Shown piece after piece: positions 1 through 64,000 of a DNA stretch of 64,000 nt. A program made the translations under genes and the position numbers. Within the stretch, counting starts at the first letter, position 1. Each line of letters starts with the position of its first letter. Below the pieces are notes generated by a model. It did not search any database. It was not told the DNA's origin and saw only the letters and a list, made by a program, of their open reading frames with translations. The DNA lies in NCBI RefSeq assembly GCF_003387155.1, contig NZ_QUMT01000002.1:997694-1061693 (forward strand), read 5' to 3'. Source of the stretch: Roseateles depolymerans. GTDB taxonomy: Bacteria > Pseudomonadota > Gammaproteobacteria > Burkholderiales > Burkholderiaceae_C.

Positions 1-739
1 GGTCATGCGTGACCACCACCGCCACCCCTTCCTCCCCGGCGGCCGCAAGGATGCTGCGCAGCGCTTCGTCGCGCCAGTGCGGGTCCAGCCCTTTGGTGGG
101 TTCGTCGGCGAGGATGATGCGGGCGCCGCCCGCCAGTGCAATGGCGGCGGCGGCCCGCTGCGCCATGCCGCCCGACAACTGCCACGGATACTGACGGGCG
201 GCGGCCGCCAGTCCTTGCCGGCGCAGGTCATCCTCGGTGCGCATGCGGGCCTCGGAACTAGGCAGGCCGCCCACCTTTCCATGCACCTCCTGCAGTTGCG
301 GTGCAAGCCGACGTAACGGGTCCAGGGCCACTGAGGGTTCCTGCGGCAGCAGGGCCAGTGTCCGGCCCCACATCGCCCTGCGAGCCTGACCGTGCTCGGC
401 CGCACTCCCCTGCCCGGCCAGCTCGATCCGCCCGCTTGCGCTCAGCTCAGGCGGGAGGTCCCCGAGCAGGGTCCGCATCAACAGCGACTTGCCAGCGCCG
501 CTTTCGCCCAGGATGACCAACCGGTCGCCGGCATACAGCGTCTGGTCAGGCAGCGTGACAAGGCACTGCCCACCGAGGTGCAGGGACACACCCTCGGTGC
601 GCAGCAGCGGCGTTCGGCTGCGCGCGGGGCGGTGCACGGGGTCCATGGCGGTCATCACGTTCATCGGGTTCATCGCCTTCATCCGGTTGGCGTGGGCCGT
701 GGGGGTCGGTTGCGCCGGCGTGGTCGGGAGGCCTTTCAT
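1..739 (-). CDS. Peptide/nickel-type ABC transporter ATPase (DppD/NikD-like), 3' truncated by window edge
   Basis: Cytoplasmic ATPase that powers import through the two permeases encoded just upstream. About 246 residues are visible; the C-terminus lies outside the window. The ATG is at 739 and overlaps the stop of the upstream permease by four bases (ATGA). Translation shows a Walker A motif (GESGAGKS, about residue 77), the ABC signature LSGGMAQR, a Walker B ending IILADEP and an H-loop ending VVTHD, in that order. The first 40 residues are a Met/Asn/Pro-rich stretch absent from most family members, so a later in-frame Met could be the real start. The oligopeptide/nickel class is inferred from the partners, not from this sequence alone. 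Confidence 0.88.
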   Translation of the reverse strand, partial: MKGLPTTPAQPTPTAHANRMKAMNPMNVMTAMDPVHRPARSRTPLLRTEGVSLHLGGQCLVTLPDQTLYAGDRLVILGESGAGKSLLMRTLLGDLPPELSASGRIELAGQGSAAEHGQARRAMWGRTLALLPQEPSVALDPLRRLAPQLQEVHGKVGGLPSSEARMRTEDDLRRQGLAAAARQYPWQLSGGMAQRAAAAIALAGGARIILADEPTKGLDPHWRDEALRSILAAAGEEGVAVVVTHD

Positions 740-1635
740 GTCGGCTCCTTGGCGTCGTCGGCGCGCAACCGGCGTTCATCCGGCCGCAGCGGGCGCGTGT
801 CAGATCGCAAATCGGAGGCGCCGTCCGCGGCCAGCATCAATCCCAGCACCAGGATCATGAGCACCGACACGGGGGCTGCAATGAGCCACGGCGCCTCGTC
901 GTAGTGCGGCAGATATTCAGTCAGCATCAGCCCCAGCTCGGCCTGTGGAGGCTGCAGCCCCACGCCGATGAATCCGAGCGCGGACAGCGACAACACCGCC
1001 TGGGCCACGCTCAGCGGCAGCAGCCTCGCCAGCATGGGGCGGACCGCTGGCCACAGATGACGGCGCAGGATGAGCCCGGTCCGCAGCCCCAGCAACTGCG
1101 CAGCCTCTACTGCCGACCCCGCCAGCACAGGCCGCGCCTGGGCCCGACACACCCGGAAGTACTCAACCCACAGGGACAGCGACAGCCCCAGGTAAAGCGC
1201 CCACAGCTGTCCCGGCGCCAGGGCTGCCACCAGCAGCACGAGCAGCAGCCCGGGAATGGCGAGGGTGGCGTCTGCAGCCATCACCAGCAGCCGCTCGACC
1301 CAGCCCCCGCGCCAGGCCGCCAGCACACCGAGCAAGGCGCCCGGCACTGCGGCCGACAGCGTGGCCAGCAGGCCTGTGCCCAGGGACAGCCGGGCGGCAT
1401 GGCCCAGTCGGGCCCATCCGTCCCGTCCCAGCAGGTCGGTCCCCAGGGGGTGCGCGAGCGACGGCGCTGCCAGGCTGTTGCGCAACACCTGCACGGCCGG
1501 GTCCACGCTGCTGCAGCCGGGCACCAGCACCGCCATCAAGGCCAGCAGCAACAACAGCGCCAGGCCTGCGTGGCGGCGCGTCAGCCATGCGCGGCGCTGA
1601 AGCCACGGCGTCGCATGCATCGACAGCGGCCTCAT
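736..1635 (-). CDS. Peptide/nickel-type ABC transporter permease 2 (DppC/NikC-like)
   Basis: Inner-membrane permease, 299 residues, second of a heterodimer. The start at 1635 overlaps the stop of the first permease by four bases, which rules out longer upstream extensions of the same frame. An N-terminal membrane segment (LALLLLLALMAVLVPG) is followed by HPLGTDLLGRDGWARL, the typical DppC landmark, several hydrophobic helices and a C-terminal helix rich in Leu/Met. The coupling-loop region (EAAQLLGLRTGLILRRHLWP) matches the EAA motif of binding-protein-dependent permeases. It sits between permease 1 and the ATPase in one operon. Substrate is not determined; context with a TonB receptor suggests a chelated metal. 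Confidence 0.88.
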   Translation of the reverse strand: MRPLSMHATPWLQRRAWLTRRHAGLALLLLLALMAVLVPGCSSVDPAVQVLRNSLAAPSLAHPLGTDLLGRDGWARLGHAARLSLGTGLLATLSAAVPGALLGVLAAWRGGWVERLLVMAADATLAIPGLLLVLLVAALAPGQLWALYLGLSLSLWVEYFRVCRAQARPVLAGSAVEAAQLLGLRTGLILRRHLWPAVRPMLARLLPLSVAQAVLSLSALGFIGVGLQPPQAELGLMLTEYLPHYDEAPWLIAAPVSVLMILVLGLMLAADGASDLRSDTRPLRPDERRLRADDAKEPT

Positions 1636-2603
1636 GCGGACACCCCCGGCTGCACCTGCCGCGGATCCAGCACGGCCTGCAGCGCATCCAGCACCAGGTT
1701 GAAGGTGATGAACAGCAACCCCATGCACAACGCGGCGCCCTGCACGACGGGAACGTCGCGGCCAAAGACGCCATGCACCAGGGCGTGGCCGATGCCGGGC
1801 CAGGCAAACAAGGACTCCACCACCACGGCGCCTTCCGCCAGCACCACCGCCTGCACGCCCATGTAGGCCACGACCGGCAAGGCCGCATGCCGCAAGGCGT
1901 GGCGCCAATCGGCCTGATCGTCGTCCAGCCCCTTGGTGCGGGCGAAACGGTGGGACGGCAACTGCCGCGCTTCCCTCAGCGCCTGCGCACCGACCCGGGC
2001 GCATCCGGCGGCGAGCGGCAATGCCAGCGTCAGCGCCGGCAGCAGCCAGGCTCCTTCCTGATGACTGCCCGCCGCCGGCAGCATGCCGAGCTGCACCGCA
2101 GCCAACAGCATCAGCAGCACCGCCACCAAAAATGCCGGGGTGCCGCGCAGAACCACGGTCACGGCGGACAGGGCGCGGTCCGCCCAGCCGCCGGGATGGT
2201 TGGCACTCCACCAGGCCGCGGGCAGGCCCATCAGCAGCGCCAGAAGCAGCGCCGCGCCGGTCAAGTGCAGCGTCGCGCCGAGATGGCCGGCCACTTCCTC
2301 CCACACCGGCTCACCGGTCACCAAGGACTGACCCAGGTCCAGGCTCAGCAGTTGCTGCCACCAGCCCAGCAGCGCCTGCGGCCAGGCCTGGTCCAGATGC
2401 AGCTCCTGGCGCACCTGGGCCGCGGCCGCGGCGCTGACCAGGTCGTACCCATACCTTCCTGCGGCCACCCGGGTGGCCATGTCCCCCGGCAGCGAGCGCA
2501 TCATTGCAAAGCTGAGCGTGCCCACCACCAGCGCCAGTGCCACCGCCTGACCGACGCGCCGCAGCAGCAAGGCCGTCCATCGCCTGTATGGCGTGTTCAT
2601 CAT
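1632..2603 (-). CDS. Peptide/nickel-type ABC transporter permease 1 (DppB/NikB-like)
   Basis: Inner-membrane permease of 323 residues. The chosen ATG at 2603 overlaps the stop of the binding-protein gene (ATGATGA arrangement); a second ATG follows directly at 2600. The protein begins with a basic stretch and a first helix (VALALVVGTLSFAMMRSLPGD), the usual DppB opening, then a periplasmic loop containing LDLGQSLVTGEPV, and an EAA-type loop near the C-terminus (FNLVLDALQAVLDPR ends the protein). It forms the transport channel with the next gene. All four ABC genes overlap by four bases, so they are almost certainly translated as one coupled unit. Confidence 0.88.
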   Translation of the reverse strand: MMNTPYRRWTALLLRRVGQAVALALVVGTLSFAMMRSLPGDMATRVAAGRYGYDLVSAAAAAQVRQELHLDQAWPQALLGWWQQLLSLDLGQSLVTGEPVWEEVAGHLGATLHLTGAALLLALLMGLPAAWWSANHPGGWADRALSAVTVVLRGTPAFLVAVLLMLLAAVQLGMLPAAGSHQEGAWLLPALTLALPLAAGCARVGAQALREARQLPSHRFARTKGLDDDQADWRHALRHAALPVVAYMGVQAVVLAEGAVVVESLFAWPGIGHALVHGVFGRDVPVVQGAALCMGLLFITFNLVLDALQAVLDPRQVQPGVSA

Positions 2604-4309
2604 GTGTGATCCTTCCCTCGGGATGCGAATGCCCCATCGCCGTCCGTCCACCGCAGCGCGGACAAGCGGTAGCTGCGCTCCAGCGGGTCCAGCACTGGGC
2701 GCTGAACCCGGCGGCTGACCGCCACATGCTGGCGGTACCAGGCCACCGGAATGACGGGCAGGTCGCGCTGCAATCCCTGCACCACCTGGCGGCGGAGCGC
2801 GGCGGCGCGGTCCAGACCCGCACCGCTGTTCAGTGCGGCCAGCGCGTCCCAGACCGGCGGGGACTGCCAGCCCATGGCGCCCCAGTCGTGTCCCCCCGGA
2901 CGGAAGTCCTGCCATAACGAGGCGGTCAGGTCCGGCGTGCTGGCGTAGTTGCGGGCCATCAAGCCGATCTGCAGGCTGCCGTCGCGGTGGCCCAGCGGGA
3001 TGTCGCCGGAATTGCCGATGGACACGCGCACCGGCAGCCCCAGCTGTCGCCATTGCTCTTGCAGGGCGGTGGCGACGATGGGCAGTTCCGGGCGGTCGGG
3101 AAACGTGCGAAGCGTCAGCGTCACGGGCTGGCCGGTGACGTCCCGCCAGTGGCGGCCGTCCGCGGATCGCCGCCATCCCGCGGCCCGCAGCAGGCCCGCC
3201 GCCCGTTCCAGGTCGAAGGTCAGCGGCGGCAATGACGGGTCATGCCAGTCGGGCACGGTGGGCGGCAGCAGTTGCGTCGCCGCAAGGCCCGGATCACGAA
3301 GGATGGCGCTGGCGATGCCCTCCCGGTCGATGGCCAGGCTCAGGGCCTGCCGGACCCTCGCGTCGGACAGCACGGGCGCACCGGCATTGAGCTTGAGCGC
3401 CATCACCCGCGGCACGGTAACGCTGGCCAGCCGTGCGGGCGAGACGGTGCGCCGCCATTTGGCCAGGCTGGCGGGATCCAGCGCAAAGACCAGGTCCGCC
3501 TGGCCGGACGCTGCCATCAGGGCCCGGGTCTCCGCCCGCCCCACCGCCAGATATCCCGCGCGGCGGATCTGCGGCGCAGGGCCGCCCTCCCCGTCGAACC
3601 ATGCCACCTCCAGCCGCTGCGGCGCTTCTAGACGCGTGATGCGATAGGGCCCGCTGCCCAGGATGCGCACCAGCGTTCGCCCGTCCGGCGCCCAGCTCCC
3701 GGGCGCCAGTACCGCGGTGCTGAAATGGGCCAACAGGCTGGGCAGCGTGGCATGAGGACGGTGCAGGAGGATCTCCAGCGATTCGCGCCCGTCCGCCGAG
3801 GCCAGCACGCGCAGCCCCGCCACCGGGGCCTGGCTCAGCGCACCGGGGGCCTGCGTCGCCGCCTGCAGGGCAGCCACCGCGTCGGCGGCGCGCACCCGGC
3901 TGCCGTCATGAAAGCGCGCTCCAGGGCGCAGGTCGAATTGCCAGCGCAGGCCATCTGGTGACTGCGACCAAGTGGTGGCCAGGCCGGCGGCTGGTTGCCC
4001 GACGGAGGACGCCTCCAGCAGCGTCTCGATCACCTGCAGCTTCTGGTAGAGGTGGCCGGACTGTGCCAGCGCCAGGCCGGACATCTCCCAAGGCCCCGCG
4101 ATTTCCAGTTGACGGGTCGCAGGCGCGCTGTCGTCCGTCGCCCAGGCGCGAGCGGGGAGCGCAGACGCTGCGGCGGCTGATCCCAGCGTCGACAGCCAGC
4201 GTCGTCGTGTCCAGGGGTGTGGCATGGGGTGTGGCATGGGGTGTGGCATGGGGTGTGGCATGGGGTGTGGCATGCGGTGTGGCATGCGGTGTGGAATGGG
4301 GTGAGTCAT
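2600..4309 (-). CDS. Tat-exported substrate-binding protein of the peptide/nickel ABC importer (SBP family 5)
   Basis: Periplasmic binding protein, 569 residues. The start at 4309 has AGAGG about six bases upstream. The mature part has family-5 features: WQFDLRPGARFHDG, ADAVAAL, ALSLAIDRE and a hinge-like C-terminal half. The N-terminus is odd: the ATG lies in the last unit of a 12-bp tandem repeat that encodes repeated Met-Pro-His-Pro/Arg before a twin-arginine-like signal (TRRRWLSTLG followed by an Ala-rich stretch and ARAWA). Each repeat contains an in-frame ATG, so several starts are possible. Tat export and a neighbouring TonB receptor favour a metal-chelate ligand over a peptide; this is inference. 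Confidence 0.85.
   Translation of the reverse strand: MTHPIPHRMPHRMPHPMPHPMPHPMPHPMPHPWTRRRWLSTLGSAAAASALPARAWATDDSAPATRQLEIAGPWEMSGLALAQSGHLYQKLQVIETLLEASSVGQPAAGLATTWSQSPDGLRWQFDLRPGARFHDGSRVRAADAVAALQAATQAPGALSQAPVAGLRVLASADGRESLEILLHRPHATLPSLLAHFSTAVLAPGSWAPDGRTLVRILGSGPYRITRLEAPQRLEVAWFDGEGGPAPQIRRAGYLAVGRAETRALMAASGQADLVFALDPASLAKWRRTVSPARLASVTVPRVMALKLNAGAPVLSDARVRQALSLAIDREGIASAILRDPGLAATQLLPPTVPDWHDPSLPPLTFDLERAAGLLRAAGWRRSADGRHWRDVTGQPVTLTLRTFPDRPELPIVATALQEQWRQLGLPVRVSIGNSGDIPLGHRDGSLQIGLMARNYASTPDLTASLWQDFRPGGHDWGAMGWQSPPVWDALAALNSGAGLDRAAALRRQVVQGLQRDLPVIPVAWYRQHVAVSRRVQRPVLDPLERSYRLSALRWTDGDGAFASRGKDHT
4214..4309. repeat. 12-bp tandem repeat (8 units) at the start of the binding-protein gene
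   Basis: Plus-strand unit ggggtgtggcat repeats exactly five times from 4214 to 4273, followed by gcggtgtggcat, gcggtgtggaat and ggggtgagtcat. Read on the minus strand each exact unit encodes Met-Pro-His-Pro. The length is a multiple of three, so gain or loss of units would keep the frame and change the number of starts and His/Pro residues ahead of the Tat signal. Confidence 0.95.
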
Positions 4310-4319
4310 GGGACGCCTC

Positions 4320-6650
4320 TCAGAACTTGTATTGCGCACCCACACTCACGCTGCGCGCAGCGCCGGGGGCGACCCACAGCCGGCTGTAGCTGCTGGTGTA
4401 GTAATGCCGGTCAAAGAGGTTGTCGACATCCAGGCTGAGCCGCCATTGCGACCCGACCCGCCAGTAGCCCACCAGCTTGGCCACCGTATAGGACGGCAGC
4501 TGGAAGTCGGGCGCCCCGTTCTGCCCGAGTCGATGCGCGTTGTAGGCGAGCCCGCCGCCGAGCCCGAAGCGTTGCCCGCTGGCCGTGCTGCCCTCATGGA
4601 CCGCCAGCAAGCTGGCGTTGAGGCGCGGCACGTTGAGTAGCCGGCTGCCCACCGGCAGGGTGGCGTCCTTGGTGATCTCGGCGTCCAGCCAGGTCAGGCT
4701 GCCATTGACGCGCCACGATGCCGTCAGTTGCCCCGACGCCTCCAGCTCGATGCCACGGCTGCGGACCTCGCCCGCCGCGATGGAGAAACCGCTGTTGGCG
4801 GGGGTCGGATCGGCCGTCAGCACGTCGCGCTTGCGGATATCGAAGATCGCAGCGGTGGCGCCCAGCCGCTGATCGGCGGTCTGCCACTTGACGCCTGCCT
4901 CCAGGGCCTGCCCGTGCTCCGGCGCAAAGGCCGAGCCCTTGGCATCACTGCCGGGGTTGGGTCGGAAGGAGCGGCCGGCATTGGCGTAGACGGTCCACTG
5001 CGCATCCGGCAGCCAGGACAGGCCCAGACGCGGCGACCATTCACTGGGCTGCTGACGCGTGGTCACGCCATTGCGCCGATTGAGCAGCGACTGATGCGGC
5101 TGCTCCCAGCGCAAGCCCGCCAGCACCCGCCAGTGGCGGCCCAGGCTCACCGCATCCTGCCAGTAGATCGCCGTGTTGCGCTGGCGTTCCTCGGTATCGG
5201 TATTGGGCAGCGGCGTGGGCTGGACCTGCCCGTACACCGGGCTGTAGATGTTGACGGCATAAGGAACCGCCGCGCTGGGGTTGAAGCGCAGCATGCGCTG
5301 GTCCATGCGGAAGTCGTAATGCTCCACCCCCAGCAGCAGCTCATGCCGGCTGCCAGCGATCATGCGCACATGCTGCAGCTCTGCCTGGACAGCCGTGTCG
5401 TCGGAGTCGTAGTCGCGCAGGCGGCGCTGGCGGCGCAGCGTGCCGTCGGCCAGCAAGGCACTGGCTTCGGTGGAGAACCCCTTGATGCGGGTGTCGCGAC
5501 GCGACAGCGCCACCCGGGCCTGCCAGGACTCGTTCCATTCATGGCGCAGGGAGAGCTGATGGTTGCCGTTGATGACGGCCACATCCCCATCGGCCGGCTC
5601 CCCAAGGAAGCGGTCTCGCGGCACGACGCCCAGTTGGTTGTTCACGGCCACGACGCCGCGGTCCAGCGGCGTGGCATGCCGAAGCCATTCGCCGCGGTAA
5701 TCGAGCATCGTGTCCGGGCTGAGTCGCCAGGTCAGTGCCGGCGCCAGCACCCGCCGGCTGGCGGTGACCGTGTTGCGAAAGCTGTCGCGCTCTTCCGCCG
5801 CCACATTGAGACGGTAGGCCACACGGTCAGACAGCGGCCCGGTACTGTCCAACGCCAGGCGCCGAAGCCCGTAGCTGCCGACATACGCCTCCATCGAATG
5901 CCCGGCATTCCACAGCGGGGCCTTGCTCACCACATTCAGGGTGCCACCCGGTTCACTGTTGCCGTAAAGCGCGGCGGCCGGACCCTTGAGGAACTCGATG
6001 CGCTCGACCGCCGCCAGATCGCGCGGGGCATTGAATCCCCGGTTGGAGCCGAAGCCGTTGAGCAGAGTCGCCATGCCGGTGTTCTCGTTGCCGGCCAGGC
6101 CGCGGATGGCCAGGTTGTCCCACAGGCCGCCAAAGCTGTTCTGGCGCGACACGCCGCCGACATAGTCCAGCAGGTCGTCCATCTTGACGGCGCCCAGGTC
6201 GTCCATGGCTTGCCGCGTCATGATGCGGATCGACTGCGGCAGCTCCCGCAGCGGCAGCTCTGACTTTGCGCCAGCGGCCAGTCCGGACTGGTAGCGGCCC
6301 GAGTCGGACCGTCCAACGACTTCCACGGCAGGCAGGCTGTCGGGGCGCGTGCCCGGGCCTGGCGTGGACGACGCCTCCGCGGGCGTCTGCGAGGGCGTGC
6401 CGACCGCAACGGTCGGAGACGAGGCCGCAGGAGCAGCCGGCAATTGGGCCAAGGCGAAACCCGGCCCGCCAAGGGCTGCCACAAGCGGGATCAGGCACAG
6501 GGCAGCAGGGGGCGCTGGGGTCGCAGGCGCGCGGGCTCGTTCCCACTGCGGTGACGCAGCCTGAATGGGGCACGGTTGTGCCCACATCCGCTGGGAGCGG
6601 CGGTTCGATGAGGCAAGGTTCAGGGAGGACAACTTCGGACGCTGGGACAT
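4320..6650 (-). CDS. TonB-dependent siderophore-type outer-membrane receptor
   Basis: Outer-membrane active transporter, about 776 residues from the ATG at 6650. A longer in-frame extension to 6872 is low-complexity and unlikely. The signal region ends near GGPGFALA. A plug domain follows (LRELPQSIRIMTRQAMDDLG, then GLAGNENTGM and RIEFLKGPAAALYGNSEPGG), which are the standard landmarks of siderophore receptors. The rest alternates beta-strand patterns and ends with Phe (AQYKF), the outer-membrane insertion signal. It sits 10 bases before the binding-protein start, in the same direction, so receptor and ABC importer look co-transcribed. The cargo could be a ferric siderophore, nickel or another chelate; the sequence alone does not say. 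Start confidence is modest. Confidence 0.87.
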   Translation of the reverse strand: MSQRPKLSSLNLASSNRRSQRMWAQPCPIQAASPQWERARAPATPAPPAALCLIPLVAALGGPGFALAQLPAAPAASSPTVAVGTPSQTPAEASSTPGPGTRPDSLPAVEVVGRSDSGRYQSGLAAGAKSELPLRELPQSIRIMTRQAMDDLGAVKMDDLLDYVGGVSRQNSFGGLWDNLAIRGLAGNENTGMATLLNGFGSNRGFNAPRDLAAVERIEFLKGPAAALYGNSEPGGTLNVVSKAPLWNAGHSMEAYVGSYGLRRLALDSTGPLSDRVAYRLNVAAEERDSFRNTVTASRRVLAPALTWRLSPDTMLDYRGEWLRHATPLDRGVVAVNNQLGVVPRDRFLGEPADGDVAVINGNHQLSLRHEWNESWQARVALSRRDTRIKGFSTEASALLADGTLRRQRRLRDYDSDDTAVQAELQHVRMIAGSRHELLLGVEHYDFRMDQRMLRFNPSAAVPYAVNIYSPVYGQVQPTPLPNTDTEERQRNTAIYWQDAVSLGRHWRVLAGLRWEQPHQSLLNRRNGVTTRQQPSEWSPRLGLSWLPDAQWTVYANAGRSFRPNPGSDAKGSAFAPEHGQALEAGVKWQTADQRLGATAAIFDIRKRDVLTADPTPANSGFSIAAGEVRSRGIELEASGQLTASWRVNGSLTWLDAEITKDATLPVGSRLLNVPRLNASLLAVHEGSTASGQRFGLGGGLAYNAHRLGQNGAPDFQLPSYTVAKLVGYWRVGSQWRLSLDVDNLFDRHYYTSSYSRLWVAPGAARSVSVGAQYKF

Positions 6651-6961
6651 GACAGACTCGAACAGGGCCAGGCGCCGGACTGCAATGAAGGCAGACCGGC
6701 GGGGCCAGTGATGAAAGCAGCGGCGCCAAGGCGCAACCTTCCGAGCCAGGGCTCGGCAACGGGGCTGGGCAACAGGCGCGGCATGCGCAAGCGGCAGGGA
6801 GTGCGGTGGGATCAAGGCCCGCGAAGACGCGTCAGCGCAGGCGTCCGACGGTGACGACCGCCAAGGCGGCATCGCATCGAACGCATGGCTGGGCGCGCCG
6901 GGGCAGCGCTGGGTGAGCGTTCTTTCAGCGCCGTTTCAGCGCCAGGAACCCAACCGCGGCC
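6651..6961. other. Intergenic region upstream of the TonB receptor
   Basis: No gene is supported here. Minus-strand translation stays open in the receptor frame up to 6872 but is rich in Ala, Pro and Arg and lacks a good ribosome site. I saw no riboswitch, Fur-like palindrome or terminator that I would call with confidence. Confidence 0.5.
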
Positions 6962-7414
6962 TCAGGCCTGCGGGGGGCCGCGGGGTTCGGCCGCGAGCGC
7001 GCAGCGCCCCGTGGGCCGTCCCACATCCAGGAGGACGGGCGGTGGAGAGGCTTCCGCATGGGCCAGCAGCATGACCGGCACCGTCGCTGGGGCCTGCGCC
7101 TGGCCGAGCATCAGGCACCAGGCGCAAGCGGGCGTCTTGGCGCCCTCATCCTGGTCACCGTCTTGCTGGCTGCCATCGTCGGGGTTGACTGCGTCTTGCG
7201 CGACATCGGCACCCGGCGCATGGCTGTCCTGCCCTGCCGAAGCTTGCAGGTTGGCCCCCATCGCAGCGCTGCCCTGCACGGCATCCAGCCACTCGTGCAT
7301 CGGCCGCGCAAACAGGCAGCTGACCACGATCAGGGTCAGCCACCAGGCGGAGACGAAGCGGCGAGGCCAGCGCATGTACAAGAAGGCGATCAGGTGCAGG
7401 ACGAAGCGCTGCAT
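6962..7414 (-). CDS. Small membrane-anchored protein, possible DUF2946 family
   Basis: 150 residues with an N-terminal hydrophobic segment (SAWWLTLIVVSCLFARP) after a basic start, then an acidic Gln/Asp-rich linker and a C-terminal half containing ACAWCLMLG followed by a second hydrophobic stretch. The CxxC-like pair and overall size recall DUF2946 proteins, which in proteobacteria often sit next to TonB receptors for metals. That match is from memory and weak. The gene points the same way as the receptor operon downstream. A role in periplasmic metal handling is inference only. Confidence 0.5.
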   Translation of the reverse strand: MQRFVLHLIAFLYMRWPRRFVSAWWLTLIVVSCLFARPMHEWLDAVQGSAAMGANLQASAGQDSHAPGADVAQDAVNPDDGSQQDGDQDEGAKTPACAWCLMLGQAQAPATVPVMLLAHAEASPPPVLLDVGRPTGRCALAAEPRGPPQA

Positions 7415-7436
7415 TCTCGCTGAAGTTGACGCAGGT

Positions 7437-8192
7437 TCAGCGCACAGTCAGTCGTGCCAGCTCATAAGGCTTCCCGGGGAAGTGCGCCGTACGCAGTTCT
7501 TCGGGTCTGCGCAGGAAGGCATTCTCTTCCCACCGGGCGGTGGACAGCACCGACTCCAGGAAGGCTCGGCCCGTGTTGCCGTCGAAGGGAATGGCCAGAT
7601 CAAAGACCTCGCGCGGCACCCATCGTCCCAGCCGGGCGGCCGCGTCACGGGCAAACAGGTCGGCCTCCAGCGGATCCTCCGGCCCTGCCGGATACACCAG
7701 CGCCAGCCGGTCCAGCACCAGTGGCAGCCAGGCCATCATGGGTCCGGTCGTGGGCTGCACGTGCAGCGCCAGACGGGTGAGGTAGCTCAGGGCATCAAAC
7801 AGATGGCGCGGAAAGTCGACCCCTCGGGACAGGGCATGCCCCAGGTGCGTCAAGGCACACCACAGCGGCCCCTCCACGGGGCCCCGCCAGTCAGCCCGCA
7901 GCAATTCAAACGAGCGCAGGTAGCGTGGGTCCGCCGTGGCGCACCAGGCCGCTTCCAGGAACGCACCGGGCTCCGTGCGCGTATGCAGGCCGTCGAACCG
8001 CCAGACGATCCATTCGGTCAAGGCAATGGCCAGTGCCAGCCTTGCGCGCGGTTCAATGCGCTGGGCGGTGCGCAGCACCGGTTGAGACGCCGCGTCGCTG
8101 CCAAGATGGTGCGCGCTCAGCACCGCGTCTTCCCAGCGGAAGGTCAGTCGACCGGCGTCATGAAAGCGCACCCAGGGCGGTGTGTGAAGCAT
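7437..8192 (-). CDS. Hypothetical protein, unknown function
   Basis: 251 residues from the ATG at 8192; the frame is open further upstream to 8432 but that part is arginine/proline-rich and overlaps the divergent promoter region, so I used the later start. The protein is mostly helical in appearance, with several Trp/Leu-rich stretches (LALAIALTEWIVWRFDG and LWCALTHLGHALSRG) but no clear membrane helix, signal peptide or catalytic motif. It ends 22 bases upstream of the DUF2946-like gene and may share its transcript. I do not recognise the family. Confidence 0.6.
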   Translation of the reverse strand: MLHTPPWVRFHDAGRLTFRWEDAVLSAHHLGSDAASQPVLRTAQRIEPRARLALAIALTEWIVWRFDGLHTRTEPGAFLEAAWCATADPRYLRSFELLRADWRGPVEGPLWCALTHLGHALSRGVDFPRHLFDALSYLTRLALHVQPTTGPMMAWLPLVLDRLALVYPAGPEDPLEADLFARDAAARLGRWVPREVFDLAIPFDGNTGRAFLESVLSTARWEENAFLRRPEELRTAHFPGKPYELARLTVR

Positions 8193-8532
8193 CAGGCGGA
8201 CGGCTCTCGGGCGCGGCTCAGTCAGATCAACAGGGGACAAGGACGAGGGTAGCGGCCGCGTCCGGTGGCCGCGAGGCGGGGCTCGGCAACCATCGGCAAC
8301 GCATGTATCCGCATGCATGCCACGGGAGCGCCCGCCCCGGCGGGACCGGCTCTTTCGGGCCAGGGCGGATGATAGGCGGGGCGGGGTCGAACGCCGTATG
8401 ACTAAAGACCAAGACAGCGCATGCGCCGCCACCCTGCGCCGGCCACGTCCCCTGAACCCGGGGTCCGCCCGTCACGGAACCGTCATGCCCGATGCCGAAC
8501 ATCCGGCGTCTTCCCTGCAGCGACTTCCCACC
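8193..8532. other. Divergent intergenic region
   Basis: Lies between the divergent starts at 8192 (minus) and 8533 (plus). Open frames run into it on both strands but none has a convincing start. Presumably holds both promoters; no specific motif stood out. Confidence 0.4.
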
Positions 8533-9942
8533 ATGACGACCCTGGCCCACCTTCCCTCCCTTCCCCGCCCGCCCCGGCCCCTGCGCATGGCCCTGAGCCT
8601 GGCCGGGCTCTGCCTCACCGTGGCCCTCAACGCCCAAGCCGCGCCGCAGCTCATCGCCATCGGCTCGCTCGACAGCAACGGCGCGGATTTCTCCGGCCAA
8701 TCAGGCGCCCTGGAAAACGGAGCCCGGGGTGACCTGCTCGGCGGCCTGGGGTCAGGCCTGGCGTGGGCCGGTGGCAGCACCTTCCTGGCGGTGCCCGACC
8801 GCGGCCCCAACGCAGTGGCCTGGAACAGCAGCCTGGACGACACCACCAGTTACATCCCCCGCTTCCACACCCTCAACCTCGCGCTGCAAGCCACCCCGGA
8901 CCGCAGCACCGGCCTGCCCTGGACCCTCTCCCCCAGCCTGGTGTCGACCACCCTGCTCTACTCCCGCACCGCCTTGACCTACGGCTCGACCGTCGGCGGC
9001 TTCCCTGCCGTCCCTGCCGCCAACACCGCCACCCGGTTCTATTTCAGCGGCCGCTCCGACAACTTCGCCGGCGACACCTCCTCGGCCGACATCAACGATG
9101 CGCGCTTCGACCCCGAAGGCATCCGCCTGTCCGCCAACGGCCTGAACGTCTACATCTCTGATGAATACGGCCCGTTCCTTTACATCTTCAACCGCGCCAC
9201 CGGCCAGCGCGTGCGCACCGTGCGCCTGCCGGTGGAACTGGCGGCGGCGGTGAAGTCGGCCCGCGGCAGTGTCGAAATCGCCGGCAACAGCGCCGGGCGC
9301 GTCGCCAACAAGGGCATGGAGGGCCTGGCCATTTCGCCGGACGGCACCGTGCTGTGGGGCTTCATGCAAAGCGCCCTGGCCCAGGACGGGGGCGACGGCG
9401 CGCGGGTCAACCGCATCGTGCAGGTGGAACTGGCCACCGGACGCGTGCGCCAGTTCGCCTACGACAGCCTGCTGGCCGACACCGGCAAGACCTACGGCAG
9501 CAGTGAGCTGCTGGCGCTGAACAGCCATGAACTGCTGGTGCTCGAGCGGGACGGCAAAGGCCGCGGGGATGGGTCCAAGGCCGTGGTCAAGCGCATCTAC
9601 AAGATCGACCTTGCTGGCGCCACCGACATCACCGGGCTGAGTGGCGAGAGCACCCTTGTGCCGCTGGCCGTGAAGAAAACGCTGTTCCTGGACATCGTGT
9701 CCAGCCTGACCAGCTACGGCATGGCTGCCAAGCAGATCCCCGCCAAGCTCGAAGGCATGGCGTTTGGCCCCGACATCGTCGTAGACGGCATCGTCAAGCA
9801 CACGCTCTACGTCGCCAACGACAACGACTTCCTGCCCGTCACGGCCGACGGCCTGGCCAACCCCAACCAGTGGTTCGTGTTCGCCTTCACCGACGCCGAC
9901 CTCGCCGGCTCCGTCTTCACTCCCCAGACCCTGCCCCAATGA
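8533..9942 (+). CDS. Secreted phytase-like esterase (esterase-like activity of phytase family)
   Basis: 469 residues from the ATG at 8533. A Sec signal peptide is visible (basic start, MALSLAGLCLTVALNAQA, cleavage before APQL). The mature protein has the family pattern of a beta-propeller phosphoesterase: SGLAWAGGSTFLAVPDRGPN near the front, then FDPEGIRLSANGLNVYISDEYGPFL and NKGMEGLAISPDG, where acidic residues could bind calcium. Homologues often end in a PEP-CTERM anchor; this one does not, but the next gene overlapping it by four bases does. Likely exported and acting on organic phosphate or ester substrates; the true substrate is unknown. Alternative starts at 8485 or 8587 exist. Confidence 0.8.
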   Translation: MTTLAHLPSLPRPPRPLRMALSLAGLCLTVALNAQAAPQLIAIGSLDSNGADFSGQSGALENGARGDLLGGLGSGLAWAGGSTFLAVPDRGPNAVAWNSSLDDTTSYIPRFHTLNLALQATPDRSTGLPWTLSPSLVSTTLLYSRTALTYGSTVGGFPAVPAANTATRFYFSGRSDNFAGDTSSADINDARFDPEGIRLSANGLNVYISDEYGPFLYIFNRATGQRVRTVRLPVELAAAVKSARGSVEIAGNSAGRVANKGMEGLAISPDGTVLWGFMQSALAQDGGDGARVNRIVQVELATGRVRQFAYDSLLADTGKTYGSSELLALNSHELLVLERDGKGRGDGSKAVVKRIYKIDLAGATDITGLSGESTLVPLAVKKTLFLDIVSSLTSYGMAAKQIPAKLEGMAFGPDIVVDGIVKHTLYVANDNDFLPVTADGLANPNQWFVFAFTDADLAGSVFTPQTLPQ

Positions 9943-10529
9943 AGCCCATGATCACCCGCACGGCCCAGGCCGTTTCCCTCCTGGCCCTGGCGGCCGGGCT
10001 TTCCACCCCGGCCTTCGCTGCCCTGACCGGCGACTACGGGACCTCCCACTGGACCACGACCAACACCGCAGGTGGCAATGGCACGGTGGTCGCCACGCCG
10101 GACCGCGTGGAGATGACGTCGGCCGACTTCAGCCTGGTCGACGCCCTGCCGGTGGAATCCTGGCTCAGCCATGCCATCACGGTGACGCAGGACACCCAGT
10201 TGTCGTTCGACTGGCACTACCGCACCGACGACATGAGCAGCAGTTTCGATGTGTTCGGCTACACCGTGAACGGCGTCTTCACCCAGCTGAGCCAGGACGG
10301 CTTGAGCTTCCTGGACCTGCAAGGCGGACACCAGTCGCTGCGGGTGTCGGCCGGCTCGACCTTCGCCTGGAGCCTGCGGTCGCAGGACAGCGAAGGGGGG
10401 GCCGCCGTGGTGACCCTGGACGGGTTGTCGGCCGTGGCGGCGGTTCCGGAGCCGTCCTCCTACGCGCTGATGGCCCTGGGCCTGGGCCTGCTCGGCTGGC
10501 GCGGCCGTCGCGCGCGGCGTGGCTCCTGA
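9939..10529 (+). CDS. PEP-CTERM sorting-domain protein
   Basis: 196 residues, starting inside the stop of the phytase-like gene (ATGA overlap), so translation is coupled. A signal peptide (VSLLALAAGLSTPAFA) is followed by a beta-rich body with no known catalytic motif and a textbook PEP-CTERM tail: VPEPSSYALMALGLGLLGW then an Arg-rich end. Such tails are recognised by exosortase in Gram-negative bacteria with exopolysaccharide, and the protein is probably delivered to the outer surface. The body resembles carbohydrate- or ligand-binding beta-sandwiches only in a general sense. No exosortase gene is in the window. Partnership with the upstream esterase is inferred from the overlap. Confidence 0.85.
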   Translation: MKPMITRTAQAVSLLALAAGLSTPAFAALTGDYGTSHWTTTNTAGGNGTVVATPDRVEMTSADFSLVDALPVESWLSHAITVTQDTQLSFDWHYRTDDMSSSFDVFGYTVNGVFTQLSQDGLSFLDLQGGHQSLRVSAGSTFAWSLRSQDSEGGAAVVTLDGLSAVAAVPEPSSYALMALGLGLLGWRGRRARRGS

Positions 10530-10554
10530 GGACTGATGTAACGGTCAGCCCGCC

Positions 10555-10941
10555 TCACATGCGGGCAACGAGCGGTGCTGCCTCGGTGAGCACGACCTGC
10601 AGGCCCTGGTGAAGCTCTTCTTCCGTCAGCAGATCCGGTCTCACACCGCCCTGCTCCGCCGCCAGTTGCTCACGGACCGCGTCCGGCATCTGCTGGTTGC
10701 GCGCATCCAGCGCCACGCAGCCTTCGGCTTGCACCAGGTAGTAGACGCGGGGCGTCAGCTTGGAGGACAGCCGCTGCTGATACAGGTCGTCCACACGGCA
10801 GATCAGCGGCCGCTGCGCATACACGCCGCATCGCTGCGTGACCGCATCCAGATGCACGCAGCGGCCGTCACCGGCATTGAGTGCCGAGTGCGGGGGAAGA
10901 TGGCGGCAACAGGCGCCGCAGGAAGTGCAGGGAAAATTCAT
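10555..10941 (-). CDS. YkgJ-family cysteine-cluster protein
   Basis: 128 residues opening with CTSCGACCRHL, followed by a second cluster with CVHLD, CGVYAQRPLICR. The CxxCxxCC...C pattern is the hallmark of the YkgJ/UPF0153 family, thought to bind zinc or an iron-sulphur cluster; biochemical function is not settled. The C-terminal half is helical (EEELHQGLQVVLTEAA). The gene stands alone, convergent with the PEP-CTERM gene 25 bases away. Confidence 0.85.
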   Translation of the reverse strand: MNFPCTSCGACCRHLPPHSALNAGDGRCVHLDAVTQRCGVYAQRPLICRVDDLYQQRLSSKLTPRVYYLVQAEGCVALDARNQQMPDAVREQLAAEQGGVRPDLLTEEELHQGLQVVLTEAAPLVARM

Positions 10942-11070
10942 GGTCCGGAGGCAGAAAGCGCCGCAGTGCAGTGCCTTCTAGTCCCCCGGACGTGATCCGG
11001 CGGTTCCCTCTGAGGCGGCCTCCTTCACGCGATTGCGCAAATTTCGGCGCCGTCACCTGCTGTCAACCAC

Positions 11071-11120
11071 CGTTCTCCGCTGTGCTGCGCGGTTCTCCGC
11101 GGTTCTCCGCCGTTCCCCGC
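11071..11120. repeat. Short degenerate 10-bp repeat
   Basis: Units cgttctccgc, ggttctccgc, ggttctccgc and cgttccccgc, three of them contiguous, lie just downstream of the aldehyde dehydrogenase gene. No T-run follows, so it is not a clear terminator. Confidence 0.6.
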
Positions 11121-11132
11121 CATCCCGCGCGC

Positions 11133-12578
11133 TCAGACCCCCAGGATCGACACCGCCTTGGTGTTGAGATACGCCTCCAGCGCTTCCGGCCCGCCTTCCG
11201 AGCCGTAGCCCGAATCCTTCACGCCCCCAAACGGCATTTCCGCTGACGGCGTGGCCGGCTGGTTGATCCACAACATGCCCACTTCCACCCGCTGCGACAG
11301 CAGATGGGCGTTCTTGATCGAACGGGTGAAGGCATAGCCTGCGAGACCAAACGGCAGGCGGTTGGCTTCCGCAATCGCCTCCTCCAGCGTGTCGAAACCG
11401 CGGATGGCCGCCACCGGACCGAACGGCTCGTCGTTGAAGACGGAGGCGTCGAGCGGCACATCGGCCAGCACCGTCGGTGCAAAGAAGTTGCCCGAGTCGC
11501 CCACGCGCTCACCCCCGGCGGCAATGCGGGCGCCGCGCTGGCGCGCATCGGCCACGATCTTGGTCATCGCGGCCACGCGCCGCTCATTGGCCAGCGGGCC
11601 GAGCGTGGTGCCTTCGGCCAGCCCATCGCCCAGTTTCAGACCCTGCGCGTGGGCCACCAGCGCTTCGGTGAAGGCCGACTTGATGCTGTTGTGCACCAGG
11701 AAACGCGTGGGCGAAATGCACACCTGCCCGGCATTGCGGAACTTCGCGCCGCCCGCCGCCTTGACGGCTACCGCCACATCCGCGTCTTCGGCCACGATGA
11801 CCGGGGCATGGCCACCCAGTTCCATCGTCACCCGCTTCATGTGGGCGCCGGCCAGCGCCGCCAGCTGCTTGCCCACCGGCGTCGACCCGGTGAAGGTCAC
11901 CTTGCGGATGATCGGATGCGGGATCAGATAGCTCGAGATCTCGGCCGGATCGCCAAAGACCAAGCCGACGGTGCCGGCCGGCACGCCGGCATCCACGAAG
12001 GTCTTGAGCAGCGCCGCAGGCGACGCCGGCGTTTCCTCGGGCGCCTTCACCAGGAACGAGCAGCCGGTGGCCAGCGCAGCGCCGAGTTTGCGCACGATCT
12101 GGTTGACCGGGAAGTTCCACGGCGTGAAGGCCGCGACCGGCCCCACCGGCTCCTTGATCACCAGTTGCTGCGCCGCCAGGTTGCGGGACGGCACGATGCG
12201 CCCATACACGCGCCGGCCTTCGTCCGCGAACCATTCAATGATGTCCGCGCCGGCCAGTACCTCGACCTTGGCCTCGGCCAGCGGCTTGCCCTGCTCCTGC
12301 GTCAGCAGCCGGGCGATCTCCGGGGCCCGCTCGCGCAGCAGCGCGGCGGCGCGGCGCATGGTGGCCGCACGTTCGTTGGCCGGCACGTCGCGCCAGGCTT
12401 CAAAGCCCTTGCGGGCGGCGGTCAGTGCCCGGTCCAGGTCTTCCTTGCCGGCGTGGGCCACCGTGCCGATCACCTGCCCCGTGGCCGGATTGCGCACATC
12501 CAATGTGCGGCCGCTGGTGGCGTCGACCCATTCATTGGCGATCAGCAACTGGGTGTCGGGATAGCTGGGGGTACTCAT
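11133..12578 (-). CDS. NAD(P)-dependent aldehyde dehydrogenase, succinate-semialdehyde dehydrogenase-like
   Basis: 481 residues. I chose the second ATG (12578), because GGA lies six bases before it and abuts the first ATG at 12584. Landmarks in order: [22 protein letters not shown] (cofactor region), [11 protein letters not shown], the general-base motif TMELGGHAP, and the nucleophile cysteine in [10 protein letters not shown]. The C-terminal [17 protein letters not shown] closes the fold. Family members oxidise succinic semialdehyde or similar aldehydes; the ISPTR sequence after the Cys is less typical of classical GabD, so substrate is open. It is divergent from the first polyester hydrolase. 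A role in oxidising diol-derived aldehydes from polyester breakdown is speculation. Confidence 0.85.
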
Positions 12579-12715
12579 GGTCATTCCAGAGGACGGTCGC
12601 CACGCGGCCCGTCCGGTTGTAACGAAGATGACCCCACTCTACAGCGCGACCGCAGGACGCATCGGCCCCCGCCCGGATGACGCTACCGGGCGGGTGGGTT
12701 TCCCCGCATGTGAAT

Positions 12716-12780
12716 CTAGGGGGGTCAGGTCATCCCAATACAAGGCATTCCGGCCGACGGTTCCTAGACTCATCCGGCCG
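12716..12780 (+). promoter_or_regulatory. Shared promoter module, copy 1 (polyester hydrolase 1)
   Basis: Contains ctagggggg, then caatacaaggcattccgg, then ttcctagactcat and ggccgc. The same blocks with nearly the same spacing occur at 14564-14630 before the second hydrolase. TAGACT (12765-12770) could be a -10 element. There is no good -35 element, which suggests activator-dependent transcription. Confidence 0.65.
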
Positions 12781-12885
12781 CCGTGCGCGCCCGGCTCCGC
12801 TTGCACCGTGGGACCGGCTTCCCCTGCAAGACCCTTGTGCAGACGGGACGCGGCGGCAGCCAATGTCACGAAACAGGGAGACACC

Positions 12886-13758
12886 ATGAACTTCACGACC
12901 CTCTGGCGTCGCCATGCGCGCGCCTGCGCGCTGGCGGCTTCTGTCGTGCTGGCCATGTCCGCGACCAGCGGCTGGGCGCAGCAAACCGGCCCCGATCCCA
13001 CCTCCGCCAGCCTCAATGCCACCGCCGGGCCCTTTGCGGTGAGCACGGCCACGGTCACCTCGCCGGTGGGTTTTGGGGGCGGCACCATCTACTACCCGAC
13101 CATTGCGGGCCAGTACGGCGTCGTGGCCCTGAGCCCGGGATTCACCGCGACACAAAGCAGCGTGGCGTGGCTGGGTCGGCGGATCGCCACCCATGGCTTC
13201 GTGGTGGTCACGATCAACACCAACAGCACGCTGGACCAGCCGGCCAGCCGGGCCAACCAACTGATCGCGGCGCTGAACTACGTGGCCAACAGCGCGAGCA
13301 CCACCGTGCGCAGCCGTGTCGACGCCAGCCGTCGCGCAGTGGGCGGGCATTCGATGGGCGGTGGCGGGTCCTTGATCGCGGCGCAGAACAACCCCAGTCT
13401 GAAAGCCATCCTGCCGCTCACGCCGTGGAACCTCAGCACCAACTTCAGCGGCGTTCAGGTCCCCACGCTGATCGTGGGCGCGGACGGGGATGCGGTGGCG
13501 CCGGTGGCCTCCCATGCCCGGCCGTTTTATGCGAGCCTGCCCAGCACCGTGCGAAAGGCCTACGGTGAACTGAACATGGCCAGCCATTCCACGCCCACCA
13601 GCGGGGTGAACACGCCGATCGGACGTTATGGCGTGACCTGGATGAAGCGCTTCGTCGACGGCGACACCCGCTATTCCACCTTCCTGTGCGGCGCGGAACA
13701 TCAGGCCTATGCCACGGCCACGGTGTTCGACCGCTACAGCCAGAACTGCCCTTACTGA
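12886..13758 (+). CDS. Secreted polyester hydrolase / PETase-like cutinase-family enzyme, copy 1
   Basis: 290 residues, the same length as IsPETase. GGGAG sits six bases before the ATG. The signal peptide ends SATSGWA before QQTGPDPTS. The alpha/beta-hydrolase triad is visible by alignment to IsPETase: Ser156 in GHSMGG, Asp202 in ADGDAVAP, His234 in ASHSTP. Trp181 (PWNLSTNF) matches the substrate-stacking Trp, and Phe86 (GFTATQSS) replaces the IsPETase Tyr. His155 replaces the IsPETase Trp159. Cysteines 268 and 288 keep the C-terminal disulphide, but the extra active-site disulphide is absent, which makes it closer to type I bacterial cutinases. It probably cleaves aliphatic or aromatic polyesters outside the cell. 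It is 12 bases upstream of a foldase-like gene. Confidence 0.88.
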   Translation: MNFTTLWRRHARACALAASVVLAMSATSGWAQQTGPDPTSASLNATAGPFAVSTATVTSPVGFGGGTIYYPTIAGQYGVVALSPGFTATQSSVAWLGRRIATHGFVVVTINTNSTLDQPASRANQLIAALNYVANSASTTVRSRVDASRRAVGGHSMGGGGSLIAAQNNPSLKAILPLTPWNLSTNFSGVQVPTLIVGADGDAVAPVASHARPFYASLPSTVRKAYGELNMASHSTPTSGVNTPIGRYGVTWMKRFVDGDTRYSTFLCGAEHQAYATATVFDRYSQNCPY

Positions 13759-13770
13759 CGGAGGTCCGCC

Positions 13771-14511
13771 ATGCCGAAACCGCACAAGCGGAGCACCGGC
13801 TGGCGCATCTTTGGCCTGGCCCTGATTGCAGGGCTGGGCGCCGCCGGGCTGTATGCCTGGATGGCGGATGCGACCTCGCCGGAGCACGTCATCGCCAATC
13901 AGCAATTCCCCTGGGCGCAGACGCCGGGCACGCCGCGCCCCGCAGATGGGCAAGGCACCGCGGGGCTGTCCGCGACGGAACTGGCCGCGATGGCCGCGAC
14001 CGGCGCGGGCGACCCGGACGGCCTGGGAGGCCCGGGGAGTGCGGGAGGTCCGCGCCAGCGGCCTTTCCGGGTCGACGCGCGGGGTCAGTTGGTGACCGAC
14101 CAGACCCTGAGGCTGGAACTGGAGTCGCTGCTGGCCTTGCAGCAAGGGGCCGCGCAGACCGCCGCGCTGGAGGCGCAACTGGCGGGCCTGCCCGCCGCTG
14201 CCGCCGCGCAGGCGCGTCAACTGCTGAGCCAGCTTGCCAGCTACCAGGAGGCTCAGCGACAGGCCTTCCCGCCAGACCAGGCGCCGCTGATGCCTGAGGA
14301 AGGCCTGGCGCAACTTGCAGCCCAGCAGTCGCTGCGCGCCACCTATCTCGGCGCGGAACCTGCGCGGCAGATGTTTGCGCAGGACGATGCCGTGTCCCGG
14401 CGCATTCTGGAATTGATGCGGGAGGATCCTTCCCCCCATCTGTCCATGTCGGAAAAGGCCGTGCGGGCGCAGGCCCGTTACGACGTCGAGCGCAAGGGCA
14501 GCCAGCCCTGA
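13771..14511 (+). CDS. Lipase-chaperone (LifO/foldase)-like membrane-anchored protein
   Basis: 246 residues with GGAGG seven bases before the start. One N-terminal membrane anchor (IFGLALIAGLGAAGLYAW) is followed by a Pro/Gly-rich linker and an Ala/Gln-rich helical domain. Segments match steric lipase chaperones: FRVDARGQLVTDQTLRLELE, LPAAAAAQARQLLSQLASY, then LRATYLGAEPARQMFAQDDA and a C-terminal LSMSEKAVRAQ. Normal foldases run about 330-350 residues and carry an RxxFDY..LSAxGE motif. Here the equivalent region reads LRLELESLLALQQG, so the key motif is not conserved and the protein is short. It likely helps fold one or both flanking hydrolases in the periplasm; this is inference. A strong terminator follows. 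Confidence 0.68.
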   Translation: MPKPHKRSTGWRIFGLALIAGLGAAGLYAWMADATSPEHVIANQQFPWAQTPGTPRPADGQGTAGLSATELAAMAATGAGDPDGLGGPGSAGGPRQRPFRVDARGQLVTDQTLRLELESLLALQQGAAQTAALEAQLAGLPAAAAAQARQLLSQLASYQEAQRQAFPPDQAPLMPEEGLAQLAAQQSLRATYLGAEPARQMFAQDDAVSRRILELMREDPSPHLSMSEKAVRAQARYDVERKGSQP

Positions 14512-14518
14512 AGGCGCA

Positions 14519-14552
14519 CCCACGTGCCCCGCTGGCCGGCACGTGGGTTTTT
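14519..14552 (+). terminator. Rho-independent terminator after the foldase-like gene
   Basis: Perfect 10-bp stem cccacgtgcc/ggcacgtggg with a 9-base loop, followed by five T. It starts eight bases after the stop codon. It separates the first hydrolase-foldase unit from the second hydrolase. Confidence 0.93.
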
Positions 14553-14563
14553 CCCGATGCGAG

Positions 14564-14630
14564 CTAGGGGGCGAATAGCGCGGCCAATACAAGGCATTCC
14601 GGGACGGGATTCCTAGACTGGATTGGCCGC
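14564..14630 (+). promoter_or_regulatory. Shared promoter module, copy 2 (polyester hydrolase 2)
   Basis: Contains ctaggggg, ccaatacaaggcattccggg, ttcctagact and ggccgctgtgc, matching 12716-12780 block for block. The candidate -10 is TAGACT at 14614-14619. Shared control by one activator is the simplest reading. Confidence 0.65.
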
Positions 14631-14708
14631 TGTGCATCGGGGTCAGGCGTGTACTGCCCGCACCGATGCCACGCGGTTTGGTCCAACGTGCCATCACAGG
14701 GAGACATC

Positions 14709-15590
14709 ATGACCCTCACCTCGACTCTGCGTCGTCAGACACGCACCACCGCCACCGCCACCGTGCTTGCAGCCGCTGCCGCCCTGGCCCTTTGCGCCGC
14801 TCCCGCCAGCGCGCAGCAGACCGGCCCGAATCCCACCTCGTCCAGCCTCAATGCCACCTCCGGACCCTTTGCCGTGAGCAGTGTGTCGGTGGTGGCGCCC
14901 ACAGGCTTTGGCGGCGGCACCATCTATTACCCGACGACCGCGGGCCAGTATGGCGTGGTCGCCATCAGCCCCGGCTTCACGGCGACCGAATCCAGCATCG
15001 CCTGGCTGGGCCGGCGGATGGCCACGCATGGCTTCGTGGTCGTCACCATCAACACGCTCACCACGCTGGACCAGCCCGCCAGTCGCGCCACGCAGTTGAT
15101 GGCCGCGCTCAATCATGTGGTCAACAGCGCGAGCAGCACGGTGCGCAGCCGCGTCGACCCCAACCGGCGCGCGGTGGCCGGGCACTCGATGGGCGGCGGG
15201 GGCGCGCTGATCGCGGCGGAGAACAACCCGGGCCTGAAGGCAGCACTGCCGCTGACCCCGTGGAACCTCACCACCAACTTCAGCGATGTGCAGGTGCCGA
15301 CGCTGATCGTGGGCGCCGACGGCGACACCGTGGCCCCCGCAGCGATCCATGCAAGACCGTTCTATGCGAGCTTGTCCAGCTCGGTGCGAAAGGCCTATGC
15401 GGAGCTGAACTTCTCCACCCACTTCACCCCCAACACCACCAACACACCGATTGGCCGCTATGGGGTGACCTGGATGAAGCGCTTTGTCGACGGGGACACG
15501 CGGTATTCCACCTTCCTGTGCGGCGCCGAGCACAACGCGTACAACACCGCTCTGGTGTTCGAGCGTTACAGCCAGAACTGCCCTTACTGA
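14709..15590 (+). CDS. Secreted polyester hydrolase / PETase-like cutinase-family enzyme, copy 2
   Basis: 293 residues with GGGAG six bases before the ATG. An Ala-rich signal peptide ends CAAPASA before QQTGPNPTS. The triad by alignment is Ser160 (GHSMGG), Asp206 (ADGDTVAP) and His238 (STHFTP). Trp185 matches the wobbling Trp of IsPETase, and Phe239 occupies the position held by Ser in IsPETase, as in classical cutinases. Cys271 and Cys291 form the conserved C-terminal disulphide. It is clearly paralogous to copy 1, including the PWNL.TNF and [21 protein letters not shown] blocks. The pair differs next to the catalytic His (Ser-Thr-Pro against Phe-Thr-Pro), so substrate ranges may differ. Confidence 0.88.
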
Positions 15591-15605
15591 GCCGCGTGGG
15601 ACCCT

Positions 15606-15638
15606 GCCCGCCGGTGTCCGTCTGATGACACCGCGGGC
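15606..15638 (+). terminator. Hairpin after polyester hydrolase 2
   Basis: gcccgccggtgtc pairs with gacaccgcgggc (one bulged base) around an 8-base loop, with flanking ccctg/caggg able to extend the stem. No T-run follows, so it may be a weak or factor-assisted terminator. Confidence 0.6.
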
Positions 15639-15690
15639 ATCAGGGTTCCGTCTTGACGGACCCGGCGGCGTGCCGGAGCATGCCGCCACG

Positions 15691-16536
15691 ATGCACAAGA
15701 CATTGGCCACGCCCCGCCTGGGGCTGCTGGGAGACAGCTTCATCTATGCCGGCCCCAACATCCAGGCGGATGTGTGCCGGCATTCCGTGACCCTGGCCTG
15801 CGCCCTGAGCCAGCAGCCGCTCAGCATCCATGCCGCAGGCCGATGTTGGCAGGGGCACCTGCTGGTCATCCGGCCGTTTCTGAAGCGGACGGTGGACACC
15901 GGCAGCGCGCCGGTAGCGCTGATCGACCTGGAGCCGTCCCACCCCCGCTACAACACCTTCAGTTGCCAGGCGCCGGAGGCGTCCGTCACGGCCCTGGATG
16001 CCGCGCGCTTCGCGGGACTGCTCGCCTGCGTGCAGGGCTTCGCTCAGCAGCGGCTCAGCGGACCGCAGTTGCGGGCGGCCGTCTGCCTGCATGTGGCCGA
16101 CGTGGCGGACAGCATTGGGCCCGAGGTGCCAGTGTCTTCGCCGGTGCTGCAGATGATGGCGGCGGTGCGGATGGATCCCGCGTCCGATCTCGGGATGCTC
16201 AGTCGCCGGGTCGGCTTGCCGGCGCGGCGGGCGTCACAGCTGTTTGTCTCGGCGCTGGGCCTGACGGTGCGGCAGTACGCCCTGGCGGAGAAGATCCGAC
16301 GCGCCGCGATGTTCCTGGGCAGCAGCCGGCCGCTCACCGACATTGCGCAGCTGTGCGGCTTTGCCGACTCCGCCCATCTGGCCAAGGTCTGGCAGCGATG
16401 TTATGGGATGTGCCCGTCGACCTTCTTCGGCGGACGGCTGGCACCCCACAACGGCAACCTGGATCTGGCCTGGCGACAGCAGGTCAGCCTGGCGGGATCG
16501 CTGGCCAACCGATGGGAGAGCGGCGCGGCGGATTGA
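15691..16536 (+). CDS. AraC-family transcriptional regulator
   Basis: 281 residues from the ATG at 15691; an upstream in-frame ATG at 15625 falls in the preceding hairpin and is less likely. The C-terminal 100 residues form the AraC DNA-binding domain: first helix-turn-helix in DLGMLSRRVGLPARRASQLF, linker FVSALGLTVRQYALAEKIRRA, second in PLTDIAQLCGFADSAHLAKVW. The N-terminal half is a ligand-type domain without a recognisable fold. It follows the second hydrolase by 100 bases on the same strand and is a natural candidate activator of the two matching promoters, though no binding data can be read from sequence. Confidence 0.85.
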   Translation: MHKTLATPRLGLLGDSFIYAGPNIQADVCRHSVTLACALSQQPLSIHAAGRCWQGHLLVIRPFLKRTVDTGSAPVALIDLEPSHPRYNTFSCQAPEASVTALDAARFAGLLACVQGFAQQRLSGPQLRAAVCLHVADVADSIGPEVPVSSPVLQMMAAVRMDPASDLGMLSRRVGLPARRASQLFVSALGLTVRQYALAEKIRRAAMFLGSSRPLTDIAQLCGFADSAHLAKVWQRCYGMCPSTFFGGRLAPHNGNLDLAWRQQVSLAGSLANRWESGAAD

Positions 16537-16543
16537 GGGGCCC

Positions 16544-18271
16544 TCAATACCCGAGCGCCAGACCGGTATTGCGGCGCGGGTCATTCGCGCCGTAAAAACG
16601 GTTCTTGCCCACCGGCGCGCCGCCCAACGTGGGCGCACCGATCAGGATGGCCACCACATGGTTGGCCGGTTGCGGCGGCCCCAGCTTCTGGCCCTTGGCC
16701 ACGAGCAGCGCCTGCGTATCCGGCGAGAGCGCAAACGGCTCCACATTGGTGACATCCGGCAGCCACTGCTGATGGAAGCGCGGGGCGTCGACCGCCTCCT
16801 GCACCGTCATGCCGTAGTCGATCACATTGAGCATCGTGTGCAGCACCGCGGTGATGATGCGGCTGCCGCCCGGCGTGCCCACCACCATCACCGGCTGACC
16901 GTCCTTGCTCACGATGGTCGGGCTCATCGACGACAAGGGCCGCTTGCCCGGGGCGATGGCATTGGCTTCGCCCTGCACCAGCCCATACATGTTGGGCACG
17001 CCCGGCTTGGCGGTGAAGTCGTCCATCTCGTTGTTCAGCAGCACGCCGGTGCCGGCCGCCGTGACCTTCGCGCCGAACCAGTCGTTGAGCGTGTAGGTCA
17101 CCGACACCGCATTGCCCCAGCGGTCCGCAATCGAATAGTGCGTGGTGTTGCTACCCTCGTGCGGTTCCACGCCGGGCTTGATGTCCTGGGAGACACCGGC
17201 CTTGTCGGCCTGGATGACGGCGCGCAGCCGTGCCGCGTAGGCCTTGTCGGTCAGCCGGGCGATGGGGTTCTTCACGAAGTCCGGGTCGCCCAGGTAGCTG
17301 TTGCGGTCGGCATAGGCATGCCGCATGGCCTCAATCTGATAGTGCACCGACTGCGCCGACCGGAAGCCCAGTTCCTTGAGCGGATAACCCTCCAGGATGT
17401 TGAGCATCTCGCAGATGATCACCCCGCCACTGCTGGGCGGCGGTGCGGAGACCACGTGGTAGCCGCGATAGTCGCATTCCACCGGGGCCAGTTCACGGGT
17501 GCTGTATTGGTCGAGATCCGCCTGGGTGAGGATGCCGCCGCCGCTTTTGCTGGACCGCACCAGCGCCGCGCCCACACGGCCCTGGTAGAAGCCGGCCGTG
17601 CCCTGGTCGCTGACGGCCTTCAGGGTGCGCGCCAGGTCCTTCTGCACCAGCGTGTCGCCGACCTGATAGGGCTCGCCGCTGCGGCGCAGGAAGATCGCGC
17701 CGGAGGCCGGGTCCTTGCGGAAATCGGCGGTGGCGGTGTGCAGCATCTCGATGTCGCCCTGATCCAGCACAAAGCCCTTCTCGGCCAGCTTGAGGGCGGG
17801 CGCAACCAGGGCCTGGCGCTTCATCGTGCCGTACTTCGTGCGGGCATATTCCAGGCCGGAGACGGTGCCCGGCACGCCCACGGCCAGATGGCCATGGGTG
17901 CTGAGGCCAGGCACGACCTTGCCGTTGGCGTCCAGATACATGCCCGGCGTTGCGGCCAGCGGCGCCTTTTCACGGAAATCCAGGAAGGTCTTTCGGCCGT
18001 CGGCCAGTTGCAGGGTCATGAAGCCACCGCCGCCGAGGTTGCCGGCGGCCGGGTACACCACGGCCAATGCATAGCCCACCGCGACGGCCGCGTCGACCGC
18101 ATTGCCACCCCGCTTGAGCACGTCCACGCCCACCTGGCTGGCTAGGTGCTGGGCCGTGACCACCATGCCGTTTTCCGCGGCGACCGGCGCCACCGAGGCG
18201 GCCTGGGTCAACGGGACGAAGGACAGGGTCAGCCCTGCCAGCATCAAGCGCACACGCATCAACTTCTCCAT
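16544..18271 (-). CDS. ggt: Gamma-glutamyltransferase (periplasmic)
   Basis: 575 residues with a Sec signal (LMLAGLTLSFVPLTQA before ASVAP). This N-terminal-nucleophile hydrolase cleaves the gamma-glutamyl bond of glutathione and related compounds, and self-processes into large and small subunits. The processing and catalytic Thr is in the motif SNTTHYSIAD, with the small subunit beginning at the second Thr. GGNAVDAAVAVGYALAVV near the N-terminus and GKRPLSSMSPTIV plus VGTPGGSRIITAVL in the small subunit are typical. Convergent with the AraC gene, seven bases apart. A second start at 18259 is possible. Confidence 0.93.
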   Translation of the reverse strand: MEKLMRVRLMLAGLTLSFVPLTQAASVAPVAAENGMVVTAQHLASQVGVDVLKRGGNAVDAAVAVGYALAVVYPAAGNLGGGGFMTLQLADGRKTFLDFREKAPLAATPGMYLDANGKVVPGLSTHGHLAVGVPGTVSGLEYARTKYGTMKRQALVAPALKLAEKGFVLDQGDIEMLHTATADFRKDPASGAIFLRRSGEPYQVGDTLVQKDLARTLKAVSDQGTAGFYQGRVGAALVRSSKSGGGILTQADLDQYSTRELAPVECDYRGYHVVSAPPPSSGGVIICEMLNILEGYPLKELGFRSAQSVHYQIEAMRHAYADRNSYLGDPDFVKNPIARLTDKAYAARLRAVIQADKAGVSQDIKPGVEPHEGSNTTHYSIADRWGNAVSVTYTLNDWFGAKVTAAGTGVLLNNEMDDFTAKPGVPNMYGLVQGEANAIAPGKRPLSSMSPTIVSKDGQPVMVVGTPGGSRIITAVLHTMLNVIDYGMTVQEAVDAPRFHQQWLPDVTNVEPFALSPDTQALLVAKGQKLGPPQPANHVVAILIGAPTLGGAPVGKNRFYGANDPRRNTGLALGY

Positions 18272-18364
18272 AGGGGGATGGGTGCCAATGATTATTGGCC
18301 AATCCAGGCCGCCCGCCGGCGTGTGCGTGGGTGTTTCCGGGGACGTGGGCTCCGGTGATCAGGA

Positions 18365-18745
18365 TCAGGCCGCGGCCATCCAGCCGCTGTGCAGCAGGCC
18401 GCCCAGGTCGCTGATGAGCTGCTCGAACTCAAAGGCCTTGTCGTAGAAGCCGTCGGCGCCGCGATGCGCCACTTGCGGGCCGAAGACCCGACTGTCCTCG
18501 GCGCTCAGCACCAGGATCTTGCCGCGAAAGCCGTCCGCACGAATGCGGGTGATGACACCCAGGCCGGTCCCGACCGACAGCGACAGGTCCACCAGCACCA
18601 CGTCCGGCTGGTTCAGCGCCACCATGGCCACGGCCGCACTCTCGCAATCCGCCTGCCCCACCACGGTGATGCTGCCTTCGGCTTGAAGACGACCGACCAT
18701 GAGGCGACGAAGCATGGCGCAATCTTCCACCAGAACAATCTTCAT
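18365..18745 (-). CDS. Single-domain response regulator (CheY-like receiver)
   Basis: 126 residues containing only a receiver domain. The acidic pocket is at Glu7-Asp8, the phospho-acceptor is Asp53 (VVLVDLSL), Ser81 is the switch residue and Lys103 (FYDKAF) is the conserved lysine. There is no output domain, so it must act by binding a partner. No histidine kinase is adjacent; it sits between ggt and hipA. The FYDKAFEFEQL end resembles stand-alone receivers of Burkholderiales, function unknown. Confidence 0.88.
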   Translation of the reverse strand: MKIVLVEDCAMLRRLMVGRLQAEGSITVVGQADCESAAVAMVALNQPDVVLVDLSLSVGTGLGVITRIRADGFRGKILVLSAEDSRVFGPQVAHRGADGFYDKAFEFEQLISDLGGLLHSGWMAAA

Positions 18746-18871
18746 GACGGCACTCCCTGTTGAGCGTCATGATGCGATGCGCGCACGGGTTTGCCGATCG
18801 GGGCGCTCCGCGCCCTCGTGCCAGCGTTTGCACCCTTTTGGCTGTAGGTGTTTTACCGGCGCACGGGGGGG

Positions 18872-20290
18872 TCAGGGCACTGATTTGCCGACCGGCGCGT
18901 AGGTCGCCAGGCGCGCCAGCAGACGCTCTTTCATCCGGTCGGTGATGTCGGCGTCACGGATCAGCGCGGGCCACAGGTCGAATGCGCGCTGGGCGCAGCG
19001 GCGCAGGGCCGTCCAGGCGGGTTTTTCCGGCAGCCCCAGGCGGGTGCAGAACTCGCGCACCACCACCGGCCCCAGGGGCGCACGCGGGTCCATGGTGTCG
19101 CCAGCGCGGCTGCGGCGCGCCAAGGGGCCGCTCGCCGATGCGGGCGCCGATGCAGGGCCGGATGCGGGGGCCTGCGGCATCAGGGCCAGCGCCCTGCCCT
19201 TCGCGCCGATCGGATAGGCCGCATAGGCCACCAAATCGTAGGCCGGCGGCAGGTCCGGCGCCCGCGGGTCGGTGTAACGCACGCCGATGTTCTTGAGGTG
19301 CATGTCCGGATTGCCCATCAGGTCGCTGACGAGGATGCGGCGCAGCAGTTCATGCACCGCGGCTTCTCCCAGGCTGGGCACCGTCATCATCACCGCGGCG
19401 ACGGTCAGGTAGTCCTGCGTGTATTTGTCCTCCGGCTGCACGCTCAGGATCTGCGCGAAATCCTCGCAGTGGATGCGCTGGGTGGGAGTGTCGGCATCGC
19501 GGTCGTAGCGGTAGACGGCCAGGAAGCGGGTGCGTCCGTTGACATCCCCCAGGTCGTATTGATGCTCGGCCGCCAGCAGGTCCAGCGGCACCAGTTCCGC
19601 CTCCACCACCTGCACGCCTGCCGCCCGGGCCAGCCGCAGGGACAGCTCTTCCAGCTCCGGCAGATGCGGGAACTCGGCCACCGGCAGCTTGGCAATCACA
19701 TGGCGCGCGCCGGTGTCGTCCGCGAGCTTGGTGCGGGCCACGAAACGGCCGCCCTGATCGCGCAGCACCGCCAGCTTGGCCTGCACGCCGGACACGGAGA
19801 TCGCATCGTCCATCGGGGCGGCCACCACCGACATCTCCAGCGCGTCGTTGTTCTGGGTGATCAGGCGTTCCAGTTCACTGCGATCCAGCGTGGCGGGCAT
19901 GGCGTGCACGTCGCCCGGCAGGTCCTTGCCGGTGGCGGCCAGCAGCTCGAAATGATCGTTGGGGCTGCAGCCCCGCATGTCGGCGATGCGGGTGCGCAGG
20001 GGGCCTTCAGGCAGCAGGTTTTGGAAAAAGGCGGGCAGTAGCCAGCCTCGCTGTGCGTCCTTGGACAGCCCGCCATTGAGCGGCCCGGCGGTGATCGCCT
20101 TCCAGAACGCAGCCTGGGCCTGCGGATCGCGTGCCCGGAAGGACAGCGACAGCGTCGGCTGCTGCGGGTCGTTGAGGAAAGCCTCATCCGCCACGAAGCG
20201 ATGCACGGTGTGATCGTGGGAGAGCGGGTACTGGAACAGGACGCCGACGCGGCGCTCGCCCAGCAGCACGGTCAGGCCTTTGACGTTCAT
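18872..20290 (-). CDS. hipA: HipA-type toxin kinase
   Basis: 472 residues. HipA toxins are serine/threonine kinases that inactivate glutamyl-tRNA synthetase and promote dormancy. Visible landmarks: an N-terminal HipA-N1 subdomain (QYPLSHDHTVHRF, NLLPEG), the SVSGVQAKLAVL loop equivalent to the autophosphorylated Ser loop of E. coli HipA, the catalytic GNPDMHLKN and LPPAYDLV. Near residue 385 an Ala/Pro/Ser-rich insert (about 25 residues, APASGPASAPASASGP) is unusual for the family. The start overlaps the hipB stop by four bases, so the pair is translationally coupled. Confidence 0.9.
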   Translation of the reverse strand: MNVKGLTVLLGERRVGVLFQYPLSHDHTVHRFVADEAFLNDPQQPTLSLSFRARDPQAQAAFWKAITAGPLNGGLSKDAQRGWLLPAFFQNLLPEGPLRTRIADMRGCSPNDHFELLAATGKDLPGDVHAMPATLDRSELERLITQNNDALEMSVVAAPMDDAISVSGVQAKLAVLRDQGGRFVARTKLADDTGARHVIAKLPVAEFPHLPELEELSLRLARAAGVQVVEAELVPLDLLAAEHQYDLGDVNGRTRFLAVYRYDRDADTPTQRIHCEDFAQILSVQPEDKYTQDYLTVAAVMMTVPSLGEAAVHELLRRILVSDLMGNPDMHLKNIGVRYTDPRAPDLPPAYDLVAYAAYPIGAKGRALALMPQAPASGPASAPASASGPLARRSRAGDTMDPRAPLGPVVVREFCTRLGLPEKPAWTALRRCAQRAFDLWPALIRDADITDRMKERLLARLATYAPVGKSVP

Positions 20291-20598
20291 GGTTCGCGCG
20301 GCGCCGGCGCTTCACCCGCCGCGCGCTGCCTGGCCGCATCCACCAGGGTTTCAACGACGGGCGCGGCCGCGTCGCCGGTCAGGCCCCGGGCCGCGCCCTT
20401 GGGCAGCAGCAGCAGTTCCAGACCCAGGCGGTCGGCGACGGCCAGCAGCGTGCTGAGCTTGAAGTCGCTCTCGCCCCCCATCACGTTGACGAAGGTCTGC
20501 CTGGAGAGGCCGGCGGCTTCCCGCACGGACTGTCCGGTTCGGCCGCTCCGCTTGAGTTGGCGTCGTAGTTCGCCGGAGATGTCGGAAATGGTGTTCAT
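20287..20598 (-). CDS. hipB: HipB-type antitoxin (Xre-family HTH)
   Basis: 103 residues. An Xre helix-turn-helix spans roughly residues 18-70 (SVREAAGLSRQTFVNVMGGES, STLLAVADRLGLELLLLP). It should bind HipA and repress its own promoter. The Ala/Pro-rich C-terminus may be the flexible tail. It is the first gene of the hipBA operon. Two matching inverted repeats lie directly upstream of its ATG. Confidence 0.88.
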   Translation of the reverse strand: MNTISDISGELRRQLKRSGRTGQSVREAAGLSRQTFVNVMGGESDFKLSTLLAVADRLGLELLLLPKGAARGLTGDAAAPVVETLVDAARQRAAGEAPAPREP

Positions 20599-20599
20599 G

Positions 20600-20642
20600 T
20601 CTACTTCGATAGAACAACGTGAGCAAAGTCTAACGTATTAGA
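20600..20642 (-). promoter_or_regulatory. Candidate HipB operators (two 14-bp inverted repeats)
   Basis: TCTA-N6-TAGA occurs at 20600-20613 (tctacttcgataga) and again at 20629-20642 (tctaacgtattaga). Starts are 29 bp apart, about three helix turns. The second is a full palindrome outside its central bases. They overlap the expected hipB promoter in an AT-richer stretch. Confidence 0.6.
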
Positions 20643-20861
20643 ACGCGTGGGAGGTGAGTTTTGCGTCCATGCGGTCTATCAAAGCAGATTTTCATCTTAA
20701 AAGTCTACTTTGCTGGAATTCCAGCCCGAGCAAGCGGCAACGCAACCCTCCCGGTCGCTGTCCAAGCAGCGGCCGTGAACGCCGGGTTATCCTCGGACTA
20801 GCGCCTGCCGCTTTTCGCATCGCCCAGACCGCATCGACCGGACCCGCATCTCCACCCCCGC

Positions 20862-21614
20862 ATGCCCATTGCCTTCGCCCGCCAACTCACCGGACCGGAA
20901 CGCTCCCAGCGGGCGGACCGGCATCTGGGCCTTCTGCTGGCGACGGTGGCGGGGGCGTTGAACGCTGGTGGGTTTCTGGCGGTGCGCCAGTACACCTCGC
21001 ACGTGACCGGCGCGGTGTCGTCGATGGCGGACAACGTCGTGCTGGGCGACTGGGCCTTGGTCGTCGATGCCGTGGCCGGGGTGGTGTCCTTCCTGATGGG
21101 GGCCATGACTTGCGCGCTGCTGGTCAACTGGGCCCGCCGACGGCAACTCCACAGCGAATACGCCACCGCCCTGCTGCTGGAAGCCGTGCTGATCCTGGTG
21201 TTCGGGCTGATGGGCGCGCAGCTGGCGCACAACGAAGCGCTGTTTGTGCCGCTGACTGTCGTGCTGCTGTGCTTCATCATGGGTCTGCAGAATGCGGTCA
21301 TCACCAAGGTTTCGAGCGCCGTCATCCGCACCACCCACATGACGGGCATCGTGACCGACATGGGCATCGAGCTGGGCAAGATGCTCTATCCCAACCGGTC
21401 CGCCTCGGACCAGCCTCCCGTGCGTGCCAATCGAGATCGACTGGCGATGCTGGCGGGCTTGCTGGCCTGCTTCCTCGGCGGCGGCGTGGCCGGTGCGTTC
21501 GGTTTTCAGCGGCTGGGCTACCTCTCGACCGTCCCGCTGGCCGTGGTGCTGGCCACGCTGGCGCTGGTGCCGGTGCTGGACGATGTCCGGGCACGTTGGC
21601 GGCCGACGCATTGA
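20862..21614 (+). CDS. DUF1275 (YoaK-type) membrane protein
   Basis: 250 residues, about six membrane segments. It begins LLLATVAGALNAGGFLAVRQYTSHVTG, and the GALNAGGF...TSHVTG pattern with the later VIRTTHMTGIVTDMG repeat is the signature of the DUF1275 family. Members are inner-membrane proteins of unknown transport function. The gene follows the hipBA promoter region divergently and is 92 bases upstream of the three-paralogue array. Confidence 0.88.
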   Translation: MPIAFARQLTGPERSQRADRHLGLLLATVAGALNAGGFLAVRQYTSHVTGAVSSMADNVVLGDWALVVDAVAGVVSFLMGAMTCALLVNWARRRQLHSEYATALLLEAVLILVFGLMGAQLAHNEALFVPLTVVLLCFIMGLQNAVITKVSSAVIRTTHMTGIVTDMGIELGKMLYPNRSASDQPPVRANRDRLAMLAGLLACFLGGGVAGAFGFQRLGYLSTVPLAVVLATLALVPVLDDVRARWRPTH

Positions 21615-21706
21615 GGGTCTGACGCGACGCACCGAAACCCTGGCCGGGTCCACTGACGCGCATCATCACAACCTGCGCGAGAGCGGTTTCGCCCGCGCCT
21701 GCTCCC

Positions 21707-22600
21707 ATGTGGTCTTCTCCCCTCAACCCGGCCAGCCACTCCCCCGCGCACGATCCTGCACAGCTGTGGGACACGTCGGCCAACGCAGTCTCCGCAGCCG
21801 CCAGCGGCTCGGTGGACCTCCATCATTGCAGCGCCGCCATCCAGGCATGCGGGCGTGAGATCGAAGAGGCGCAGCATCTGTCCCAGGCCACGAAGACCGG
21901 GGCCCTGCGACTGCTGCACACCCTTGGCACGCAAGGAACTGTGCAGGTCCCTGAGGGCGAGGAGCAACGCAAGCAGGCCGTCGCCGTCCAGTGGGCGATG
22001 GAGCGCACCTTGCCTGGGACCGAGGTCATCATGACACCGGAGCTGGCGTCCCCGTTTCGCACCCTGGGCAAGCCGGGCGTCGACCAGGCACAGACTGCCC
22101 GCCTCGACGCCTTGAAGTCACGTTTCCATCGCATGCAGCCGCTCTACCTGATCTTCTGCCACGAGGGAATCGCCTCGCGCCCGGACAATGCGGTGTACTC
22201 CGACACGATTCTCAAGCCTGCACAAAGGGCGGGCCTGCCTTTGTACGAGATTTGGCTGAGCGGCAACAGGAACCACTTTCCTCATGCGCTGAGCGGCGCT
22301 TTCATCCTCTCGCCCAACAGCTCGGAGCCCGCCATCTTCGCCATCCGGGCCGCCCAATTCGACAAAACGCAGCCTGGCGCCGCCCTGAACCTGTGGTGGG
22401 CGCAGGCACCGGCCCGTTCGGGCTCTGCGGTGCCTGCCGCCGGCGACCCGTCCCCGGCGAAGGCCGCCCGCCTCAGTGATCCTCACATCAGCGAGGCCTT
22501 GAGTGACGTGCTGCTGGACTGGAGCAGTTACCTGGAGAGCCAGAGCCAGCAACAGATCACCGAATTACTGGGCCCCGATGCGGCCATGATGACGAAATGA
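21707..22600 (+). CDS. Tandem paralogue family, copy 1 (unrecognised)
   Basis: 297 residues, starting Met-Trp-Ser-Ser. I do not recognise the family. Features shared with the two following genes: a Ser/Ala/Pro-rich N-terminus, a central block (here MERTLPGTEVIMTPE, FRTLGKPG, LYLIFCHEG), then FPHALSGAFIL, IFAIRAA and LNLWWAQ, and a C-terminal acidic helix. No signal peptide, membrane helix or catalytic motif is apparent. It is the most divergent copy. No Shine-Dalgarno sequence precedes the ATG. Possible secreted effector or toxin-like family; this is inference from the N-terminal composition and tandem duplication, not from homology. Confidence 0.75.
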   Translation: MWSSPLNPASHSPAHDPAQLWDTSANAVSAAASGSVDLHHCSAAIQACGREIEEAQHLSQATKTGALRLLHTLGTQGTVQVPEGEEQRKQAVAVQWAMERTLPGTEVIMTPELASPFRTLGKPGVDQAQTARLDALKSRFHRMQPLYLIFCHEGIASRPDNAVYSDTILKPAQRAGLPLYEIWLSGNRNHFPHALSGAFILSPNSSEPAIFAIRAAQFDKTQPGAALNLWWAQAPARSGSAVPAAGDPSPAKAARLSDPHISEALSDVLLDWSSYLESQSQQQITELLGPDAAMMTK

Positions 22601-22653
22601 GCGGGCGGGGATAGATGCCCTGCGGCCCGGCGCACTGACGCGTGGGGCCGGGG

Positions 22654-22707
22654 CACTCAGGGCCATCCTCACCATACGCGCGACGCCATCGCGCTTTCGT
22701 CTCTTCT
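22654..22707 (+). promoter_or_regulatory. Conserved leader before paralogue copy 2
   Basis: Begins with cactcagggccat (22654-22666), identical to 23838-23850, and keeps acgcgcgacg and a pyrimidine-rich stretch up to the ATG-TGG start. No purine-rich ribosome site is present. Confidence 0.55.
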
Positions 22708-23736
22708 ATGTGGATCGCACCCTCCTCTTCCGCCTCCTGCGCCTCGCCGTCAATACGCGACGATCTCGCTCACGCGCCCCCGACCGATTCAGCGGCCCGT
22801 GATGGCCTGCAAACGATCGCTCAGGCTGAAAGAGCAGCGCTGGCGCGCCTGCGCCGCCTCGGCGGAAACACTGATGTCATCACATCATGCGTTCATCGTT
22901 TGGGATCGAGTTTGAAGCCGCTCCCCCTTACCACCGTTCAGGTTGCTCTCCACATGCTCTGCGAGCTCGCGGAGTGTGGTCAGGCGGTGGTGCACGCAGG
23001 CGATGCGGAGGGTATGAGAGCCGCTGAAGCCGTTCTGTACGCCATGGAACGGGTCATGCCGGGCACAGAGTTGATCATGGCCCCGGATCGTCCTCGCCCC
23101 TTGCGCAACATTGGAGATCCGGATGCTTCACAGGAAGACCGAGCCCGGGCGGAAGCTCTGCTCGGCCGAGTCATGCGGAATTCCCCGCTGCACCTCGTCT
23201 TTTGTCATGACGACAAAGTCACTTTGACGCAGAAGCTGGCTTACTCGCTGGAGTTTATTCGTCACGCAAATACCAGGACGGATGGGAGACGCGACCGGGC
23301 TCAGCCCTTGAGCCAGGAACTCGTGCACACATTCGAGCAGGGGCTGACCCAGAACTACACCAAACCGGCTGGAGGCCACCGGTCACCTGTCCGTGAGCCA
23401 ACGCAACACGTCTTGTCCGTGTCGCGATCCGAGTTCCCGCAGGATCTCCATGGCGTGCTGATTCTGAAGGACGGGTGGCCAGACGTTGAAGTGTTTGCCA
23501 TGCATTCGGCGCGAACACACCCGACGGGTTCGTCCAGGTCGCTGGTACTGCGATGGGCACAATCTCAATGTCCTTCGCAGGCGGGGACCGGCACGCCATC
23601 CAGCCAGCAAGACGATACGCCGACGGTAGCCAGTGATGTGGCCGATCCCGCTCTCAAGTGTGTGCTGGAAAAATGGGCATCCCTTCTTGCCAAGCATGGG
23701 GAACAAGACCTAAGCGCAATGCTGGTCAGGGAGTGA
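22708..23736 (+). CDS. Tandem paralogue family, copy 2 (unrecognised)
   Basis: 342 residues from the ATG at 22708. The frame is open further upstream from a GTG at 22642, but copies 1 and 3 both begin Met-Trp and the conserved leader ends here, so I used 22708. Shared blocks with copy 3: LAHAPP.DSA.RDG..T.AQAE, ALARLRRL, MERVMPGTELIMAPDRP.PLR, GDPDAS.ED.ARAE.LLGR, LHLVFCHD, then SRSEFPQDLHGVLI, FAMHSA, SLVLRWAQ and SDVADPALK.VLE.W. A roughly 25-residue stretch near residue 200 (TRTDGRRDRAQPLS) is not in copy 3. No known domain, no signal peptide. Confidence 0.75.
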   Translation: MWIAPSSSASCASPSIRDDLAHAPPTDSAARDGLQTIAQAERAALARLRRLGGNTDVITSCVHRLGSSLKPLPLTTVQVALHMLCELAECGQAVVHAGDAEGMRAAEAVLYAMERVMPGTELIMAPDRPRPLRNIGDPDASQEDRARAEALLGRVMRNSPLHLVFCHDDKVTLTQKLAYSLEFIRHANTRTDGRRDRAQPLSQELVHTFEQGLTQNYTKPAGGHRSPVREPTQHVLSVSRSEFPQDLHGVLILKDGWPDVEVFAMHSARTHPTGSSRSLVLRWAQSQCPSQAGTGTPSSQQDDTPTVASDVADPALKCVLEKWASLLAKHGEQDLSAMLVRE

Positions 23737-23768
23737 TGCGACCTGAAGTGAAGTCCGAGGACCTCCTC

Positions 23769-23804
23769 GTTCAAGCTTGGTGAACTTCGTTGAAGCTCGT
23801 TCAC
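23769..23804. other. Nested inverted repeats between copies 2 and 3
   Basis: gttca-N7-tgaac at 23769-23785 and gtgaac-N13-gttcac at 23780-23804 share the central tgaac. They could act as an operator or a weak transcription stop; there is no T-run. Confidence 0.45.
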
Positions 23805-23837
23805 TGGCGCACAGCGCACTGCTCTTCAGCGTCGGAT

Positions 23838-23894
23838 CACTCAGGGCCATAGTCGTAACCTGCGCGCGACGACAGCCGCACTTCCGAACCTTCC
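23838..23894 (+). promoter_or_regulatory. Conserved leader before paralogue copy 3
   Basis: Carries cactcagggccat and acctgcgcgcgacg, matching copy 2; the second block also matches the sequence before copy 1 (acctgcgcgagag). It ends directly at ATG-TGG with no Shine-Dalgarno sequence, as in the other copies. Confidence 0.55.
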
Positions 23895-24878
23895 ATGTGG
23901 ATTCCGATCGCCTCTTCATGTGCGTCTTCATGCGCGTCTTCATGCGCCTCTTTGACCGACGCCGATCTCGCGCACGCGCCGCCGTCCGACCCAGCGACCC
24001 GTGACGGCCCGCAAACGACCGCTCAGGCTGAAGAAGCCGCGCTGGCGCGCCTGCGCCGCCTCGACGCGAACAACGATGTCATCCAATCGTGCTTTCAGCA
24101 CCTGCGGGGGACCAACAATCACCTCAGCCGGCCCATTCTCCATGTTGCATTCGAGATGCTGTGCGAACTCGCGGAACGTGGAAAGGTGGTGGTGCCGCCA
24201 GGCGACGACCTGCGGATGGCGGCGGCGCAGGCCGTTCTCTGGGTCATGGAAGAGTGCATGCCCGGGGCTGAGTTGATCATGGGGCCGGATCGTCCGAGCC
24301 CGCTGCGCACCCTTGGAGACCCCGACGCCACGGCGGAAGATAAAGCGCGCGCCAAGATGTTGCTGGGGCGCCTACGAAGGAATTCCGAATTGCATCTGGT
24401 TTTCTGCCGTGACGGCGAAGGCACAGTGGCTCAGGCGAAGGCCTACACACCAGAAATCCGTCGCAATGCGATGAACCCGTTCAACCTCGGAAGCGCACCG
24501 GTTCGCAAGCGGCGGCAACCGCAGCCCGCTCCTCATGTGCCGAGGGAGCATGTGGTGTCAATGTCGCGGTCGGCATTTCCGCAGCATCTCAGCGGTGTAC
24601 TCATCATGGACAGTCAGTGGACTGAGGCGGCGTTCTTTGCCATGCATTCAGTGCCGGCCAACCTCACTGGCGCATCCAGATCGTTGGTGCTCAGGTGGGC
24701 ACGAGGCCATTCACCGTTGCAAGCTCCGGCCAGCCCGCAGTTGAGCCAGGGCCGTCCAACGCCGATGGTGGCAAGTGATGTCGCCGATCCCGCATTCAAG
24801 CTTGTGTTGCAGGAATGGGCGCACTTTCTCGACAAGATTGGGGCGCAGGACGTGAGCGCGCAACTGGTCAGACGCTGA
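23895..24878 (+). CDS. Tandem paralogue family, copy 3 (unrecognised)
   Basis: 327 residues, starting Met-Trp-Ile-Pro. The N-terminus has a short internal repeat (SSCASSCASSCAS) encoded by repeated tcttcatgcg-type units, then LAHAPPSDPATRDGPQT.AQAE shared with copy 2. Core blocks: MEECMPGAELIMGPDRPSPLRTLGDPDA, LLGRLRRNSELHLVFCRDG, FPQHLSGVLIM, FFAMHSV, SLVLRWAR, SDVADPAFKLVLQEW, ending QLVRR. Its last 168 bases are antisense to the extended 3' end of yeiH. Function unknown. Confidence 0.75.
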   Translation: MWIPIASSCASSCASSCASLTDADLAHAPPSDPATRDGPQTTAQAEEAALARLRRLDANNDVIQSCFQHLRGTNNHLSRPILHVAFEMLCELAERGKVVVPPGDDLRMAAAQAVLWVMEECMPGAELIMGPDRPSPLRTLGDPDATAEDKARAKMLLGRLRRNSELHLVFCRDGEGTVAQAKAYTPEIRRNAMNPFNLGSAPVRKRRQPQPAPHVPREHVVSMSRSAFPQHLSGVLIMDSQWTEAAFFAMHSVPANLTGASRSLVLRWARGHSPLQAPASPQLSQGRPTPMVASDVADPAFKLVLQEWAHFLDKIGAQDVSAQLVRR

Positions 24879-26009
24879 ATGAACCGCGCCTTGAATCACC
24901 GCCCCGCCCACGACCAGCCACACTGCCAACAGCAGCGCCAGCCAGAGCGGGCCTGCGCCTGAGCGCCTGACCGCACTTACTTGGGTGCCCAGCCCCAGGG
25001 CCGCCATGGCCATGGCCAGCAGCAGCGTGTCCAGATCGGCCAGGTCGGCGGCCAGACGCGCCGGCGGCGTCCACCAGGAATTCATCAGCACCACGCCAAT
25101 GAATCCGAATGCGAACCAGGGGATGCTCACCGCCCGCCAGCGGGGCTGGCCCGCAGGCGCGGGACCCGACACAGCCGCGGCCCGCGCTTCGCCTTGCACA
25201 CGAGGCCGTCCCACCGCCCTGGCTTCCCAGCGAGCCACCAGCACGCTCAGACCCAGCAGGCAGGGCGCCAGCATCATCACCCGGACCATCTTGGCCATCA
25301 CCGCAGCATTCGCGGCTTCCGCACTCATGCCGCGTCCGGCCACCACCACCTGAGCAACTTCATGCACCGTGGCACCGGTATAGAGGCCGAAGCCCTGGTC
25401 GCCGCCGGGGATCCACCCGAGCGCCTGATTCCACTGATACAGCCATGGATAGAGAAACATGGCCACCGTGCCAAACACCACCACGGTGGCGATGGCCGGT
25501 GCCACCTGCTCCTGCCGCGCCTTGACCACCGGCGCCGCCGCCAACACCGCCGCCGCGCCGCAGATGGCGCTGCCCGCGCTGATCAGCAGCGCCTGCTCGC
25601 GCTCCAGCTTCAGCCACCGCCGTCCGACCCAGGCGCCCAGCAACAAGGTGGAGCTGAGCACCAGCGCGTCGGTGACGAGGCCGGCCGCCCCCATCTGACC
25701 AATGTCCTGCACCGTCAGTTTCAGGCCATAGAGCACGATGCCGAGCCGCAGCAAGGTCTGCCGGCTGAACTGCACACCGGGCTCCGCGAGGCTCGCCACC
25801 CGCGCATAGCCGGCGTGCCCCGCCACCATGCCCAGCACGATCGCCAGGGTCAGGACACTGAACCCGTGCGCCTGCAGCCAGGGCCATTGCCCCAGCGTCC
25901 AGGCCAGGCTGGCGAGTGCCAGACAAAGGATCAGTCCGGGTAACAGCGGACGCAGCCGCAGCCAGGGGGCTGGACGTGGGGGGACGGCAACGGGCAGAGA
26001 GAACGACAT
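24711..26009 (-). CDS. yeiH: YeiH-family putative sulfate/anion exporter with aberrant C-terminal extension
   Basis: 432 residues from the ATG at 26009. About ten membrane segments are visible, beginning LILCLALASLAWTLG. Family blocks include LLRLGIVLYGLKLT, SAGSAICGAAAVLAAAPVV, GATVHEVAQVVVAG and AMAALGLGTQVSAVRRSG. YeiH proteins normally end just after the last helix, here around WLVVGGAVIQGAVH. In this gene the frame continues about 55 residues as the antisense of paralogue copy 3 before a stop, suggesting the native stop was lost when that sequence arrived. Divergent from a LysR regulator, the usual yeiE-yeiH arrangement. Confidence 0.82.
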   Translation of the reverse strand: MSFSLPVAVPPRPAPWLRLRPLLPGLILCLALASLAWTLGQWPWLQAHGFSVLTLAIVLGMVAGHAGYARVASLAEPGVQFSRQTLLRLGIVLYGLKLTVQDIGQMGAAGLVTDALVLSSTLLLGAWVGRRWLKLEREQALLISAGSAICGAAAVLAAAPVVKARQEQVAPAIATVVVFGTVAMFLYPWLYQWNQALGWIPGGDQGFGLYTGATVHEVAQVVVAGRGMSAEAANAAVMAKMVRVMMLAPCLLGLSVLVARWEARAVGRPRVQGEARAAAVSGPAPAGQPRWRAVSIPWFAFGFIGVVLMNSWWTPPARLAADLADLDTLLLAMAMAALGLGTQVSAVRRSGAGPLWLALLLAVWLVVGGAVIQGAVHSASDQLRAHVLRPNLVEKVRPFLQHKLECGIGDITCHHRRWTALAQLRAGRSLQR

Positions 26010-26136
26010 GGGAGCTACCGGGAATGCGGTCAACCACAGGGGCCACCGCCAGAAAACGGGGCAGTTCCTATCGGAAGCGCCTTGTGCCCGCACTGTAGGC
26101 AGCTCGTTCCTGCCGGTCCAACAGGTTGTTTGTGTA

Positions 26137-26160
26137 ATATCGATCTAACGAATCGCTATA
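26137..26160. promoter_or_regulatory. Candidate LysR operator between yeiH and its regulator
   Basis: atatcgatctaacgaatcgctata contains imperfect inverted halves (ATATCGAT and ATCGCTAT) around a short centre, in an AT-rich patch of the divergent promoter region. This fits the T-N11-A style of LysR sites. Confidence 0.5.
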
Positions 26161-26201
26161 ACGGCAGGTGGGGACGAACCACAGTCACCACCGCCTCCGC
26201 C

Positions 26202-27149
26202 ATGGACGTCCTCCGCCTCACCCTCCGCCAGCTCCAGATCTTCGTCGCCGTGGCCCACACCGGCAGCACCACCGCGGCCAGCGAGGCCATTGCCTTGTCC
26301 CAGTCGGCCACCAGTTCGGCGGTGAATGAACTGGAACGCATGCTGTCCCTGCGCCTGTTCGACCGCTCCGGCAAGCGGCTGCTGCTCAACGACAACGGCC
26401 GAGCCTTGCTGCCGCGCGCACTGGCCATGCTCGACGCCGCAGCCGGCATCGAGCAAATGGCGCAGGCGGCGGGAGACCAACTGCAGTCGCTGCGCATCGG
26501 CGCCAGCACGACGCTGGGCAACTACGTGCTGCCGGGCCTGCTGGCGCGTTTCCTGCGGCCGCAGCCGCCTCGCAGCGCCAGTGCCTGGCGCTCACGGGTG
26601 GTCATCGGCAACACCGCGGCGATCTGCGACGCGGTGGCTGCCTTCGACCTGGACGTGGGCCTGATCGAAGGCCCGAGTCACCAGTCGTCGCTCGCGGTGA
26701 CGCCATGGCTCAAGGACGAGCTGGTCGTGGTGGCCGCCGCGGACAGCCCGCTCGCCCGGCGCAGCGCGGCCGGAGAGAAGATCGCGCTGCGGGAACTGCG
26801 CGAGGAGGTGTGGCTGCTACGCGAGCCTGGTTCCGGGACCCGCGAGTCGACGGACCAGGCGCTGCTGCCGCATTTGAATGCCTACCGGCGCTGCATCGAA
26901 CTGGGCAGTTCGGAGGCGATCAAGCACGCGGCGGCGGAGGGGCTGGGGGTGAGCTGCCTGTCGGCCTGGGCGGTGCAGGAAGCGCTCGATGCCGGCCGCC
27001 TCTGCCGCCTGCAGACCACCCTGCCCCGCCTGCTGCGCCAATGCCATCTGGTGGTCCATCGCGACAAGCAGCCGACGGCCGCGCTACAGGCCTTCGTAGG
27101 ACTGCTGCTGAGCCAGGACGGGACCGGTCGGGAGGCGGAGCGGGCCTGA
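26202..27149 (+). CDS. LysR-family regulator (YeiE-like)
   Basis: 315 residues from the ATG at 26202. The N-terminal winged helix reads LRQLQIFVAVAHTGSTTAASEAIALSQSATSSAVNELE, followed by the substrate-binding domain (LRIGASTTLGNYVLPGLLARF, DVGLIEGPSH, LLREPGSGTRE, EAIKHAAAEGLGVSCLS). The REPGSGTR segment is typical of the CysB-like/YeiE group. It is divergent from yeiH, so it probably senses the anion or sulphur status handled by YeiH and controls it. Ligand not determinable from sequence. Confidence 0.87.
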   Translation: MDVLRLTLRQLQIFVAVAHTGSTTAASEAIALSQSATSSAVNELERMLSLRLFDRSGKRLLLNDNGRALLPRALAMLDAAAGIEQMAQAAGDQLQSLRIGASTTLGNYVLPGLLARFLRPQPPRSASAWRSRVVIGNTAAICDAVAAFDLDVGLIEGPSHQSSLAVTPWLKDELVVVAAADSPLARRSAAGEKIALRELREEVWLLREPGSGTRESTDQALLPHLNAYRRCIELGSSEAIKHAAAEGLGVSCLSAWAVQEALDAGRLCRLQTTLPRLLRQCHLVVHRDKQPTAALQAFVGLLLSQDGTGREAERA

Positions 27150-27339
27150 TAGGCCTTCAGCGGGCGTCAAATGTCCGCAGCGGACCGAACCCCGGGCCGA
27201 AGCGCCTTCAGCGATATTCAGCCAGATTCAAAGCACCTCAGCGAGCCCCTCCCCCAGATGGGAGTTGCGCTGCCTGGGCCGGTCACAAGTCTGCACAGGT
27301 GCGCTACGCTGAGGCTTTTCTTCTGCCCGCCCGTGCCCC

Positions 27340-27741
27340 ATGGCCTTCGACACCTGCCGCCACCTTCGCACCAGCCTGCTGGACCTTCACCGCACCTTGG
27401 TCACGCTGGAGCGCCGCGACTATGAGAAACGCAACGGCCCGCTCGGGGCGGGCGACTTCCTGCAAGTGATGGCCTATTCCGACGACATGCGCTGGCTGGA
27501 TCCGCTCAGCCGGCTGATCGTGATGCTGGACGAAGCCCTGGACGGCAAGGGCGATGCGGACCTGACGCCATTGCCGGTGGCGCAACGTGCGCGCGAACTG
27601 CTGGCGCTGGACCGGGACAGCACCCTGCCGTTCATGGTCCGATACATGGCCCATTTCGACAGCTGCCCCGACCTGGTCGAAGCGCATGCCCGCGCGCTGT
27701 CGGCGCTCAAGGCTGTCGGCACGACGGCACCTGCCGCCTGA
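27340..27741 (+). CDS. Hypothetical protein, 133 residues
   Basis: Small, soluble, largely helical protein (SLLDLHRTLVTLERRDYEK, WLDPLSRLIVMLDEALDG). No signal peptide, membrane segment or known motif. Codon usage and composition look native. It stands alone between the LysR gene and the convergent KdgR-type gene. I do not recognise it. Confidence 0.6.
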   Translation: MAFDTCRHLRTSLLDLHRTLVTLERRDYEKRNGPLGAGDFLQVMAYSDDMRWLDPLSRLIVMLDEALDGKGDADLTPLPVAQRARELLALDRDSTLPFMVRYMAHFDSCPDLVEAHARALSALKAVGTTAPAA

Positions 27742-27858
27742 TCGCCGGGCCGCCCCGTCAGCGGCACCAACGGCGCCACCAGAGCGAGCGGCTACCGCCG
27801 CAGCCGAGGCGCAGTCAACCATACAGCGGCGCCAGCGCATCAGCCGGCGCCCAGCCCC

Positions 27859-28668
27859 TTACTTCCCCGCGTCCAGCGGAAAGTGCACGCAGCCCAGCCG
27901 CGCCGAGATGTCCCGGCTGGCGTCCTGCAGCATCTGCACCACCTCCGGCGCCTTGACCTCGTCGTAGCGGAAGGTCGGGAAACTCACACTCATGCCGGCA
28001 ATCGGCTGCCCGAGCCGGTCGAAGATGGGCACGCCCAGGCAGCGGATGTGGTCGTCGAATTCCTCGCGGTCTTCGCCAAAGCCCTGCGCCTTCACCCGGT
28101 CCAGTTCCACCTGGAAGTCGTTCAGGTCGGTGATGGTCTTGTCGCGAAAGCGCTTGAACTCGGCGCCGGCCAGGATGCGCTGGCGACGGTCGGGATGTTC
28201 CCAGGCCATCAGCACCTTGCCGATCGCCGTGCAGTGCAGCGGCGCGCGTCGCCCCACCCGGGAATACATGCCCAGCATGTGGCGCGAATCGACCTTGTGC
28301 ACGTAGATGATCTCGCTGTCGATCAGCGTGCCCAGGTGGACCGTCTCGCCGGTGGCGTCCGCCAGCATCTGCATGTGATGCTTGGCCAGGTCGACCAGGT
28401 CCGGATACTGCAGCGCCTTGGCGCCCAGCTCGAAGGTCTTCATGGCCAGCCCGTAGCGCTCGCTGTCCGACTCCTGGCGCACATAGCCCAGTGTCTTCAT
28501 CGTCTGCAGGAAACGGTAGACAGTGGCCTTGGGCATGGCCAGGCGCACCGACAGTTCCGAGATGCCCGTGTCGCTGCGCTCGGACAAGGCTTGCAGGATG
28601 GCAAACACCTTGAGTACGGCGGCCACCGACTCGGGCTGCTGCTTGCCATCGTTCAGTTCGTCATCCAT
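27859..28668 (-). CDS. kdgR: IclR-family regulator, KdgR-like
   Basis: 269 residues. The winged helix-turn-helix lies at about residues 18-75 (ISELSVRLAMPKATVYRFLQTMKTLGYV), followed by the IclR effector-binding domain (LHLG-type segment ETVHLGTLIDSEIIYVHKVDS, APLHCTAIGKVLMAW, GFGEDREEFDDHIRCLGVPIFD). It closes the minus-strand pectin operon, 29 bases after the fused esterase-lyase gene. KdgR repressors respond to 2-keto-3-deoxygluconate; given the surrounding kdu, tog and kdg genes, the same ligand is likely here. Confidence 0.88.
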   Translation of the reverse strand: MDDELNDGKQQPESVAAVLKVFAILQALSERSDTGISELSVRLAMPKATVYRFLQTMKTLGYVRQESDSERYGLAMKTFELGAKALQYPDLVDLAKHHMQMLADATGETVHLGTLIDSEIIYVHKVDSRHMLGMYSRVGRRAPLHCTAIGKVLMAWEHPDRRQRILAGAEFKRFRDKTITDLNDFQVELDRVKAQGFGEDREEFDDHIRCLGVPIFDRLGQPIAGMSVSFPTFRYDEVKAPEVVQMLQDASRDISARLGCVHFPLDAGK

Positions 28669-28697
28669 GCGCGGTGTGTCTGGTCAAAGAAGGGATT

Positions 28698-31502
28698 TCA
28701 CCACAGTCGACCCGCGCCCGCGCCCTGGCGAACACGGGTGGCGACTTCAGATGTGGGGGCTGGGCGCCACGCGTACGGCGGGGTCCAGCCCACCGGCTGC
28801 AAAGTGACCGGCTCGGGCCCGGAGCCGGCGGCCCATACCGCCGCCAGGTCCACCGGCTGTCCGTTGATCATCGATCCATGGTCCTCGAAGCGCTGCCCCT
28901 TGAGCACCCGCAGCACCTGGCGCGGGGGCACCGTCGCCGGCAGCTCCCAGGCATTGGCCTCGCTCAGCAGGCGCGATTCATAGCCGATCCCCAGCGAATA
29001 GGTGTAGCCCTCCGGCTGCTCCGCCCGCACCACGTACAGATTGTTGGCCACATGCACCTGGCCGTAGCGGACCCGGGGCGTGCGCTCCTTCACCGCTTCC
29101 CAGAGGTTGTGGTGCAGCGTCACCCGCAGCCTTCCACGGTCCTCGCGGTGGTTGTCGCTGCCGCCGATCAGCATGGTCTTGTCGTGCTGCCGGAACAGGT
29201 TCCAGGACACGGTCACACGATCCGATTGCCGGGTGATGTCCAGCAGCCCGTCGTGCCGCTGCAGCGGGCGGCCCAGCACGATCGGTTCACTACGGTCCGG
29301 CCGCTGGCCGTCATCGAAGCTGCAGTGGTCGACCCAGACCTGATCCGCCTCGCGCAGGGACACCGTGTCGTACTCGGAGTTCCACTCCCCGTGGCCGTTG
29401 TCCTGCGGGTCCCAGGCCGGGAAATAGTCGTAGGCATCGGAGAAGCGCAGGTTGCGCAGAATCACCTGCCGCACCCGCTCCAGCATCAGGGAGCCACCAT
29501 CAAAGCCGGCATCCGGCGTGATGCCGATCACCGTGGTGTTGGAAGGAATCCGCACCATGACCTGCGCCGCCTGTTTGCGGGCGGAGCGGCGGCGGGCGTC
29601 TTCCAGCGGCCCCTCCGGCGCGCGACGTCCCCAGGTGGCCGGGTCGTAGGCTTTGGCGAAGGACTCCAGGTCGAAGGCCGGATCGCGGAAGGCGTCGATG
29701 CCCAGCGGGCGTCCGGCCGCATCGGCGGCCAGGTCGATGCGGCCCGCCACGGCGATGATCTTGGGCACGTCGCCCAGCGCCACGGCGGCATCGAGCTCGC
29801 TGCGCGTGCGGACCCAGCGGATGGCGTCGAGACCGGCCTGGGCACCCCCGCGGGTGCCGTCATCGATGGAGGCCCAGCCATCGCCGTCCGGCAGGCGCTC
29901 GAAGGCCGCCAGGGGCAGCGCCTGGTTGCGATGCTCCGCCATGCGGTTGGCGCCCTGGCCGTCGGTGCTGAAGGGCCTGCGGGCCGTCGACGCAGCCCAG
30001 CCGGTGAGATGCGGGCCCAGGAGGTTGTCCCTCAGCACCGCCTGGCCGTTGGGCACGGCGGGGCCGGGTTGCCAGGTCCCCGGGGTGACGCCCCGGTCCC
30101 AGGCGCGGCCCAGGCTGATGCTGACGGGCGGGACGCCGGGTTCGGCCAGCCATCGGCTGCGCTGGATGAGGAAGCCGTACGGCTCGTCCTGCGGCGTGCT
30201 GGGGGCGATGACATGACCGCCGTTGCCCGCCTGGCGCCGACCGGCCCGGCTGACGATCAGGCTGTCGTCGATCACCAGGGTGGCGCCGCCGAAGATGAAG
30301 TCGACATCGCCGCGGATCTCGCTGCGACGCACCAGCACCCGGCCGGGGCGTCCCGTGGCGCGCTCCGCCTCGAAGGTGTCCTGGTGACCCAGGAGTCGCA
30401 CCTCTTCCAGCTGAAGTCGGTCGCCCCGGGTGAACAGCGCCACGGCCTGGGCGCCGCCCTTCTCGCCGGCGCCTGGCGGATAGCCCTCCCCGGCGCGGAC
30501 CGCGTCCATGGCGTCGTTGGCGATGGTCAGTCGCTGGAGCTGGACGTCGTCGGTCAGCAGGGTCACGCTGGCGCTGCCGGGGGTGCCGTAGGTGGGGGGG
30601 CTGGTTGAAACGATGGTCGCTGCACCCGTCGCTGCTCCCGTCGCAGCCGCCCCTGGCCCCAGGGGCGCTGCGGTGCCCAGCGGCACCTGGCAGCCGTCCG
30701 GCAGCGCCACGCGGCGCACCTGCTCGGACACTTCCTGCCGTTCCGCCTTCGTCGCGGAGGCCGGCATCGGCCGCTCCAGTCCGGCATATCGGCTGGCCAC
30801 GATCACCACGTCCTTGGCGTCTCCGAGTCCGTACAGCCGGAACGGTGCCTTGCCTTGCACGCACACGGCTTCGCGGTAGACGCCTGGGCGGATGAGGATG
30901 TTAATGCGTCGCCCATCGCCGCCCGCAGCAGGCAGGGCCTCCAGCGCGGCCTGCACGCTGCGATGGGTGCCGCTGCCGTCAGCGGCCACGATGAAATCGG
31001 GGCGGAGTCGGGCGGGATCGCCCAGGTCGGCGGGAGTCCAGTCGCCAAGGTAGCGCGCCAGCGTGTACTGCGCCGCCGCCTGCTCGTCGAGTTGCGGACG
31101 AGCGGCGGCCCGTGGGTCCGGCTGGCCGGCGGGCGGTGGAGCGTCCCACGGAGCGCTACGGGATGCGGCGGGCGCGACTGCTGGCGTCGTTCCCGGTGAG
31201 CTCGCGAGAGGCGCTGCCGCGGACGCTGCCGCTGATGACACCGACGATGTCGGCGCAGTCGCTGGAGGCGAAGGATATGCAGCGGTCGCCCCAGTGGCCG
31301 TCGTTGCAGCCGTTGCAGGCGATGGCGTCGTTGCCGCGTTTCCTGCTGCTGTCGCCGAGGATGCAACCCCCAGCGCCACGAGCATGGCCGCCGCGCACCC
31401 AAGCCGCGCCACCGCAGGACCCAACGCAAGGCCCATCGATCGCCCCGCCAGCCGCAGCTCCCGCGCCGATCCCCGCGCCTGCGCCCCGCCGTCCGCCCGC
31501 AT
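28698..31502 (-). CDS. Bifunctional pectin methylesterase (CE8) - pectate lyase (PL1) fusion, secreted
   Basis: 934 residues from the ATG at 31502, which touches the stop of the lyase gene upstream (TGATG). A signal region (LGCAAAMLVALGVASSATA) leads to an Ala/Thr/Pro/Ser-rich linker of about 70 residues. The methylesterase module spans about 165-545: GVYRE at 207-211, QAVAL at 352-356, GHQDT with acid/base Asp375, nucleophile Asp401 in DFIFGG, and SLGRAWDRG. A pectate lyase module follows (about 585-925): VWVDHCSFDDG and, near the end, KERTPRVRYGQVHVANN with the catalytic Arg. Demethylation and cleavage of homogalacturonan would be done by one exported protein. Both modules keep their catalytic residues. 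Confidence 0.9.
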   Translation of the reverse strand: MRADGGAQARGSARELRLAGRSMGLALGPAVARLGCAAAMLVALGVASSATAAGNAATTPSPATAATTATGATAAYPSPPATAPTSSVSSAAASAAAPLASSPGTTPAVAPAASRSAPWDAPPPAGQPDPRAAARPQLDEQAAAQYTLARYLGDWTPADLGDPARLRPDFIVAADGSGTHRSVQAALEALPAAGGDGRRINILIRPGVYREAVCVQGKAPFRLYGLGDAKDVVIVASRYAGLERPMPASATKAERQEVSEQVRRVALPDGCQVPLGTAAPLGPGAAATGAATGAATIVSTSPPTYGTPGSASVTLLTDDVQLQRLTIANDAMDAVRAGEGYPPGAGEKGGAQAVALFTRGDRLQLEEVRLLGHQDTFEAERATGRPGRVLVRRSEIRGDVDFIFGGATLVIDDSLIVSRAGRRQAGNGGHVIAPSTPQDEPYGFLIQRSRWLAEPGVPPVSISLGRAWDRGVTPGTWQPGPAVPNGQAVLRDNLLGPHLTGWAASTARRPFSTDGQGANRMAEHRNQALPLAAFERLPDGDGWASIDDGTRGGAQAGLDAIRWVRTRSELDAAVALGDVPKIIAVAGRIDLAADAAGRPLGIDAFRDPAFDLESFAKAYDPATWGRRAPEGPLEDARRRSARKQAAQVMVRIPSNTTVIGITPDAGFDGGSLMLERVRQVILRNLRFSDAYDYFPAWDPQDNGHGEWNSEYDTVSLREADQVWVDHCSFDDGQRPDRSEPIVLGRPLQRHDGLLDITRQSDRVTVSWNLFRQHDKTMLIGGSDNHREDRGRLRVTLHHNLWEAVKERTPRVRYGQVHVANNLYVVRAEQPEGYTYSLGIGYESRLLSEANAWELPATVPPRQVLRVLKGQRFEDHGSMINGQPVDLAAVWAAGSGPEPVTLQPVGWTPPYAWRPAPTSEVATRVRQGAGAGRLW

Positions 31503-32653
31503 CACAGATCCGCCAGGTACAACGCTGGCTCCCCTTCCGCATCCGCGCTGAAGAGCACCTGCCGCTCGTCGGGCGTGAAGGACGGATGTGGATGGGTCAC
31601 CTGCCGGTTGCCCTTGTAGACCCGCCAGCTGCTGTCGTGCCGCGCCACCTTGCGCTCGGTGCCGGCCTTCATGTCGAAGACATGCAGGTAGGGATCGGTC
31701 TTGATCTGGTGGCTGCCGGTGTCGGCCACGTCGGCGGGCGAGTCGCAGCCGTCGCCAATCAGCAGGCTGCCATCGTGGTTGCTCATCAAATGGGAGCACG
31801 GCGGCATGCGCATCAGTCGTCGGGACTCGAGCGTCACCGGATCCAGCGAGCAGATCCACCGGTCGCGCTGGCCCTTGAGATAGGACACATAGATCATGGC
31901 CGATCCGTCCGGCACCCAGAATTCGTGGGTGCAGCTCTCGCCCGGGTCCTGCTGCCGGCCGCAGCGGATGTGGGTGCCGTCCTCATTGATGAACCACATG
32001 CGCGCATCCACCAGGTCATGCGGGCCTTCGTGGCAGTAGGCCACGGTGTGGTCATCGAAGGGGCGGTATTGCGGATGCCCCAGCCAGCCCTTCTGCTCCA
32101 GGATGACCTCCCGTTCCCCCGTCGCCAGGTCGATGCGGATCAGCCGGCAGCGCGGCTTGGCATGGAACATCTGATGGAACTTCTGCCAGTCACTCAGCGG
32201 GAACCAGTCACTGGCGGCGATCTCGATGCCCACCATGCGGGTGCAGGATGAATTGGCCACCCAGGTGCCATACCCGACCCAGCCCTCCGGCACCCGATAG
32301 ACGACTTCCTCGCTCAGGTCGGCCAGCGACAGCCGGATCAACTGCCGCTCGGCCCGCACGAAGTACAGATGCCGGTCGTCCGGGCTGAGGAAGCCGCCGA
32401 AGGTGTTTTCCCCCGGCTGGTCGGTCAGTTGCGTGGCCACCTGGCTCTGCAGGTCCAGCAGGTGATAGTTCCAGCTGCTGCCCGGACCGAACTCCGCGCC
32501 GAAGATCAGCCGCTGGCCGTCGTTGGTGAAGGCCTTCTGGTAGAAGTAATTGCGATGGCAGGTGACATCGGTCGGCGTCAGCCGGGTGACGCGGGCGCCA
32601 GTGTCCGGGTCCTGGCGGGTGACGAAGCGGAGTTGACGTTCGGTGGCTTTCAT
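31502..32653 (-). CDS. ogl: Oligogalacturonate lyase (PL22)
   Basis: 383 residues, cytoplasmic (no signal peptide). It splits imported oligogalacturonides into unsaturated monomers and 5-keto-4-deoxyuronate. A seven-bladed propeller is expected. The metal-binding set of PL22 is visible as Gln-x-x-His-x-His in RQVTHPHPSFTPD and the His in CSHLMSNHDG; an early CHRNYFYQKAF block is also typical. Length fits the family (about 385). Lies between togB and the fusion enzyme in the operon. Confidence 0.93.
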   Translation of the reverse strand: MKATERQLRFVTRQDPDTGARVTRLTPTDVTCHRNYFYQKAFTNDGQRLIFGAEFGPGSSWNYHLLDLQSQVATQLTDQPGENTFGGFLSPDDRHLYFVRAERQLIRLSLADLSEEVVYRVPEGWVGYGTWVANSSCTRMVGIEIAASDWFPLSDWQKFHQMFHAKPRCRLIRIDLATGEREVILEQKGWLGHPQYRPFDDHTVAYCHEGPHDLVDARMWFINEDGTHIRCGRQQDPGESCTHEFWVPDGSAMIYVSYLKGQRDRWICSLDPVTLESRRLMRMPPCSHLMSNHDGSLLIGDGCDSPADVADTGSHQIKTDPYLHVFDMKAGTERKVARHDSSWRVYKGNRQVTHPHPSFTPDERQVLFSADAEGEPALYLADL

Positions 32654-32680
32654 ACGGTCTTCACGCGGCGGCGCGTGTCT

Positions 32681-34009
32681 TCACTTGATGCGTTGCAGCA
32701 GGGCCTGGCCCTCGGTCACCAGACGGTGCGCGGCGGCTTCGTCGGTGGTCTTGCGGTAGGCGACGGTCTCGAAGACCTCGCGCATGAATTTGTGCAGCCG
32801 GGCATGCTCGAAGAGCGGTGCGGGCCGGGTCAGCCGGCCGGCCAGGCGCTGCTCGCGGATCTGCTCATGCGCCGCCAGCTCCAGTGGCGGTACCCCGGGG
32901 CCGCTTCGCAGCTGCTCGAAAGGCCCGCGCGCCGAGGGCAGCCCCCGCGTGCGCCCCAGCAGCGATGCGGCTTCCAGGTCAGTCAGCAGGAAGTTCACCA
33001 GACGCGTGGCTTCTTCCGAATGCCCACGGGTGCCGGCATGCCGGCTCACGGCATACATCACCGTCGGCCGACCGAACATGCCGCTTTCCTGGGCGCCGGG
33101 CAGGGTCGGGAATTCGCCCAGCGTGAGGCGCTGCTGCTTGTCCAGCGTGGAGGACCGCAGGCCGATGACGGAGTCCCAGGTGTAGTTGCCCGCCCAGCGT
33201 CCGTTGACCCAGTCGGGCTGCTGCTCGGTGGGTTTCTCCGCACCGCCCAGGCTGGCCCGCAGCGGCAGTGGCGTGGCCACATGCTCCTGGATCAGGCGAC
33301 GGTAGATGCGCACCCAGTCCAGCGCTGCCGCGTCGCTCATGGCGACCCGGGGCTGGCGCGGGTCGACATACGGCGTGCCGTGCTTCTGCTGCACCCAGGC
33401 CTGGGACAGCAGCATCATGTCGTAGAGCTCCCCGTCCAGCGGATAAGCGTCTTCGCCCAGCGCCTTGCGAAACGCCGGGCCGGTGGCGAACAGTTCGTCC
33501 CAGGTGGTGGGCAGCGCCAGGCCGGCCCGCTGGAAGGCAGCTTCGTTCCACAGCATCACCCGGGCGCTGAAGGACACTGGCACGGCATTGAGCTTGCCGG
33601 CCACATCGCCGTACGCCAGGTCCTCCGCCTCCAGCTGGCTCAGGTCCAGCAGGGCCTTGTGCTGACGCAGGTCGAAGAAGCCGTTGCCCCGCTTGCTGAA
33701 CATCGCGAGCCAGGCCCAGTTGATCTGCATGACGTCCGGCTCGGAGCCGCCGGCAATCTGGGTGGTGAGCCGCTCCAGATAGCCATTGAAGCCCATGTAC
33801 TCGGCCTTGACCCGCACGCCATAACGACGCTCGAACAGGGCCAACGCCTTGAGCGTGGCTTCGTGGCGCCCTGCCCCGCCCCACCAGGCAAACCGCAGCA
33901 CCCGCGGCTCCTGCGCCTTGAGGAAGGCCGGTGCCAGGGCCAGGCCAGCGCCAGCGGTTACCGCAGCACCGGCGGCCGCGCCCAGCAGTTGTCGACGGGT
34001 CGTGCTCAT
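32681..34009 (-). CDS. togB: Oligogalacturonide ABC transporter, substrate-binding protein
   Basis: 442 residues; family-1 sugar-binding protein. A twin-arginine-like start (TTRRQLLGAAAGAAV) suggests Tat export with cleavage near FLKAQ. Landmarks: RVLRFAWWGGAGRHEAT, FNGYLERLTTQIAGGSEPDVMQI, ARVMLWNEAAFQRAGL and a C-terminal helical region. The ATG at 34009 overlaps the ATPase stop (ATGA). Assignment to TogB rests on this permease/ATPase set sitting inside a pectin locus beside ogl; maltose- or other oligosaccharide-binding relatives look similar. Confidence 0.85.
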   Translation of the reverse strand: MSTTRRQLLGAAAGAAVTAGAGLALAPAFLKAQEPRVLRFAWWGGAGRHEATLKALALFERRYGVRVKAEYMGFNGYLERLTTQIAGGSEPDVMQINWAWLAMFSKRGNGFFDLRQHKALLDLSQLEAEDLAYGDVAGKLNAVPVSFSARVMLWNEAAFQRAGLALPTTWDELFATGPAFRKALGEDAYPLDGELYDMMLLSQAWVQQKHGTPYVDPRQPRVAMSDAAALDWVRIYRRLIQEHVATPLPLRASLGGAEKPTEQQPDWVNGRWAGNYTWDSVIGLRSSTLDKQQRLTLGEFPTLPGAQESGMFGRPTVMYAVSRHAGTRGHSEEATRLVNFLLTDLEAASLLGRTRGLPSARGPFEQLRSGPGVPPLELAAHEQIREQRLAGRLTRPAPLFEHARLHKFMREVFETVAYRKTTDEAAAHRLVTEGQALLQRIK

Positions 34010-35145
34010 GCGAGCAGGCTCACGCCGGTGTCAGCGTCGAAGAGGTGGGCGGCCGACATCTGGGCATGCAGCGTGACCGGATCGCCGCGTTGCAGGCCTT
34101 GCAGCGGCAGGGCCTGTTCCGCCGGGATGCGGGCGGTGAGCACCAGATCGCCCAGGTCCACATGCAGATAGACCTCGGAGCCCATGTGCTCGCTGAATCG
34201 CAGCCGCGCGGCGAGCGGTTCGCTGTCCCCATGCGGGCGGGGGGCGAGCGTCAGGTGTTCGGGGCGCAGGCCCAGGGTCACGGCACCGTCTGCGCGCTGG
34301 GCCAGGCCACCCAGCGCCGCCACTCGGGCGGCGGGCAGTCGCAGCCGCGTGCCGCCGAGCTGCACGGTCAGGCCGTTGTCGGTGGCTTCGAGGCGGGCGG
34401 GCAGCAGGTTCATTTCCGGGGAGCCAATGAAGCCCGCGACAAAGGCGTTGGCAGGACGCTCGTACAGCGCCGTGGGCGTGTCGACCTGCTGGATCACCCC
34501 GTCCTTGAGCACGCAGATGCGCTCGCCCATGGTCATGGCTTCCACCTGGTCGTGGGTCACGTAGACGGTGGTGGCGGGCTGGTCGCTCTCGCGCAGGGTG
34601 CGGTGGAGTTCGGTCAGGCGCACCCGCATGGCGGCGCGCAGCTTGGCATCGAGGTTGGACAGCGGCTCATCGAACAGGAACACGTCCGGCTTCTTGACGA
34701 TGGCCCGCCCCACGGCCACCCGCTGGGCCTGGCCGCCAGAGAGCTGCTTGGGATAACGGTCCAGCAGATGCTCCATCTCCAGCAGGCGCGCGGCGTGGCG
34801 CACACGCCGGTCCAGCTCGGCGGGCGGCGTCTTGGCCAGCTTGAGGCCGAAGGCCAGGTTGTCGTAGACCTTCATGTGGGGATACAGCGCATAGTTCTGG
34901 AACACCATCGCAATGCCGCGCTCCTTGGGCGCCAGGCTGTTGACGGTCTTGTCCCCGATGCGCAGCTCCCCGGCCGTGATGCTTTCCAGCCCCGCGATCA
35001 TGCGCAGCAGCGTCGACTTGGCGCAGCCGGACGGGCCGACAAACACCATGAATTCCCCGTCACGCACTTCCAGGTCCACACCGTGGACCGCCTTGAAGCC
35101 GTTGGGATAGGTCTTCTCGACCTTGTTCAGCGAAAGTCTTGCCAC
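34006..35145 (-). CDS. togA: Oligogalacturonide ABC transporter, ATPase (MalK/UgpC type)
   Basis: 379 residues starting at GTG (35145), with GGAGAGAGACAG directly before it. Walker A reads GPSGCAKST, with Ala where most have Gly; this variant also occurs in some UgpC-like ATPases, so it is probably functional. Signature LSGGQAQRVAVGRA, Walker B VFLFDEP, D-loop SNLDAKLR and H-loop VYVTHDQVEA follow. The C-terminal regulatory TOBE-type domain (from about residue 240) is characteristic of carbohydrate importers. Energises TogMN. Confidence 0.9.
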   Translation of the reverse strand: MARLSLNKVEKTYPNGFKAVHGVDLEVRDGEFMVFVGPSGCAKSTLLRMIAGLESITAGELRIGDKTVNSLAPKERGIAMVFQNYALYPHMKVYDNLAFGLKLAKTPPAELDRRVRHAARLLEMEHLLDRYPKQLSGGQAQRVAVGRAIVKKPDVFLFDEPLSNLDAKLRAAMRVRLTELHRTLRESDQPATTVYVTHDQVEAMTMGERICVLKDGVIQQVDTPTALYERPANAFVAGFIGSPEMNLLPARLEATDNGLTVQLGGTRLRLPAARVAALGGLAQRADGAVTLGLRPEHLTLAPRPHGDSEPLAARLRFSEHMGSEVYLHVDLGDLVLTARIPAEQALPLQGLQRGDPVTLHAQMSAAHLFDADTGVSLLA

Positions 35146-35224
35146 CTGTCTCTCTCCAAATGCTTTTTTTGTTGGGGCGCGTTGTGCGGGCCGGGGTCGG
35201 TGCCGATGGGGCCGGCGTTGCCGG

Positions 35225-36148
35225 TCAGCCCTTCACCCCGGACGAGGTCGCGCCCTCGATGAAATGCCGCTGCGCAGCGAAGAACACCGCCACCGACGGA
35301 ATGAGGGCCACCACCGAAATGGCAATCACATTCGCCCATTCCACTTCCTCGGTCGCGCCAATGCTCATCTTCAGCGCCAGCGACACCGGGTATTTCTCCA
35401 CCGAGGCCAGATAGATCAGCGGGCCCATGAAGTCATTCATCGTCCAGATGAACTGGAACACCACCACGGAAATGATGGCCGGCTTGAGCAGCGGCACGAT
35501 GATGTGCCAGAGCAGTTGCCAGGCATTGCAGCCGTCGATCTGGGCGGCCTCTTCCATGTCCCGCGGAATGCCGCGCAGGAACTGCACCAGCATGAAGACA
35601 AAGAAGGTGTCGGTAGCAAAGGCCGAGGGCACGATCAGCGGCAGGTAGGAGTCCAGCCAGCCGATCTCGCGGAAGACCAGATACTGCGGCAGGCGCAGCA
35701 CGATCAGCGGCAGCATCATCGTGGCGATCATGATGCTGAACAGCAGCTTGCGGCCCCAGAACTCAAAGCGGGCGAAGGCGTAGGCCACCATCACGCAGGA
35801 GATCACGGTGACGATGATTCGCGGAATCGTGATCAGGAAGCTGTTGAGGAAATAGGTGGCGAAGGTGTATTCGGTGCTGGTCTTCCAGCCTTTGGCATAG
35901 GCATCGAAGTCCAGCCGGCTGGGCCAGAAGCCGGCCGAGCTGAAGATCTCCGAATTGTTCTTGAACGACGCACCCACCAGCCACAGCAGCGGATAGAGCA
36001 TCACCACCGCCACCACACCCAGCGCCGCATAACGCAGCCAGGGGTTGCCCTGGTCGCGCACCAGCACCAGCGGTGCGGCCGCGCCGCGTGTCTCGGTCAT
36101 CTTGCTTGTCTCCCCCGGGCGTCCGGGATCTGCCTGCACGCGGCTCAT
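35225..36148 (-). CDS. togN: Oligogalacturonide ABC transporter, permease 2
   Basis: 307 residues. The ATG at 36148 overlaps the togM stop (ATGA). Six membrane helices are apparent, beginning LGVVAVVMLYPLLWLVGASFK after a cytoplasmic N-terminal tail of about 40 residues. The EAA loop reads EEAAQIDGCNAWQLLWHIIVPLLKP, typical of MalG-type sugar permeases. There is a 79-base gap to the ATPase gene, containing a run of A on the coding strand just before the togA ribosome site. Confidence 0.88.
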   Translation of the reverse strand: MSRVQADPGRPGETSKMTETRGAAAPLVLVRDQGNPWLRYAALGVVAVVMLYPLLWLVGASFKNNSEIFSSAGFWPSRLDFDAYAKGWKTSTEYTFATYFLNSFLITIPRIIVTVISCVMVAYAFARFEFWGRKLLFSIMIATMMLPLIVLRLPQYLVFREIGWLDSYLPLIVPSAFATDTFFVFMLVQFLRGIPRDMEEAAQIDGCNAWQLLWHIIVPLLKPAIISVVVFQFIWTMNDFMGPLIYLASVEKYPVSLALKMSIGATEEVEWANVIAISVVALIPSVAVFFAAQRHFIEGATSSGVKG

Positions 36149-37032
36149 CGCTTCTGCTCCTTTTCGCCGGAGTAGAAGACCCAATAGCGGGAACTCCAGA
36201 AGGACAGCAGCGCCAGGCCGCCGACCAGGGCAAACAGCACCCACGACAGCGCCGCGCCGTAGCCGAGATTGAAGAACCGGAAGCTCTGGTCGTAGATGTA
36301 GAGCGCCAGCACGTAGGTGGAGTGCAGCGGCCCGCCCTCGGTGATCATGTAGGGGCCGTTGAATTCCTGGAAGGCATGGACCATCTGCATGATCATGTTG
36401 AAGAAGATCACCGGGGTGATCAGCGGCACGGTGATCTTCCAGAATTGCTGCATCTTGCTGGCGCCGTCGCATTCCGCGGCTTCATACAGCGAGATCGACA
36501 CGTTCTGCAGCGCCGCCAGGAAGATCACCATGGCCGACCCGAACTGCCAGGTGAACAGCAGCACGATGGTCCACATGGAATAGTGCTCGTCCGCCAGCCA
36601 GGGAATGGGGTCGATGCCAAAGCGGGCCAGCACCAGGTTCACCAGCCCCTGCCGCGCAAACACAAAACGCCACAGCACCGCCACGGCAATGGAGCCGCCC
36701 AGGATGGACGGGATGTAAAACGCCGCGCGGAAGAAGTTGATGCCGCGCAGCTTGAAGTTCAGCACATGCGCAATGAACAGCGCAAAGCCGACCCGCAGCG
36801 GCACCGCCAGCGCCGCAAACAGCAGCGTCACACCGAGTGACTTGCGAAACAGCGGATCGTCCGTCGCCAGCTCGCGATAGTTCTGCAGCCCGACGAACTG
36901 GGGTGGGTCGATCAGGTCGTATTGGGTGAAGCTGAGCGCGAAGCTCATCACGAAGGGGAACAGCTTGAACAGCAGCACGCCCAGCACAAATGGCAGGACG
37001 AAAAGGAACCCCAGTTTCTTGTTCTCGTACAC
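36145..37032 (-). CDS. togM: Oligogalacturonide ABC transporter, permease 1
   Basis: 295 residues, six membrane helices starting LGFLFVLPFVLGVLLFKLFPFVMS, the MalF-type opening without an extra periplasmic domain. EAA loop: YEAAECDGASKMQQFWKITVPLITP. The first of four tog genes and 169 bases downstream of kduD; that gap holds no gene and could carry a secondary promoter, but I saw no clear one. Order M-N-A-B matches the Dickeya tog system, followed here directly by ogl. Confidence 0.88.
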   Translation of the reverse strand: MYENKKLGFLFVLPFVLGVLLFKLFPFVMSFALSFTQYDLIDPPQFVGLQNYRELATDDPLFRKSLGVTLLFAALAVPLRVGFALFIAHVLNFKLRGINFFRAAFYIPSILGGSIAVAVLWRFVFARQGLVNLVLARFGIDPIPWLADEHYSMWTIVLLFTWQFGSAMVIFLAALQNVSISLYEAAECDGASKMQQFWKITVPLITPVIFFNMIMQMVHAFQEFNGPYMITEGGPLHSTYVLALYIYDQSFRFFNLGYGAALSWVLFALVGGLALLSFWSSRYWVFYSGEKEQKR

Positions 37033-37201
37033 GCGGCCTCCCGTTGTCTCATCGGTCGGCCTGCGCAGGCCCGGCCATCCGCCGTCCCTGCGCAGACGCT
37101 CGCATCTGGACCGGCGCGACCCTCAGGCCTGCACCGGCATGAACAGACGCCGCGCCCTTGTTGTGGTGGTGAGCGTCGGCGTCCGGCATGGCGATGCGAG
37201 C

Positions 37202-37963
37202 CTAACGTGCGAGCCAGCCCCCGTCGACGGCCACGGTGTAGCCATTGACGTAGTCCGACGCCTTGGATGCCAGGAAGACGACCGGCCCGGCCAGATCGTC
37301 CGGCACGCCCCAGCGGCCGGCGGGAATGCGCTCCAGAATGGCGGCATTGCGGGCTTCGTCCTGGCGCAACGCGGCGGTGTTGTTGGTGGCCATGTAGCCC
37401 GGCGCAATCGCATTGACATTGATGCCGTGCGACGCCCACTCATTGGCCATCAAACGGGTGATGCCCATCACGCCACTCTTGCTGGCGGTGTAGGACGGCA
37501 CCCGCACGCCGCCCTGGAAGGACAGCATCGACGCCACGTTGATGATCTTGCCGCCGCTGCCCTGCGCCAGGTATTGCCGGGCCACCGCCTGCGAGAAAAA
37601 GAACACCGTCTTCAGATTCAGGTTGATGACGTCGTCCCAGTCCTGCTCGCTGAAGCGGATGGCGTCCTCGCGGCGGATGATGCCGGCGTTGTTGACCAGG
37701 ATGTCGACCCGCCCGGTCAGCGACCGCGCCTCGGCCACCAGGCCTTCGATGCAGCTGATGTCGCCGAGATTGGCCCGCAGGTCCAGAAAACGCCGCCCAT
37801 GGGCCTGCACTTCCGCCCGGGTCTGCACCGGGTCCGACACATTGACACCGACGATGTCGGCACCGGCCTGCGCCAGCGCCACCGCCATGCCCTGCCCCAG
37901 GCCGGTGTTGCAGCCCGTGACAATGGCCACGCGACCATCCAGCTGGAATTGATCCAGGATCAT
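37202..37963 (-). CDS. kduD: 2-dehydro-3-deoxy-D-gluconate 5-dehydrogenase
   Basis: 253 residues, the length of E. coli KduD. I used the ATG at 37963, because AAGGA is nine bases ahead of it and touches the alternative ATG at 37972; the protein then starts MILDQF, like KduD. Short-chain dehydrogenase: cofactor motif TGCNTGLGQG, NNAG, catalytic Ser in ASMLSFQGG and Tyr-x-x-x-Lys in YTASK, ending YTVAVDGGWLAR. Reduces 2,5-diketo-3-deoxygluconate to KDG with NADH. Confidence 0.94.
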   Translation of the reverse strand: MILDQFQLDGRVAIVTGCNTGLGQGMAVALAQAGADIVGVNVSDPVQTRAEVQAHGRRFLDLRANLGDISCIEGLVAEARSLTGRVDILVNNAGIIRREDAIRFSEQDWDDVINLNLKTVFFFSQAVARQYLAQGSGGKIINVASMLSFQGGVRVPSYTASKSGVMGITRLMANEWASHGINVNAIAPGYMATNNTAALRQDEARNAAILERIPAGRWGVPDDLAGPVVFLASKASDYVNGYTVAVDGGWLAR

Positions 37964-38030
37964 GTTGAACATTCCTTCGATTGAACCGATGAATAAACCG
38001 ACGGGAGGAGCTTCGTGAACGGCACGAAGC

Positions 38031-38867
38031 TCAGCGCAGCGCCGTCATCGGCACGTGGTCCATGTCCTTGAACACCTGGTTTTCTCCCACCATGCCCCAG
38101 ATGAAGGTGTAGGCCTGGGTGCCCACGCCCGAGTGGATGGACCAGCTGGGGCTGATCACCGCCTGTTCATTGCGCACGACCAGGTGCCGCGTCTGGGTCG
38201 GCTCGCCCAGCATGTGGAAGACCACCGCGTTCTCGGTCATGTCGAAGTAGAAATAGACCTCCATGCGGCGGTCATGGGTGTGGGTGGGCATGGTGTTCCA
38301 CAGGCTGCCGGGCTCGAGCTGGGTCATTCCCATCAGCAGCTGGCAGGTGGGCAGCACGTCCGGCACCAGGAACTTGTAGATGGTGCGGCGGTTGCTGGTC
38401 TCGGGCGAGCCCAGCGTTTCCGGCGAGGCCTCGGCCAGCGTCACCTTGCGGTGCGGATAAGCGGTGTGCGCCGGGGCGCAGTTGAAATACAACTTGGCCG
38501 GCTGGCTGCTGTCCACACTCTTGAATTCCAGAATGCGGGCGCCCTGGCCGATGTAGAGTGCCTCGCGCGGGCCGACATCGAATTGCTGGTCGTCCACCAG
38601 CACGCGGGCGGCGCCGCCAATGTTGATCAGGCCCAGTTCCCGGCGCTGCAGGAAGAAGTCGGTGCCGGTGTGCTTGCCCAGTTCGGGCGCGAAGGTGACG
38701 GGACGGGTCACCGGCATGACGCCGCCGACGATGATCCGGTCGATCTGACTGTAGGTCAGGGTGGCCTGGTCCGGCAGGAACATGTCTTCCACCAGGAAAT
38801 GGCGGCGCAAGCCTTCCGTATCCAGGGTGCGGGCGTGTTCACTGTGCAGGGGTTGGCGGATGTCCAT
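38031..38867 (-). CDS. kduI: 5-keto-4-deoxyuronate isomerase
   Basis: 278 residues from the ATG at 38867, exactly the E. coli length; upstream in-frame sequence is not needed. Cupin-fold isomerase turning 5-keto-4-deoxyuronate into 2,5-diketo-3-deoxygluconate. Zinc ligands are visible in [16 protein letters not shown] (two His and Glu) and SIHSGVG (His). It is the first gene of the minus-strand pectin operon, 67 bases before kduD, and divergent from kdgF with operator-like repeats between. Confidence 0.94.
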
Positions 38868-38968
38868 GCTTGTCCTCGGTATTGATGCCAGCCATGCGCG
38901 CAGACACCCCAAAACGGGGCCGGTCTGCGGCTTGATGGGGCGAAGCGTAAGCGTCCGCGCAAACTCAC

Positions 38969-39004
38969 GAAACTATGGTTTCTATCTAGTGAACCGCCGT
39001 TTCA
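38969..39004. promoter_or_regulatory. Two candidate KdgR boxes in the kduI-kdgF divergent region
   Basis: gaaactatggtttc (38969-38982) is a perfect GAAAC-N4-GTTTC inverted repeat. tgaaccgccgtttca (38990-39004) is an imperfect second copy. Both resemble the known KdgR box architecture (AAAC..GTTT). One repressor bound here could control both operons. Confidence 0.65.
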
Positions 39005-39058
39005 TTTTTCTGCGATGGGGCTATAGTTGCTCGCATCCACTGGTTACACCGCTGTCTC

Positions 39059-39391
39059 ATGAACCCCTATTTCGACTCTGAGGCCACGCCCTGGACTGAC
39101 CTGGGTGACGGCATCCGCCGCAAGATCGTCGGACACACCGAGCAGCTGATGTCGGTGCTGGTGCAGTTCGACCAGGGCGCCATCGGCACGCCTCATGCGC
39201 ATGAGATCCACGACCAGATCGCCTACGTGATCCGCGGCTCGTTTGAATGCGACGTCGGCGGCATCAAGAAGGTGCTCAAGCCCGGGGACGCCTTCGTGGC
39301 GCCCCACGGCTGGCAGCACGGCGTGGTGGCGCTGGAACAGGACAGCACGCTGCTGGACCAGTTCTCGCCCCGCCGCGACGACTACCTCTGA
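39059..39391 (+). CDS. kdgF: KdgF-type cupin, uronate linearisation protein
   Basis: 110 residues, one cupin domain. KdgF speeds conversion of unsaturated galacturonate monomers to linear 5-keto-4-deoxyuronate, the substrate of KduI. Metal-binding His and Gln residues are in TPHAHEIHDQIAYVIRG and APHGWQHGV. Length and sequence fit the family. Starts the plus-strand unit followed by the TonB receptor. Confidence 0.9.
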   Translation: MNPYFDSEATPWTDLGDGIRRKIVGHTEQLMSVLVQFDQGAIGTPHAHEIHDQIAYVIRGSFECDVGGIKKVLKPGDAFVAPHGWQHGVVALEQDSTLLDQFSPRRDDYL

Positions 39392-39612
39392 GGCGGCGTC
39401 CCGGTCCGGTCCTTCGCGTCCGGACCCGCCGGGCTAACGCCCCTCCCCGCAGTATCCGAAGTAGTAACCGCAGTACCGAGGCGGCGCCGCACTGCAGCGG
39501 CGGCCGCTCCGTGCCTCGGCGCCCTACGTGCGCCCGTGACTGACCAAGCAGCCACCAGAGCGGCGGGCCAAGATCCCGCCCCGGTGGCAGAAGAACCATA
39601 CGGAGACAAGTC

Positions 39613-42600
39613 ATGCCCCAACACCTTGGGAACCGCCTCGGGACGACAGCGTCCACCTCCCGGGAGGCTCGTGCCACCCAAGCCTCCGGTGCGGCCGTGC
39701 TGGCCGCCCATCGTGACAACGGCCTGCTGCCGCCGTCCCGCCTGACGCCGCTGCTGGCCTGCCTGCTGGGCACGGCCGTCCTGCCCGGATGGGCGCTGGC
39801 CCAAGCCCAGGCACCCGCCGCGCCAGGCACTGCCGCCTCCGCGCCGGCCGATGGGAGCGACAGCGCCAAGTCCCTGGACACCGTGGTCATCACCGGCATC
39901 CGCGCCTCGCTGGAAAGCGCCCTCAATGCCAAGCGGCAGGACCGCGGCATCGTGGACGTGGTCAAGGCCGAGGACATCGCCAAGTTCCCCGACACCAACC
40001 TGGCCGAATCCCTGCAGCGGGTGCCGGGCGTGGTGATCGACCGTGACGCCGGCGAGGGCCGCAGCATCACGGTGCGCGGCCTGGGCGCCGACTTCACACG
40101 GGTGCGCATCAACGGCGTGGAGGCCCTGGCCACCACTGGCGGCACGGACAGCTCCGGCGGCGCCAACCGCTCGCGCGGCTTCGACTTCAACGTCTTCGCT
40201 TCGGAGCTGTTCAACAGCATCACGGTGCGCAAGAGCAGCTCGGCCGATGTGGATGAAGGATCGCTCGGCGCCACTGTCGATCTGCAGACGGCCCGCCCCT
40301 TTGACTTCAACAAGCGCGTGATCACCACCTCGGTCAAGGGCCGCTACAACGACCTGTCGCAGAAGACCGACCCGCGCATGGCCTTCCTCTACAGCGACGT
40401 CACGACGGACAAGCGCTTTGGGGTGCTGGTCTCCGCGGCGTACTCCAAGCGCCGTCTGCTGGAAGAGGGCTTTTCGACCGTGCGCTGGGACAACGGCCCC
40501 TCCTCCGGCGGCTGGTGCTCGCCGATCGGCGTCTCGCCGCTGAACCCGACCACGACGGCCACCACCTGCGGCCCGGCTGCGCAAGGCGTGCCGCGCCTGC
40601 CGGCCTCCGCGGGCGCCACCGCCGCCTACAACGCCGCCAACAGCGCCGACAACTTCCACCCTCGCCTGCCGCGTTATGGCCGCCTGACCCATGACCAGGA
40701 CCGCCTGGGCGTGACGGCCTCGATCCAGTTCAAGCCTTTCGAGAAGACGCTGATCACCGGCGACATGCTCTACTCGAAACTCAAGGCCACCCGGCAGGAA
40801 GACTTCCTGGAAGCCATTTCCTTCAGCCGCACCGCCAGCCAGGGCGGCAAGCCGCAGACCAGCGTGGTGGACGCGCAGTACGACAGCAATGGCGCGCTGC
40901 TCTACGGCAAATACAACGGCGTGGACATCCGCGCCGAATCCCGCTTCGACAGGCTGAGCACCGAATTCACGCAGCCCAGCCTCAAGATCGACCAGGAGAT
41001 CACCGACCGTCTGCGCCTGACGGCTTCCGGCGGCCGCGCCGAATCACGCTTCCGCAATCCGGTGCAGACCACGGTGACGCTGGATGCGCTGAATGTGAAC
41101 GGCTATGCGCTGGACTTCCGCGGCAATGACCGTCTGCCAGTCATCTCCTATCCCTTCGACCCGGCCGCCAGCACCAACAACCCGCTGACCATCGTCGGTG
41201 TGCCGCGCACCAGCGGCAGCCAGGCGACGACTGTCACTAACACCACCACCAGCGAAATCCGCATCCGTCCGCAGGGCGCCAACAACCGCAATGACGTGGG
41301 CCATGTGGAACTGGCCTGGGACTGGATTCCGGACACGGTCACGCTCAAGGCCGGCGCCGATTACAAGCGCTACACCTTCGACACCTACGAATTCCGCCGG
41401 GTCAACCAGAACGACACCATCTTCTCGCCGACCAACGGCATGAGTGGCCTGACGACGATGCTGACCGGATTCGGCCGCAACCTCAGCCTGCCGGCCGGCA
41501 CCGCCACGTCCTGGGTCATTCCCGACCTCAATGCCATTGCCGCCGCCTACGACATCTACTGCAATTGCATCAAGAGCGGCCCGGCGGGCGGCCCGGGTGA
41601 CTTCACCCTGTCGTCCATCACCAACGGCAATGCACGCGGCAACAACCGCAAGGTCTCGGAAACCGACACCGGCGGCTTTGTACAGGCGGACTTCGACACC
41701 CGCGTGTTGGGCATCCAGGTGATGGGCAACGTGGGCGTGCGCTATGTGAAGACCGAGCAGGAAGCCACCGGCTACCTGGCCAGCGGCGGCGGCACGGAAG
41801 TGGTGGTGGGCCAGAGCTACAAGGACTGGCTGCCTTCGCTGAACGTGTCGGCCAACCTGACCCGCAACCTGGTGGCGCGTTTTGCAGCGGCCAAGGTGAT
41901 GGCCCGTCCCCAGCTGGGCAACCTGAATCCAGGCGGCACCATCAGCACCACCGGCACGCTGTCGATCACCAGCGGCAACCCCGGCCTCAAGCCCTTCCGC
42001 GCCAAGACCTTCGACGGCAGCCTGGAGTGGTACCACGGTCGCAATGCTTTCGTGGGCATCGGTCTGTTCCAGAAGAACATCGACACCTACATCCAGAGCC
42101 TGCGCACCAACATTCCCTTCAACGCGACGGGCCTGCCGCTGTCGCTGCTGCCTTCCAACTTCACCGGTGAAGAAGTCTTCCAGGTCACCTCGCCGATCAA
42201 CACCCCTGGGGGCAAGCTGCGCGGCATCGAGCTGAATTTCCAGCAGCCCTTCAGCTTCCTGCCCAGCTGGGGCAAGAACTTCGGCACGGTGCTGAACTAC
42301 ACCTATGTGAAGAGCAAGATCACCTACCTGGTCTCGCCCACCAGCAATGCGGTGATCACCGACGACCTGCTCAACATGTCGCCGCGGTCCTGGAATGCCA
42401 CGCTCTATTACGACGATGGCACCATCAATGCGCGGGTGTCGGCCTCCCGTCGTTCGTCTTTCCTGACCCGCGTGCCGGGCCAGAACAACAACGACGTGGA
42501 AGGCAAGAATGCCTCGACCAATGTGGACGCCTCCATCAGCTACAAGTACAGCGACCGGCTGAGCTTCACGCTGGAAGGGGTCAACCTGACCAACGAGGTG

Positions 42601-42693
42601 AATGACCAGTTCATCTCTCGTGCCCGCAACAGCCCGGTGGTCTACAACGTCACTGGCCGCGAGTATCTGGTCGGCATGGCCTACAAGTTCTGA
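39613..42693 (+). CDS. Large TonB-dependent receptor, probable oligogalacturonide importer
   Basis: 1026 residues; GGAGA lies seven bases before the ATG. A long N-terminus with a late signal (LLACLLGTAVLPGWALAQA) leads to a TonB box-like stretch (LDTVVITGIRASLESALNAKRQ) and plug (IAKFPDTNLAESLQRVPGVVIDRD, ITVRGLGADFTRVRING). The barrel ends with Phe (VGMAYKF). The IRASLE.AL..KR plug start is typical of the carbohydrate-type receptors of Xanthomonas and Caulobacter. The position between kdgF and an acetylesterase makes pectin oligomers the likely cargo. Confidence 0.87.
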   Translation: MPQHLGNRLGTTASTSREARATQASGAAVLAAHRDNGLLPPSRLTPLLACLLGTAVLPGWALAQAQAPAAPGTAASAPADGSDSAKSLDTVVITGIRASLESALNAKRQDRGIVDVVKAEDIAKFPDTNLAESLQRVPGVVIDRDAGEGRSITVRGLGADFTRVRINGVEALATTGGTDSSGGANRSRGFDFNVFASELFNSITVRKSSSADVDEGSLGATVDLQTARPFDFNKRVITTSVKGRYNDLSQKTDPRMAFLYSDVTTDKRFGVLVSAAYSKRRLLEEGFSTVRWDNGPSSGGWCSPIGVSPLNPTTTATTCGPAAQGVPRLPASAGATAAYNAANSADNFHPRLPRYGRLTHDQDRLGVTASIQFKPFEKTLITGDMLYSKLKATRQEDFLEAISFSRTASQGGKPQTSVVDAQYDSNGALLYGKYNGVDIRAESRFDRLSTEFTQPSLKIDQEITDRLRLTASGGRAESRFRNPVQTTVTLDALNVNGYALDFRGNDRLPVISYPFDPAASTNNPLTIVGVPRTSGSQATTVTNTTTSEIRIRPQGANNRNDVGHVELAWDWIPDTVTLKAGADYKRYTFDTYEFRRVNQNDTIFSPTNGMSGLTTMLTGFGRNLSLPAGTATSWVIPDLNAIAAAYDIYCNCIKSGPAGGPGDFTLSSITNGNARGNNRKVSETDTGGFVQADFDTRVLGIQVMGNVGVRYVKTEQEATGYLASGGGTEVVVGQSYKDWLPSLNVSANLTRNLVARFAAAKVMARPQLGNLNPGGTISTTGTLSITSGNPGLKPFRAKTFDGSLEWYHGRNAFVGIGLFQKNIDTYIQSLRTNIPFNATGLPLSLLPSNFTGEEVFQVTSPINTPGGKLRGIELNFQQPFSFLPSWGKNFGTVLNYTYVKSKITYLVSPTSNAVITDDLLNMSPRSWNATLYYDDGTINARVSASRRSSFLTRVPGQNNNDVEGKNASTNVDASISYKYSDRLSFTLEGVNLTNEVNDQFISRARNSPVVYNVTGREYLVGMAYKF

Positions 42694-42711
42694 GTCGGAG
42701 ACCCCTCAATC

Positions 42712-43479
42712 ATGGGCGTCACCCGATTCAAGACGGCCTGGCGGCTGCTCGCGCTGGCCGCCGTCCTGCAGACCGGCGCCGCCCATGCGGATTCGCTCCG
42801 GGTGATTCTGGTGGGAGATTCCACCATGGCACCCCGCAGCGGTTATGGAGACGCCTTGTGCGCCCGCTTCCAGCCCGAGGTGGAATGCCTGAACCTGGCC
42901 AAGGGCGGGCGCAGCACCAAGAGCTATCGGGCCGAGGGCTTGTGGGACGCCGTCATGGCCTTGCTGCGGGATCGACCGGCCGGACAGACCGACCTGGTGC
43001 TGATGCAGTTCGGCCACAACGACCAGCCCGGCAAACCCGGTCGGTCGACGGACCTGGCGACGGAGTTCCCGGCCAATCTGCAAGCTTATGCGCGAGACGT
43101 GGCGCCCACAGGCGCCACGCTGGTGTTCCTGACGCCGCTCACCCGGCGCAGCTTCGATGCGCAGGGCGCATTGCGCAACGACCTGCGGCCCTGGGCGGAG
43201 ACGACGCTGCGCATCGGCAGCGAACGTGCGGTGCCGGTGCTGGACCTCAATCGCGCCAGCCATGCGGCCGTGCAAGCCATGGGGCCGGACGAAGCCGACA
43301 CGCTGGCGATGCTGCCGCGCCCTCCCGGCCCGCCGGCCTCCCCCGCGTCATCGGTCGGTGCCAACAATCCCGGCTTCGACTACACCCACCTGGGCCCCAA
43401 GGGTGCCGAGGTGTTCTCGGGCATGGTCCAGCAATTGCTGCAGGAGCGCTTGCCCGAGATGCGGCGGTGGATGCGCTGA
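42712..43479 (+). CDS. Rhamnogalacturonan acetylesterase-like SGNH hydrolase (CE12)
   Basis: 255 residues with a signal peptide (LLALAAVLQTGAAHA). The catalytic Ser is in GDSTMA, block III is MQFGHNDQPGKP, and the Asp-x-x-His pair is DYTHLG near the C-terminus. These are the CE12 landmarks for enzymes that remove acetyl groups from pectin and rhamnogalacturonan. It follows the TonB receptor by 18 bases, so it is co-transcribed. Convergent with the next gene, six bases between stops. Confidence 0.87.
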   Translation: MGVTRFKTAWRLLALAAVLQTGAAHADSLRVILVGDSTMAPRSGYGDALCARFQPEVECLNLAKGGRSTKSYRAEGLWDAVMALLRDRPAGQTDLVLMQFGHNDQPGKPGRSTDLATEFPANLQAYARDVAPTGATLVFLTPLTRRSFDAQGALRNDLRPWAETTLRIGSERAVPVLDLNRASHAAVQAMGPDEADTLAMLPRPPGPPASPASSVGANNPGFDYTHLGPKGAEVFSGMVQQLLQERLPEMRRWMR

Positions 43480-43485
43480 ACCCGA

Positions 43486-44856
43486 TCAATAGATATCGAC
43501 CTTCGCCTTATCCACCGTGTAGCGACCGCCGCTGTAGTACCCCTTCGTCGACGCATCCCGCGTGAACCGCAGCTTGATGGTGGGCGCGCCGGAGGGATAG
43601 CTGGGCCCGGTGCTGTACGAGGGGACCGGCGCCGTGCCTACATTGGTCGTGGGTGTCTGATCCACCAGCCGGGTGAGCGACTTGGAGGTCTGCAAGGCCG
43701 CGAAAATGTCGCCGGAGTCGAAATACGTCGAGTAGTACGGACTGGTGATGGCCGCCTTGCTGCTGGTGACGACCTTGCTGCTCCAGTTGTAGCGGTCTCC
43801 CGCGGTCAACAGACTGACCCGCAGCCCATTGACCTTGTAGAACGTTCCCACCTGCACGCTGGCCGCCGCCGTGTCGACGATGGTCAGCGTATTGGCGCCA
43901 TACACAGTGGCAGTCTGCGCCGCGGTGTCGACCAGCACGGCCGTGTTTTCATCCACCCCCAAGCCCTGCTGCACATTCAGGTCGCGCAGCGCCGCGGCCA
44001 GCCGGCCCAGGCGGCCGGAGCGGGAATCGAAATGGGTGTCGCTCAGAATGCCGGCCGGCAGGAAGCCCAGCGCCTTCATCGTGGCGCCATTCTCCAGCGC
44101 TCGCAGCGCGGTGGTGCCGTCGCGGGTGTCCATCAGGTTCTGCCACTGCGTCACCGGCGTGTTGGGCAGATCCGCACCGAAGTAGAGATACCCATAGCTG
44201 ACCCCGGACGCATGCATGGTGACATTGAGCGCATGATTGCCCGCCGAATCCCCGGCAATGACGATGTTGCCGTTGCCATTGCTCCAGCGGCTGCGCAGTG
44301 CGGCGGCAATGCCGGAATCCGCTCCACTGTCGTTCAGGAAGGTGCGGATGATCTTGGCCTGGTCGCCACCCGCAAACCACACCGCATCGGCCTGCTGCAG
44401 GATGGCCATGTTGGCCTGCCCCTGCGGCGTCGACGCACTGGCATGCACCCCGTAGTTGTCGACATGAGCAGTAATGAACTTGGGCGAGAAACCGTGCGTC
44501 TGGAACAGGTTGTAGTAGCCGCGCTTGAGCGGCGAGCTGCCAGAGGCGGGGATGTCATTCTGGAACGCGTCCAGTCCGGTGGCGTAGCTGTCCTTGGCGG
44601 CGGTGATGACGGCAATCCGGGGGCAGACGGTGATGGCCCAGTCGGTGCCGCAGTTGCTGGTGCTGTTGATATTCGGCACGAAGGCCGTGTCGCGACCGGT
44701 GGCCTTGCGCAGGCCGTTGACAAACAGATCGGTGTTGCCGTCTTCATAGGCGCCGCCGGACAGCAGCAGCTTCCCGGCCTGGGCCGGGGCGGAGACAACC
44801 AACAAGGCGCCGGTGACGAGGCTGAGCCAACCGGCTTTTGCGCAGAGTGCTTGCAT
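43486..44856 (-). CDS. Extracellular cyanophycinase-like peptidase (S51)
   Basis: 456 residues with a Sec signal (LVTGALLVVSAPAQA). Family S51 landmarks: LLSGGAYEDGN, VWFAGGDQAKI, the nucleophile Ser in IAGDSAGNHAL, DTHFDSRSGRLGRLA and GLGVDENTAVLV. Such enzymes release Asp-Arg dipeptides from cyanophycin. A C-terminal extension of about 130 residues with Tyr/Ser/Pro-rich ending is beyond the core domain and may aid secretion or binding. Not functionally linked to pectin; it interrupts the pectin genes. Confidence 0.82.
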   Translation of the reverse strand: MQALCAKAGWLSLVTGALLVVSAPAQAGKLLLSGGAYEDGNTDLFVNGLRKATGRDTAFVPNINSTSNCGTDWAITVCPRIAVITAAKDSYATGLDAFQNDIPASGSSPLKRGYYNLFQTHGFSPKFITAHVDNYGVHASASTPQGQANMAILQQADAVWFAGGDQAKIIRTFLNDSGADSGIAAALRSRWSNGNGNIVIAGDSAGNHALNVTMHASGVSYGYLYFGADLPNTPVTQWQNLMDTRDGTTALRALENGATMKALGFLPAGILSDTHFDSRSGRLGRLAAALRDLNVQQGLGVDENTAVLVDTAAQTATVYGANTLTIVDTAAASVQVGTFYKVNGLRVSLLTAGDRYNWSSKVVTSSKAAITSPYYSTYFDSGDIFAALQTSKSLTRLVDQTPTTNVGTAPVPSYSTGPSYPSGAPTIKLRFTRDASTKGYYSGGRYTVDKAKVDIY

Positions 44857-45056
44857 GCGTCGGACTTTCAGGCGGGGCGGCGCCGGGGAAGCGCCTCACA
44901 CCCCGCGCAGACGGTAGTCCGCACGATGCATGCTGCCCAGACACGCGCTTGCAGCAATGCGACCTGCAATTGCGCTGCTGTGCAGGGCTCGGGAATGTCC
45001 TATTCGCGTTGGCCCTAGGCCGCAGGCCCCAGGCCTGCAGCGGAGCGCCGAGGCGT

Positions 45057-46007
45057 TCAAGCGATGGGAGATCCCTCCATCAGATCCTGCATCGCCTCGG
45101 CCGGAATGACGGCACCGTGATGCTGAATCACCCGCGCCGCCACACGATTGCCATACGTGGCCGCCTCGACCGCTGACGCACCCGCCAGCCGCCGGGCCAG
45201 GTAGCCGCCCGCAAAGGAGTCGCCAGCTGCCGTGGTGTCCACCACCCGTGCCACCGTCTCGGTCGGCGCGGTCAGCCACCGGTCCGGATGCTCTGGGCTC
45301 CTCACCAGGGTCGGCGCTGCGCCTCGTTTGATCACCACTTCCGGCGTGGGCAGGTCTTTTGCGTGCGCCAGGGCTGCTTCCGGCGACTCCAGACCGAGCA
45401 GCGCCTGATGGTCATCCGCCGTCACCAGCGCCACGGTGGCCAGGCTGAAGGCGCGCTGGAAGACGTCACGGGCCTGCTGCCGGTCCGGCCACAGGGGCGG
45501 CCGGTAGTTGTTGTCGAAGACGACGGTGGCGCGGGAACGCATCCGGGCCATCAGGTCCAGCAATCGCTCCCGTCCTTCTGGCGGAAGAATGGCCAGGGTG
45601 ATGCCGCTCAGGTAGAGGGCGTCGTAGTCGTCGGCGAATTGCTCCAGAGGCGTCTGAGACACCTCGAAATACGCTTTCGCCGCTGCCGTGTCGCGCCAGT
45701 AATGAAAGCTGCGCTCGCCCCGTTCATCCACCTGGATCATGTAAAGGCCTGGATGTCGCCCCGCAATGCGGCGCACCAGCCGGGTCTCCAGCCCCTGCTG
45801 CGTCCAGCGGTCCAGCAGACCTTGGCTCAGGCTGTCGTCCCCGACCGCCGTGGCATAGGCCACCTCGATCCCTCCGGCGCGGCCGCATCGCCGCAGATAC
45901 ACGGCGGTATTGAGCGTGTCCCCGCCATAGCTCTGGGTCATCGGCCCAAAGGCCTGGCCCTGCAATTCAAGCATGCATTCGCCAATGACGGCCACGCGCT
46001 GGGTCAT
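45057..46007 (-). CDS. kdgK: 2-dehydro-3-deoxygluconokinase
   Basis: 316 residues, PfkB/ribokinase family. GECMLELQG at the start, substrate-loop SYGGDTLNTAVYL, and the C-terminal signature DTTAAGDSFAGG with the catalytic Asp. Phosphorylates KDG to KDPG, completing the pectin pathway; the aldolase that would follow is not in the window. Expressed apart from the main operon, with a possible KdgR-type half-conserved repeat just upstream. Confidence 0.9.
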   Translation of the reverse strand: MTQRVAVIGECMLELQGQAFGPMTQSYGGDTLNTAVYLRRCGRAGGIEVAYATAVGDDSLSQGLLDRWTQQGLETRLVRRIAGRHPGLYMIQVDERGERSFHYWRDTAAAKAYFEVSQTPLEQFADDYDALYLSGITLAILPPEGRERLLDLMARMRSRATVVFDNNYRPPLWPDRQQARDVFQRAFSLATVALVTADDHQALLGLESPEAALAHAKDLPTPEVVIKRGAAPTLVRSPEHPDRWLTAPTETVARVVDTTAAGDSFAGGYLARRLAGASAVEAATYGNRVAARVIQHHGAVIPAEAMQDLMEGSPIA

Positions 46008-46021
46008 GAGTCTCTCAATTT

Positions 46022-46035
46022 GGAACGTTGTTTTG
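46022..46035 (-). promoter_or_regulatory. Weak KdgR-like repeat upstream of kdgK
   Basis: ggaacgttgttttg resembles the GAAAC-N4-GTTTC boxes at 38969-39004 but only partly. It lies 15 bases before the kdgK ATG in an AT-richer stretch. Confidence 0.35.
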
Positions 46036-46190
46036 AATTCTCCAATAGCCGGGCGTTGAATGGGGTGGTGCAGACCCTAAGCCTGCGCAGGCGCCAACGC
46101 TTTTGTCTCGATTCAGCTCCAACGTCATTCATTGACGCCTATCTGATTTCACAAAGGGGCGCGAATGGCGATCACTGCCCAGCGCTTCCG

Positions 46191-46257
46191 AACCTTCCGG
46201 CCCCATTCCGCCAACCTTCCGGAAGGTTTTCAGCCAACCAGAAGGTTTCCAGAAGGT
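46191..46257. repeat. Cluster of AACCTTCC / GGAAGGTT repeats
   Basis: aaccttccgg at 46191, the perfect palindrome aaccttccggaaggtt at 46213-46228, and agaaggtttccagaaggt at 46240-46257. The cluster lies 100-165 bases upstream of the two-component operon and could be a regulator-binding array. The rest of 46008-46356 holds no gene. Confidence 0.6.
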
Positions 46258-46356
46258 CGAGACGCGCCGCGCTGACTACCGTTGCGGTCATCGGAGCTTG
46301 GGTTCCGACCGGCCTCCCGGCCCGCCCCCCTTTGAGCGTTTTGAGAGGAATGTCCC

Positions 46357-47226
46357 ATGATCACCCTGCCCCCTCCCGCCGGACGCAGGCACAGCGTGAC
46401 CCCGGTCCGGCGCAGCACCACCTGCCGCCTGCCACAGCCTTCGGGCACCCGACCCGTCAGCGGACGGGGGCGACCGGCCTCCGTGGCCCGCGCCCTCAGC
46501 GCCGCCGAAGGTCGTGAACGCGAGCGGATTGCCACGGTGCTGCACGACGAAGTCGGCGCCCTGATCGTCCGCATCCGCCTGCGGATGAGCGAATGGCGCC
46601 ACAGCCAGTCCCGCCTGCCTGCCCCGGAGGTCGATGAAATGTGTGCCTGGATCGGCAAGCTCTCCCACACCGTGCGCACCCTGACCACCGCCCTCGCCCC
46701 CCCGGCCTGGCATGGCGGCCTGCCGGGCGCCCTGGAGGCCATGGCCCAGGAACTGGGCCTGGGCGGGGATGCCCGCGGACCCCTGGTGCGAGTCGAGTCG
46801 GGCGGACCGGACTTCGACCTGCCCGAACCGATGCGTTCCATCATCTGCCGGGTGGTGCGGGAGCTGTGCCTGAACGTGCTCAAGCATGCCAAGGCCCGGC
46901 GCCTCGACATCACGCCGCGGCTGGTCGACGGCTGGTTGTGCATCCAGGTGCAGGACGACGGCGTGGGCCTGCCCGATCCGGCCCATCCAGCCGATCCGGC
47001 CGATATGCAGGTGCCCGCCAGCAACGCGCCGCGTCCCCACGGTCCGGCCACCGGCGGCCTGGGCCTGGCGGGCTCACGAGCCCAACTGCGCGCCATCGGC
47101 GGCTCGCTGCATCTGCGCTGGGAGGCCGATCGCGGCACCTGCGCCACCGTGCTGGTGCCGCTGCCCGCCCACCTGCGCCCCTCCACCCCTTCCATTGTTG
47201 AACTGCCCCCGCGGAGCCACCCATGA
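46357..47226 (+). CDS. Soluble NarL-type histidine kinase
   Basis: 289 residues. HisKA_3 dimerisation/phosphoacceptor with His in RERERIATVLHDEVGALI, then an HATPase domain: N-box RELCLNVLKHAKARR, G1 DDGVGLP and G2 GGLGLAGSRAQLRAIGG. No membrane segment or sensor domain precedes it, only a basic 45-residue tail, so it must sense an internal signal or a partner. Its stop overlaps the regulator start by four bases. The nearby DUF4239 membrane protein is a possible partner (inference). Confidence 0.87.
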   Translation: MITLPPPAGRRHSVTPVRRSTTCRLPQPSGTRPVSGRGRPASVARALSAAEGRERERIATVLHDEVGALIVRIRLRMSEWRHSQSRLPAPEVDEMCAWIGKLSHTVRTLTTALAPPAWHGGLPGALEAMAQELGLGGDARGPLVRVESGGPDFDLPEPMRSIICRVVRELCLNVLKHAKARRLDITPRLVDGWLCIQVQDDGVGLPDPAHPADPADMQVPASNAPRPHGPATGGLGLAGSRAQLRAIGGSLHLRWEADRGTCATVLVPLPAHLRPSTPSIVELPPRSHP

Positions 47227-47900
47227 CCATTCGCATCGTGCTTGCCGACGACCATCAACTGGTGCGGGAGGGCCTGACCGCCCTGCTGGGCCGAGAGCCC
47301 GGCCTGGAAGTAATCGGCCTGGCCGAAGACGGCGCCGCCGCAGTGCGCCTCGTGCGCCAGCTGGAACCGGACGTGCTGGTGACCGACGTGGCCATGCCCG
47401 GGTTGAACGGCCTGGAAGCGGTGCGCCGCGTGAAGCAGCAGCAGCCCATGGTCGCCTCCATCTGCCTGTCGATGCATGGCGACCAGCGCACGGTGGTCAC
47501 GGCGCTGAACGCCGGCGTGTCGGGCTTCGTGCTGAAGGATGCGTCCGCCGACGAGCTGGCGCATGCAGTGCGCGACGTGGCGGCCGGCCGCATCTTCCTG
47601 AGTCCCTGCCTGATGGGCGCGGTGGTGGACGAACTGCGACACCATCACCGCCACACCGATGCCGCCACCCCCTTGCGTCCTCCCCAGACGCTCACGGCGC
47701 GGGAGCGGGAAATCGTGCAGCTGTTTGCCGAAGACCTCAGCACGCAGGACATCGCGGAACGCCTGCACCTGAGCGCCAAGACCGTGGCCACACATCGGGA
47801 GAACATCACCCGCAAGCTGGGTGTGCGGGGCGTGGCGGGCCTGACGCGTTATGCCGTGCGGGAAGGACTGAGCACGGTCGACCCGGCGGTGACTGCCTGA
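47223..47900 (+). CDS. NarL/LuxR-family response regulator
   Basis: 225 residues. A receiver domain (acidic pair in VLADDHQL, phospho-acceptor Asp in VLVTDVAMPG, Lys in VLKDAS) is followed by a LuxR helix-turn-helix (LTAREREIVQLFAEDLSTQDIAERLHLSAKTVATHRENI). Translationally coupled to the kinase. Targets unknown; the repeat cluster upstream of the kinase and the inverted repeats at 48772-48815 are candidates. Confidence 0.92.
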   Translation: MTIRIVLADDHQLVREGLTALLGREPGLEVIGLAEDGAAAVRLVRQLEPDVLVTDVAMPGLNGLEAVRRVKQQQPMVASICLSMHGDQRTVVTALNAGVSGFVLKDASADELAHAVRDVAAGRIFLSPCLMGAVVDELRHHHRHTDAATPLRPPQTLTAREREIVQLFAEDLSTQDIAERLHLSAKTVATHRENITRKLGVRGVAGLTRYAVREGLSTVDPAVTA

Positions 47901-47916
47901 TCCGCCGGGAGCGCCC

Positions 47917-48726
47917 ATGCCCTTATGGATCTACAACCTGCCGGATTGGCTGATCGGGATGGTGATGGTGGCAGGCTGCGTCGGCCTGGCGCTGGGGGGC
48001 CAGGCCTTGCGCCTTCGATGGTGCGGGCTTCGGGTGTCAAGGCGGGAGGACGGACTGCTGGTGGGCGTGGGCCTGCTGCTGGTGGTGCTGTCGCTGCTGC
48101 TGCTGGGCCTGTGCGCCGCCACCGGATGGGAGGCGGCCGGACGGACCGACCGCATGGTGCAGCAGGAAGCTGGCGCCATCGGCGCACTGGGCCGCAGCCT
48201 GGCGGTGATGGGGCCGGAGGAGTCCCGGCTGGCGCGGGAGCAGTTGCGGGCCTACACACGGTCCGTGATCCTGAAGGAGTGGCCGGCCATGCAGGACGGG
48301 CACAGCAGCCTGAGCACCTGGGATGCCTTCGACACGCTGTTCCGGTCGCTGTCCGGCATCCAGCCCGGCAGTGCGTCGGAGCGGGCGCTGATGCCGGAGG
48401 TCTGGCAGGGGGCGTTCCAGCTGCTGCAACTGCGGCAGGCGCGCTTGCAGGCGTCCCAGCCGGTGGTGCCCGTGGCGCTCTGGGCGGTGACCACGGCCAG
48501 CACCGGGCTGACCCTGGGCTTCCTGAGCCTGCTGCCGGCGCACCGGGCCGGCCGGACCCTGCTGGTGCTGGCAGCGCTGCTGCTGGGACTGGGCCTGTTC
48601 CTGGCGGTGGCGATGGACCGCCCGTTCTGCCGTTATGACTGCCCGGCGGCCGAGCCGTATGAGAAGGCGCTGCAGCGGATGGAGCGGTGGGATGCGCAGA
48701 CGATGCGCATCCGTTCACCGCCGTGA
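47917..48726 (+). CDS. DUF4239-like membrane protein
   Basis: 269 residues, four membrane segments: one near the start (LIGMVMVAGCVGLALGG), one at about 48-66 (LLVGVGLLLVVLSLLLLGL) and a pair near 190-235, with a soluble central domain between. This 2+2 arrangement with a middle helical region (AGAIGALGRSLAVMG) is typical of DUF4239/bestrophin-like proteins of unknown role. It follows the response regulator by 16 bases, same operon. Confidence 0.72.
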   Translation: MPLWIYNLPDWLIGMVMVAGCVGLALGGQALRLRWCGLRVSRREDGLLVGVGLLLVVLSLLLLGLCAATGWEAAGRTDRMVQQEAGAIGALGRSLAVMGPEESRLAREQLRAYTRSVILKEWPAMQDGHSSLSTWDAFDTLFRSLSGIQPGSASERALMPEVWQGAFQLLQLRQARLQASQPVVPVALWAVTTASTGLTLGFLSLLPAHRAGRTLLVLAALLLGLGLFLAVAMDRPFCRYDCPAAEPYEKALQRMERWDAQTMRIRSPP

Positions 48727-48771
48727 TTGTTTGTCGTCCAAAGCGGACGGCGAAACATGCATTGCGGGACA

Positions 48772-48815
48772 TCCCACGATTGGGAATCCCGCGCAATGGT
48801 GTCCCATGGGTGGGA
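48772..48815 (+). promoter_or_regulatory. Paired inverted repeats TCCCA-N4-TGGGA, 30 bp apart
   Basis: tcccacgattggga at 48772-48785 and tcccatgggtggga at 48802-48815 have the same arms and spacing, and begin exactly 30 bp apart (three helix turns). They precede the small peptide gene by 42 bases. Confidence 0.65.
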
Positions 48816-48857
48816 CGCCTGAATCAGCCCGAATTCGGGTATCAACGAAAGGCAACA

Positions 48858-49022
48858 ATGAACACGAATGAACAACGCGACCAAGATGAACTGGATGCTG
48901 CCAAGGCGTTCTGGGTCATGGATCCCGCGGCGCAACGTCTGACGGCTCCGCGGGAACTCACGCTGGCAGAGCTTCAGGCCGTTGCGGGTGGCCCGGAGGT
49001 GGAAGGCTCATCGTCAAACTGA
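48858..49022 (+). CDS. Small peptide with double-glycine leader-like end
   Basis: 54 residues, ATG at 48858 with aaagg seven bases upstream. The N-terminal half is acidic and helical; then LTLAELQAVAGG is followed by only nine residues (PEVEGSSSN). The L..xEL..V.GG pattern is the usual leader of class II bacteriocins and other peptides trimmed by peptidase-containing ABC exporters. No such exporter or modification enzyme is in the window. An alternative is a short regulatory or secreted peptide of the two-component unit upstream. Long in-frame upstream sequence (from 48687) is unlikely to be translated. Confidence 0.55.
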   Translation: MNTNEQRDQDELDAAKAFWVMDPAAQRLTAPRELTLAELQAVAGGPEVEGSSSN

Positions 49023-49107
49023 GACGGCGCGAGAAAACCGGCTCCTTTAGTGATCAAACGGGGTCGTCCGATCAGGTCGTGAGACCTCCGCGCCGACCAC
49101 CTCCGTA

Positions 49108-49136
49108 AAGTGCCCTGCATTGCGTGCAGGGCACTT
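49108..49136. terminator. Strong hairpin between convergent genes
   Basis: aagtgccctgca pairs perfectly (12 bp) with tgcagggcactt around a 5-base loop. It sits between the peptide gene and the stop at 49139 and could stop transcription from both sides, though no T-run follows. Confidence 0.7.
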
Positions 49137-49138
49137 GG

Positions 49139-49669
49139 TCAATTGCTGCTGCCGTTGCCCACTTCCGGGTCGGTGGTGGCCACCAGCTGATTGCGGCCTC
49201 CTGCGTCGTACGAGAAGACCAGGATGACGCCGCGCCGGGTGTTGGGCGCCAGAGGAATGGTCACAGACCACGCTGGCGCGGGCTCTCCATTCACGAGCGC
49301 ATACGGTTCTTCCCGCGCCAGCAACAGATTGGGCATGCCCGCATTGCCCCCCAGCGTCTTGGCCGTGGCGGAGAACAGCCTCACATCCCGGTTCACCACG
49401 AAACCGTCGGTATTGATGCTGTCCAGCACCTGCCGATCGATGGTGCGGACATCGCATTGGCGCAGGCACACCGAGTTCTGGTGCTCGGTATCGCGCAAGT
49501 CCTTGGCATCTGTTTTGTTCCAGTTGATGTCGTAGTAGTAACACGCCTCGATGACGGTGGGGTCGACGCTCCCTTGGCGTTTCAGCGGGACGACGAAGTA
49601 GTTGGTGATGCTGGTATCAATGTTGGCCATGGCAATCGGAAATGCAAAGGTCCCGGCTGAGGGACTCAC
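49139..49669 (-). CDS. Orphan protein coupled to the STAND regulator
   Basis: 176 residues if started at the GTG (49669), which overlaps the regulator stop by four bases; an ATG at 49630 giving MANIDTSITNYF is the alternative. The protein has no signal peptide, and contains TVIEACYYYDINWNKTDAKD, a CLRQC pair, VNRDVRLFSATAKTL and a beta-rich C-terminus (SVTIPLAPNTRRGVILVFSYDAG). I do not recognise it. Its place behind the eCIS-adjacent regulator suggests an accessory role in the same programme; this is inference. Confidence 0.65.
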   Translation of the reverse strand: MSPSAGTFAFPIAMANIDTSITNYFVVPLKRQGSVDPTVIEACYYYDINWNKTDAKDLRDTEHQNSVCLRQCDVRTIDRQVLDSINTDGFVVNRDVRLFSATAKTLGGNAGMPNLLLAREEPYALVNGEPAPAWSVTIPLAPNTRRGVILVFSYDAGGRNQLVATTDPEVGNGSSN

Positions 49670-52600
49670 GGTTGAGAAATGGCAATCCGGATGGTCGCAT
49701 ATCCCCCCTCCACCAGTTGCCGACGAAAATCTGCTTCAAGCTTTCCGGGGTCCACGCATTGGCGCGCGAGCAGCCATGCTTCCAGCGTCACCCCGCCCTG
49801 CCCGCCATGCACCGCGGGCCAAAGCCGGTCCGCCATGGCTGCACAGGCGGGTTCTCGCCCCGTCGGCTTGAGCTTGTCCAGAATCTCCAGTTCGTAGACG
49901 GTGAGCCGACCGCTGAGGTCTTGGACCTGCCAATGCTTGGGCCATTGGTCCTGCAACCGACCAATCTCCTGACGCGCCTGGCGGGCCAATGTCTGCGCCT
50001 GTGTCCAATCGCCGTGATGCACGGCCATGGCCGCTTCGGCCACCGCCAGGCGGGCCAGGGCATCAGCGCGAGGGAAGTTGCGCGACGTGGCGCCGCGCGC
50101 ATTCAGCGTCATCCTCAACCGACTCAGGGCGTCCGCGCCTCCGGGCTCCCCTGACGTCGCCCGTGCCAACAGCAGAGTGGCTTGCGCATGGGCCAGCTCC
50201 AGCCGCCAATAATCATTGTCAGGATCGGGTCCGGCCACGGACTTGATGCGCTTGACCGCCTGCTCCAGGTCCGCGATGGCGGCATCCGGCTGCCCCATGG
50301 CACGCAAGGCATCCGCGCGCCTGAGTTCGACGGTCCCCAGATCCCACAGCCGGGACCGTTCGTCGGGGTCCCTGCTCAGCAAGGTCGTCAGCAAGCCATG
50401 CGCCGATTCCAGGTGGGACAGGGCCACACGCGGCTGACCGCGCACCAGGGCCACCTTGCCCAACCATTGCTCGGACGCCGCCACCGAACTCAATGCGGTG
50501 CGATTCTCGGGCTGGCTTCTCAAGTAATCCCGCTTCTGGGTCAGCGCCTGTTCAAACCAGCCCTGGGCCTCGGCCCACGCCCCATTCTGAAAGGCCACCG
50601 ACCCCAGGCTGCTCGTGGCATAGCCCCATTCCATCGAGGCGTTGGCATCCTCCGGCAGGGCCCTGTGCCAGGCCTCACAGGCATCGCGATATTCGATGAA
50701 CCACTTCCTCGCGGTGCCTGTCTCGTTGGCATCCAGGGCAATCTGACCTAGCCAGAAGGCAGCGGCCCCCAGGGTCCTGTAGTAATCCGCGGCGTCGACC
50801 TCCGGCGTGGGCGCATGGGCCAGCAACAGCCGGCGTGCGGCATCCAGCGCGTCCAGGGCCACATCCGTGCGGCCCTTGCCGCGGCTGCTGTTGACCTCGC
50901 CGATCACGACCAGTGCCTTGGCACGTTGCAGCGCTTCGGCGGCGGACTCTCCCGCGCCGTCTGCGGGCGCCAGCACCCGCACGCCCTGTTCGCCAATGCG
51001 CGTCAGCAAGGACAGCTTGCCAATCGGCCTCAGCTGATCCGCCAGGTCGCCAAGCATGAACGACGCCAGCCGCTGGCTCTGCCGCTCGCGGTCGGCGGCC
51101 AGCCGCGCCTGATGTCCATACGCAATCGCCGCCACCACCGCCACGGCCGCCAGCAAGGCCACCAATCCGGTGCCCACCCAGCGTAGCCGACGCTGCCGGC
51201 GCAGGCGGCTGAGTGACGAACGGATGAAGCGCTGCTCGTCCGCCCCAAACAGCGACGGCGCTTCCTCCAGCGCCCGCGAGGCCTGCCACAGCAGCCCACC
51301 GCCCGGCAGCAGCAGGGTCGGCGCCTGCGCGCCGCCCAGCCAGCGCTGCAACCAGTGGCGCAGCTCGTCCCGCAGGGCCAGCGTGGCCCGGTGCTGCGCC
51401 ACCCAGGCCGTGACCCGCGGCCATTGGCGCAGCAGCGCTTCATGCGCCACCCGGAACCCCGTCGCGCCGGCCACATGGTCGGCCACCAGCAATCGCGCAT
51501 CCACGAAGGCATGCGCCAGGGCGCGCTCGTCGTCATCGCCCAAGGACGCCGCAGCAGCCCAGCGGCTGGTGGGTGTAGCGTCCTCAGCGCTCAGGCTCAC
51601 GATGCGTGGCAACAACCGACCCAGCGCCTCCTGCCTCGCCGCCGGCAAGGCCGCGAGCACCGCTTCCGCATGTCGGCCGATCGCCCCCTCCAGCCCGCCC
51701 ATCGCTTCATACGCATCCCAGCTCAGCACCTCTCCGGGGGCGCGCTGCAGATACAGCGCCTGAAGGGTGTATTGCAGCAGGGGCAAAGCGTCCGGCGCCT
51801 GCATCGCATCGCTGCTGAGCCGGTCGTCCAGGCGGTTCATGCCGCTGGCATCGGTGCCAAAGACCAGCCCGGCCGCACGCGCCGGCAGGCGGATCATCTG
51901 CGCCAGCGCTTCAGCGTCCGGCGGCGCCAGGTCCATGTGGGCGCCCTGCTCCTTGTCCCGCATCAGCGTCGGATGCTGGGCCAGGGCAGGATAGAAGTCA
52001 TTGCGGCACAGCGCCAGCACCAGCATCCGTCCGCTGGCCACCAGTGCCTGCAGCGTCGCCATGAAGCGGGTGGCCAGGGACGCATCACTGCCACCCGCCA
52101 TCGGCGCCGGTCCGAAGGAGGAAGCGGTCGCGCCCTTCTCCATCGCGACGCTGGCCACCCCGCCCTGCAGCACCGCCTCCATGCGGTCCAGCACCAGCAG
52201 GGGCGGACGCAGCGGCGCATCGCCAGATGCGTCCTCGCGCCGCCCCGGCGCCTCCAGCGCACACAGGGCGATGTCCAGCAGCCGGATCACCTCCTGCGGC
52301 CGCTCCCGCAGCAGTGTGGCCAGGGAATCGATGCTGTGGCCGGAGAGCAGCGGCTGCCCCTGCCATTCCCAATCCAGCAGGCCACCCGCCAGCGCGGACC
52401 AGGGATCCAGCTCGCCCAGCGACGCCATGTCCACCGTGGCGCTGGCGCTGATCTGCAGGCCCCCGGGCAATTGCGTCTGGCGGGCCGCCAGACCCTCTCC
52501 GCGCAGCGCGGGCAGCAGACCGGCCTGCACCAGGGACGTCTTGCCGGAGCCGCTGGGGCCCAGCAGCACCACCAGCGGCCAGCGGCGCCGCCACTGGGCG

Positions 52601-53424
52601 ACCAGGCGCTGCTGCAAGGCCGCGACCGCATCGTCGCGACCGAAGAACACGGCCGCGTGAGCCTCATCGAATGGCTCCAGGCCGCAGAACGGCGAGTCGC
52701 CCCGCCAGCCGCCGTCATGACTCCGGGTGCCCATCGAGGACAACACGCTGATCGGCGCCACCACCCGGTAGCCCTGCTTGCGGATGGTCTCGATATATCG
52801 GGGCGCGCTGGCGCTGTCGTCCAGTGCCTTGCGCAGCCCGGCCACCACCTTGTGGACCGGGTTGTCGCCCTGGCTCTCGCCCGGCCAGCACTGAGCGAGC
52901 AGCGCCTCCGCACTCATCACCACGCCGGGCCGACGGCACAGCGCCACCAGCACGGACATGGGGCGCGGCTCCAGGCCGATGGAGACGCCGCCCCGCACCA
53001 GGCGACGCGCGGGCGTGTCCACCTGCCAGTCGCCGAGCAGGAAGCGGGTGGCTTTGACGAGGTCGCTGTCGGCGGCGCTGCCGCCCGGGGGGGTGTCCTG
53101 CCCGGAAGCCCGCTCGGAGACTCGCTCAGGGCCACGTCCGAATGCCTCCACGGTCTCCAGGCCGTGGAGCCCCTGGGCCTGCAGCGCCGGCGCTCCCGGC
53201 GGAAAGGTGTTGGCCAGGCTCAGTCGAGTCGGGTCCTGGGCAGCAGCGGGACCGGAGACCGAAGGCGGCGAGCCCGCGCCCACGCGCCCTTTGTTCCTGC
53301 CACCCACGGCCCCATCCAACGGTCCACCCACCGCCCCTTCCAAGCCCTTGGCGGCCGCCTGCCTGACGCGGGGCCAGGGCGCGCCCGCATCCGTCCCAGC
53401 ATCGCCGTCCGTTTTCGGATTCAT
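49666..53424 (-). CDS. Winged-helix / STAND-ATPase / TPR regulator, CadC-like fusion
   Basis: 1252 residues from the ATG at 53424 (GAGGGAGAG upstream). Order: low-complexity first 110 residues; an OmpR-type winged helix at about 125-225 (FLLGDWQVD, EPRPMSVLVALCRRPG, NPVHKVVAGLRKAL, IETIRKQGYRVVAP); an nSTAND1-type NTPase from about 250 with Walker A GPSGSGKTS near 291 and Walker B-like LLVLDRMEAV; a membrane helix near 758 (VGTGLVALLAAVAVVAAIAYG); and C-terminal TPR-like helices to the end. The layout fits a membrane-anchored signal-sensing transcription factor. Divergent from the eCIS operon, so it is the likely controller. Confidence 0.87.
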   Translation of the reverse strand: MNPKTDGDAGTDAGAPWPRVRQAAAKGLEGAVGGPLDGAVGGRNKGRVGAGSPPSVSGPAAAQDPTRLSLANTFPPGAPALQAQGLHGLETVEAFGRGPERVSERASGQDTPPGGSAADSDLVKATRFLLGDWQVDTPARRLVRGGVSIGLEPRPMSVLVALCRRPGVVMSAEALLAQCWPGESQGDNPVHKVVAGLRKALDDSASAPRYIETIRKQGYRVVAPISVLSSMGTRSHDGGWRGDSPFCGLEPFDEAHAAVFFGRDDAVAALQQRLVAQWRRRWPLVVLLGPSGSGKTSLVQAGLLPALRGEGLAARQTQLPGGLQISASATVDMASLGELDPWSALAGGLLDWEWQGQPLLSGHSIDSLATLLRERPQEVIRLLDIALCALEAPGRREDASGDAPLRPPLLVLDRMEAVLQGGVASVAMEKGATASSFGPAPMAGGSDASLATRFMATLQALVASGRMLVLALCRNDFYPALAQHPTLMRDKEQGAHMDLAPPDAEALAQMIRLPARAAGLVFGTDASGMNRLDDRLSSDAMQAPDALPLLQYTLQALYLQRAPGEVLSWDAYEAMGGLEGAIGRHAEAVLAALPAARQEALGRLLPRIVSLSAEDATPTSRWAAAASLGDDDERALAHAFVDARLLVADHVAGATGFRVAHEALLRQWPRVTAWVAQHRATLALRDELRHWLQRWLGGAQAPTLLLPGGGLLWQASRALEEAPSLFGADEQRFIRSSLSRLRRQRRLRWVGTGLVALLAAVAVVAAIAYGHQARLAADRERQSQRLASFMLGDLADQLRPIGKLSLLTRIGEQGVRVLAPADGAGESAAEALQRAKALVVIGEVNSSRGKGRTDVALDALDAARRLLLAHAPTPEVDAADYYRTLGAAAFWLGQIALDANETGTARKWFIEYRDACEAWHRALPEDANASMEWGYATSSLGSVAFQNGAWAEAQGWFEQALTQKRDYLRSQPENRTALSSVAASEQWLGKVALVRGQPRVALSHLESAHGLLTTLLSRDPDERSRLWDLGTVELRRADALRAMGQPDAAIADLEQAVKRIKSVAGPDPDNDYWRLELAHAQATLLLARATSGEPGGADALSRLRMTLNARGATSRNFPRADALARLAVAEAAMAVHHGDWTQAQTLARQARQEIGRLQDQWPKHWQVQDLSGRLTVYELEILDKLKPTGREPACAAMADRLWPAVHGGQGGVTLEAWLLARQCVDPGKLEADFRRQLVEGGYATIRIAISQP

Positions 53425-53671
53425 CTTGTTCTCTCCCTCGCATGGGCAGTTCCCTGCCAGCGACGGCGTGCAGTCTAGGAGCCCCCGGCGCCGGCGTCCA
53501 TCGTGTCGCAACGCACCCACGCTGCCGAGGGAGAAATCAGCAAGGTCACCGCGAAAGCTCAGATTTCGTCCGATGGGGTCGCCGCAGCGCAGCTCCTATC
53601 GTTCAGCCACTCCATTCACCCACCGCTCTCGCCACCGTTTCGGCCACCGTTTCCGCATCACTCGCCCCATC

Positions 53672-54247
53672 ATGATCGACGCCGCCCTCGCCCACATTGC
53701 CCAGCAGCTGAACCAGTCGCTGCGCCGGGCCTATCTGGTGACGGAAGACCTGGTGGTGGTGTCCAGCCTCCACGAATGTGACGGCGCCCTGGCCACCGGC
53801 ACGGCGAACCGCCTGGCCCTGTTCCTGGTGAACCTGCAGCGAGACACCGTCGGCGGCGTCTCGCCGCGCGCCGCCCCACAGGCCCGCCAGGTGATGCAGC
53901 CGGCGCCGGTGCATCTGAACCTGATGCTGATGATCGCCGCCAACTTCGGCGGGTCGACCTATCAGGAGGGGCTGAAGCTGCTCTCCAGCGCCCTGGCCTT
54001 TTTCCAGTCCCGGCCGCTCTTCGACCATCACAACACCCCGGACCTCGATCGCCGCATCGACCGGCTGGTCATGGACCTGGAGAACCTGGACTATGCGCAG
54101 CTGTCCCAGGTCTGGGGCCTGTTCGGCGGACGCTACCTGCCATCGGTAGCTTATCGGCTGCGCCTGATCACCATCGATGCCGGTCACAGCCAGGGCACGC
54201 GGCCCGCGGTGCAGGAACCGCAGGTGGGCCTGGGGAGCGCCACATGA
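53672..54247 (+). CDS. eCIS tube-terminating cap protein, DUF4255 (Pvc16-like)
   Basis: 191 residues, beginning MIDAALAHIAQQLNQSLRRAY, the standard DUF4255 opening. LALFLVNLQRDTVGG, PAPVHLNLMLMIAANFGG and SVAYRLRLITIDAG are the other conserved blocks. The domain caps the sheath-tube assembly in contractile injection systems. First gene of the operon; the stop overlaps the next ATG. No good ribosome site is visible before the ATG. Confidence 0.87.
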   Translation: MIDAALAHIAQQLNQSLRRAYLVTEDLVVVSSLHECDGALATGTANRLALFLVNLQRDTVGGVSPRAAPQARQVMQPAPVHLNLMLMIAANFGGSTYQEGLKLLSSALAFFQSRPLFDHHNTPDLDRRIDRLVMDLENLDYAQLSQVWGLFGGRYLPSVAYRLRLITIDAGHSQGTRPAVQEPQVGLGSAT

Positions 54248-55098
54248 GCCGCACCCTGGCGCTGCTGCGCTTTGAAGTGGCCCACCGCTACTTCGCGGAT
54301 GGACGCGCACGCGGCCTGCGCTTCGAGGCGGCTGGCGACACGGCTCGCCGCATGCGCCGGGCCGATCTGCTGGAGCGGCAGGATGGCGCTTCCTTGTGGC
54401 TGCTCGGCCCCGCGGATGCGGCCGAGACCCTGGCCGCGGACAGCCCGGAGCCGCTGACCTGGTGGGTGCGGGCCACCGACCCGGACTTCCCCATCTACAC
54501 CGACGATCCGGCCCGCCGTCCGGAGGAGCTGCTGCTGGTCGAGCCCTCCCCCACCGACCCGCCGCAGCCGCAGGTGCGGGTGATGAAGATCTGGCGCGGG
54601 CCTGCCGGCGGCGCCAGTCCGGTGCCCGACGGCCACTACCCGCTCAGCGGCGAGGCCGCATGGCGTCCCCCCTTTGCCGTGCTGCGCCTGCCGCCATCGG
54701 CCTTGCAGCCCACCCTGCCCGATCAGGCCAATCAGGCCCACCCGTCGCCCGCGCACCTGCGCTGGGCCCTGGCGCCCCGCCACCTGGTCTGGAAGTACTG
54801 CCTCTTTGGCGACTGGTCCGAGGAGGCCCTGGACATCGTCGATGCCGGCGGCCAGGTGCGCTTCGAGGGCCCGGTCGTCGAACGCGGCGCAGACGGCCGC
54901 CCGCTGCTCGCCCTGCGCTCCAGTGCCCCGCTGGCGCTGGCGGAACGCTCCGACACCCGGCTGCAGCTGCGATGTCGCCAGTCCGGGGTGCCCAAAGTCC
55001 TGGTGAAGCGGTTGCCGGTGCCCGGCCCGCAGCACCTGGCCCGCGAGGAGATCGACGGCGCGGCGACGCTGGTCTCCGAAATCCATGTGCATCGCTGA
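54244..55098 (+). CDS. eCIS-associated protein of unknown function
   Basis: 284 residues, translationally coupled to the cap gene (ATGA). Beta-rich in appearance, with many Pro, Trp and Arg residues; no signal peptide or membrane helix. Segments such as LRFEVAHRYFADGRARGL, WWVRATDPDFPIYTD and HLVWKYCLFGDW are distinctive but I cannot assign a family. It occupies a slot not filled in the PVC/Afp prototype between cap and sheath. Could be an assembly factor or a minor structural protein. Confidence 0.7.
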   Translation: MSRTLALLRFEVAHRYFADGRARGLRFEAAGDTARRMRRADLLERQDGASLWLLGPADAAETLAADSPEPLTWWVRATDPDFPIYTDDPARRPEELLLVEPSPTDPPQPQVRVMKIWRGPAGGASPVPDGHYPLSGEAAWRPPFAVLRLPPSALQPTLPDQANQAHPSPAHLRWALAPRHLVWKYCLFGDWSEEALDIVDAGGQVRFEGPVVERGADGRPLLALRSSAPLALAERSDTRLQLRCRQSGVPKVLVKRLPVPGPQHLAREEIDGAATLVSEIHVHR

Positions 55099-55158
55099 CA
55101 TGGATCCAGAGCGTCGTTCCCATCGCCCATTCGTCAATCCTTCTGAGAGGAGGCCGTC

Positions 55159-56802
55159 ATGGCTATGAAGACACCCGGTGTCTATATCGTTGAGAAAAAT
55201 GCCTTTCCCAACTCCGTCGTGGAGGTAGCCACCGCGGTGCCCGCCTTCGTGGGCTACACCGCGAAGGCGGACAACGTCGGCAAGTCGCTCAAGGGGAAAC
55301 CCTGGCGCATCAGCTCCATGGCGGAGTTCCACACCTACTTCGGCCTGGCGCCGGCGGTGCGGCTCACCATCCGCGACAAGACCGCGGACGACGACGAAGC
55401 GGCCTTCAGCCTCGGCAAGAAGGACTATGTGCTGGCCCAGCCACCCGGCAAGGAGGGCGGCCGCTTCCTGCTCTACCAGAGCATGCGGCACTTCTTCCAG
55501 AACGGCGGCGGCCCCTGCTATGTGGTGTCGGTGGGCGACTTCGACAGCAGCATCGGCGCCGAGGACCTGACCGGCGGCATCGACGCGCTGCTCAAGGAGC
55601 AGGAACCCACGATGCTGGTGGTGCCCGATGCAGTGCTGCTGAAGGAAGACGACTGCGTCGCTGTCCAGCAAGCCATGCTGCAGCACTGCGGCGGCAAGAT
55701 GCGCAACCGCATGGCCATCCTGGACGTCTACGCCGGCTACCGGGACCAGAAGCATCCCAAGGGCGACCCCGTTGCAGCCTTCCGCAACAACCTGGGCATC
55801 AACTTCCTGGACTTCGCCAGCGCCTACTACCCGTGGGTGCGCACGACGGTGGTCCAGGAACGCGACCTGGACTACACCCACATCGTCAACCCGGCCCTGC
55901 TGTCCGACCTGATTCGCCAGGACCTGCAGTTGCCCGAGAAGCAGGAAGACGATGCGCTGGCCCAGGGCACCACCGGGGCGGCCCTGCGCCGCCAGTCGCT
56001 GTGGGAATCGCTGGCCCGGGTGAGCTATGACGACGACGCCTGGAAGAAGGCGCTCACCGAGGAAATCAACAAGAGCAACAAGTCGGACGAGGACAAGCAG
56101 AAGCTGCTGTCCGACGAGGCGCTGAAAAATGCGGTGGCCACCCACAAGAGCCTGCTGCACAAGAGCCTGGTGGCGATCAGCCCGCTCTACAACACTATCC
56201 TTGGCGAAGCCCGCAACCAGCTGAACCTGATGCCCCCCTCTGCGGCCATGGCCGGCATCTACACCATGGTGGACAACACCCGCGGGGTCTGGAAGGCGCC
56301 GGCCAATGTGAGCATCAACGGCGTGGTGGCGCCCGCGGTCTCCATCTCGCATGAGGACCAGGAAGACCTGAACGTCACCACCCAGGGCAAGTCCATCAAT
56401 GCCATCCGCAGCTTCATCGGAGAAGGCGTGCTGGTCTGGGGCGCCCGCACGCTGGACGGCAACAGCCTGGACTGGCGCTACATCAACGTGCGCCGCACGA
56501 TGATCATGCTGGAAGAGTCCTGCCGCCTGGCGGCCAAGGCCATGGTGTTCGAGCCCAATGTGAGCAACACCTGGGAAACCATCCGCGCCATGATCGGCAA
56601 CTTCCTCACCAGCGTGTGGAAGCGCGGCGGCCTGGCCGGCGCCGTGCCCGAGGACGCCTTCAGCGTCCATGTGGGTCTGAATGAAACCATGACGCCCGAG
56701 GACATCCTCGAAGGCATCCTGCGCGTCACCGTCCTCGTGGCCATCAGCCGCCCGGCGGAATTCATCGAGATCACCTTCCAGCAGCAGATGCAGAAGTCCT
56801 GA
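55159..56802 (+). CDS. eCIS contractile tail sheath protein
   Basis: 547 residues with GGAGG five bases before the ATG. Opening KTPGVYIVEKNAFPNSVVEVATAVPAFVGYT is diagnostic of phage-tail-like sheaths. The middle (about 60-420) is the variable domain; the C-terminal core has NTRGVWKAPANV, INAIRSFIGEGVLVWGARTL, YINVRRTMIMLEESC. Only one sheath gene is present, as in many simple eCIS, whereas PVC and Afp have three. Confidence 0.94.
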   Translation: MAMKTPGVYIVEKNAFPNSVVEVATAVPAFVGYTAKADNVGKSLKGKPWRISSMAEFHTYFGLAPAVRLTIRDKTADDDEAAFSLGKKDYVLAQPPGKEGGRFLLYQSMRHFFQNGGGPCYVVSVGDFDSSIGAEDLTGGIDALLKEQEPTMLVVPDAVLLKEDDCVAVQQAMLQHCGGKMRNRMAILDVYAGYRDQKHPKGDPVAAFRNNLGINFLDFASAYYPWVRTTVVQERDLDYTHIVNPALLSDLIRQDLQLPEKQEDDALAQGTTGAALRRQSLWESLARVSYDDDAWKKALTEEINKSNKSDEDKQKLLSDEALKNAVATHKSLLHKSLVAISPLYNTILGEARNQLNLMPPSAAMAGIYTMVDNTRGVWKAPANVSINGVVAPAVSISHEDQEDLNVTTQGKSINAIRSFIGEGVLVWGARTLDGNSLDWRYINVRRTMIMLEESCRLAAKAMVFEPNVSNTWETIRAMIGNFLTSVWKRGGLAGAVPEDAFSVHVGLNETMTPEDILEGILRVTVLVAISRPAEFIEITFQQQMQKS

Positions 56803-56867
56803 TGCAGGACGCGACGCGTCCGGTCTTTCCCCCTCATTGACATCATTCACTTAGAAGGAGGCAGGTC

Positions 56868-57326
56868 ATGTCAGAAGACGGATCTACCCAATCGGCCACC
56901 ACCTGGCCGCTGCCCAAGTTCAGTTTCAAAGTCCAGTGGGACAGCCAGGAAATGTCCTTCCAGGAAGTCTCCGGGCTCGATATCGAAGCCCAGCCGATCG
57001 AATACCGCGCTGGCAACAGCAAGGAGTTCTCGGTCATCAAGATGCCGGGGCTGAAGAAGTTCAGCGACGTCACCATGAAGAAAGGCATGTTCAAGGGCGA
57101 CAAGGCCTTCTGGGACTGGTTCGGCGAAATCAAGATGAACACCATCAAGCGCAAGCCGGTGGTGATCACCTTGCAGGACGAGGAAGGCAATGCCGCCGTG
57201 GTCTGGACGCTGGCCAATGCCTGGCCGACCAAGATCACCGGCACCGACCTCAAGGCCCAGGGCAATGAAGTGGCCATCGAGACCATCGTGATCGTGCACG
57301 AAGGTCTGACCTGCGAGGTGAAGTGA
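56868..57326 (+). CDS. eCIS inner tube protein 1 (gp19-like)
   Basis: 152 residues, ribosome site AAGGAGG about eight bases upstream. Core blocks FKVQWDSQEMSFQEVSGLDIEAQPIEYRAGN, SVIKMPGLKKFSDVTMKKGMF and AWPTKITGTDLKAQGNEVAIETI match T4 gp19-like tube proteins. Polymerises to form the tube that the sheath pushes out. Its stop touches the next start (TGATG). Confidence 0.94.
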   Translation: MSEDGSTQSATTWPLPKFSFKVQWDSQEMSFQEVSGLDIEAQPIEYRAGNSKEFSVIKMPGLKKFSDVTMKKGMFKGDKAFWDWFGEIKMNTIKRKPVVITLQDEEGNAAVVWTLANAWPTKITGTDLKAQGNEVAIETIVIVHEGLTCEVK

Positions 57327-57826
57327 TGCCCCGCCCCTCTTCATCCGGGTCAGGTGGCGGTGCGGCGGATCCCCGCCACCTGCCGCTGTCCTCGGCCTTT
57401 CATTTCGCGGTGACCCTCAACACGATGCAGGTCGGCCACAAGGAGGCCGCCTTCCAGGAGGCCTCGGGCCTGGCCGCCGACATGGAGACCGAGGCCGTGA
57501 TGGAGGGGGGACGCAACGACTTCGTGCATTTCCTGCCCAAGCCGGTGAAGCACCCGCGCCTGGTGCTCAAGCGCGGCCTGGCGCCGCTGACCTCGCTGTG
57601 GGTGCGCTGGTGCAAGAGCACGCTCGAAGGCGGACTGGCCAAGCGGCTCAAGCCGGCCGATCTGCGGGTGGCGCTGCTATCGGCCGACGGCACCCTCATG
57701 CGGCAGTGGCTGCTGACGCGGGCCTATCCGGTGAAGTGGGATGTCGAGGCCTTCAACAGCCAGCGCAACGAGATGGCCATCGAGCGCATCGAGCTGGTGT
57801 ATGCGCGCAGCGAGCGCTCCATCTGA
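57326..57826 (+). CDS. eCIS inner tube protein 2 (gp19-like, tube initiator)
   Basis: 166 residues. Same fold as tube 1 but divergent: LSSAFHFAVTLNTMQVGHKEAAFQEASGLAADMETE, HPRLVLKRGLAPLTSLWVRW, AYPVKWDVEAFNSQRNEMAIERIELVY. Second tube proteins usually start the tube on the spike. I used the ATG at 57326, which overlaps the previous stop by one base. Confidence 0.92.
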   Translation: MPRPSSSGSGGGAADPRHLPLSSAFHFAVTLNTMQVGHKEAAFQEASGLAADMETEAVMEGGRNDFVHFLPKPVKHPRLVLKRGLAPLTSLWVRWCKSTLEGGLAKRLKPADLRVALLSADGTLMRQWLLTRAYPVKWDVEAFNSQRNEMAIERIELVYARSERSI

Positions 57827-57844
57827 TTGGCCAGGAGCCCTGTC

Positions 57845-58021
57845 ATGAGCATTGAAATCCGTCAGCTGCTGATCCGCACCCAGGTGCATCCAGCGCCCGC
57901 TCCGTCGCCCCAGCACCGCAGCGGCCTCCCACCGGCCGAGCTGCAGCGCCTGCGCGAGCAGGTGGTGGCCGACTGCAAGACCTGGCTGGCAGACCGCCTG
58001 CGGGTCCATGGGGAGCGTTGA
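57845..58021 (+). CDS. DUF5908-like small eCIS protein
   Basis: 58 residues starting MSIEIRQLLIRTQV, the opening of DUF5908 proteins, which occur at this position in eCIS loci (Pvc6-like). The rest is a Pro-rich stretch and a short helix. Function is unknown; a role at the spike-tube interface has been suggested for the equivalent genes. The next ATG follows one base after its stop. Confidence 0.8.
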   Translation: MSIEIRQLLIRTQVHPAPAPSPQHRSGLPPAELQRLREQVVADCKTWLADRLRVHGER

Positions 58022-58022
58022 G

Positions 58023-58838
58023 ATGAGCTTCAACGAACTGCCAGGCAGCGACACGACCGACGATGAAGGCCAGCTCAAGCGGCTGCTGATGACCCGCTAC
58101 ACCGTGGGCCAAGGCGGCGCGATCACGCTGGAGGACGAGGTCAAGTTCGAGACCCAAATCAATCCGTCCGAGTTCAAGCACAGCCATCGGGTCGGCTACA
58201 ACACCACTTCGGACATGGGCGCGGCCAAGACCGAGCCCAAGTTCGCCGCCACCGAACCCGAAGAGGTCAGCTTCTCCATCGTGCTGGACGACACCGGCGC
58301 GGTGGAGGACGTGCCGGGCCAGCCCAGCGAGGTGAAGAGCCAGATCGACCTGCTCAGCAAGGTGGTCTACGACTATGTCAACGACGCCGGCGAGCCGCCG
58401 CATGTCCGCCTGCTGTGGGGCACGCTGATCTTCTTCGGCCGGCTGCGCAGCATGTCGACCCAGTACAGCCTGTTCAAGCCGAACGGCGATCCGCTGCGGG
58501 CCAAGATCGAGCTGAGCTTCGTCGGCGCCTCCAGCAGCAGCAAGAACCGGCTGGTCAATCAGCGCGCTTCCAGCAACACCATGACCCGCACCGCCACGGC
58601 CCAGGAGGGTGACACCGTGGCCAGCATCTGCGCGCAGGAGTGCAAGGACGACAGCTTCGAGCGGCAAGCCCAGGTGGCCGATGCCAACAACCTGTCCTCG
58701 CTCACCGACCTGAAGGCCGGGGACACGCTGGTGATCCCGCCCAAGTCCAACGACAAGGCGTCGGACTTTGCCGCGCCCCAGCCGCTGCCGACCCTGCCGG
58801 CCGCCAAGGGCGCCCCCGCAGCACCGGCAAGGGTCTGA
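58023..58838 (+). CDS. eCIS LysM-domain protein (Pvc7-like)
   Basis: 271 residues. The N-terminal 180 residues form the spike-tube adaptor (QINPSEFKHSHRVGYN, EVSFSIVLDDTGAV, RLLWGTLIFFGRLRSMSTQYSLFKPNGDPLRAKIELSF). From about 195 there is a LysM-type domain (EGDTVASICAQECKDDSFERQVADANNL without exact repeats) ending KAGDTLVIPPK, then an Ala/Pro tail. Homologues link the spike to the tube. Confidence 0.9.
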   Translation: MSFNELPGSDTTDDEGQLKRLLMTRYTVGQGGAITLEDEVKFETQINPSEFKHSHRVGYNTTSDMGAAKTEPKFAATEPEEVSFSIVLDDTGAVEDVPGQPSEVKSQIDLLSKVVYDYVNDAGEPPHVRLLWGTLIFFGRLRSMSTQYSLFKPNGDPLRAKIELSFVGASSSSKNRLVNQRASSNTMTRTATAQEGDTVASICAQECKDDSFERQAQVADANNLSSLTDLKAGDTLVIPPKSNDKASDFAAPQPLPTLPAAKGAPAAPARV

Positions 58839-58841
58839 ACC

Positions 58842-60632
58842 ATGGCCCTCTCCCCTGCCGCCAACGCCATCGGTGTCGTCAAGCTGGAACTCAGCGTCAA
58901 CGGGCAGCCGCTGGAGGCCACGGCGTCGCTGGTGTCGATTCAGATCCAGCGCGCGGCCAACCGCATTCCGACCGCTCGGCTGGAGTTCTCCGACGGCGAC
59001 ATGCCCAATCAGCGCTTCCCGATCAGCGATGCGGACGAGCTCAAGCCCGGCGCCACGCTGAGCATTGCGGCCGGTTATCTGGACAGCACCGAGCCCCTGT
59101 TCACCGGCGTGGTGATGCGCCACCGGGTCAGGGTCGGCAGCAATAACGAGGCCCGGCTGATCATTGAATGCAGCGACGTCGCCGTGAAGATGACGGTGGG
59201 TCGGCGCAATGCCAACTACATCGACATGAAGGACAGCGACATCCTCTCGGACCTCGTTGCCCGCCACGGACTCAGCGCCACCGTGGACAGCAGCGAGGTC
59301 GTCTACACCGAGCTCGCGCAGCACTACTGCACTGACTGGGATTTCGTGCTCTCCCGGGCCGATGCCAACGGCTGGCTGGTCGCCGTCAAGGACGGCGAGC
59401 TGAGCATCAAGACCCCCACCGCCGACGGCAGCCCGGTACTCACCGTGACGTACGGCCAGGACCTCATTGAATTCGATGCCGACATCGATGCCCGCCATCA
59501 ATACGGCAGTGCCCAGGCCTTCACCTGGGACCCGAAGAACCAGGCCGTGCTGGAAGGGGCCGCGGCGGACCCCGCCGCCCTGCCCGCCCAGGGCGACCTG
59601 GACAGCGCCACCCTGTCCGAAGTGGTCGGCCTGGACCTGATGCGCCTGCAGGCCGGCGCGCCGCTGCAGCAGTCCGCGCTGGAGTCCTGGGCCAAGGCCC
59701 AGCAGCTCAAGGCCGGGCTGGCCCGGGTGCGCGGGCGGGTGCGCTTCCAGGGGAATGCGCTGGCTGAGGTCGGCGCGCTCATCGAATTGGTGGGCGTGGG
59801 CAGCCGCTTCAGCGGACCGGTACTGGCCACTGGCGTGCGGCATGACATCGCCGATGGCAACTGGTTCACCGAAGTGGAGTTTGGCCTTGCGCCCGACTGG
59901 TTCACCGACAGGACCGACGTGGCCGCTCCGGCAGCGGCCGGCCTGCTGCCGGGCGTGCAGGGGCTGCAGATCGGCGTCGTGGCCAAGCTGGAGGAAGACC
60001 CGGCCGGCGAGCACCGGGTGCAGGTGAAGGTGCCGGTGCTGCAAGCCGAGGTCGAAGGCGTCTGGGCCCGCCTGATGCAGCCCCATGCCAGCAACGGCTT
60101 CGGCAGCTTCCTGCTGCCCGAGGTGGGCGACGAGGTGGTGCTGGGCTACTTCGCCAACGACCCCAGCCACCCGGTGGTGCTGGGCAGCCTCTACAGCAGC
60201 AGCCACAAGCCGCCCTACACCCTGGAAGCGGCCAACGACACCAAGGCCTGGGTGACCCGCTGCCTGGCTCGCATCGAGATCAATGACAAGGACAAGGTCA
60301 TCACCGTGCTCACGCCTGGCAAGAACCAGATCGTGCTGAGCGACAAGGACCAGTCGATCACCGTGCTGGACGAGCATCAGAACAAGGTGTCGATGACCTC
60401 TTCCGGCATCGAGCTCAGCAGCCCCAAGGACATCGTGCTCAAGGCCAGCGGCGGCATTCAGCTCAAGGCCACTGCCGCGGTGACCATCAGCTCGCAGGCG
60501 GATGTGAAGACCTCCGGCATGAATGTCCAGTCCGAAGCCCAGATCGGTTTCTCCGCCAAGGGCAATGCCACCGCGGAGCTCTCCGCCTCCGGCCAGACCG
60601 TCGTCAAGGGCGCGATGGTGATGATCAATTGA
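58842..60632 (+). CDS. eCIS spike protein (VgrG/gp27-gp5-like, Pvc8)
   Basis: 596 residues. The front 370 residues form the gp27-like ring (VKLELSVNGQPLEATASL, ISDADELKPGATLSIAAGY, YCTDWDFVLSRADANGWLVAV). At about 380-460 the gp5-type OB fold appears (GEHRVQVKVPVL, RLMQPHASNGFGSFLLPEVGDEVVLGYF, HPVVLGSLYS). The C-terminus is a repetitive beta-helix (QSITVLDEHQNKVSM, LKASGGIQLKATAAVTI). Trimeric needle at the tip, followed by the PAAR gene. Confidence 0.93.
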   Translation: MALSPAANAIGVVKLELSVNGQPLEATASLVSIQIQRAANRIPTARLEFSDGDMPNQRFPISDADELKPGATLSIAAGYLDSTEPLFTGVVMRHRVRVGSNNEARLIIECSDVAVKMTVGRRNANYIDMKDSDILSDLVARHGLSATVDSSEVVYTELAQHYCTDWDFVLSRADANGWLVAVKDGELSIKTPTADGSPVLTVTYGQDLIEFDADIDARHQYGSAQAFTWDPKNQAVLEGAAADPAALPAQGDLDSATLSEVVGLDLMRLQAGAPLQQSALESWAKAQQLKAGLARVRGRVRFQGNALAEVGALIELVGVGSRFSGPVLATGVRHDIADGNWFTEVEFGLAPDWFTDRTDVAAPAAAGLLPGVQGLQIGVVAKLEEDPAGEHRVQVKVPVLQAEVEGVWARLMQPHASNGFGSFLLPEVGDEVVLGYFANDPSHPVVLGSLYSSSHKPPYTLEAANDTKAWVTRCLARIEINDKDKVITVLTPGKNQIVLSDKDQSITVLDEHQNKVSMTSSGIELSSPKDIVLKASGGIQLKATAAVTISSQADVKTSGMNVQSEAQIGFSAKGNATAELSASGQTVVKGAMVMIN

Positions 60633-60652
60633 CCTGCCGACAAGGACCCGCC

Positions 60653-60973
60653 ATGCCCCCCGCCGCCCGCATCACCGACATGCATACCTGCCCCATGGTC
60701 ACGCCCGGCCTGCCGCCCGTTCCCCATGTGGGCGGGCCGGTCATCGGCCCCGGCGTGCCGACCGTGCTGATCGGCAGCCTGCCCGCCACCGTCGTCGGAG
60801 ACACCCTCGCCTGCGTCGGAGACACCTCCACCGGCGTCGGTCCGCCGAACAAGCTGTTAATGGGCTCCACCACCGTGATGATCGGCTCGCGCCCGGCGGG
60901 GCGCATGGGCGACGCCACGGCCCACGGCGGCACCATCACCCTGGGCCTGCCCACCGTGCTCATCGGCGGCTGA
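60653..60973 (+). CDS. eCIS PAAR-repeat spike tip
   Basis: 106 residues. Repeated GxP-type PAAR segments: VTPGLPPVPHVGGPVIGPGVPTVLIG, ATVVGDTLACVGD, GSTTVMIGSRPAGRMGD, with His and Cys for zinc. Sharpens the spike and can carry toxins; here it has no C-terminal extension. Confidence 0.92.
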   Translation: MPPAARITDMHTCPMVTPGLPPVPHVGGPVIGPGVPTVLIGSLPATVVGDTLACVGDTSTGVGPPNKLLMGSTTVMIGSRPAGRMGDATAHGGTITLGLPTVLIGG

Positions 60974-60992
60974 GGACCCAGCGAGGACAAGC

Positions 60993-61490
60993 ATGAGCAG
61001 CGACCCTGGATTTCTCGGCACCGGCTGGGCCTTCCCGCCGACCTTCGACACCCGCAGCCGTGCCGCGGCGCTGGTGTCTGCCGCCCAGGATGTGCGGGAG
61101 AGCCTGCGCATCCTGATGCTGACCCATCCCGGCGAACGGGTGATGCATCCGACCTATGGCTGCGGCCTGCGCCGCATGGTGTTTGAACAGGTCACCAGCA
61201 GCCTGCTGACCGAGATGCGCAGCATGATCCAGCAGGCCGTGGCGCTGTTCGAGGCCCGCGTCGAGCTGGAGGCGGTGCAGTTCGACACCAGCGGCCTGCA
61301 CGAAGGGGTGTTGCGCATCCGCCTGGATTACCGCCTGCGCAGCAGCAACACCCCGGACAACCTCGTGTTCCCGCTCTACCTCAACGGCCAGAGCCCGGCG
61401 GTGGCGCTGCCCATGCCCGCCTGGCCCTCGCCCGACAGCATCGCCATGAACCAGAACCTCGCCTCCGTGGATGAACAGGAGGCGCCATGA
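60993..61490 (+). CDS. eCIS baseplate protein gp25-like (Pvc9)
   Basis: 165 residues. GTGWAFPPTFD, DVRESLRILMLTHPGERVMHPTYGCGLRRMVFE are the gp25 landmarks, followed by the Leu/Val-rich core. Links baseplate to sheath. Its stop overlaps the next ATG by four bases. Confidence 0.92.
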   Translation: MSSDPGFLGTGWAFPPTFDTRSRAAALVSAAQDVRESLRILMLTHPGERVMHPTYGCGLRRMVFEQVTSSLLTEMRSMIQQAVALFEARVELEAVQFDTSGLHEGVLRIRLDYRLRSSNTPDNLVFPLYLNGQSPAVALPMPAWPSPDSIAMNQNLASVDEQEAP

Positions 61491-64000
61491 GCAGCGGCTG
61501 CACCCAGGACGATCGTTATCCGCCGGCCCTGTTCGACGGCTATCTGCAGGTCGACCCCTTGCGCTTTGAAGACCGCGTGACGATGGTGGAGCTGCTGGCC
61601 GACAAGCTTCGCTATGTCGACCCCGACAACAATGACGCCGGCCGCTGGCGCGAGCTGCTGGAGCGGGACACCAGCCTGGTGATGGCCCGCATCGCTGCCT
61701 TCGACTTGGGGCAGTGGGAGCGGCGGCTGGCACGGGAGCTGGACAGTGCCCCAGTGGAATCGCTGGGGCAGCAGATCGGCGACCTGGCCTCGGTGATGGA
61801 CCAGTGGTATGGGGCCCTGAACCAGGACGCGGCTGCCACGCCGGACCCGGCTGGCCAGGCGCTGGCCGAGCGGCTGCGGCAACTGGTGCGTCAGCAACTC
61901 GCGGCCGACCTGCACTGGGTGCGGCAGCGTTATGCTCAGCGGGCCTTCCGCCAGCGGCCGGTGGTGCCCACGCTCAGCGCCTTGTGGACGCCGTCGCCGG
62001 AAGACCTGGCGCTGCTGGCCGAGCAGCGCGCCCCGCTGTCAGGCCGCCATCTGGCCCGCTACGAGCGGGACCAGCTTCGCCGTCGCCAGGTCGCTTTCCT
62101 TGGTGCCATCGACAGCCTGCAGGCCAAGGCCCGTGAGCTGCTGCCCGCCTCCTGGGGCACCGGCCAGCATGAACCGGCCGTGGCCTTGCTGATCGCCTTC
62201 ATCAAGGTGCTGGAGAAGGTCCAGGGCCTCATCAACCGGTTTCCGGCGCGCCATGCGGATTTCTATTACCGCGAGGTGCTGGGCTTCCTGCCCCGGGGGC
62301 CTCGGGACGACACGGTGCTGCTGGCCTGCCAGCGTGATCCGCGTGCCAAGGGCGATGTGCAGGTGGGCGCCGGTGTGCTCTTTGATGCCGGCAAGGATGC
62401 CGCCGGACGGCCGGTGCGCTTTCGCAGCGAGCAGCCGCTGGCGGTGACCGACACCCGGGTGGCCAGCGTGCGCAGCCTGTTTCTGGAGCGGCAGTCCGCC
62501 ATCTCGCCCGAATGCCGTTTCGGCTTTGTCACCCAGGCCAAGGCAGGCACGCTGGGGCTGGGCCAGGGGCAGGAGGTCCGGCTCTTCGGCGGCGACCCGG
62601 CCACGCCGCAGGCCCGCATCGGGCTGGCCATCATCTCGCCCATCCTCGCGCTGGCCGAGGGCGAGCGGATGATCCACATCGAGCTGCGCATGCGGCGCGA
62701 CACCGCCTTCACCGCCCGGTCGCTCAAGGAGCTGATCGCGGACATCGAGGCCGTCGGCGATCTGCCCCATGCCACGCCCGAGGACCGTGAACAGCGCGAC
62801 GCCGCCCTGCAGCGCGCCATGGGCCTGCTGCTGGTGCGGTGGATGATGGCGGACGAGGCCAGCCTCACCCACACGCCCCTGACGCCGAAGGACTGGCAAC
62901 GGGTCTGGGACCTGGTGAAGCGGCTGAACGGGCCACAGCCCACCGCGTCGACCGCCGACCCGATGAGCCTGTTCAGCCCCGGCACCGGGGGCCTCACGCC
63001 CGAGCCCAACCGCGAGCTGATCTTCACCAGCCTCTTCCAGCGAGCGCTGCGCCTGTCCCTCAGTGCCAGCGACGGCTGGCTGGAAGCGAGTGATGTGCAG
63101 GTCTCGCCGGCCGTCAGCGGCGGGCTGCTGCTGCAGGTGCGGCTGCCCGCCTCCGCGCCGGCCATCATCGGCTGCGACCCGGTGCTGCACGGCGACGAAT
63201 GGGGCACCCGGCTGCCGATGGCCCGGCTGGAGCTCGGCCAGGCAGGCGGCTGCTACGCCTACTCCCTGCTGTGCGACGTGCCCCTGAAGGAAGCCGTGAT
63301 CCGCGTGAATGTGTCCGGGGTGCGCCAGCTGCTGCTGTCCAACAGCCTGGGTCGCCTGGATGCGACCAAGCCCTTCATGCCCTTCGGGCCGCTGCCCATG
63401 GTGTCGTCCAGCGTCATGGTGGGTTCCCAGGAGGCCGCCCGCAAGAACCTGACGCGGATGGTGCTGCACCTGCAGTGGTCCGGTCTCCCCCAGGGGCCGG
63501 GCGGTTTCACCAGCCACTATGCGGGCTACGGCCTGCAGCAGCGCACCGAGACTTTCACGGCCACCCTGTCCCTGCTGCGGGACGGCCAGTGGGTGCCTTG
63601 CGGCGCCACCCCGACTCTGCGCCTGTTCAGCACCGACGGGGAAGGACGCCTGCTGGACGAGCAGGAACTCCAGGCCGACAGCGCCACCCTCGCCCACCAG
63701 ATGCGCGCCAGCGAAGCCCTGTGGGACAGCCAGAACCCGCCGCGCAACGGCCTGCTGCGCCTGCAGCTGGCGGCACCGCAGGCGGCCTTCGGGCATGCGG
63801 CCTATCCCTCGGTGCTGTCCGAGGTGGTGGCGACCAATGCGCGACTGCGTCGGCGTCCGCGGCCGGTTCCCCAGCCGCCCTACACGCCGCTGCTGGAGAC
63901 CCTCAGCCTCGACTATGACGCCGACACGGTCATCGCCCTGGACCGCGACGACGGCCCCGGGGAAGGCGTCGACGGCGAACGGCTGATGCACCTGCGGCCG
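61487..64000 (+). CDS. eCIS baseplate protein (Pvc11/J-like), 3' truncated by window edge
   Basis: 838 codons are visible and the frame stays open to the window end. Begins MSSGCTQDDRYPPALFDGYLQVD. Around residues 260-350 there are baseplate-J-type blocks (LGFLPRGPRDDTVLLAC, VGAGVLFDAGKDAAGRPVRF, LAVTDTRVASVRSLFLERQ). It should form the baseplate ring. Remaining eCIS genes (Pvc12-like, tape measure, AAA ATPase, fibre, effectors) would lie beyond the window. Confidence 0.88.
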   Translation, partial: MSSGCTQDDRYPPALFDGYLQVDPLRFEDRVTMVELLADKLRYVDPDNNDAGRWRELLERDTSLVMARIAAFDLGQWERRLARELDSAPVESLGQQIGDLASVMDQWYGALNQDAAATPDPAGQALAERLRQLVRQQLAADLHWVRQRYAQRAFRQRPVVPTLSALWTPSPEDLALLAEQRAPLSGRHLARYERDQLRRRQVAFLGAIDSLQAKARELLPASWGTGQHEPAVALLIAFIKVLEKVQGLINRFPARHADFYYREVLGFLPRGPRDDTVLLACQRDPRAKGDVQVGAGVLFDAGKDAAGRPVRFRSEQPLAVTDTRVASVRSLFLERQSAISPECRFGFVTQAKAGTLGLGQGQEVRLFGGDPATPQARIGLAIISPILALAEGERMIHIELRMRRDTAFTARSLKELIADIEAVGDLPHATPEDREQRDAALQRAMGLLLVRWMMADEASLTHTPLTPKDWQRVWDLVKRLNGPQPTASTADPMSLFSPGTGGLTPEPNRELIFTSLFQRALRLSLSASDGWLEASDVQVSPAVSGGLLLQVRLPASAPAIIGCDPVLHGDEWGTRLPMARLELGQAGGCYAYSLLCDVPLKEAVIRVNVSGVRQLLLSNSLGRLDATKPFMPFGPLPMVSSSVMVGSQEAARKNLTRMVLHLQWSGLPQGPGGFTSHYAGYGLQQRTETFTATLSLLRDGQWVPCGATPTLRLFSTDGEGRLLDEQELQADSATLAHQMRASEALWDSQNPPRNGLLRLQLAAPQAAFGHAAYPSVLSEVVATNARLRRRPRPVPQPPYTPLLETLSLDYDADTVIALDRDDGPGEGVDGERLMHLRP

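Follow-up and report, generated by a model that had tools for sequence, protein, structure and literature searches.

A half-length homologue of lipase foldases accompanies PETase-family hydrolase genes in Roseateles depolymerans and other sampled genomes

The window, the whole stretch of 64,000 nucleotides of Roseateles depolymerans DNA that was analysed, contains four clustered genes on the plus strand in the order secreted hydrolase A (12886–13758, 290 aa), half-length foldase (13771–14511, 246 aa), secreted hydrolase B (14709–15590, 293 aa) and AraC-family regulator (15691–16536; PF12833, E 6e-14). A preliminary description of this DNA had proposed a tandem pair of PETase-like hydrolases around a foldase-like gene, an arrangement confirmed here by matches to PF12740, alignment of active-site residues and homology of the middle gene to LifO foldases. 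The end of the span it assigned to the cluster, 12716–15590, is exact, whereas the start lies approximately 170 nt upstream of the ATG of A. The foldase gene begins 12 nt past the stop codon of A and the gap holds a GGAGG ribosome-binding-like site read from the sequence (13760–13764, plus strand), results suggesting that the two genes are probably co-transcribed. In the host genome of 5.66 Mb, A and B were the only matches to PF12740 over the cut-off, and the middle gene was the top match to PF03280, the remaining two being at chance level. The genome also encodes two type II secretins scoring over the GspD cut-off.

The regions upstream of A and B share a 52-nt direct repeat on the plus strand, the first copy located at 12735–12786 (CCAATACAAGGCATTCCGG, then TTCCTAGACT) and the second at 14584–14635, with 77% identity between them. 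The first 19 bases of the repeat, allowing up to three mismatches, were found in the PETase regions of five of the 11 PETase-bearing Roseateles genomes and were absent from the other six; genomes G000, G218 and G771, each with two PETases, have two copies, and G770 and G773, each with one PETase, have one copy. No sigma-70 consensus site was found by a scan. A hairpin followed by a T run lies after the foldase gene (14518–14548, plus strand) and is a candidate terminator with a predicted fold of −22.5 kcal/mol, a weak signal in that 7 of 200 shuffled sequences folded at least as well. It was not picked up by the consensus promoter and terminator scan and, the scan being empty, the promoter and terminator assignments are based on the repeat, its partial conservation and a modestly significant fold. 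The most plausible origin of hydrolase B is a tandem duplication of A together with the promoter region; dN/dS between the two genes is 0.18. The order A, foldase, B and AraC was also found in R. terrae and in a metagenome-assembled genome (MAG) labelled Rubrivivax, while the remaining eight PETase-bearing Roseateles genomes have a single PETase gene followed by the foldase and AraC genes. The less usual feature of this locus is the second hydrolase with its own copied promoter region, present also in R. terrae and the one MAG.

Hydrolases A and B are 78% identical and scored 359 and 365 bits against PF12740 (E 1.7e-107 and 3e-109), for which the curated cut-off is 28. The closest PDB chains are PET hydrolases and cutinases, with best E values of 5e-101 for A and 2e-104 for B. 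When aligned with IsPETase and one distantly related protein, both hydrolases showed the Ser-Asp-His triad, the GxSxG motif and the substrate Trp185 (IsPETase numbering), in agreement with the residues named in the preliminary description, Ser156/Asp202/His234/Trp181 in A and the equivalents at +4 in B. Two further statements made there also held: the second, PETase-type disulphide is absent, with Ala and Thr in both proteins in the columns of IsPETase Cys203 and Cys239, and the catalytic His is followed by Ser in A, as at IsPETase position 238, and by Phe in B. Both proteins retain the C-terminal Cys pair, and both have His at the position of IsPETase Trp159. The absence of the Cys203-Cys239 pair and the replacement of Trp159 by His indicate that neither enzyme is IsPETase-type, and the same features suggest a resemblance to type I PET hydrolases, the IsPETase-type class being type IIb. 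The profile scores, PDB matches and alignment support by sequence the assignment of A and B to the PETase family, as putative polyester hydrolases, as earlier proposed. Both genes have low dN/dS values, 0.05–0.07 for A and 0.12–0.13 for B. Membership of the dienelactone hydrolases was rejected, B scoring 24 bits against PF01738 (cut-off 21) versus 365 bits against PF12740, and A not being listed. An AlphaFold model of A computed with 7 sequences was set aside for its mean pLDDT of 34, and the residue identities are those of the sequence alignment. The preliminary description mentioned a two-esterase arrangement reported in Roseateles depolymerans. An aliphatic-aromatic co-polyester-degrading enzyme of 27–31 kDa from Roseateles depolymerans TB-87 is listed in a review table (PMC9603655), and the strain is named as a degrader in a second review (PMC12504347); the passages on TB-87 in these reviews do not give the gene order.

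The window foldase matched the NCBIfam lipase secretion chaperone model with an E value of 9e-10 over profile positions 13–213 of 336, far under the cut-off, and scored slightly under the cut-off of PF03280. In the alignment of its relatives, 28 of 28 members matched PF03280 and 27 of 28 matched NF002334 at E ≤ 0.01. This alignment, A1, comprises 28 members and omits L067, L079, L097, L098, L099 and L102, which are identical or close to members, and L113–L116. The search HMM was built from 29 sequences including five full-length LifO proteins; its scores are therefore blind to half versus full length, and the two are separated by length. A phmmer search of the PDB with the window protein alone returned no foldase and two chance-level matches, the family profile being needed to obtain the match to the LifO-type chain 9g8u_B (E 9.5e-15). 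The four best matches of a Foldseek structure search were all LifO foldases, in agreement with the profile result and with the label "foldase-like" originally given to the gene.

The half-length foldase of the window consists of a membrane helix, a variable linker, the MD1 domain and the first part of the EHD. The N-terminal membrane anchor is predicted at residues 13–31 (13807–13863, plus strand), with a 19-residue Kyte-Doolittle mean of 1.79; the value is at least 1.6 in 23 of the 28 members, 1.19–1.40 in three and lower in two. For the latter two, the start codons were probably placed too far downstream. The predicted helix and the variable linker are those of LifO foldases. The alignment stops near residue 218 of 2ES4 and residue 231 of 9G8U, and the tail past the shared region is 0–37 residues in 42 half-length rows and three more versus 117–131 residues in 20 full-length rows; by alignment end and tail length, the half-foldases have neither MD2 nor the full EHD. 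The length distribution of LifO genes is bimodal. The foldase motif of MD1, RxxFDY(F/C)L(S/T)A, is degenerate: Arg is retained in 23 of 28 members and Glu or Asp in 27 of 28, Tyr or Phe occupies the Tyr column in none of the 28, and the F column is without Phe. In the window protein the motif Tyr is likewise replaced. The middle gene appears to descend from the N-terminal half of LifO foldases or to be its sister lineage, and the confinement of the protein to that half is the less usual feature in general.

The association of the two gene types was evaluated in other genomes. Up to six candidates per genome were scored in the family-wide, class-wide and reverse searches, and the counts may be low. 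Among 399 genomes of the family, at least 12 contained at least 24 PF12740 genes at E ≤ 1e-25. Inspection of 4–18 kb around each PETase gene revealed that 23 of the 24 PETase genes among the matches listed were clustered with a half-length LifO gene, with at most one gene between. The lone exception was G159:C1:3070051, for which a half-length LifO gene was not found within 6 kb. PETases were found in 11 of the 16 genomes of the genus, eight of the 11 coming from outside the family draw, and all 11 have both the partner and a homologue of the AraC-family gene at the PETase cluster. A class-wide draw of 369 genomes yielded at least two carriers besides the R. depolymerans genome, both belonging to a single family in a different order. 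In that family, PETase genes at E ≤ 1e-30 were present in six of 21 genomes, and in all six a half-length LifO gene, or a pair of them, lies downstream, of which the second in L114 scored weakly (E 1e-4); the whole of that order, 109 genomes, contained no further PETase carriers. With overlaps removed, the partner was present in 26 of 26 PETase-bearing genomes and clustered with 38 of 39 PETase genes among the matches listed. The hydrolase of genome G053 is identical to IsPETase over 290 of 290 residues (PDB 6qgc), which identifies the genome very probably as Ideonella sakaiensis, and its half-foldase gene is divergent from the IsPETase gene and approximately 0.2 kb upstream. The orientation of the genes varies by lineage, indicating that the linkage outlived rearrangement. 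The results indicate that the linkage of PETase and half-foldase is near-obligate in the sampled genomes. The preliminary description had singled out the foldase-like gene as the unusual part, a view that is not upheld: in these genomes PETase genes, that of IsPETase among them, ordinarily have a half-length LifO gene as neighbour. The pairing did not extend to a small actinobacterial control, in which three of three PETase homologues on plasmid records, one record being without annotation, had no half-foldase within 5 kb; the control leaves out a fourth match, on a second Clavibacter plasmid.

The reverse search of the 399 family genomes with the A1 profile returned at least 46 matches, spread over 32 genomes, at E ≤ 1e-8. 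Twenty of the 21 strongest matches listed (E ≤ 1.5e-48) adjoin a PETase gene, a count that includes G220, in which the PETase is cut by a contig end (72 bits against PF12740) and falls outside the 39 PETase genes given above. The remaining strong match lies on a Piscinibacter plasmid; it lacks a PETase of its own and is approximately 2 kb from the PETase of its neighbour. In G132, G047 and G164 the half-length genes directly follow genes for extracellular PHA depolymerases scoring 263–271 bits versus an NCBIfam cut-off of 150. By length, 24 of the 46 listed matches are half length and 18 are full length, a count that omits G344:4441709, G047:C12, G121 and G349; the neighbours of full-length genes were viewed for the G212, G344 and G368 copies. 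Of the 22 matches other than the half-length genes, 18 are thus full length, and within the family half length tracks the presence of a polyester-hydrolase neighbour.

The half-foldase gene evolves under purifying selection, with a dN/dS of 0.14 for the window gene against two relatives and 0.09–0.24 among copies. The distances of 32 PETase/half-foldase pairs were correlated (Mantel r 0.81, with 0 of 2000 permutations as high), a global figure that is inflated by species history. The cassette-wise pattern is less prone to this effect: the three G212 cassettes cluster one by one with the corresponding cassettes of G344 and not with the cassettes next to them. For G062 and G352 the nearest neighbours differ between the PETase and half-foldase trees.

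From the observed pairing and homology, we infer that the half-foldase would bind the hydrolases and take part in their folding and secretion. The most probable function is that of a membrane-anchored periplasmic chaperone dedicated to the adjacent exported polyester hydrolases, a reading that we hold with good though not full confidence. Hydrolases A and B would be exported by Sec, and the half-foldase would fold them into, or maintain them in, a form that the type II secretion system can export, one half-foldase serving both tandem-duplicated hydrolases in the window. PETases are generally produced in E. coli without the half-foldase and probably fold without it in recombinant hosts, which favours an assistant over an obligate foldase. 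The PDB matches listed include 50 distinct IsPETase-type sequences, although the listing is silent on how the proteins were made. The missing MD2 and motif Tyr likewise suggest that the half-foldase should bind transiently and assist. In the portion of PMC7046727 concerned with the P. aeruginosa foldase, isolated MD1 slows activation by the foldase, is no substitute for it and cannot activate LipA; by analogy, a protein comprising the N-terminal half should bind weakly or transiently. A holdase or folding assistant tethered in the periplasm, by which yield or secretion competence would be boosted, is thus favoured over an obligate steric foldase. A homodimer rebuilding the two arms is possible, and the half-length chaperone may act as a one-armed or homodimeric clamp for lidless enzymes. 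More tentatively, and with a little less than an even chance in our estimate, PETase-type hydrolases, IsPETase included, and extracellular PHA depolymerases, which belong to unrelated alpha/beta-hydrolase families, would share, in Gram-negative bacteria, chaperones that are half length, membrane-anchored and a class of their own.

The linkage data fit equally a half-foldase that acts as an inhibitor or retention factor, holding the mature hydrolase inactive or tethered in the periplasm until export. Folding of recombinant PETases without the partner, as probably occurs, would agree with such a role, as would the slowing of foldase activation by isolated P. aeruginosa MD1 described in PMC7046727. 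We regard it as unlikely since the homologues characterised in the parts of PMC7046727 and PMC13381987 concerned activate their clients, and no periplasmic target needing protection from a PETase is evident. Retention of the predicted membrane helix and the long variable linker, together with the type II secretin genes in the genome, would suit an adaptor without a role in folding that keeps the folded enzyme close to the type II secretion apparatus; however, type II secretion of these hydrolases is itself presumed, and the single fully annotated cassette viewed holds no secretion gene, leaving this explanation quite improbable. Both the inhibitor and the adaptor are inseparable from the chaperone by sequence.

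The half-foldase is approximately two thirds of the length of LifO, scores under the curated cut-offs and, in G062, carries an in-frame TAG close to the end, properties that might be expected of a remnant of a former lipase operon hitch-hiking beside the PETases with no present role for them. The dN/dS range and the C-terminal ends, which are alike in dozens of diverged copies, led us to reject a simple relic, and the linkage in all 26 genomes despite changed orientation, with the cassette-wise grouping of G212 and G344, makes any such origin without function highly improbable.

Few enzymes have been engineered as heavily as the PETases, whose genes are almost invariably accompanied by a half-length foldase gene in the sampled genomes. 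If the half-foldase is a chaperone, more PETase might be obtained or secreted by co-expressing it, and work on enzymes produced in E. coli in its absence would have missed the pathway by which PETases are natively folded and secreted. A working half of LifO would further show the minimal machine of a steric chaperone.

The known proteins closest in kind are the LifO/Lif/LipH/LipB foldases (PF03280), among them Lif of Burkholderia glumae (2ES4), LipB of Acinetobacter baumannii (9G8U) and LipH of P. aeruginosa. Shared with these are the N-terminal membrane helix, the variable linker, MD1 and the first part of the EHD, a gene position beside a secreted alpha/beta hydrolase, the GxL..D...R...(E/D) pattern in the first helix and the later (Y/H)(F/L)(G/D)...A..(L/M)F motif. 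In contrast to them, the half-foldase is approximately 100 residues shorter, without MD2 and the end of the EHD, the RxxFDY(F/C)L(S/T)A motif is degenerate, and the neighbouring gene encodes a PF12740 hydrolase or a PHA depolymerase in place of a family I lipase. The PDB chains 4cg1 and 5zoa, of actinobacterial cutinases or type I PET hydrolases, belong to the nearest PDB relatives of the two hydrolases and presumably share with A and B the His at 159 and the lack of the Cys203-Cys239 pair. The differences are that the three actinobacterial homologues of the control have no half-foldase within 5 kb and that A has Ser at 238. The IsPETase locus of G053 and the Piscinibacter gummiphilus plasmid NZ_CP136337.1 have PETase, half-length LifO and AraC-family genes together, as in the window. 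In these loci the half-foldase gene is divergent from the PETase gene, whereas it is downstream in the window; there is one PETase per half-foldase, and this PETase, unlike A and B, contains Trp159 and the additional Cys pair. The half-foldase of the P. gummiphilus plasmid matches the IsPETase-linked copy with 100% identity along 248 residues and is labelled "lipase secretion chaperone" in RefSeq, beside a "poly(ethylene terephthalate) hydrolase". No report of a pairing of PETase and lipase chaperone was found in the open-licence literature, a scope distinct from subscription papers and preprints. The LifO kind of foldase and the RefSeq chaperone label were known, and the half length, the new clients and the pairing with PETases appear to be new to this literature.

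The ratio of hydrolases to half-length foldases (the N-terminal half of the lipase-specific foldase LifO, without MD2) varies among loci carrying a PF12740 PETase-family gene. Two genomes of another genus each harbor a tandem PETase pair with one divergent half-length foldase in common (loci L063 and L066), indicating that the two-to-one arrangement of hydrolases and foldase has also emerged beyond Roseateles. The reverse ratio was observed in three of the six PETase-bearing genomes of a second family, belonging to another order, where one PETase gene is followed downstream by two tandem half-length LifO genes (L094, L114 and L115), the second copy in L114 being a weak match.

In three further loci (L110:5611-7265, L135:1462-3215 and L136:416-2145), the gene for an extracellular PHA depolymerase is immediately followed downstream by a half-length LifO gene, and no PETase match at E≤1e-25 was found in the three genomes. 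This gene order suggests that half-length foldases may serve PHA depolymerases as a second type of client.

Full-length LifO genes were found in other settings. Loci L080 and L081 each contain two full-length LifO-like genes adjoining a GFSQG serine hydrolase with no match in Pfam or NCBIfam; as judged by eye, the FDY motif of the foldase is absent from these LifO sequences too. At L082:4194-6908, a gene encoding a PpiC-type peptidyl-prolyl isomerase separates a full-length LifO gene from a gene with weak resemblance to lipases.

The Piscinibacter plasmid carries a half-length LifO gene without a PETase of its own (L067:9270-10070); the matching cassette in genome G212 retains its PETase. The 201-kb plasmid of Piscinibacter gummiphilus carries a near-identical IsPETase cassette (L151, NZ_CP136337.1 156507-169223), including a 68-residue AraC remnant and flanked by an IS1071 transposase on one side and an IS91-like element on the other. 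The PET-degradation genes of this plasmid look mobile. Across 3.8 kb, the cassette shares 99.4% identity with the Ideonella-like contig bearing the IsPETase locus.
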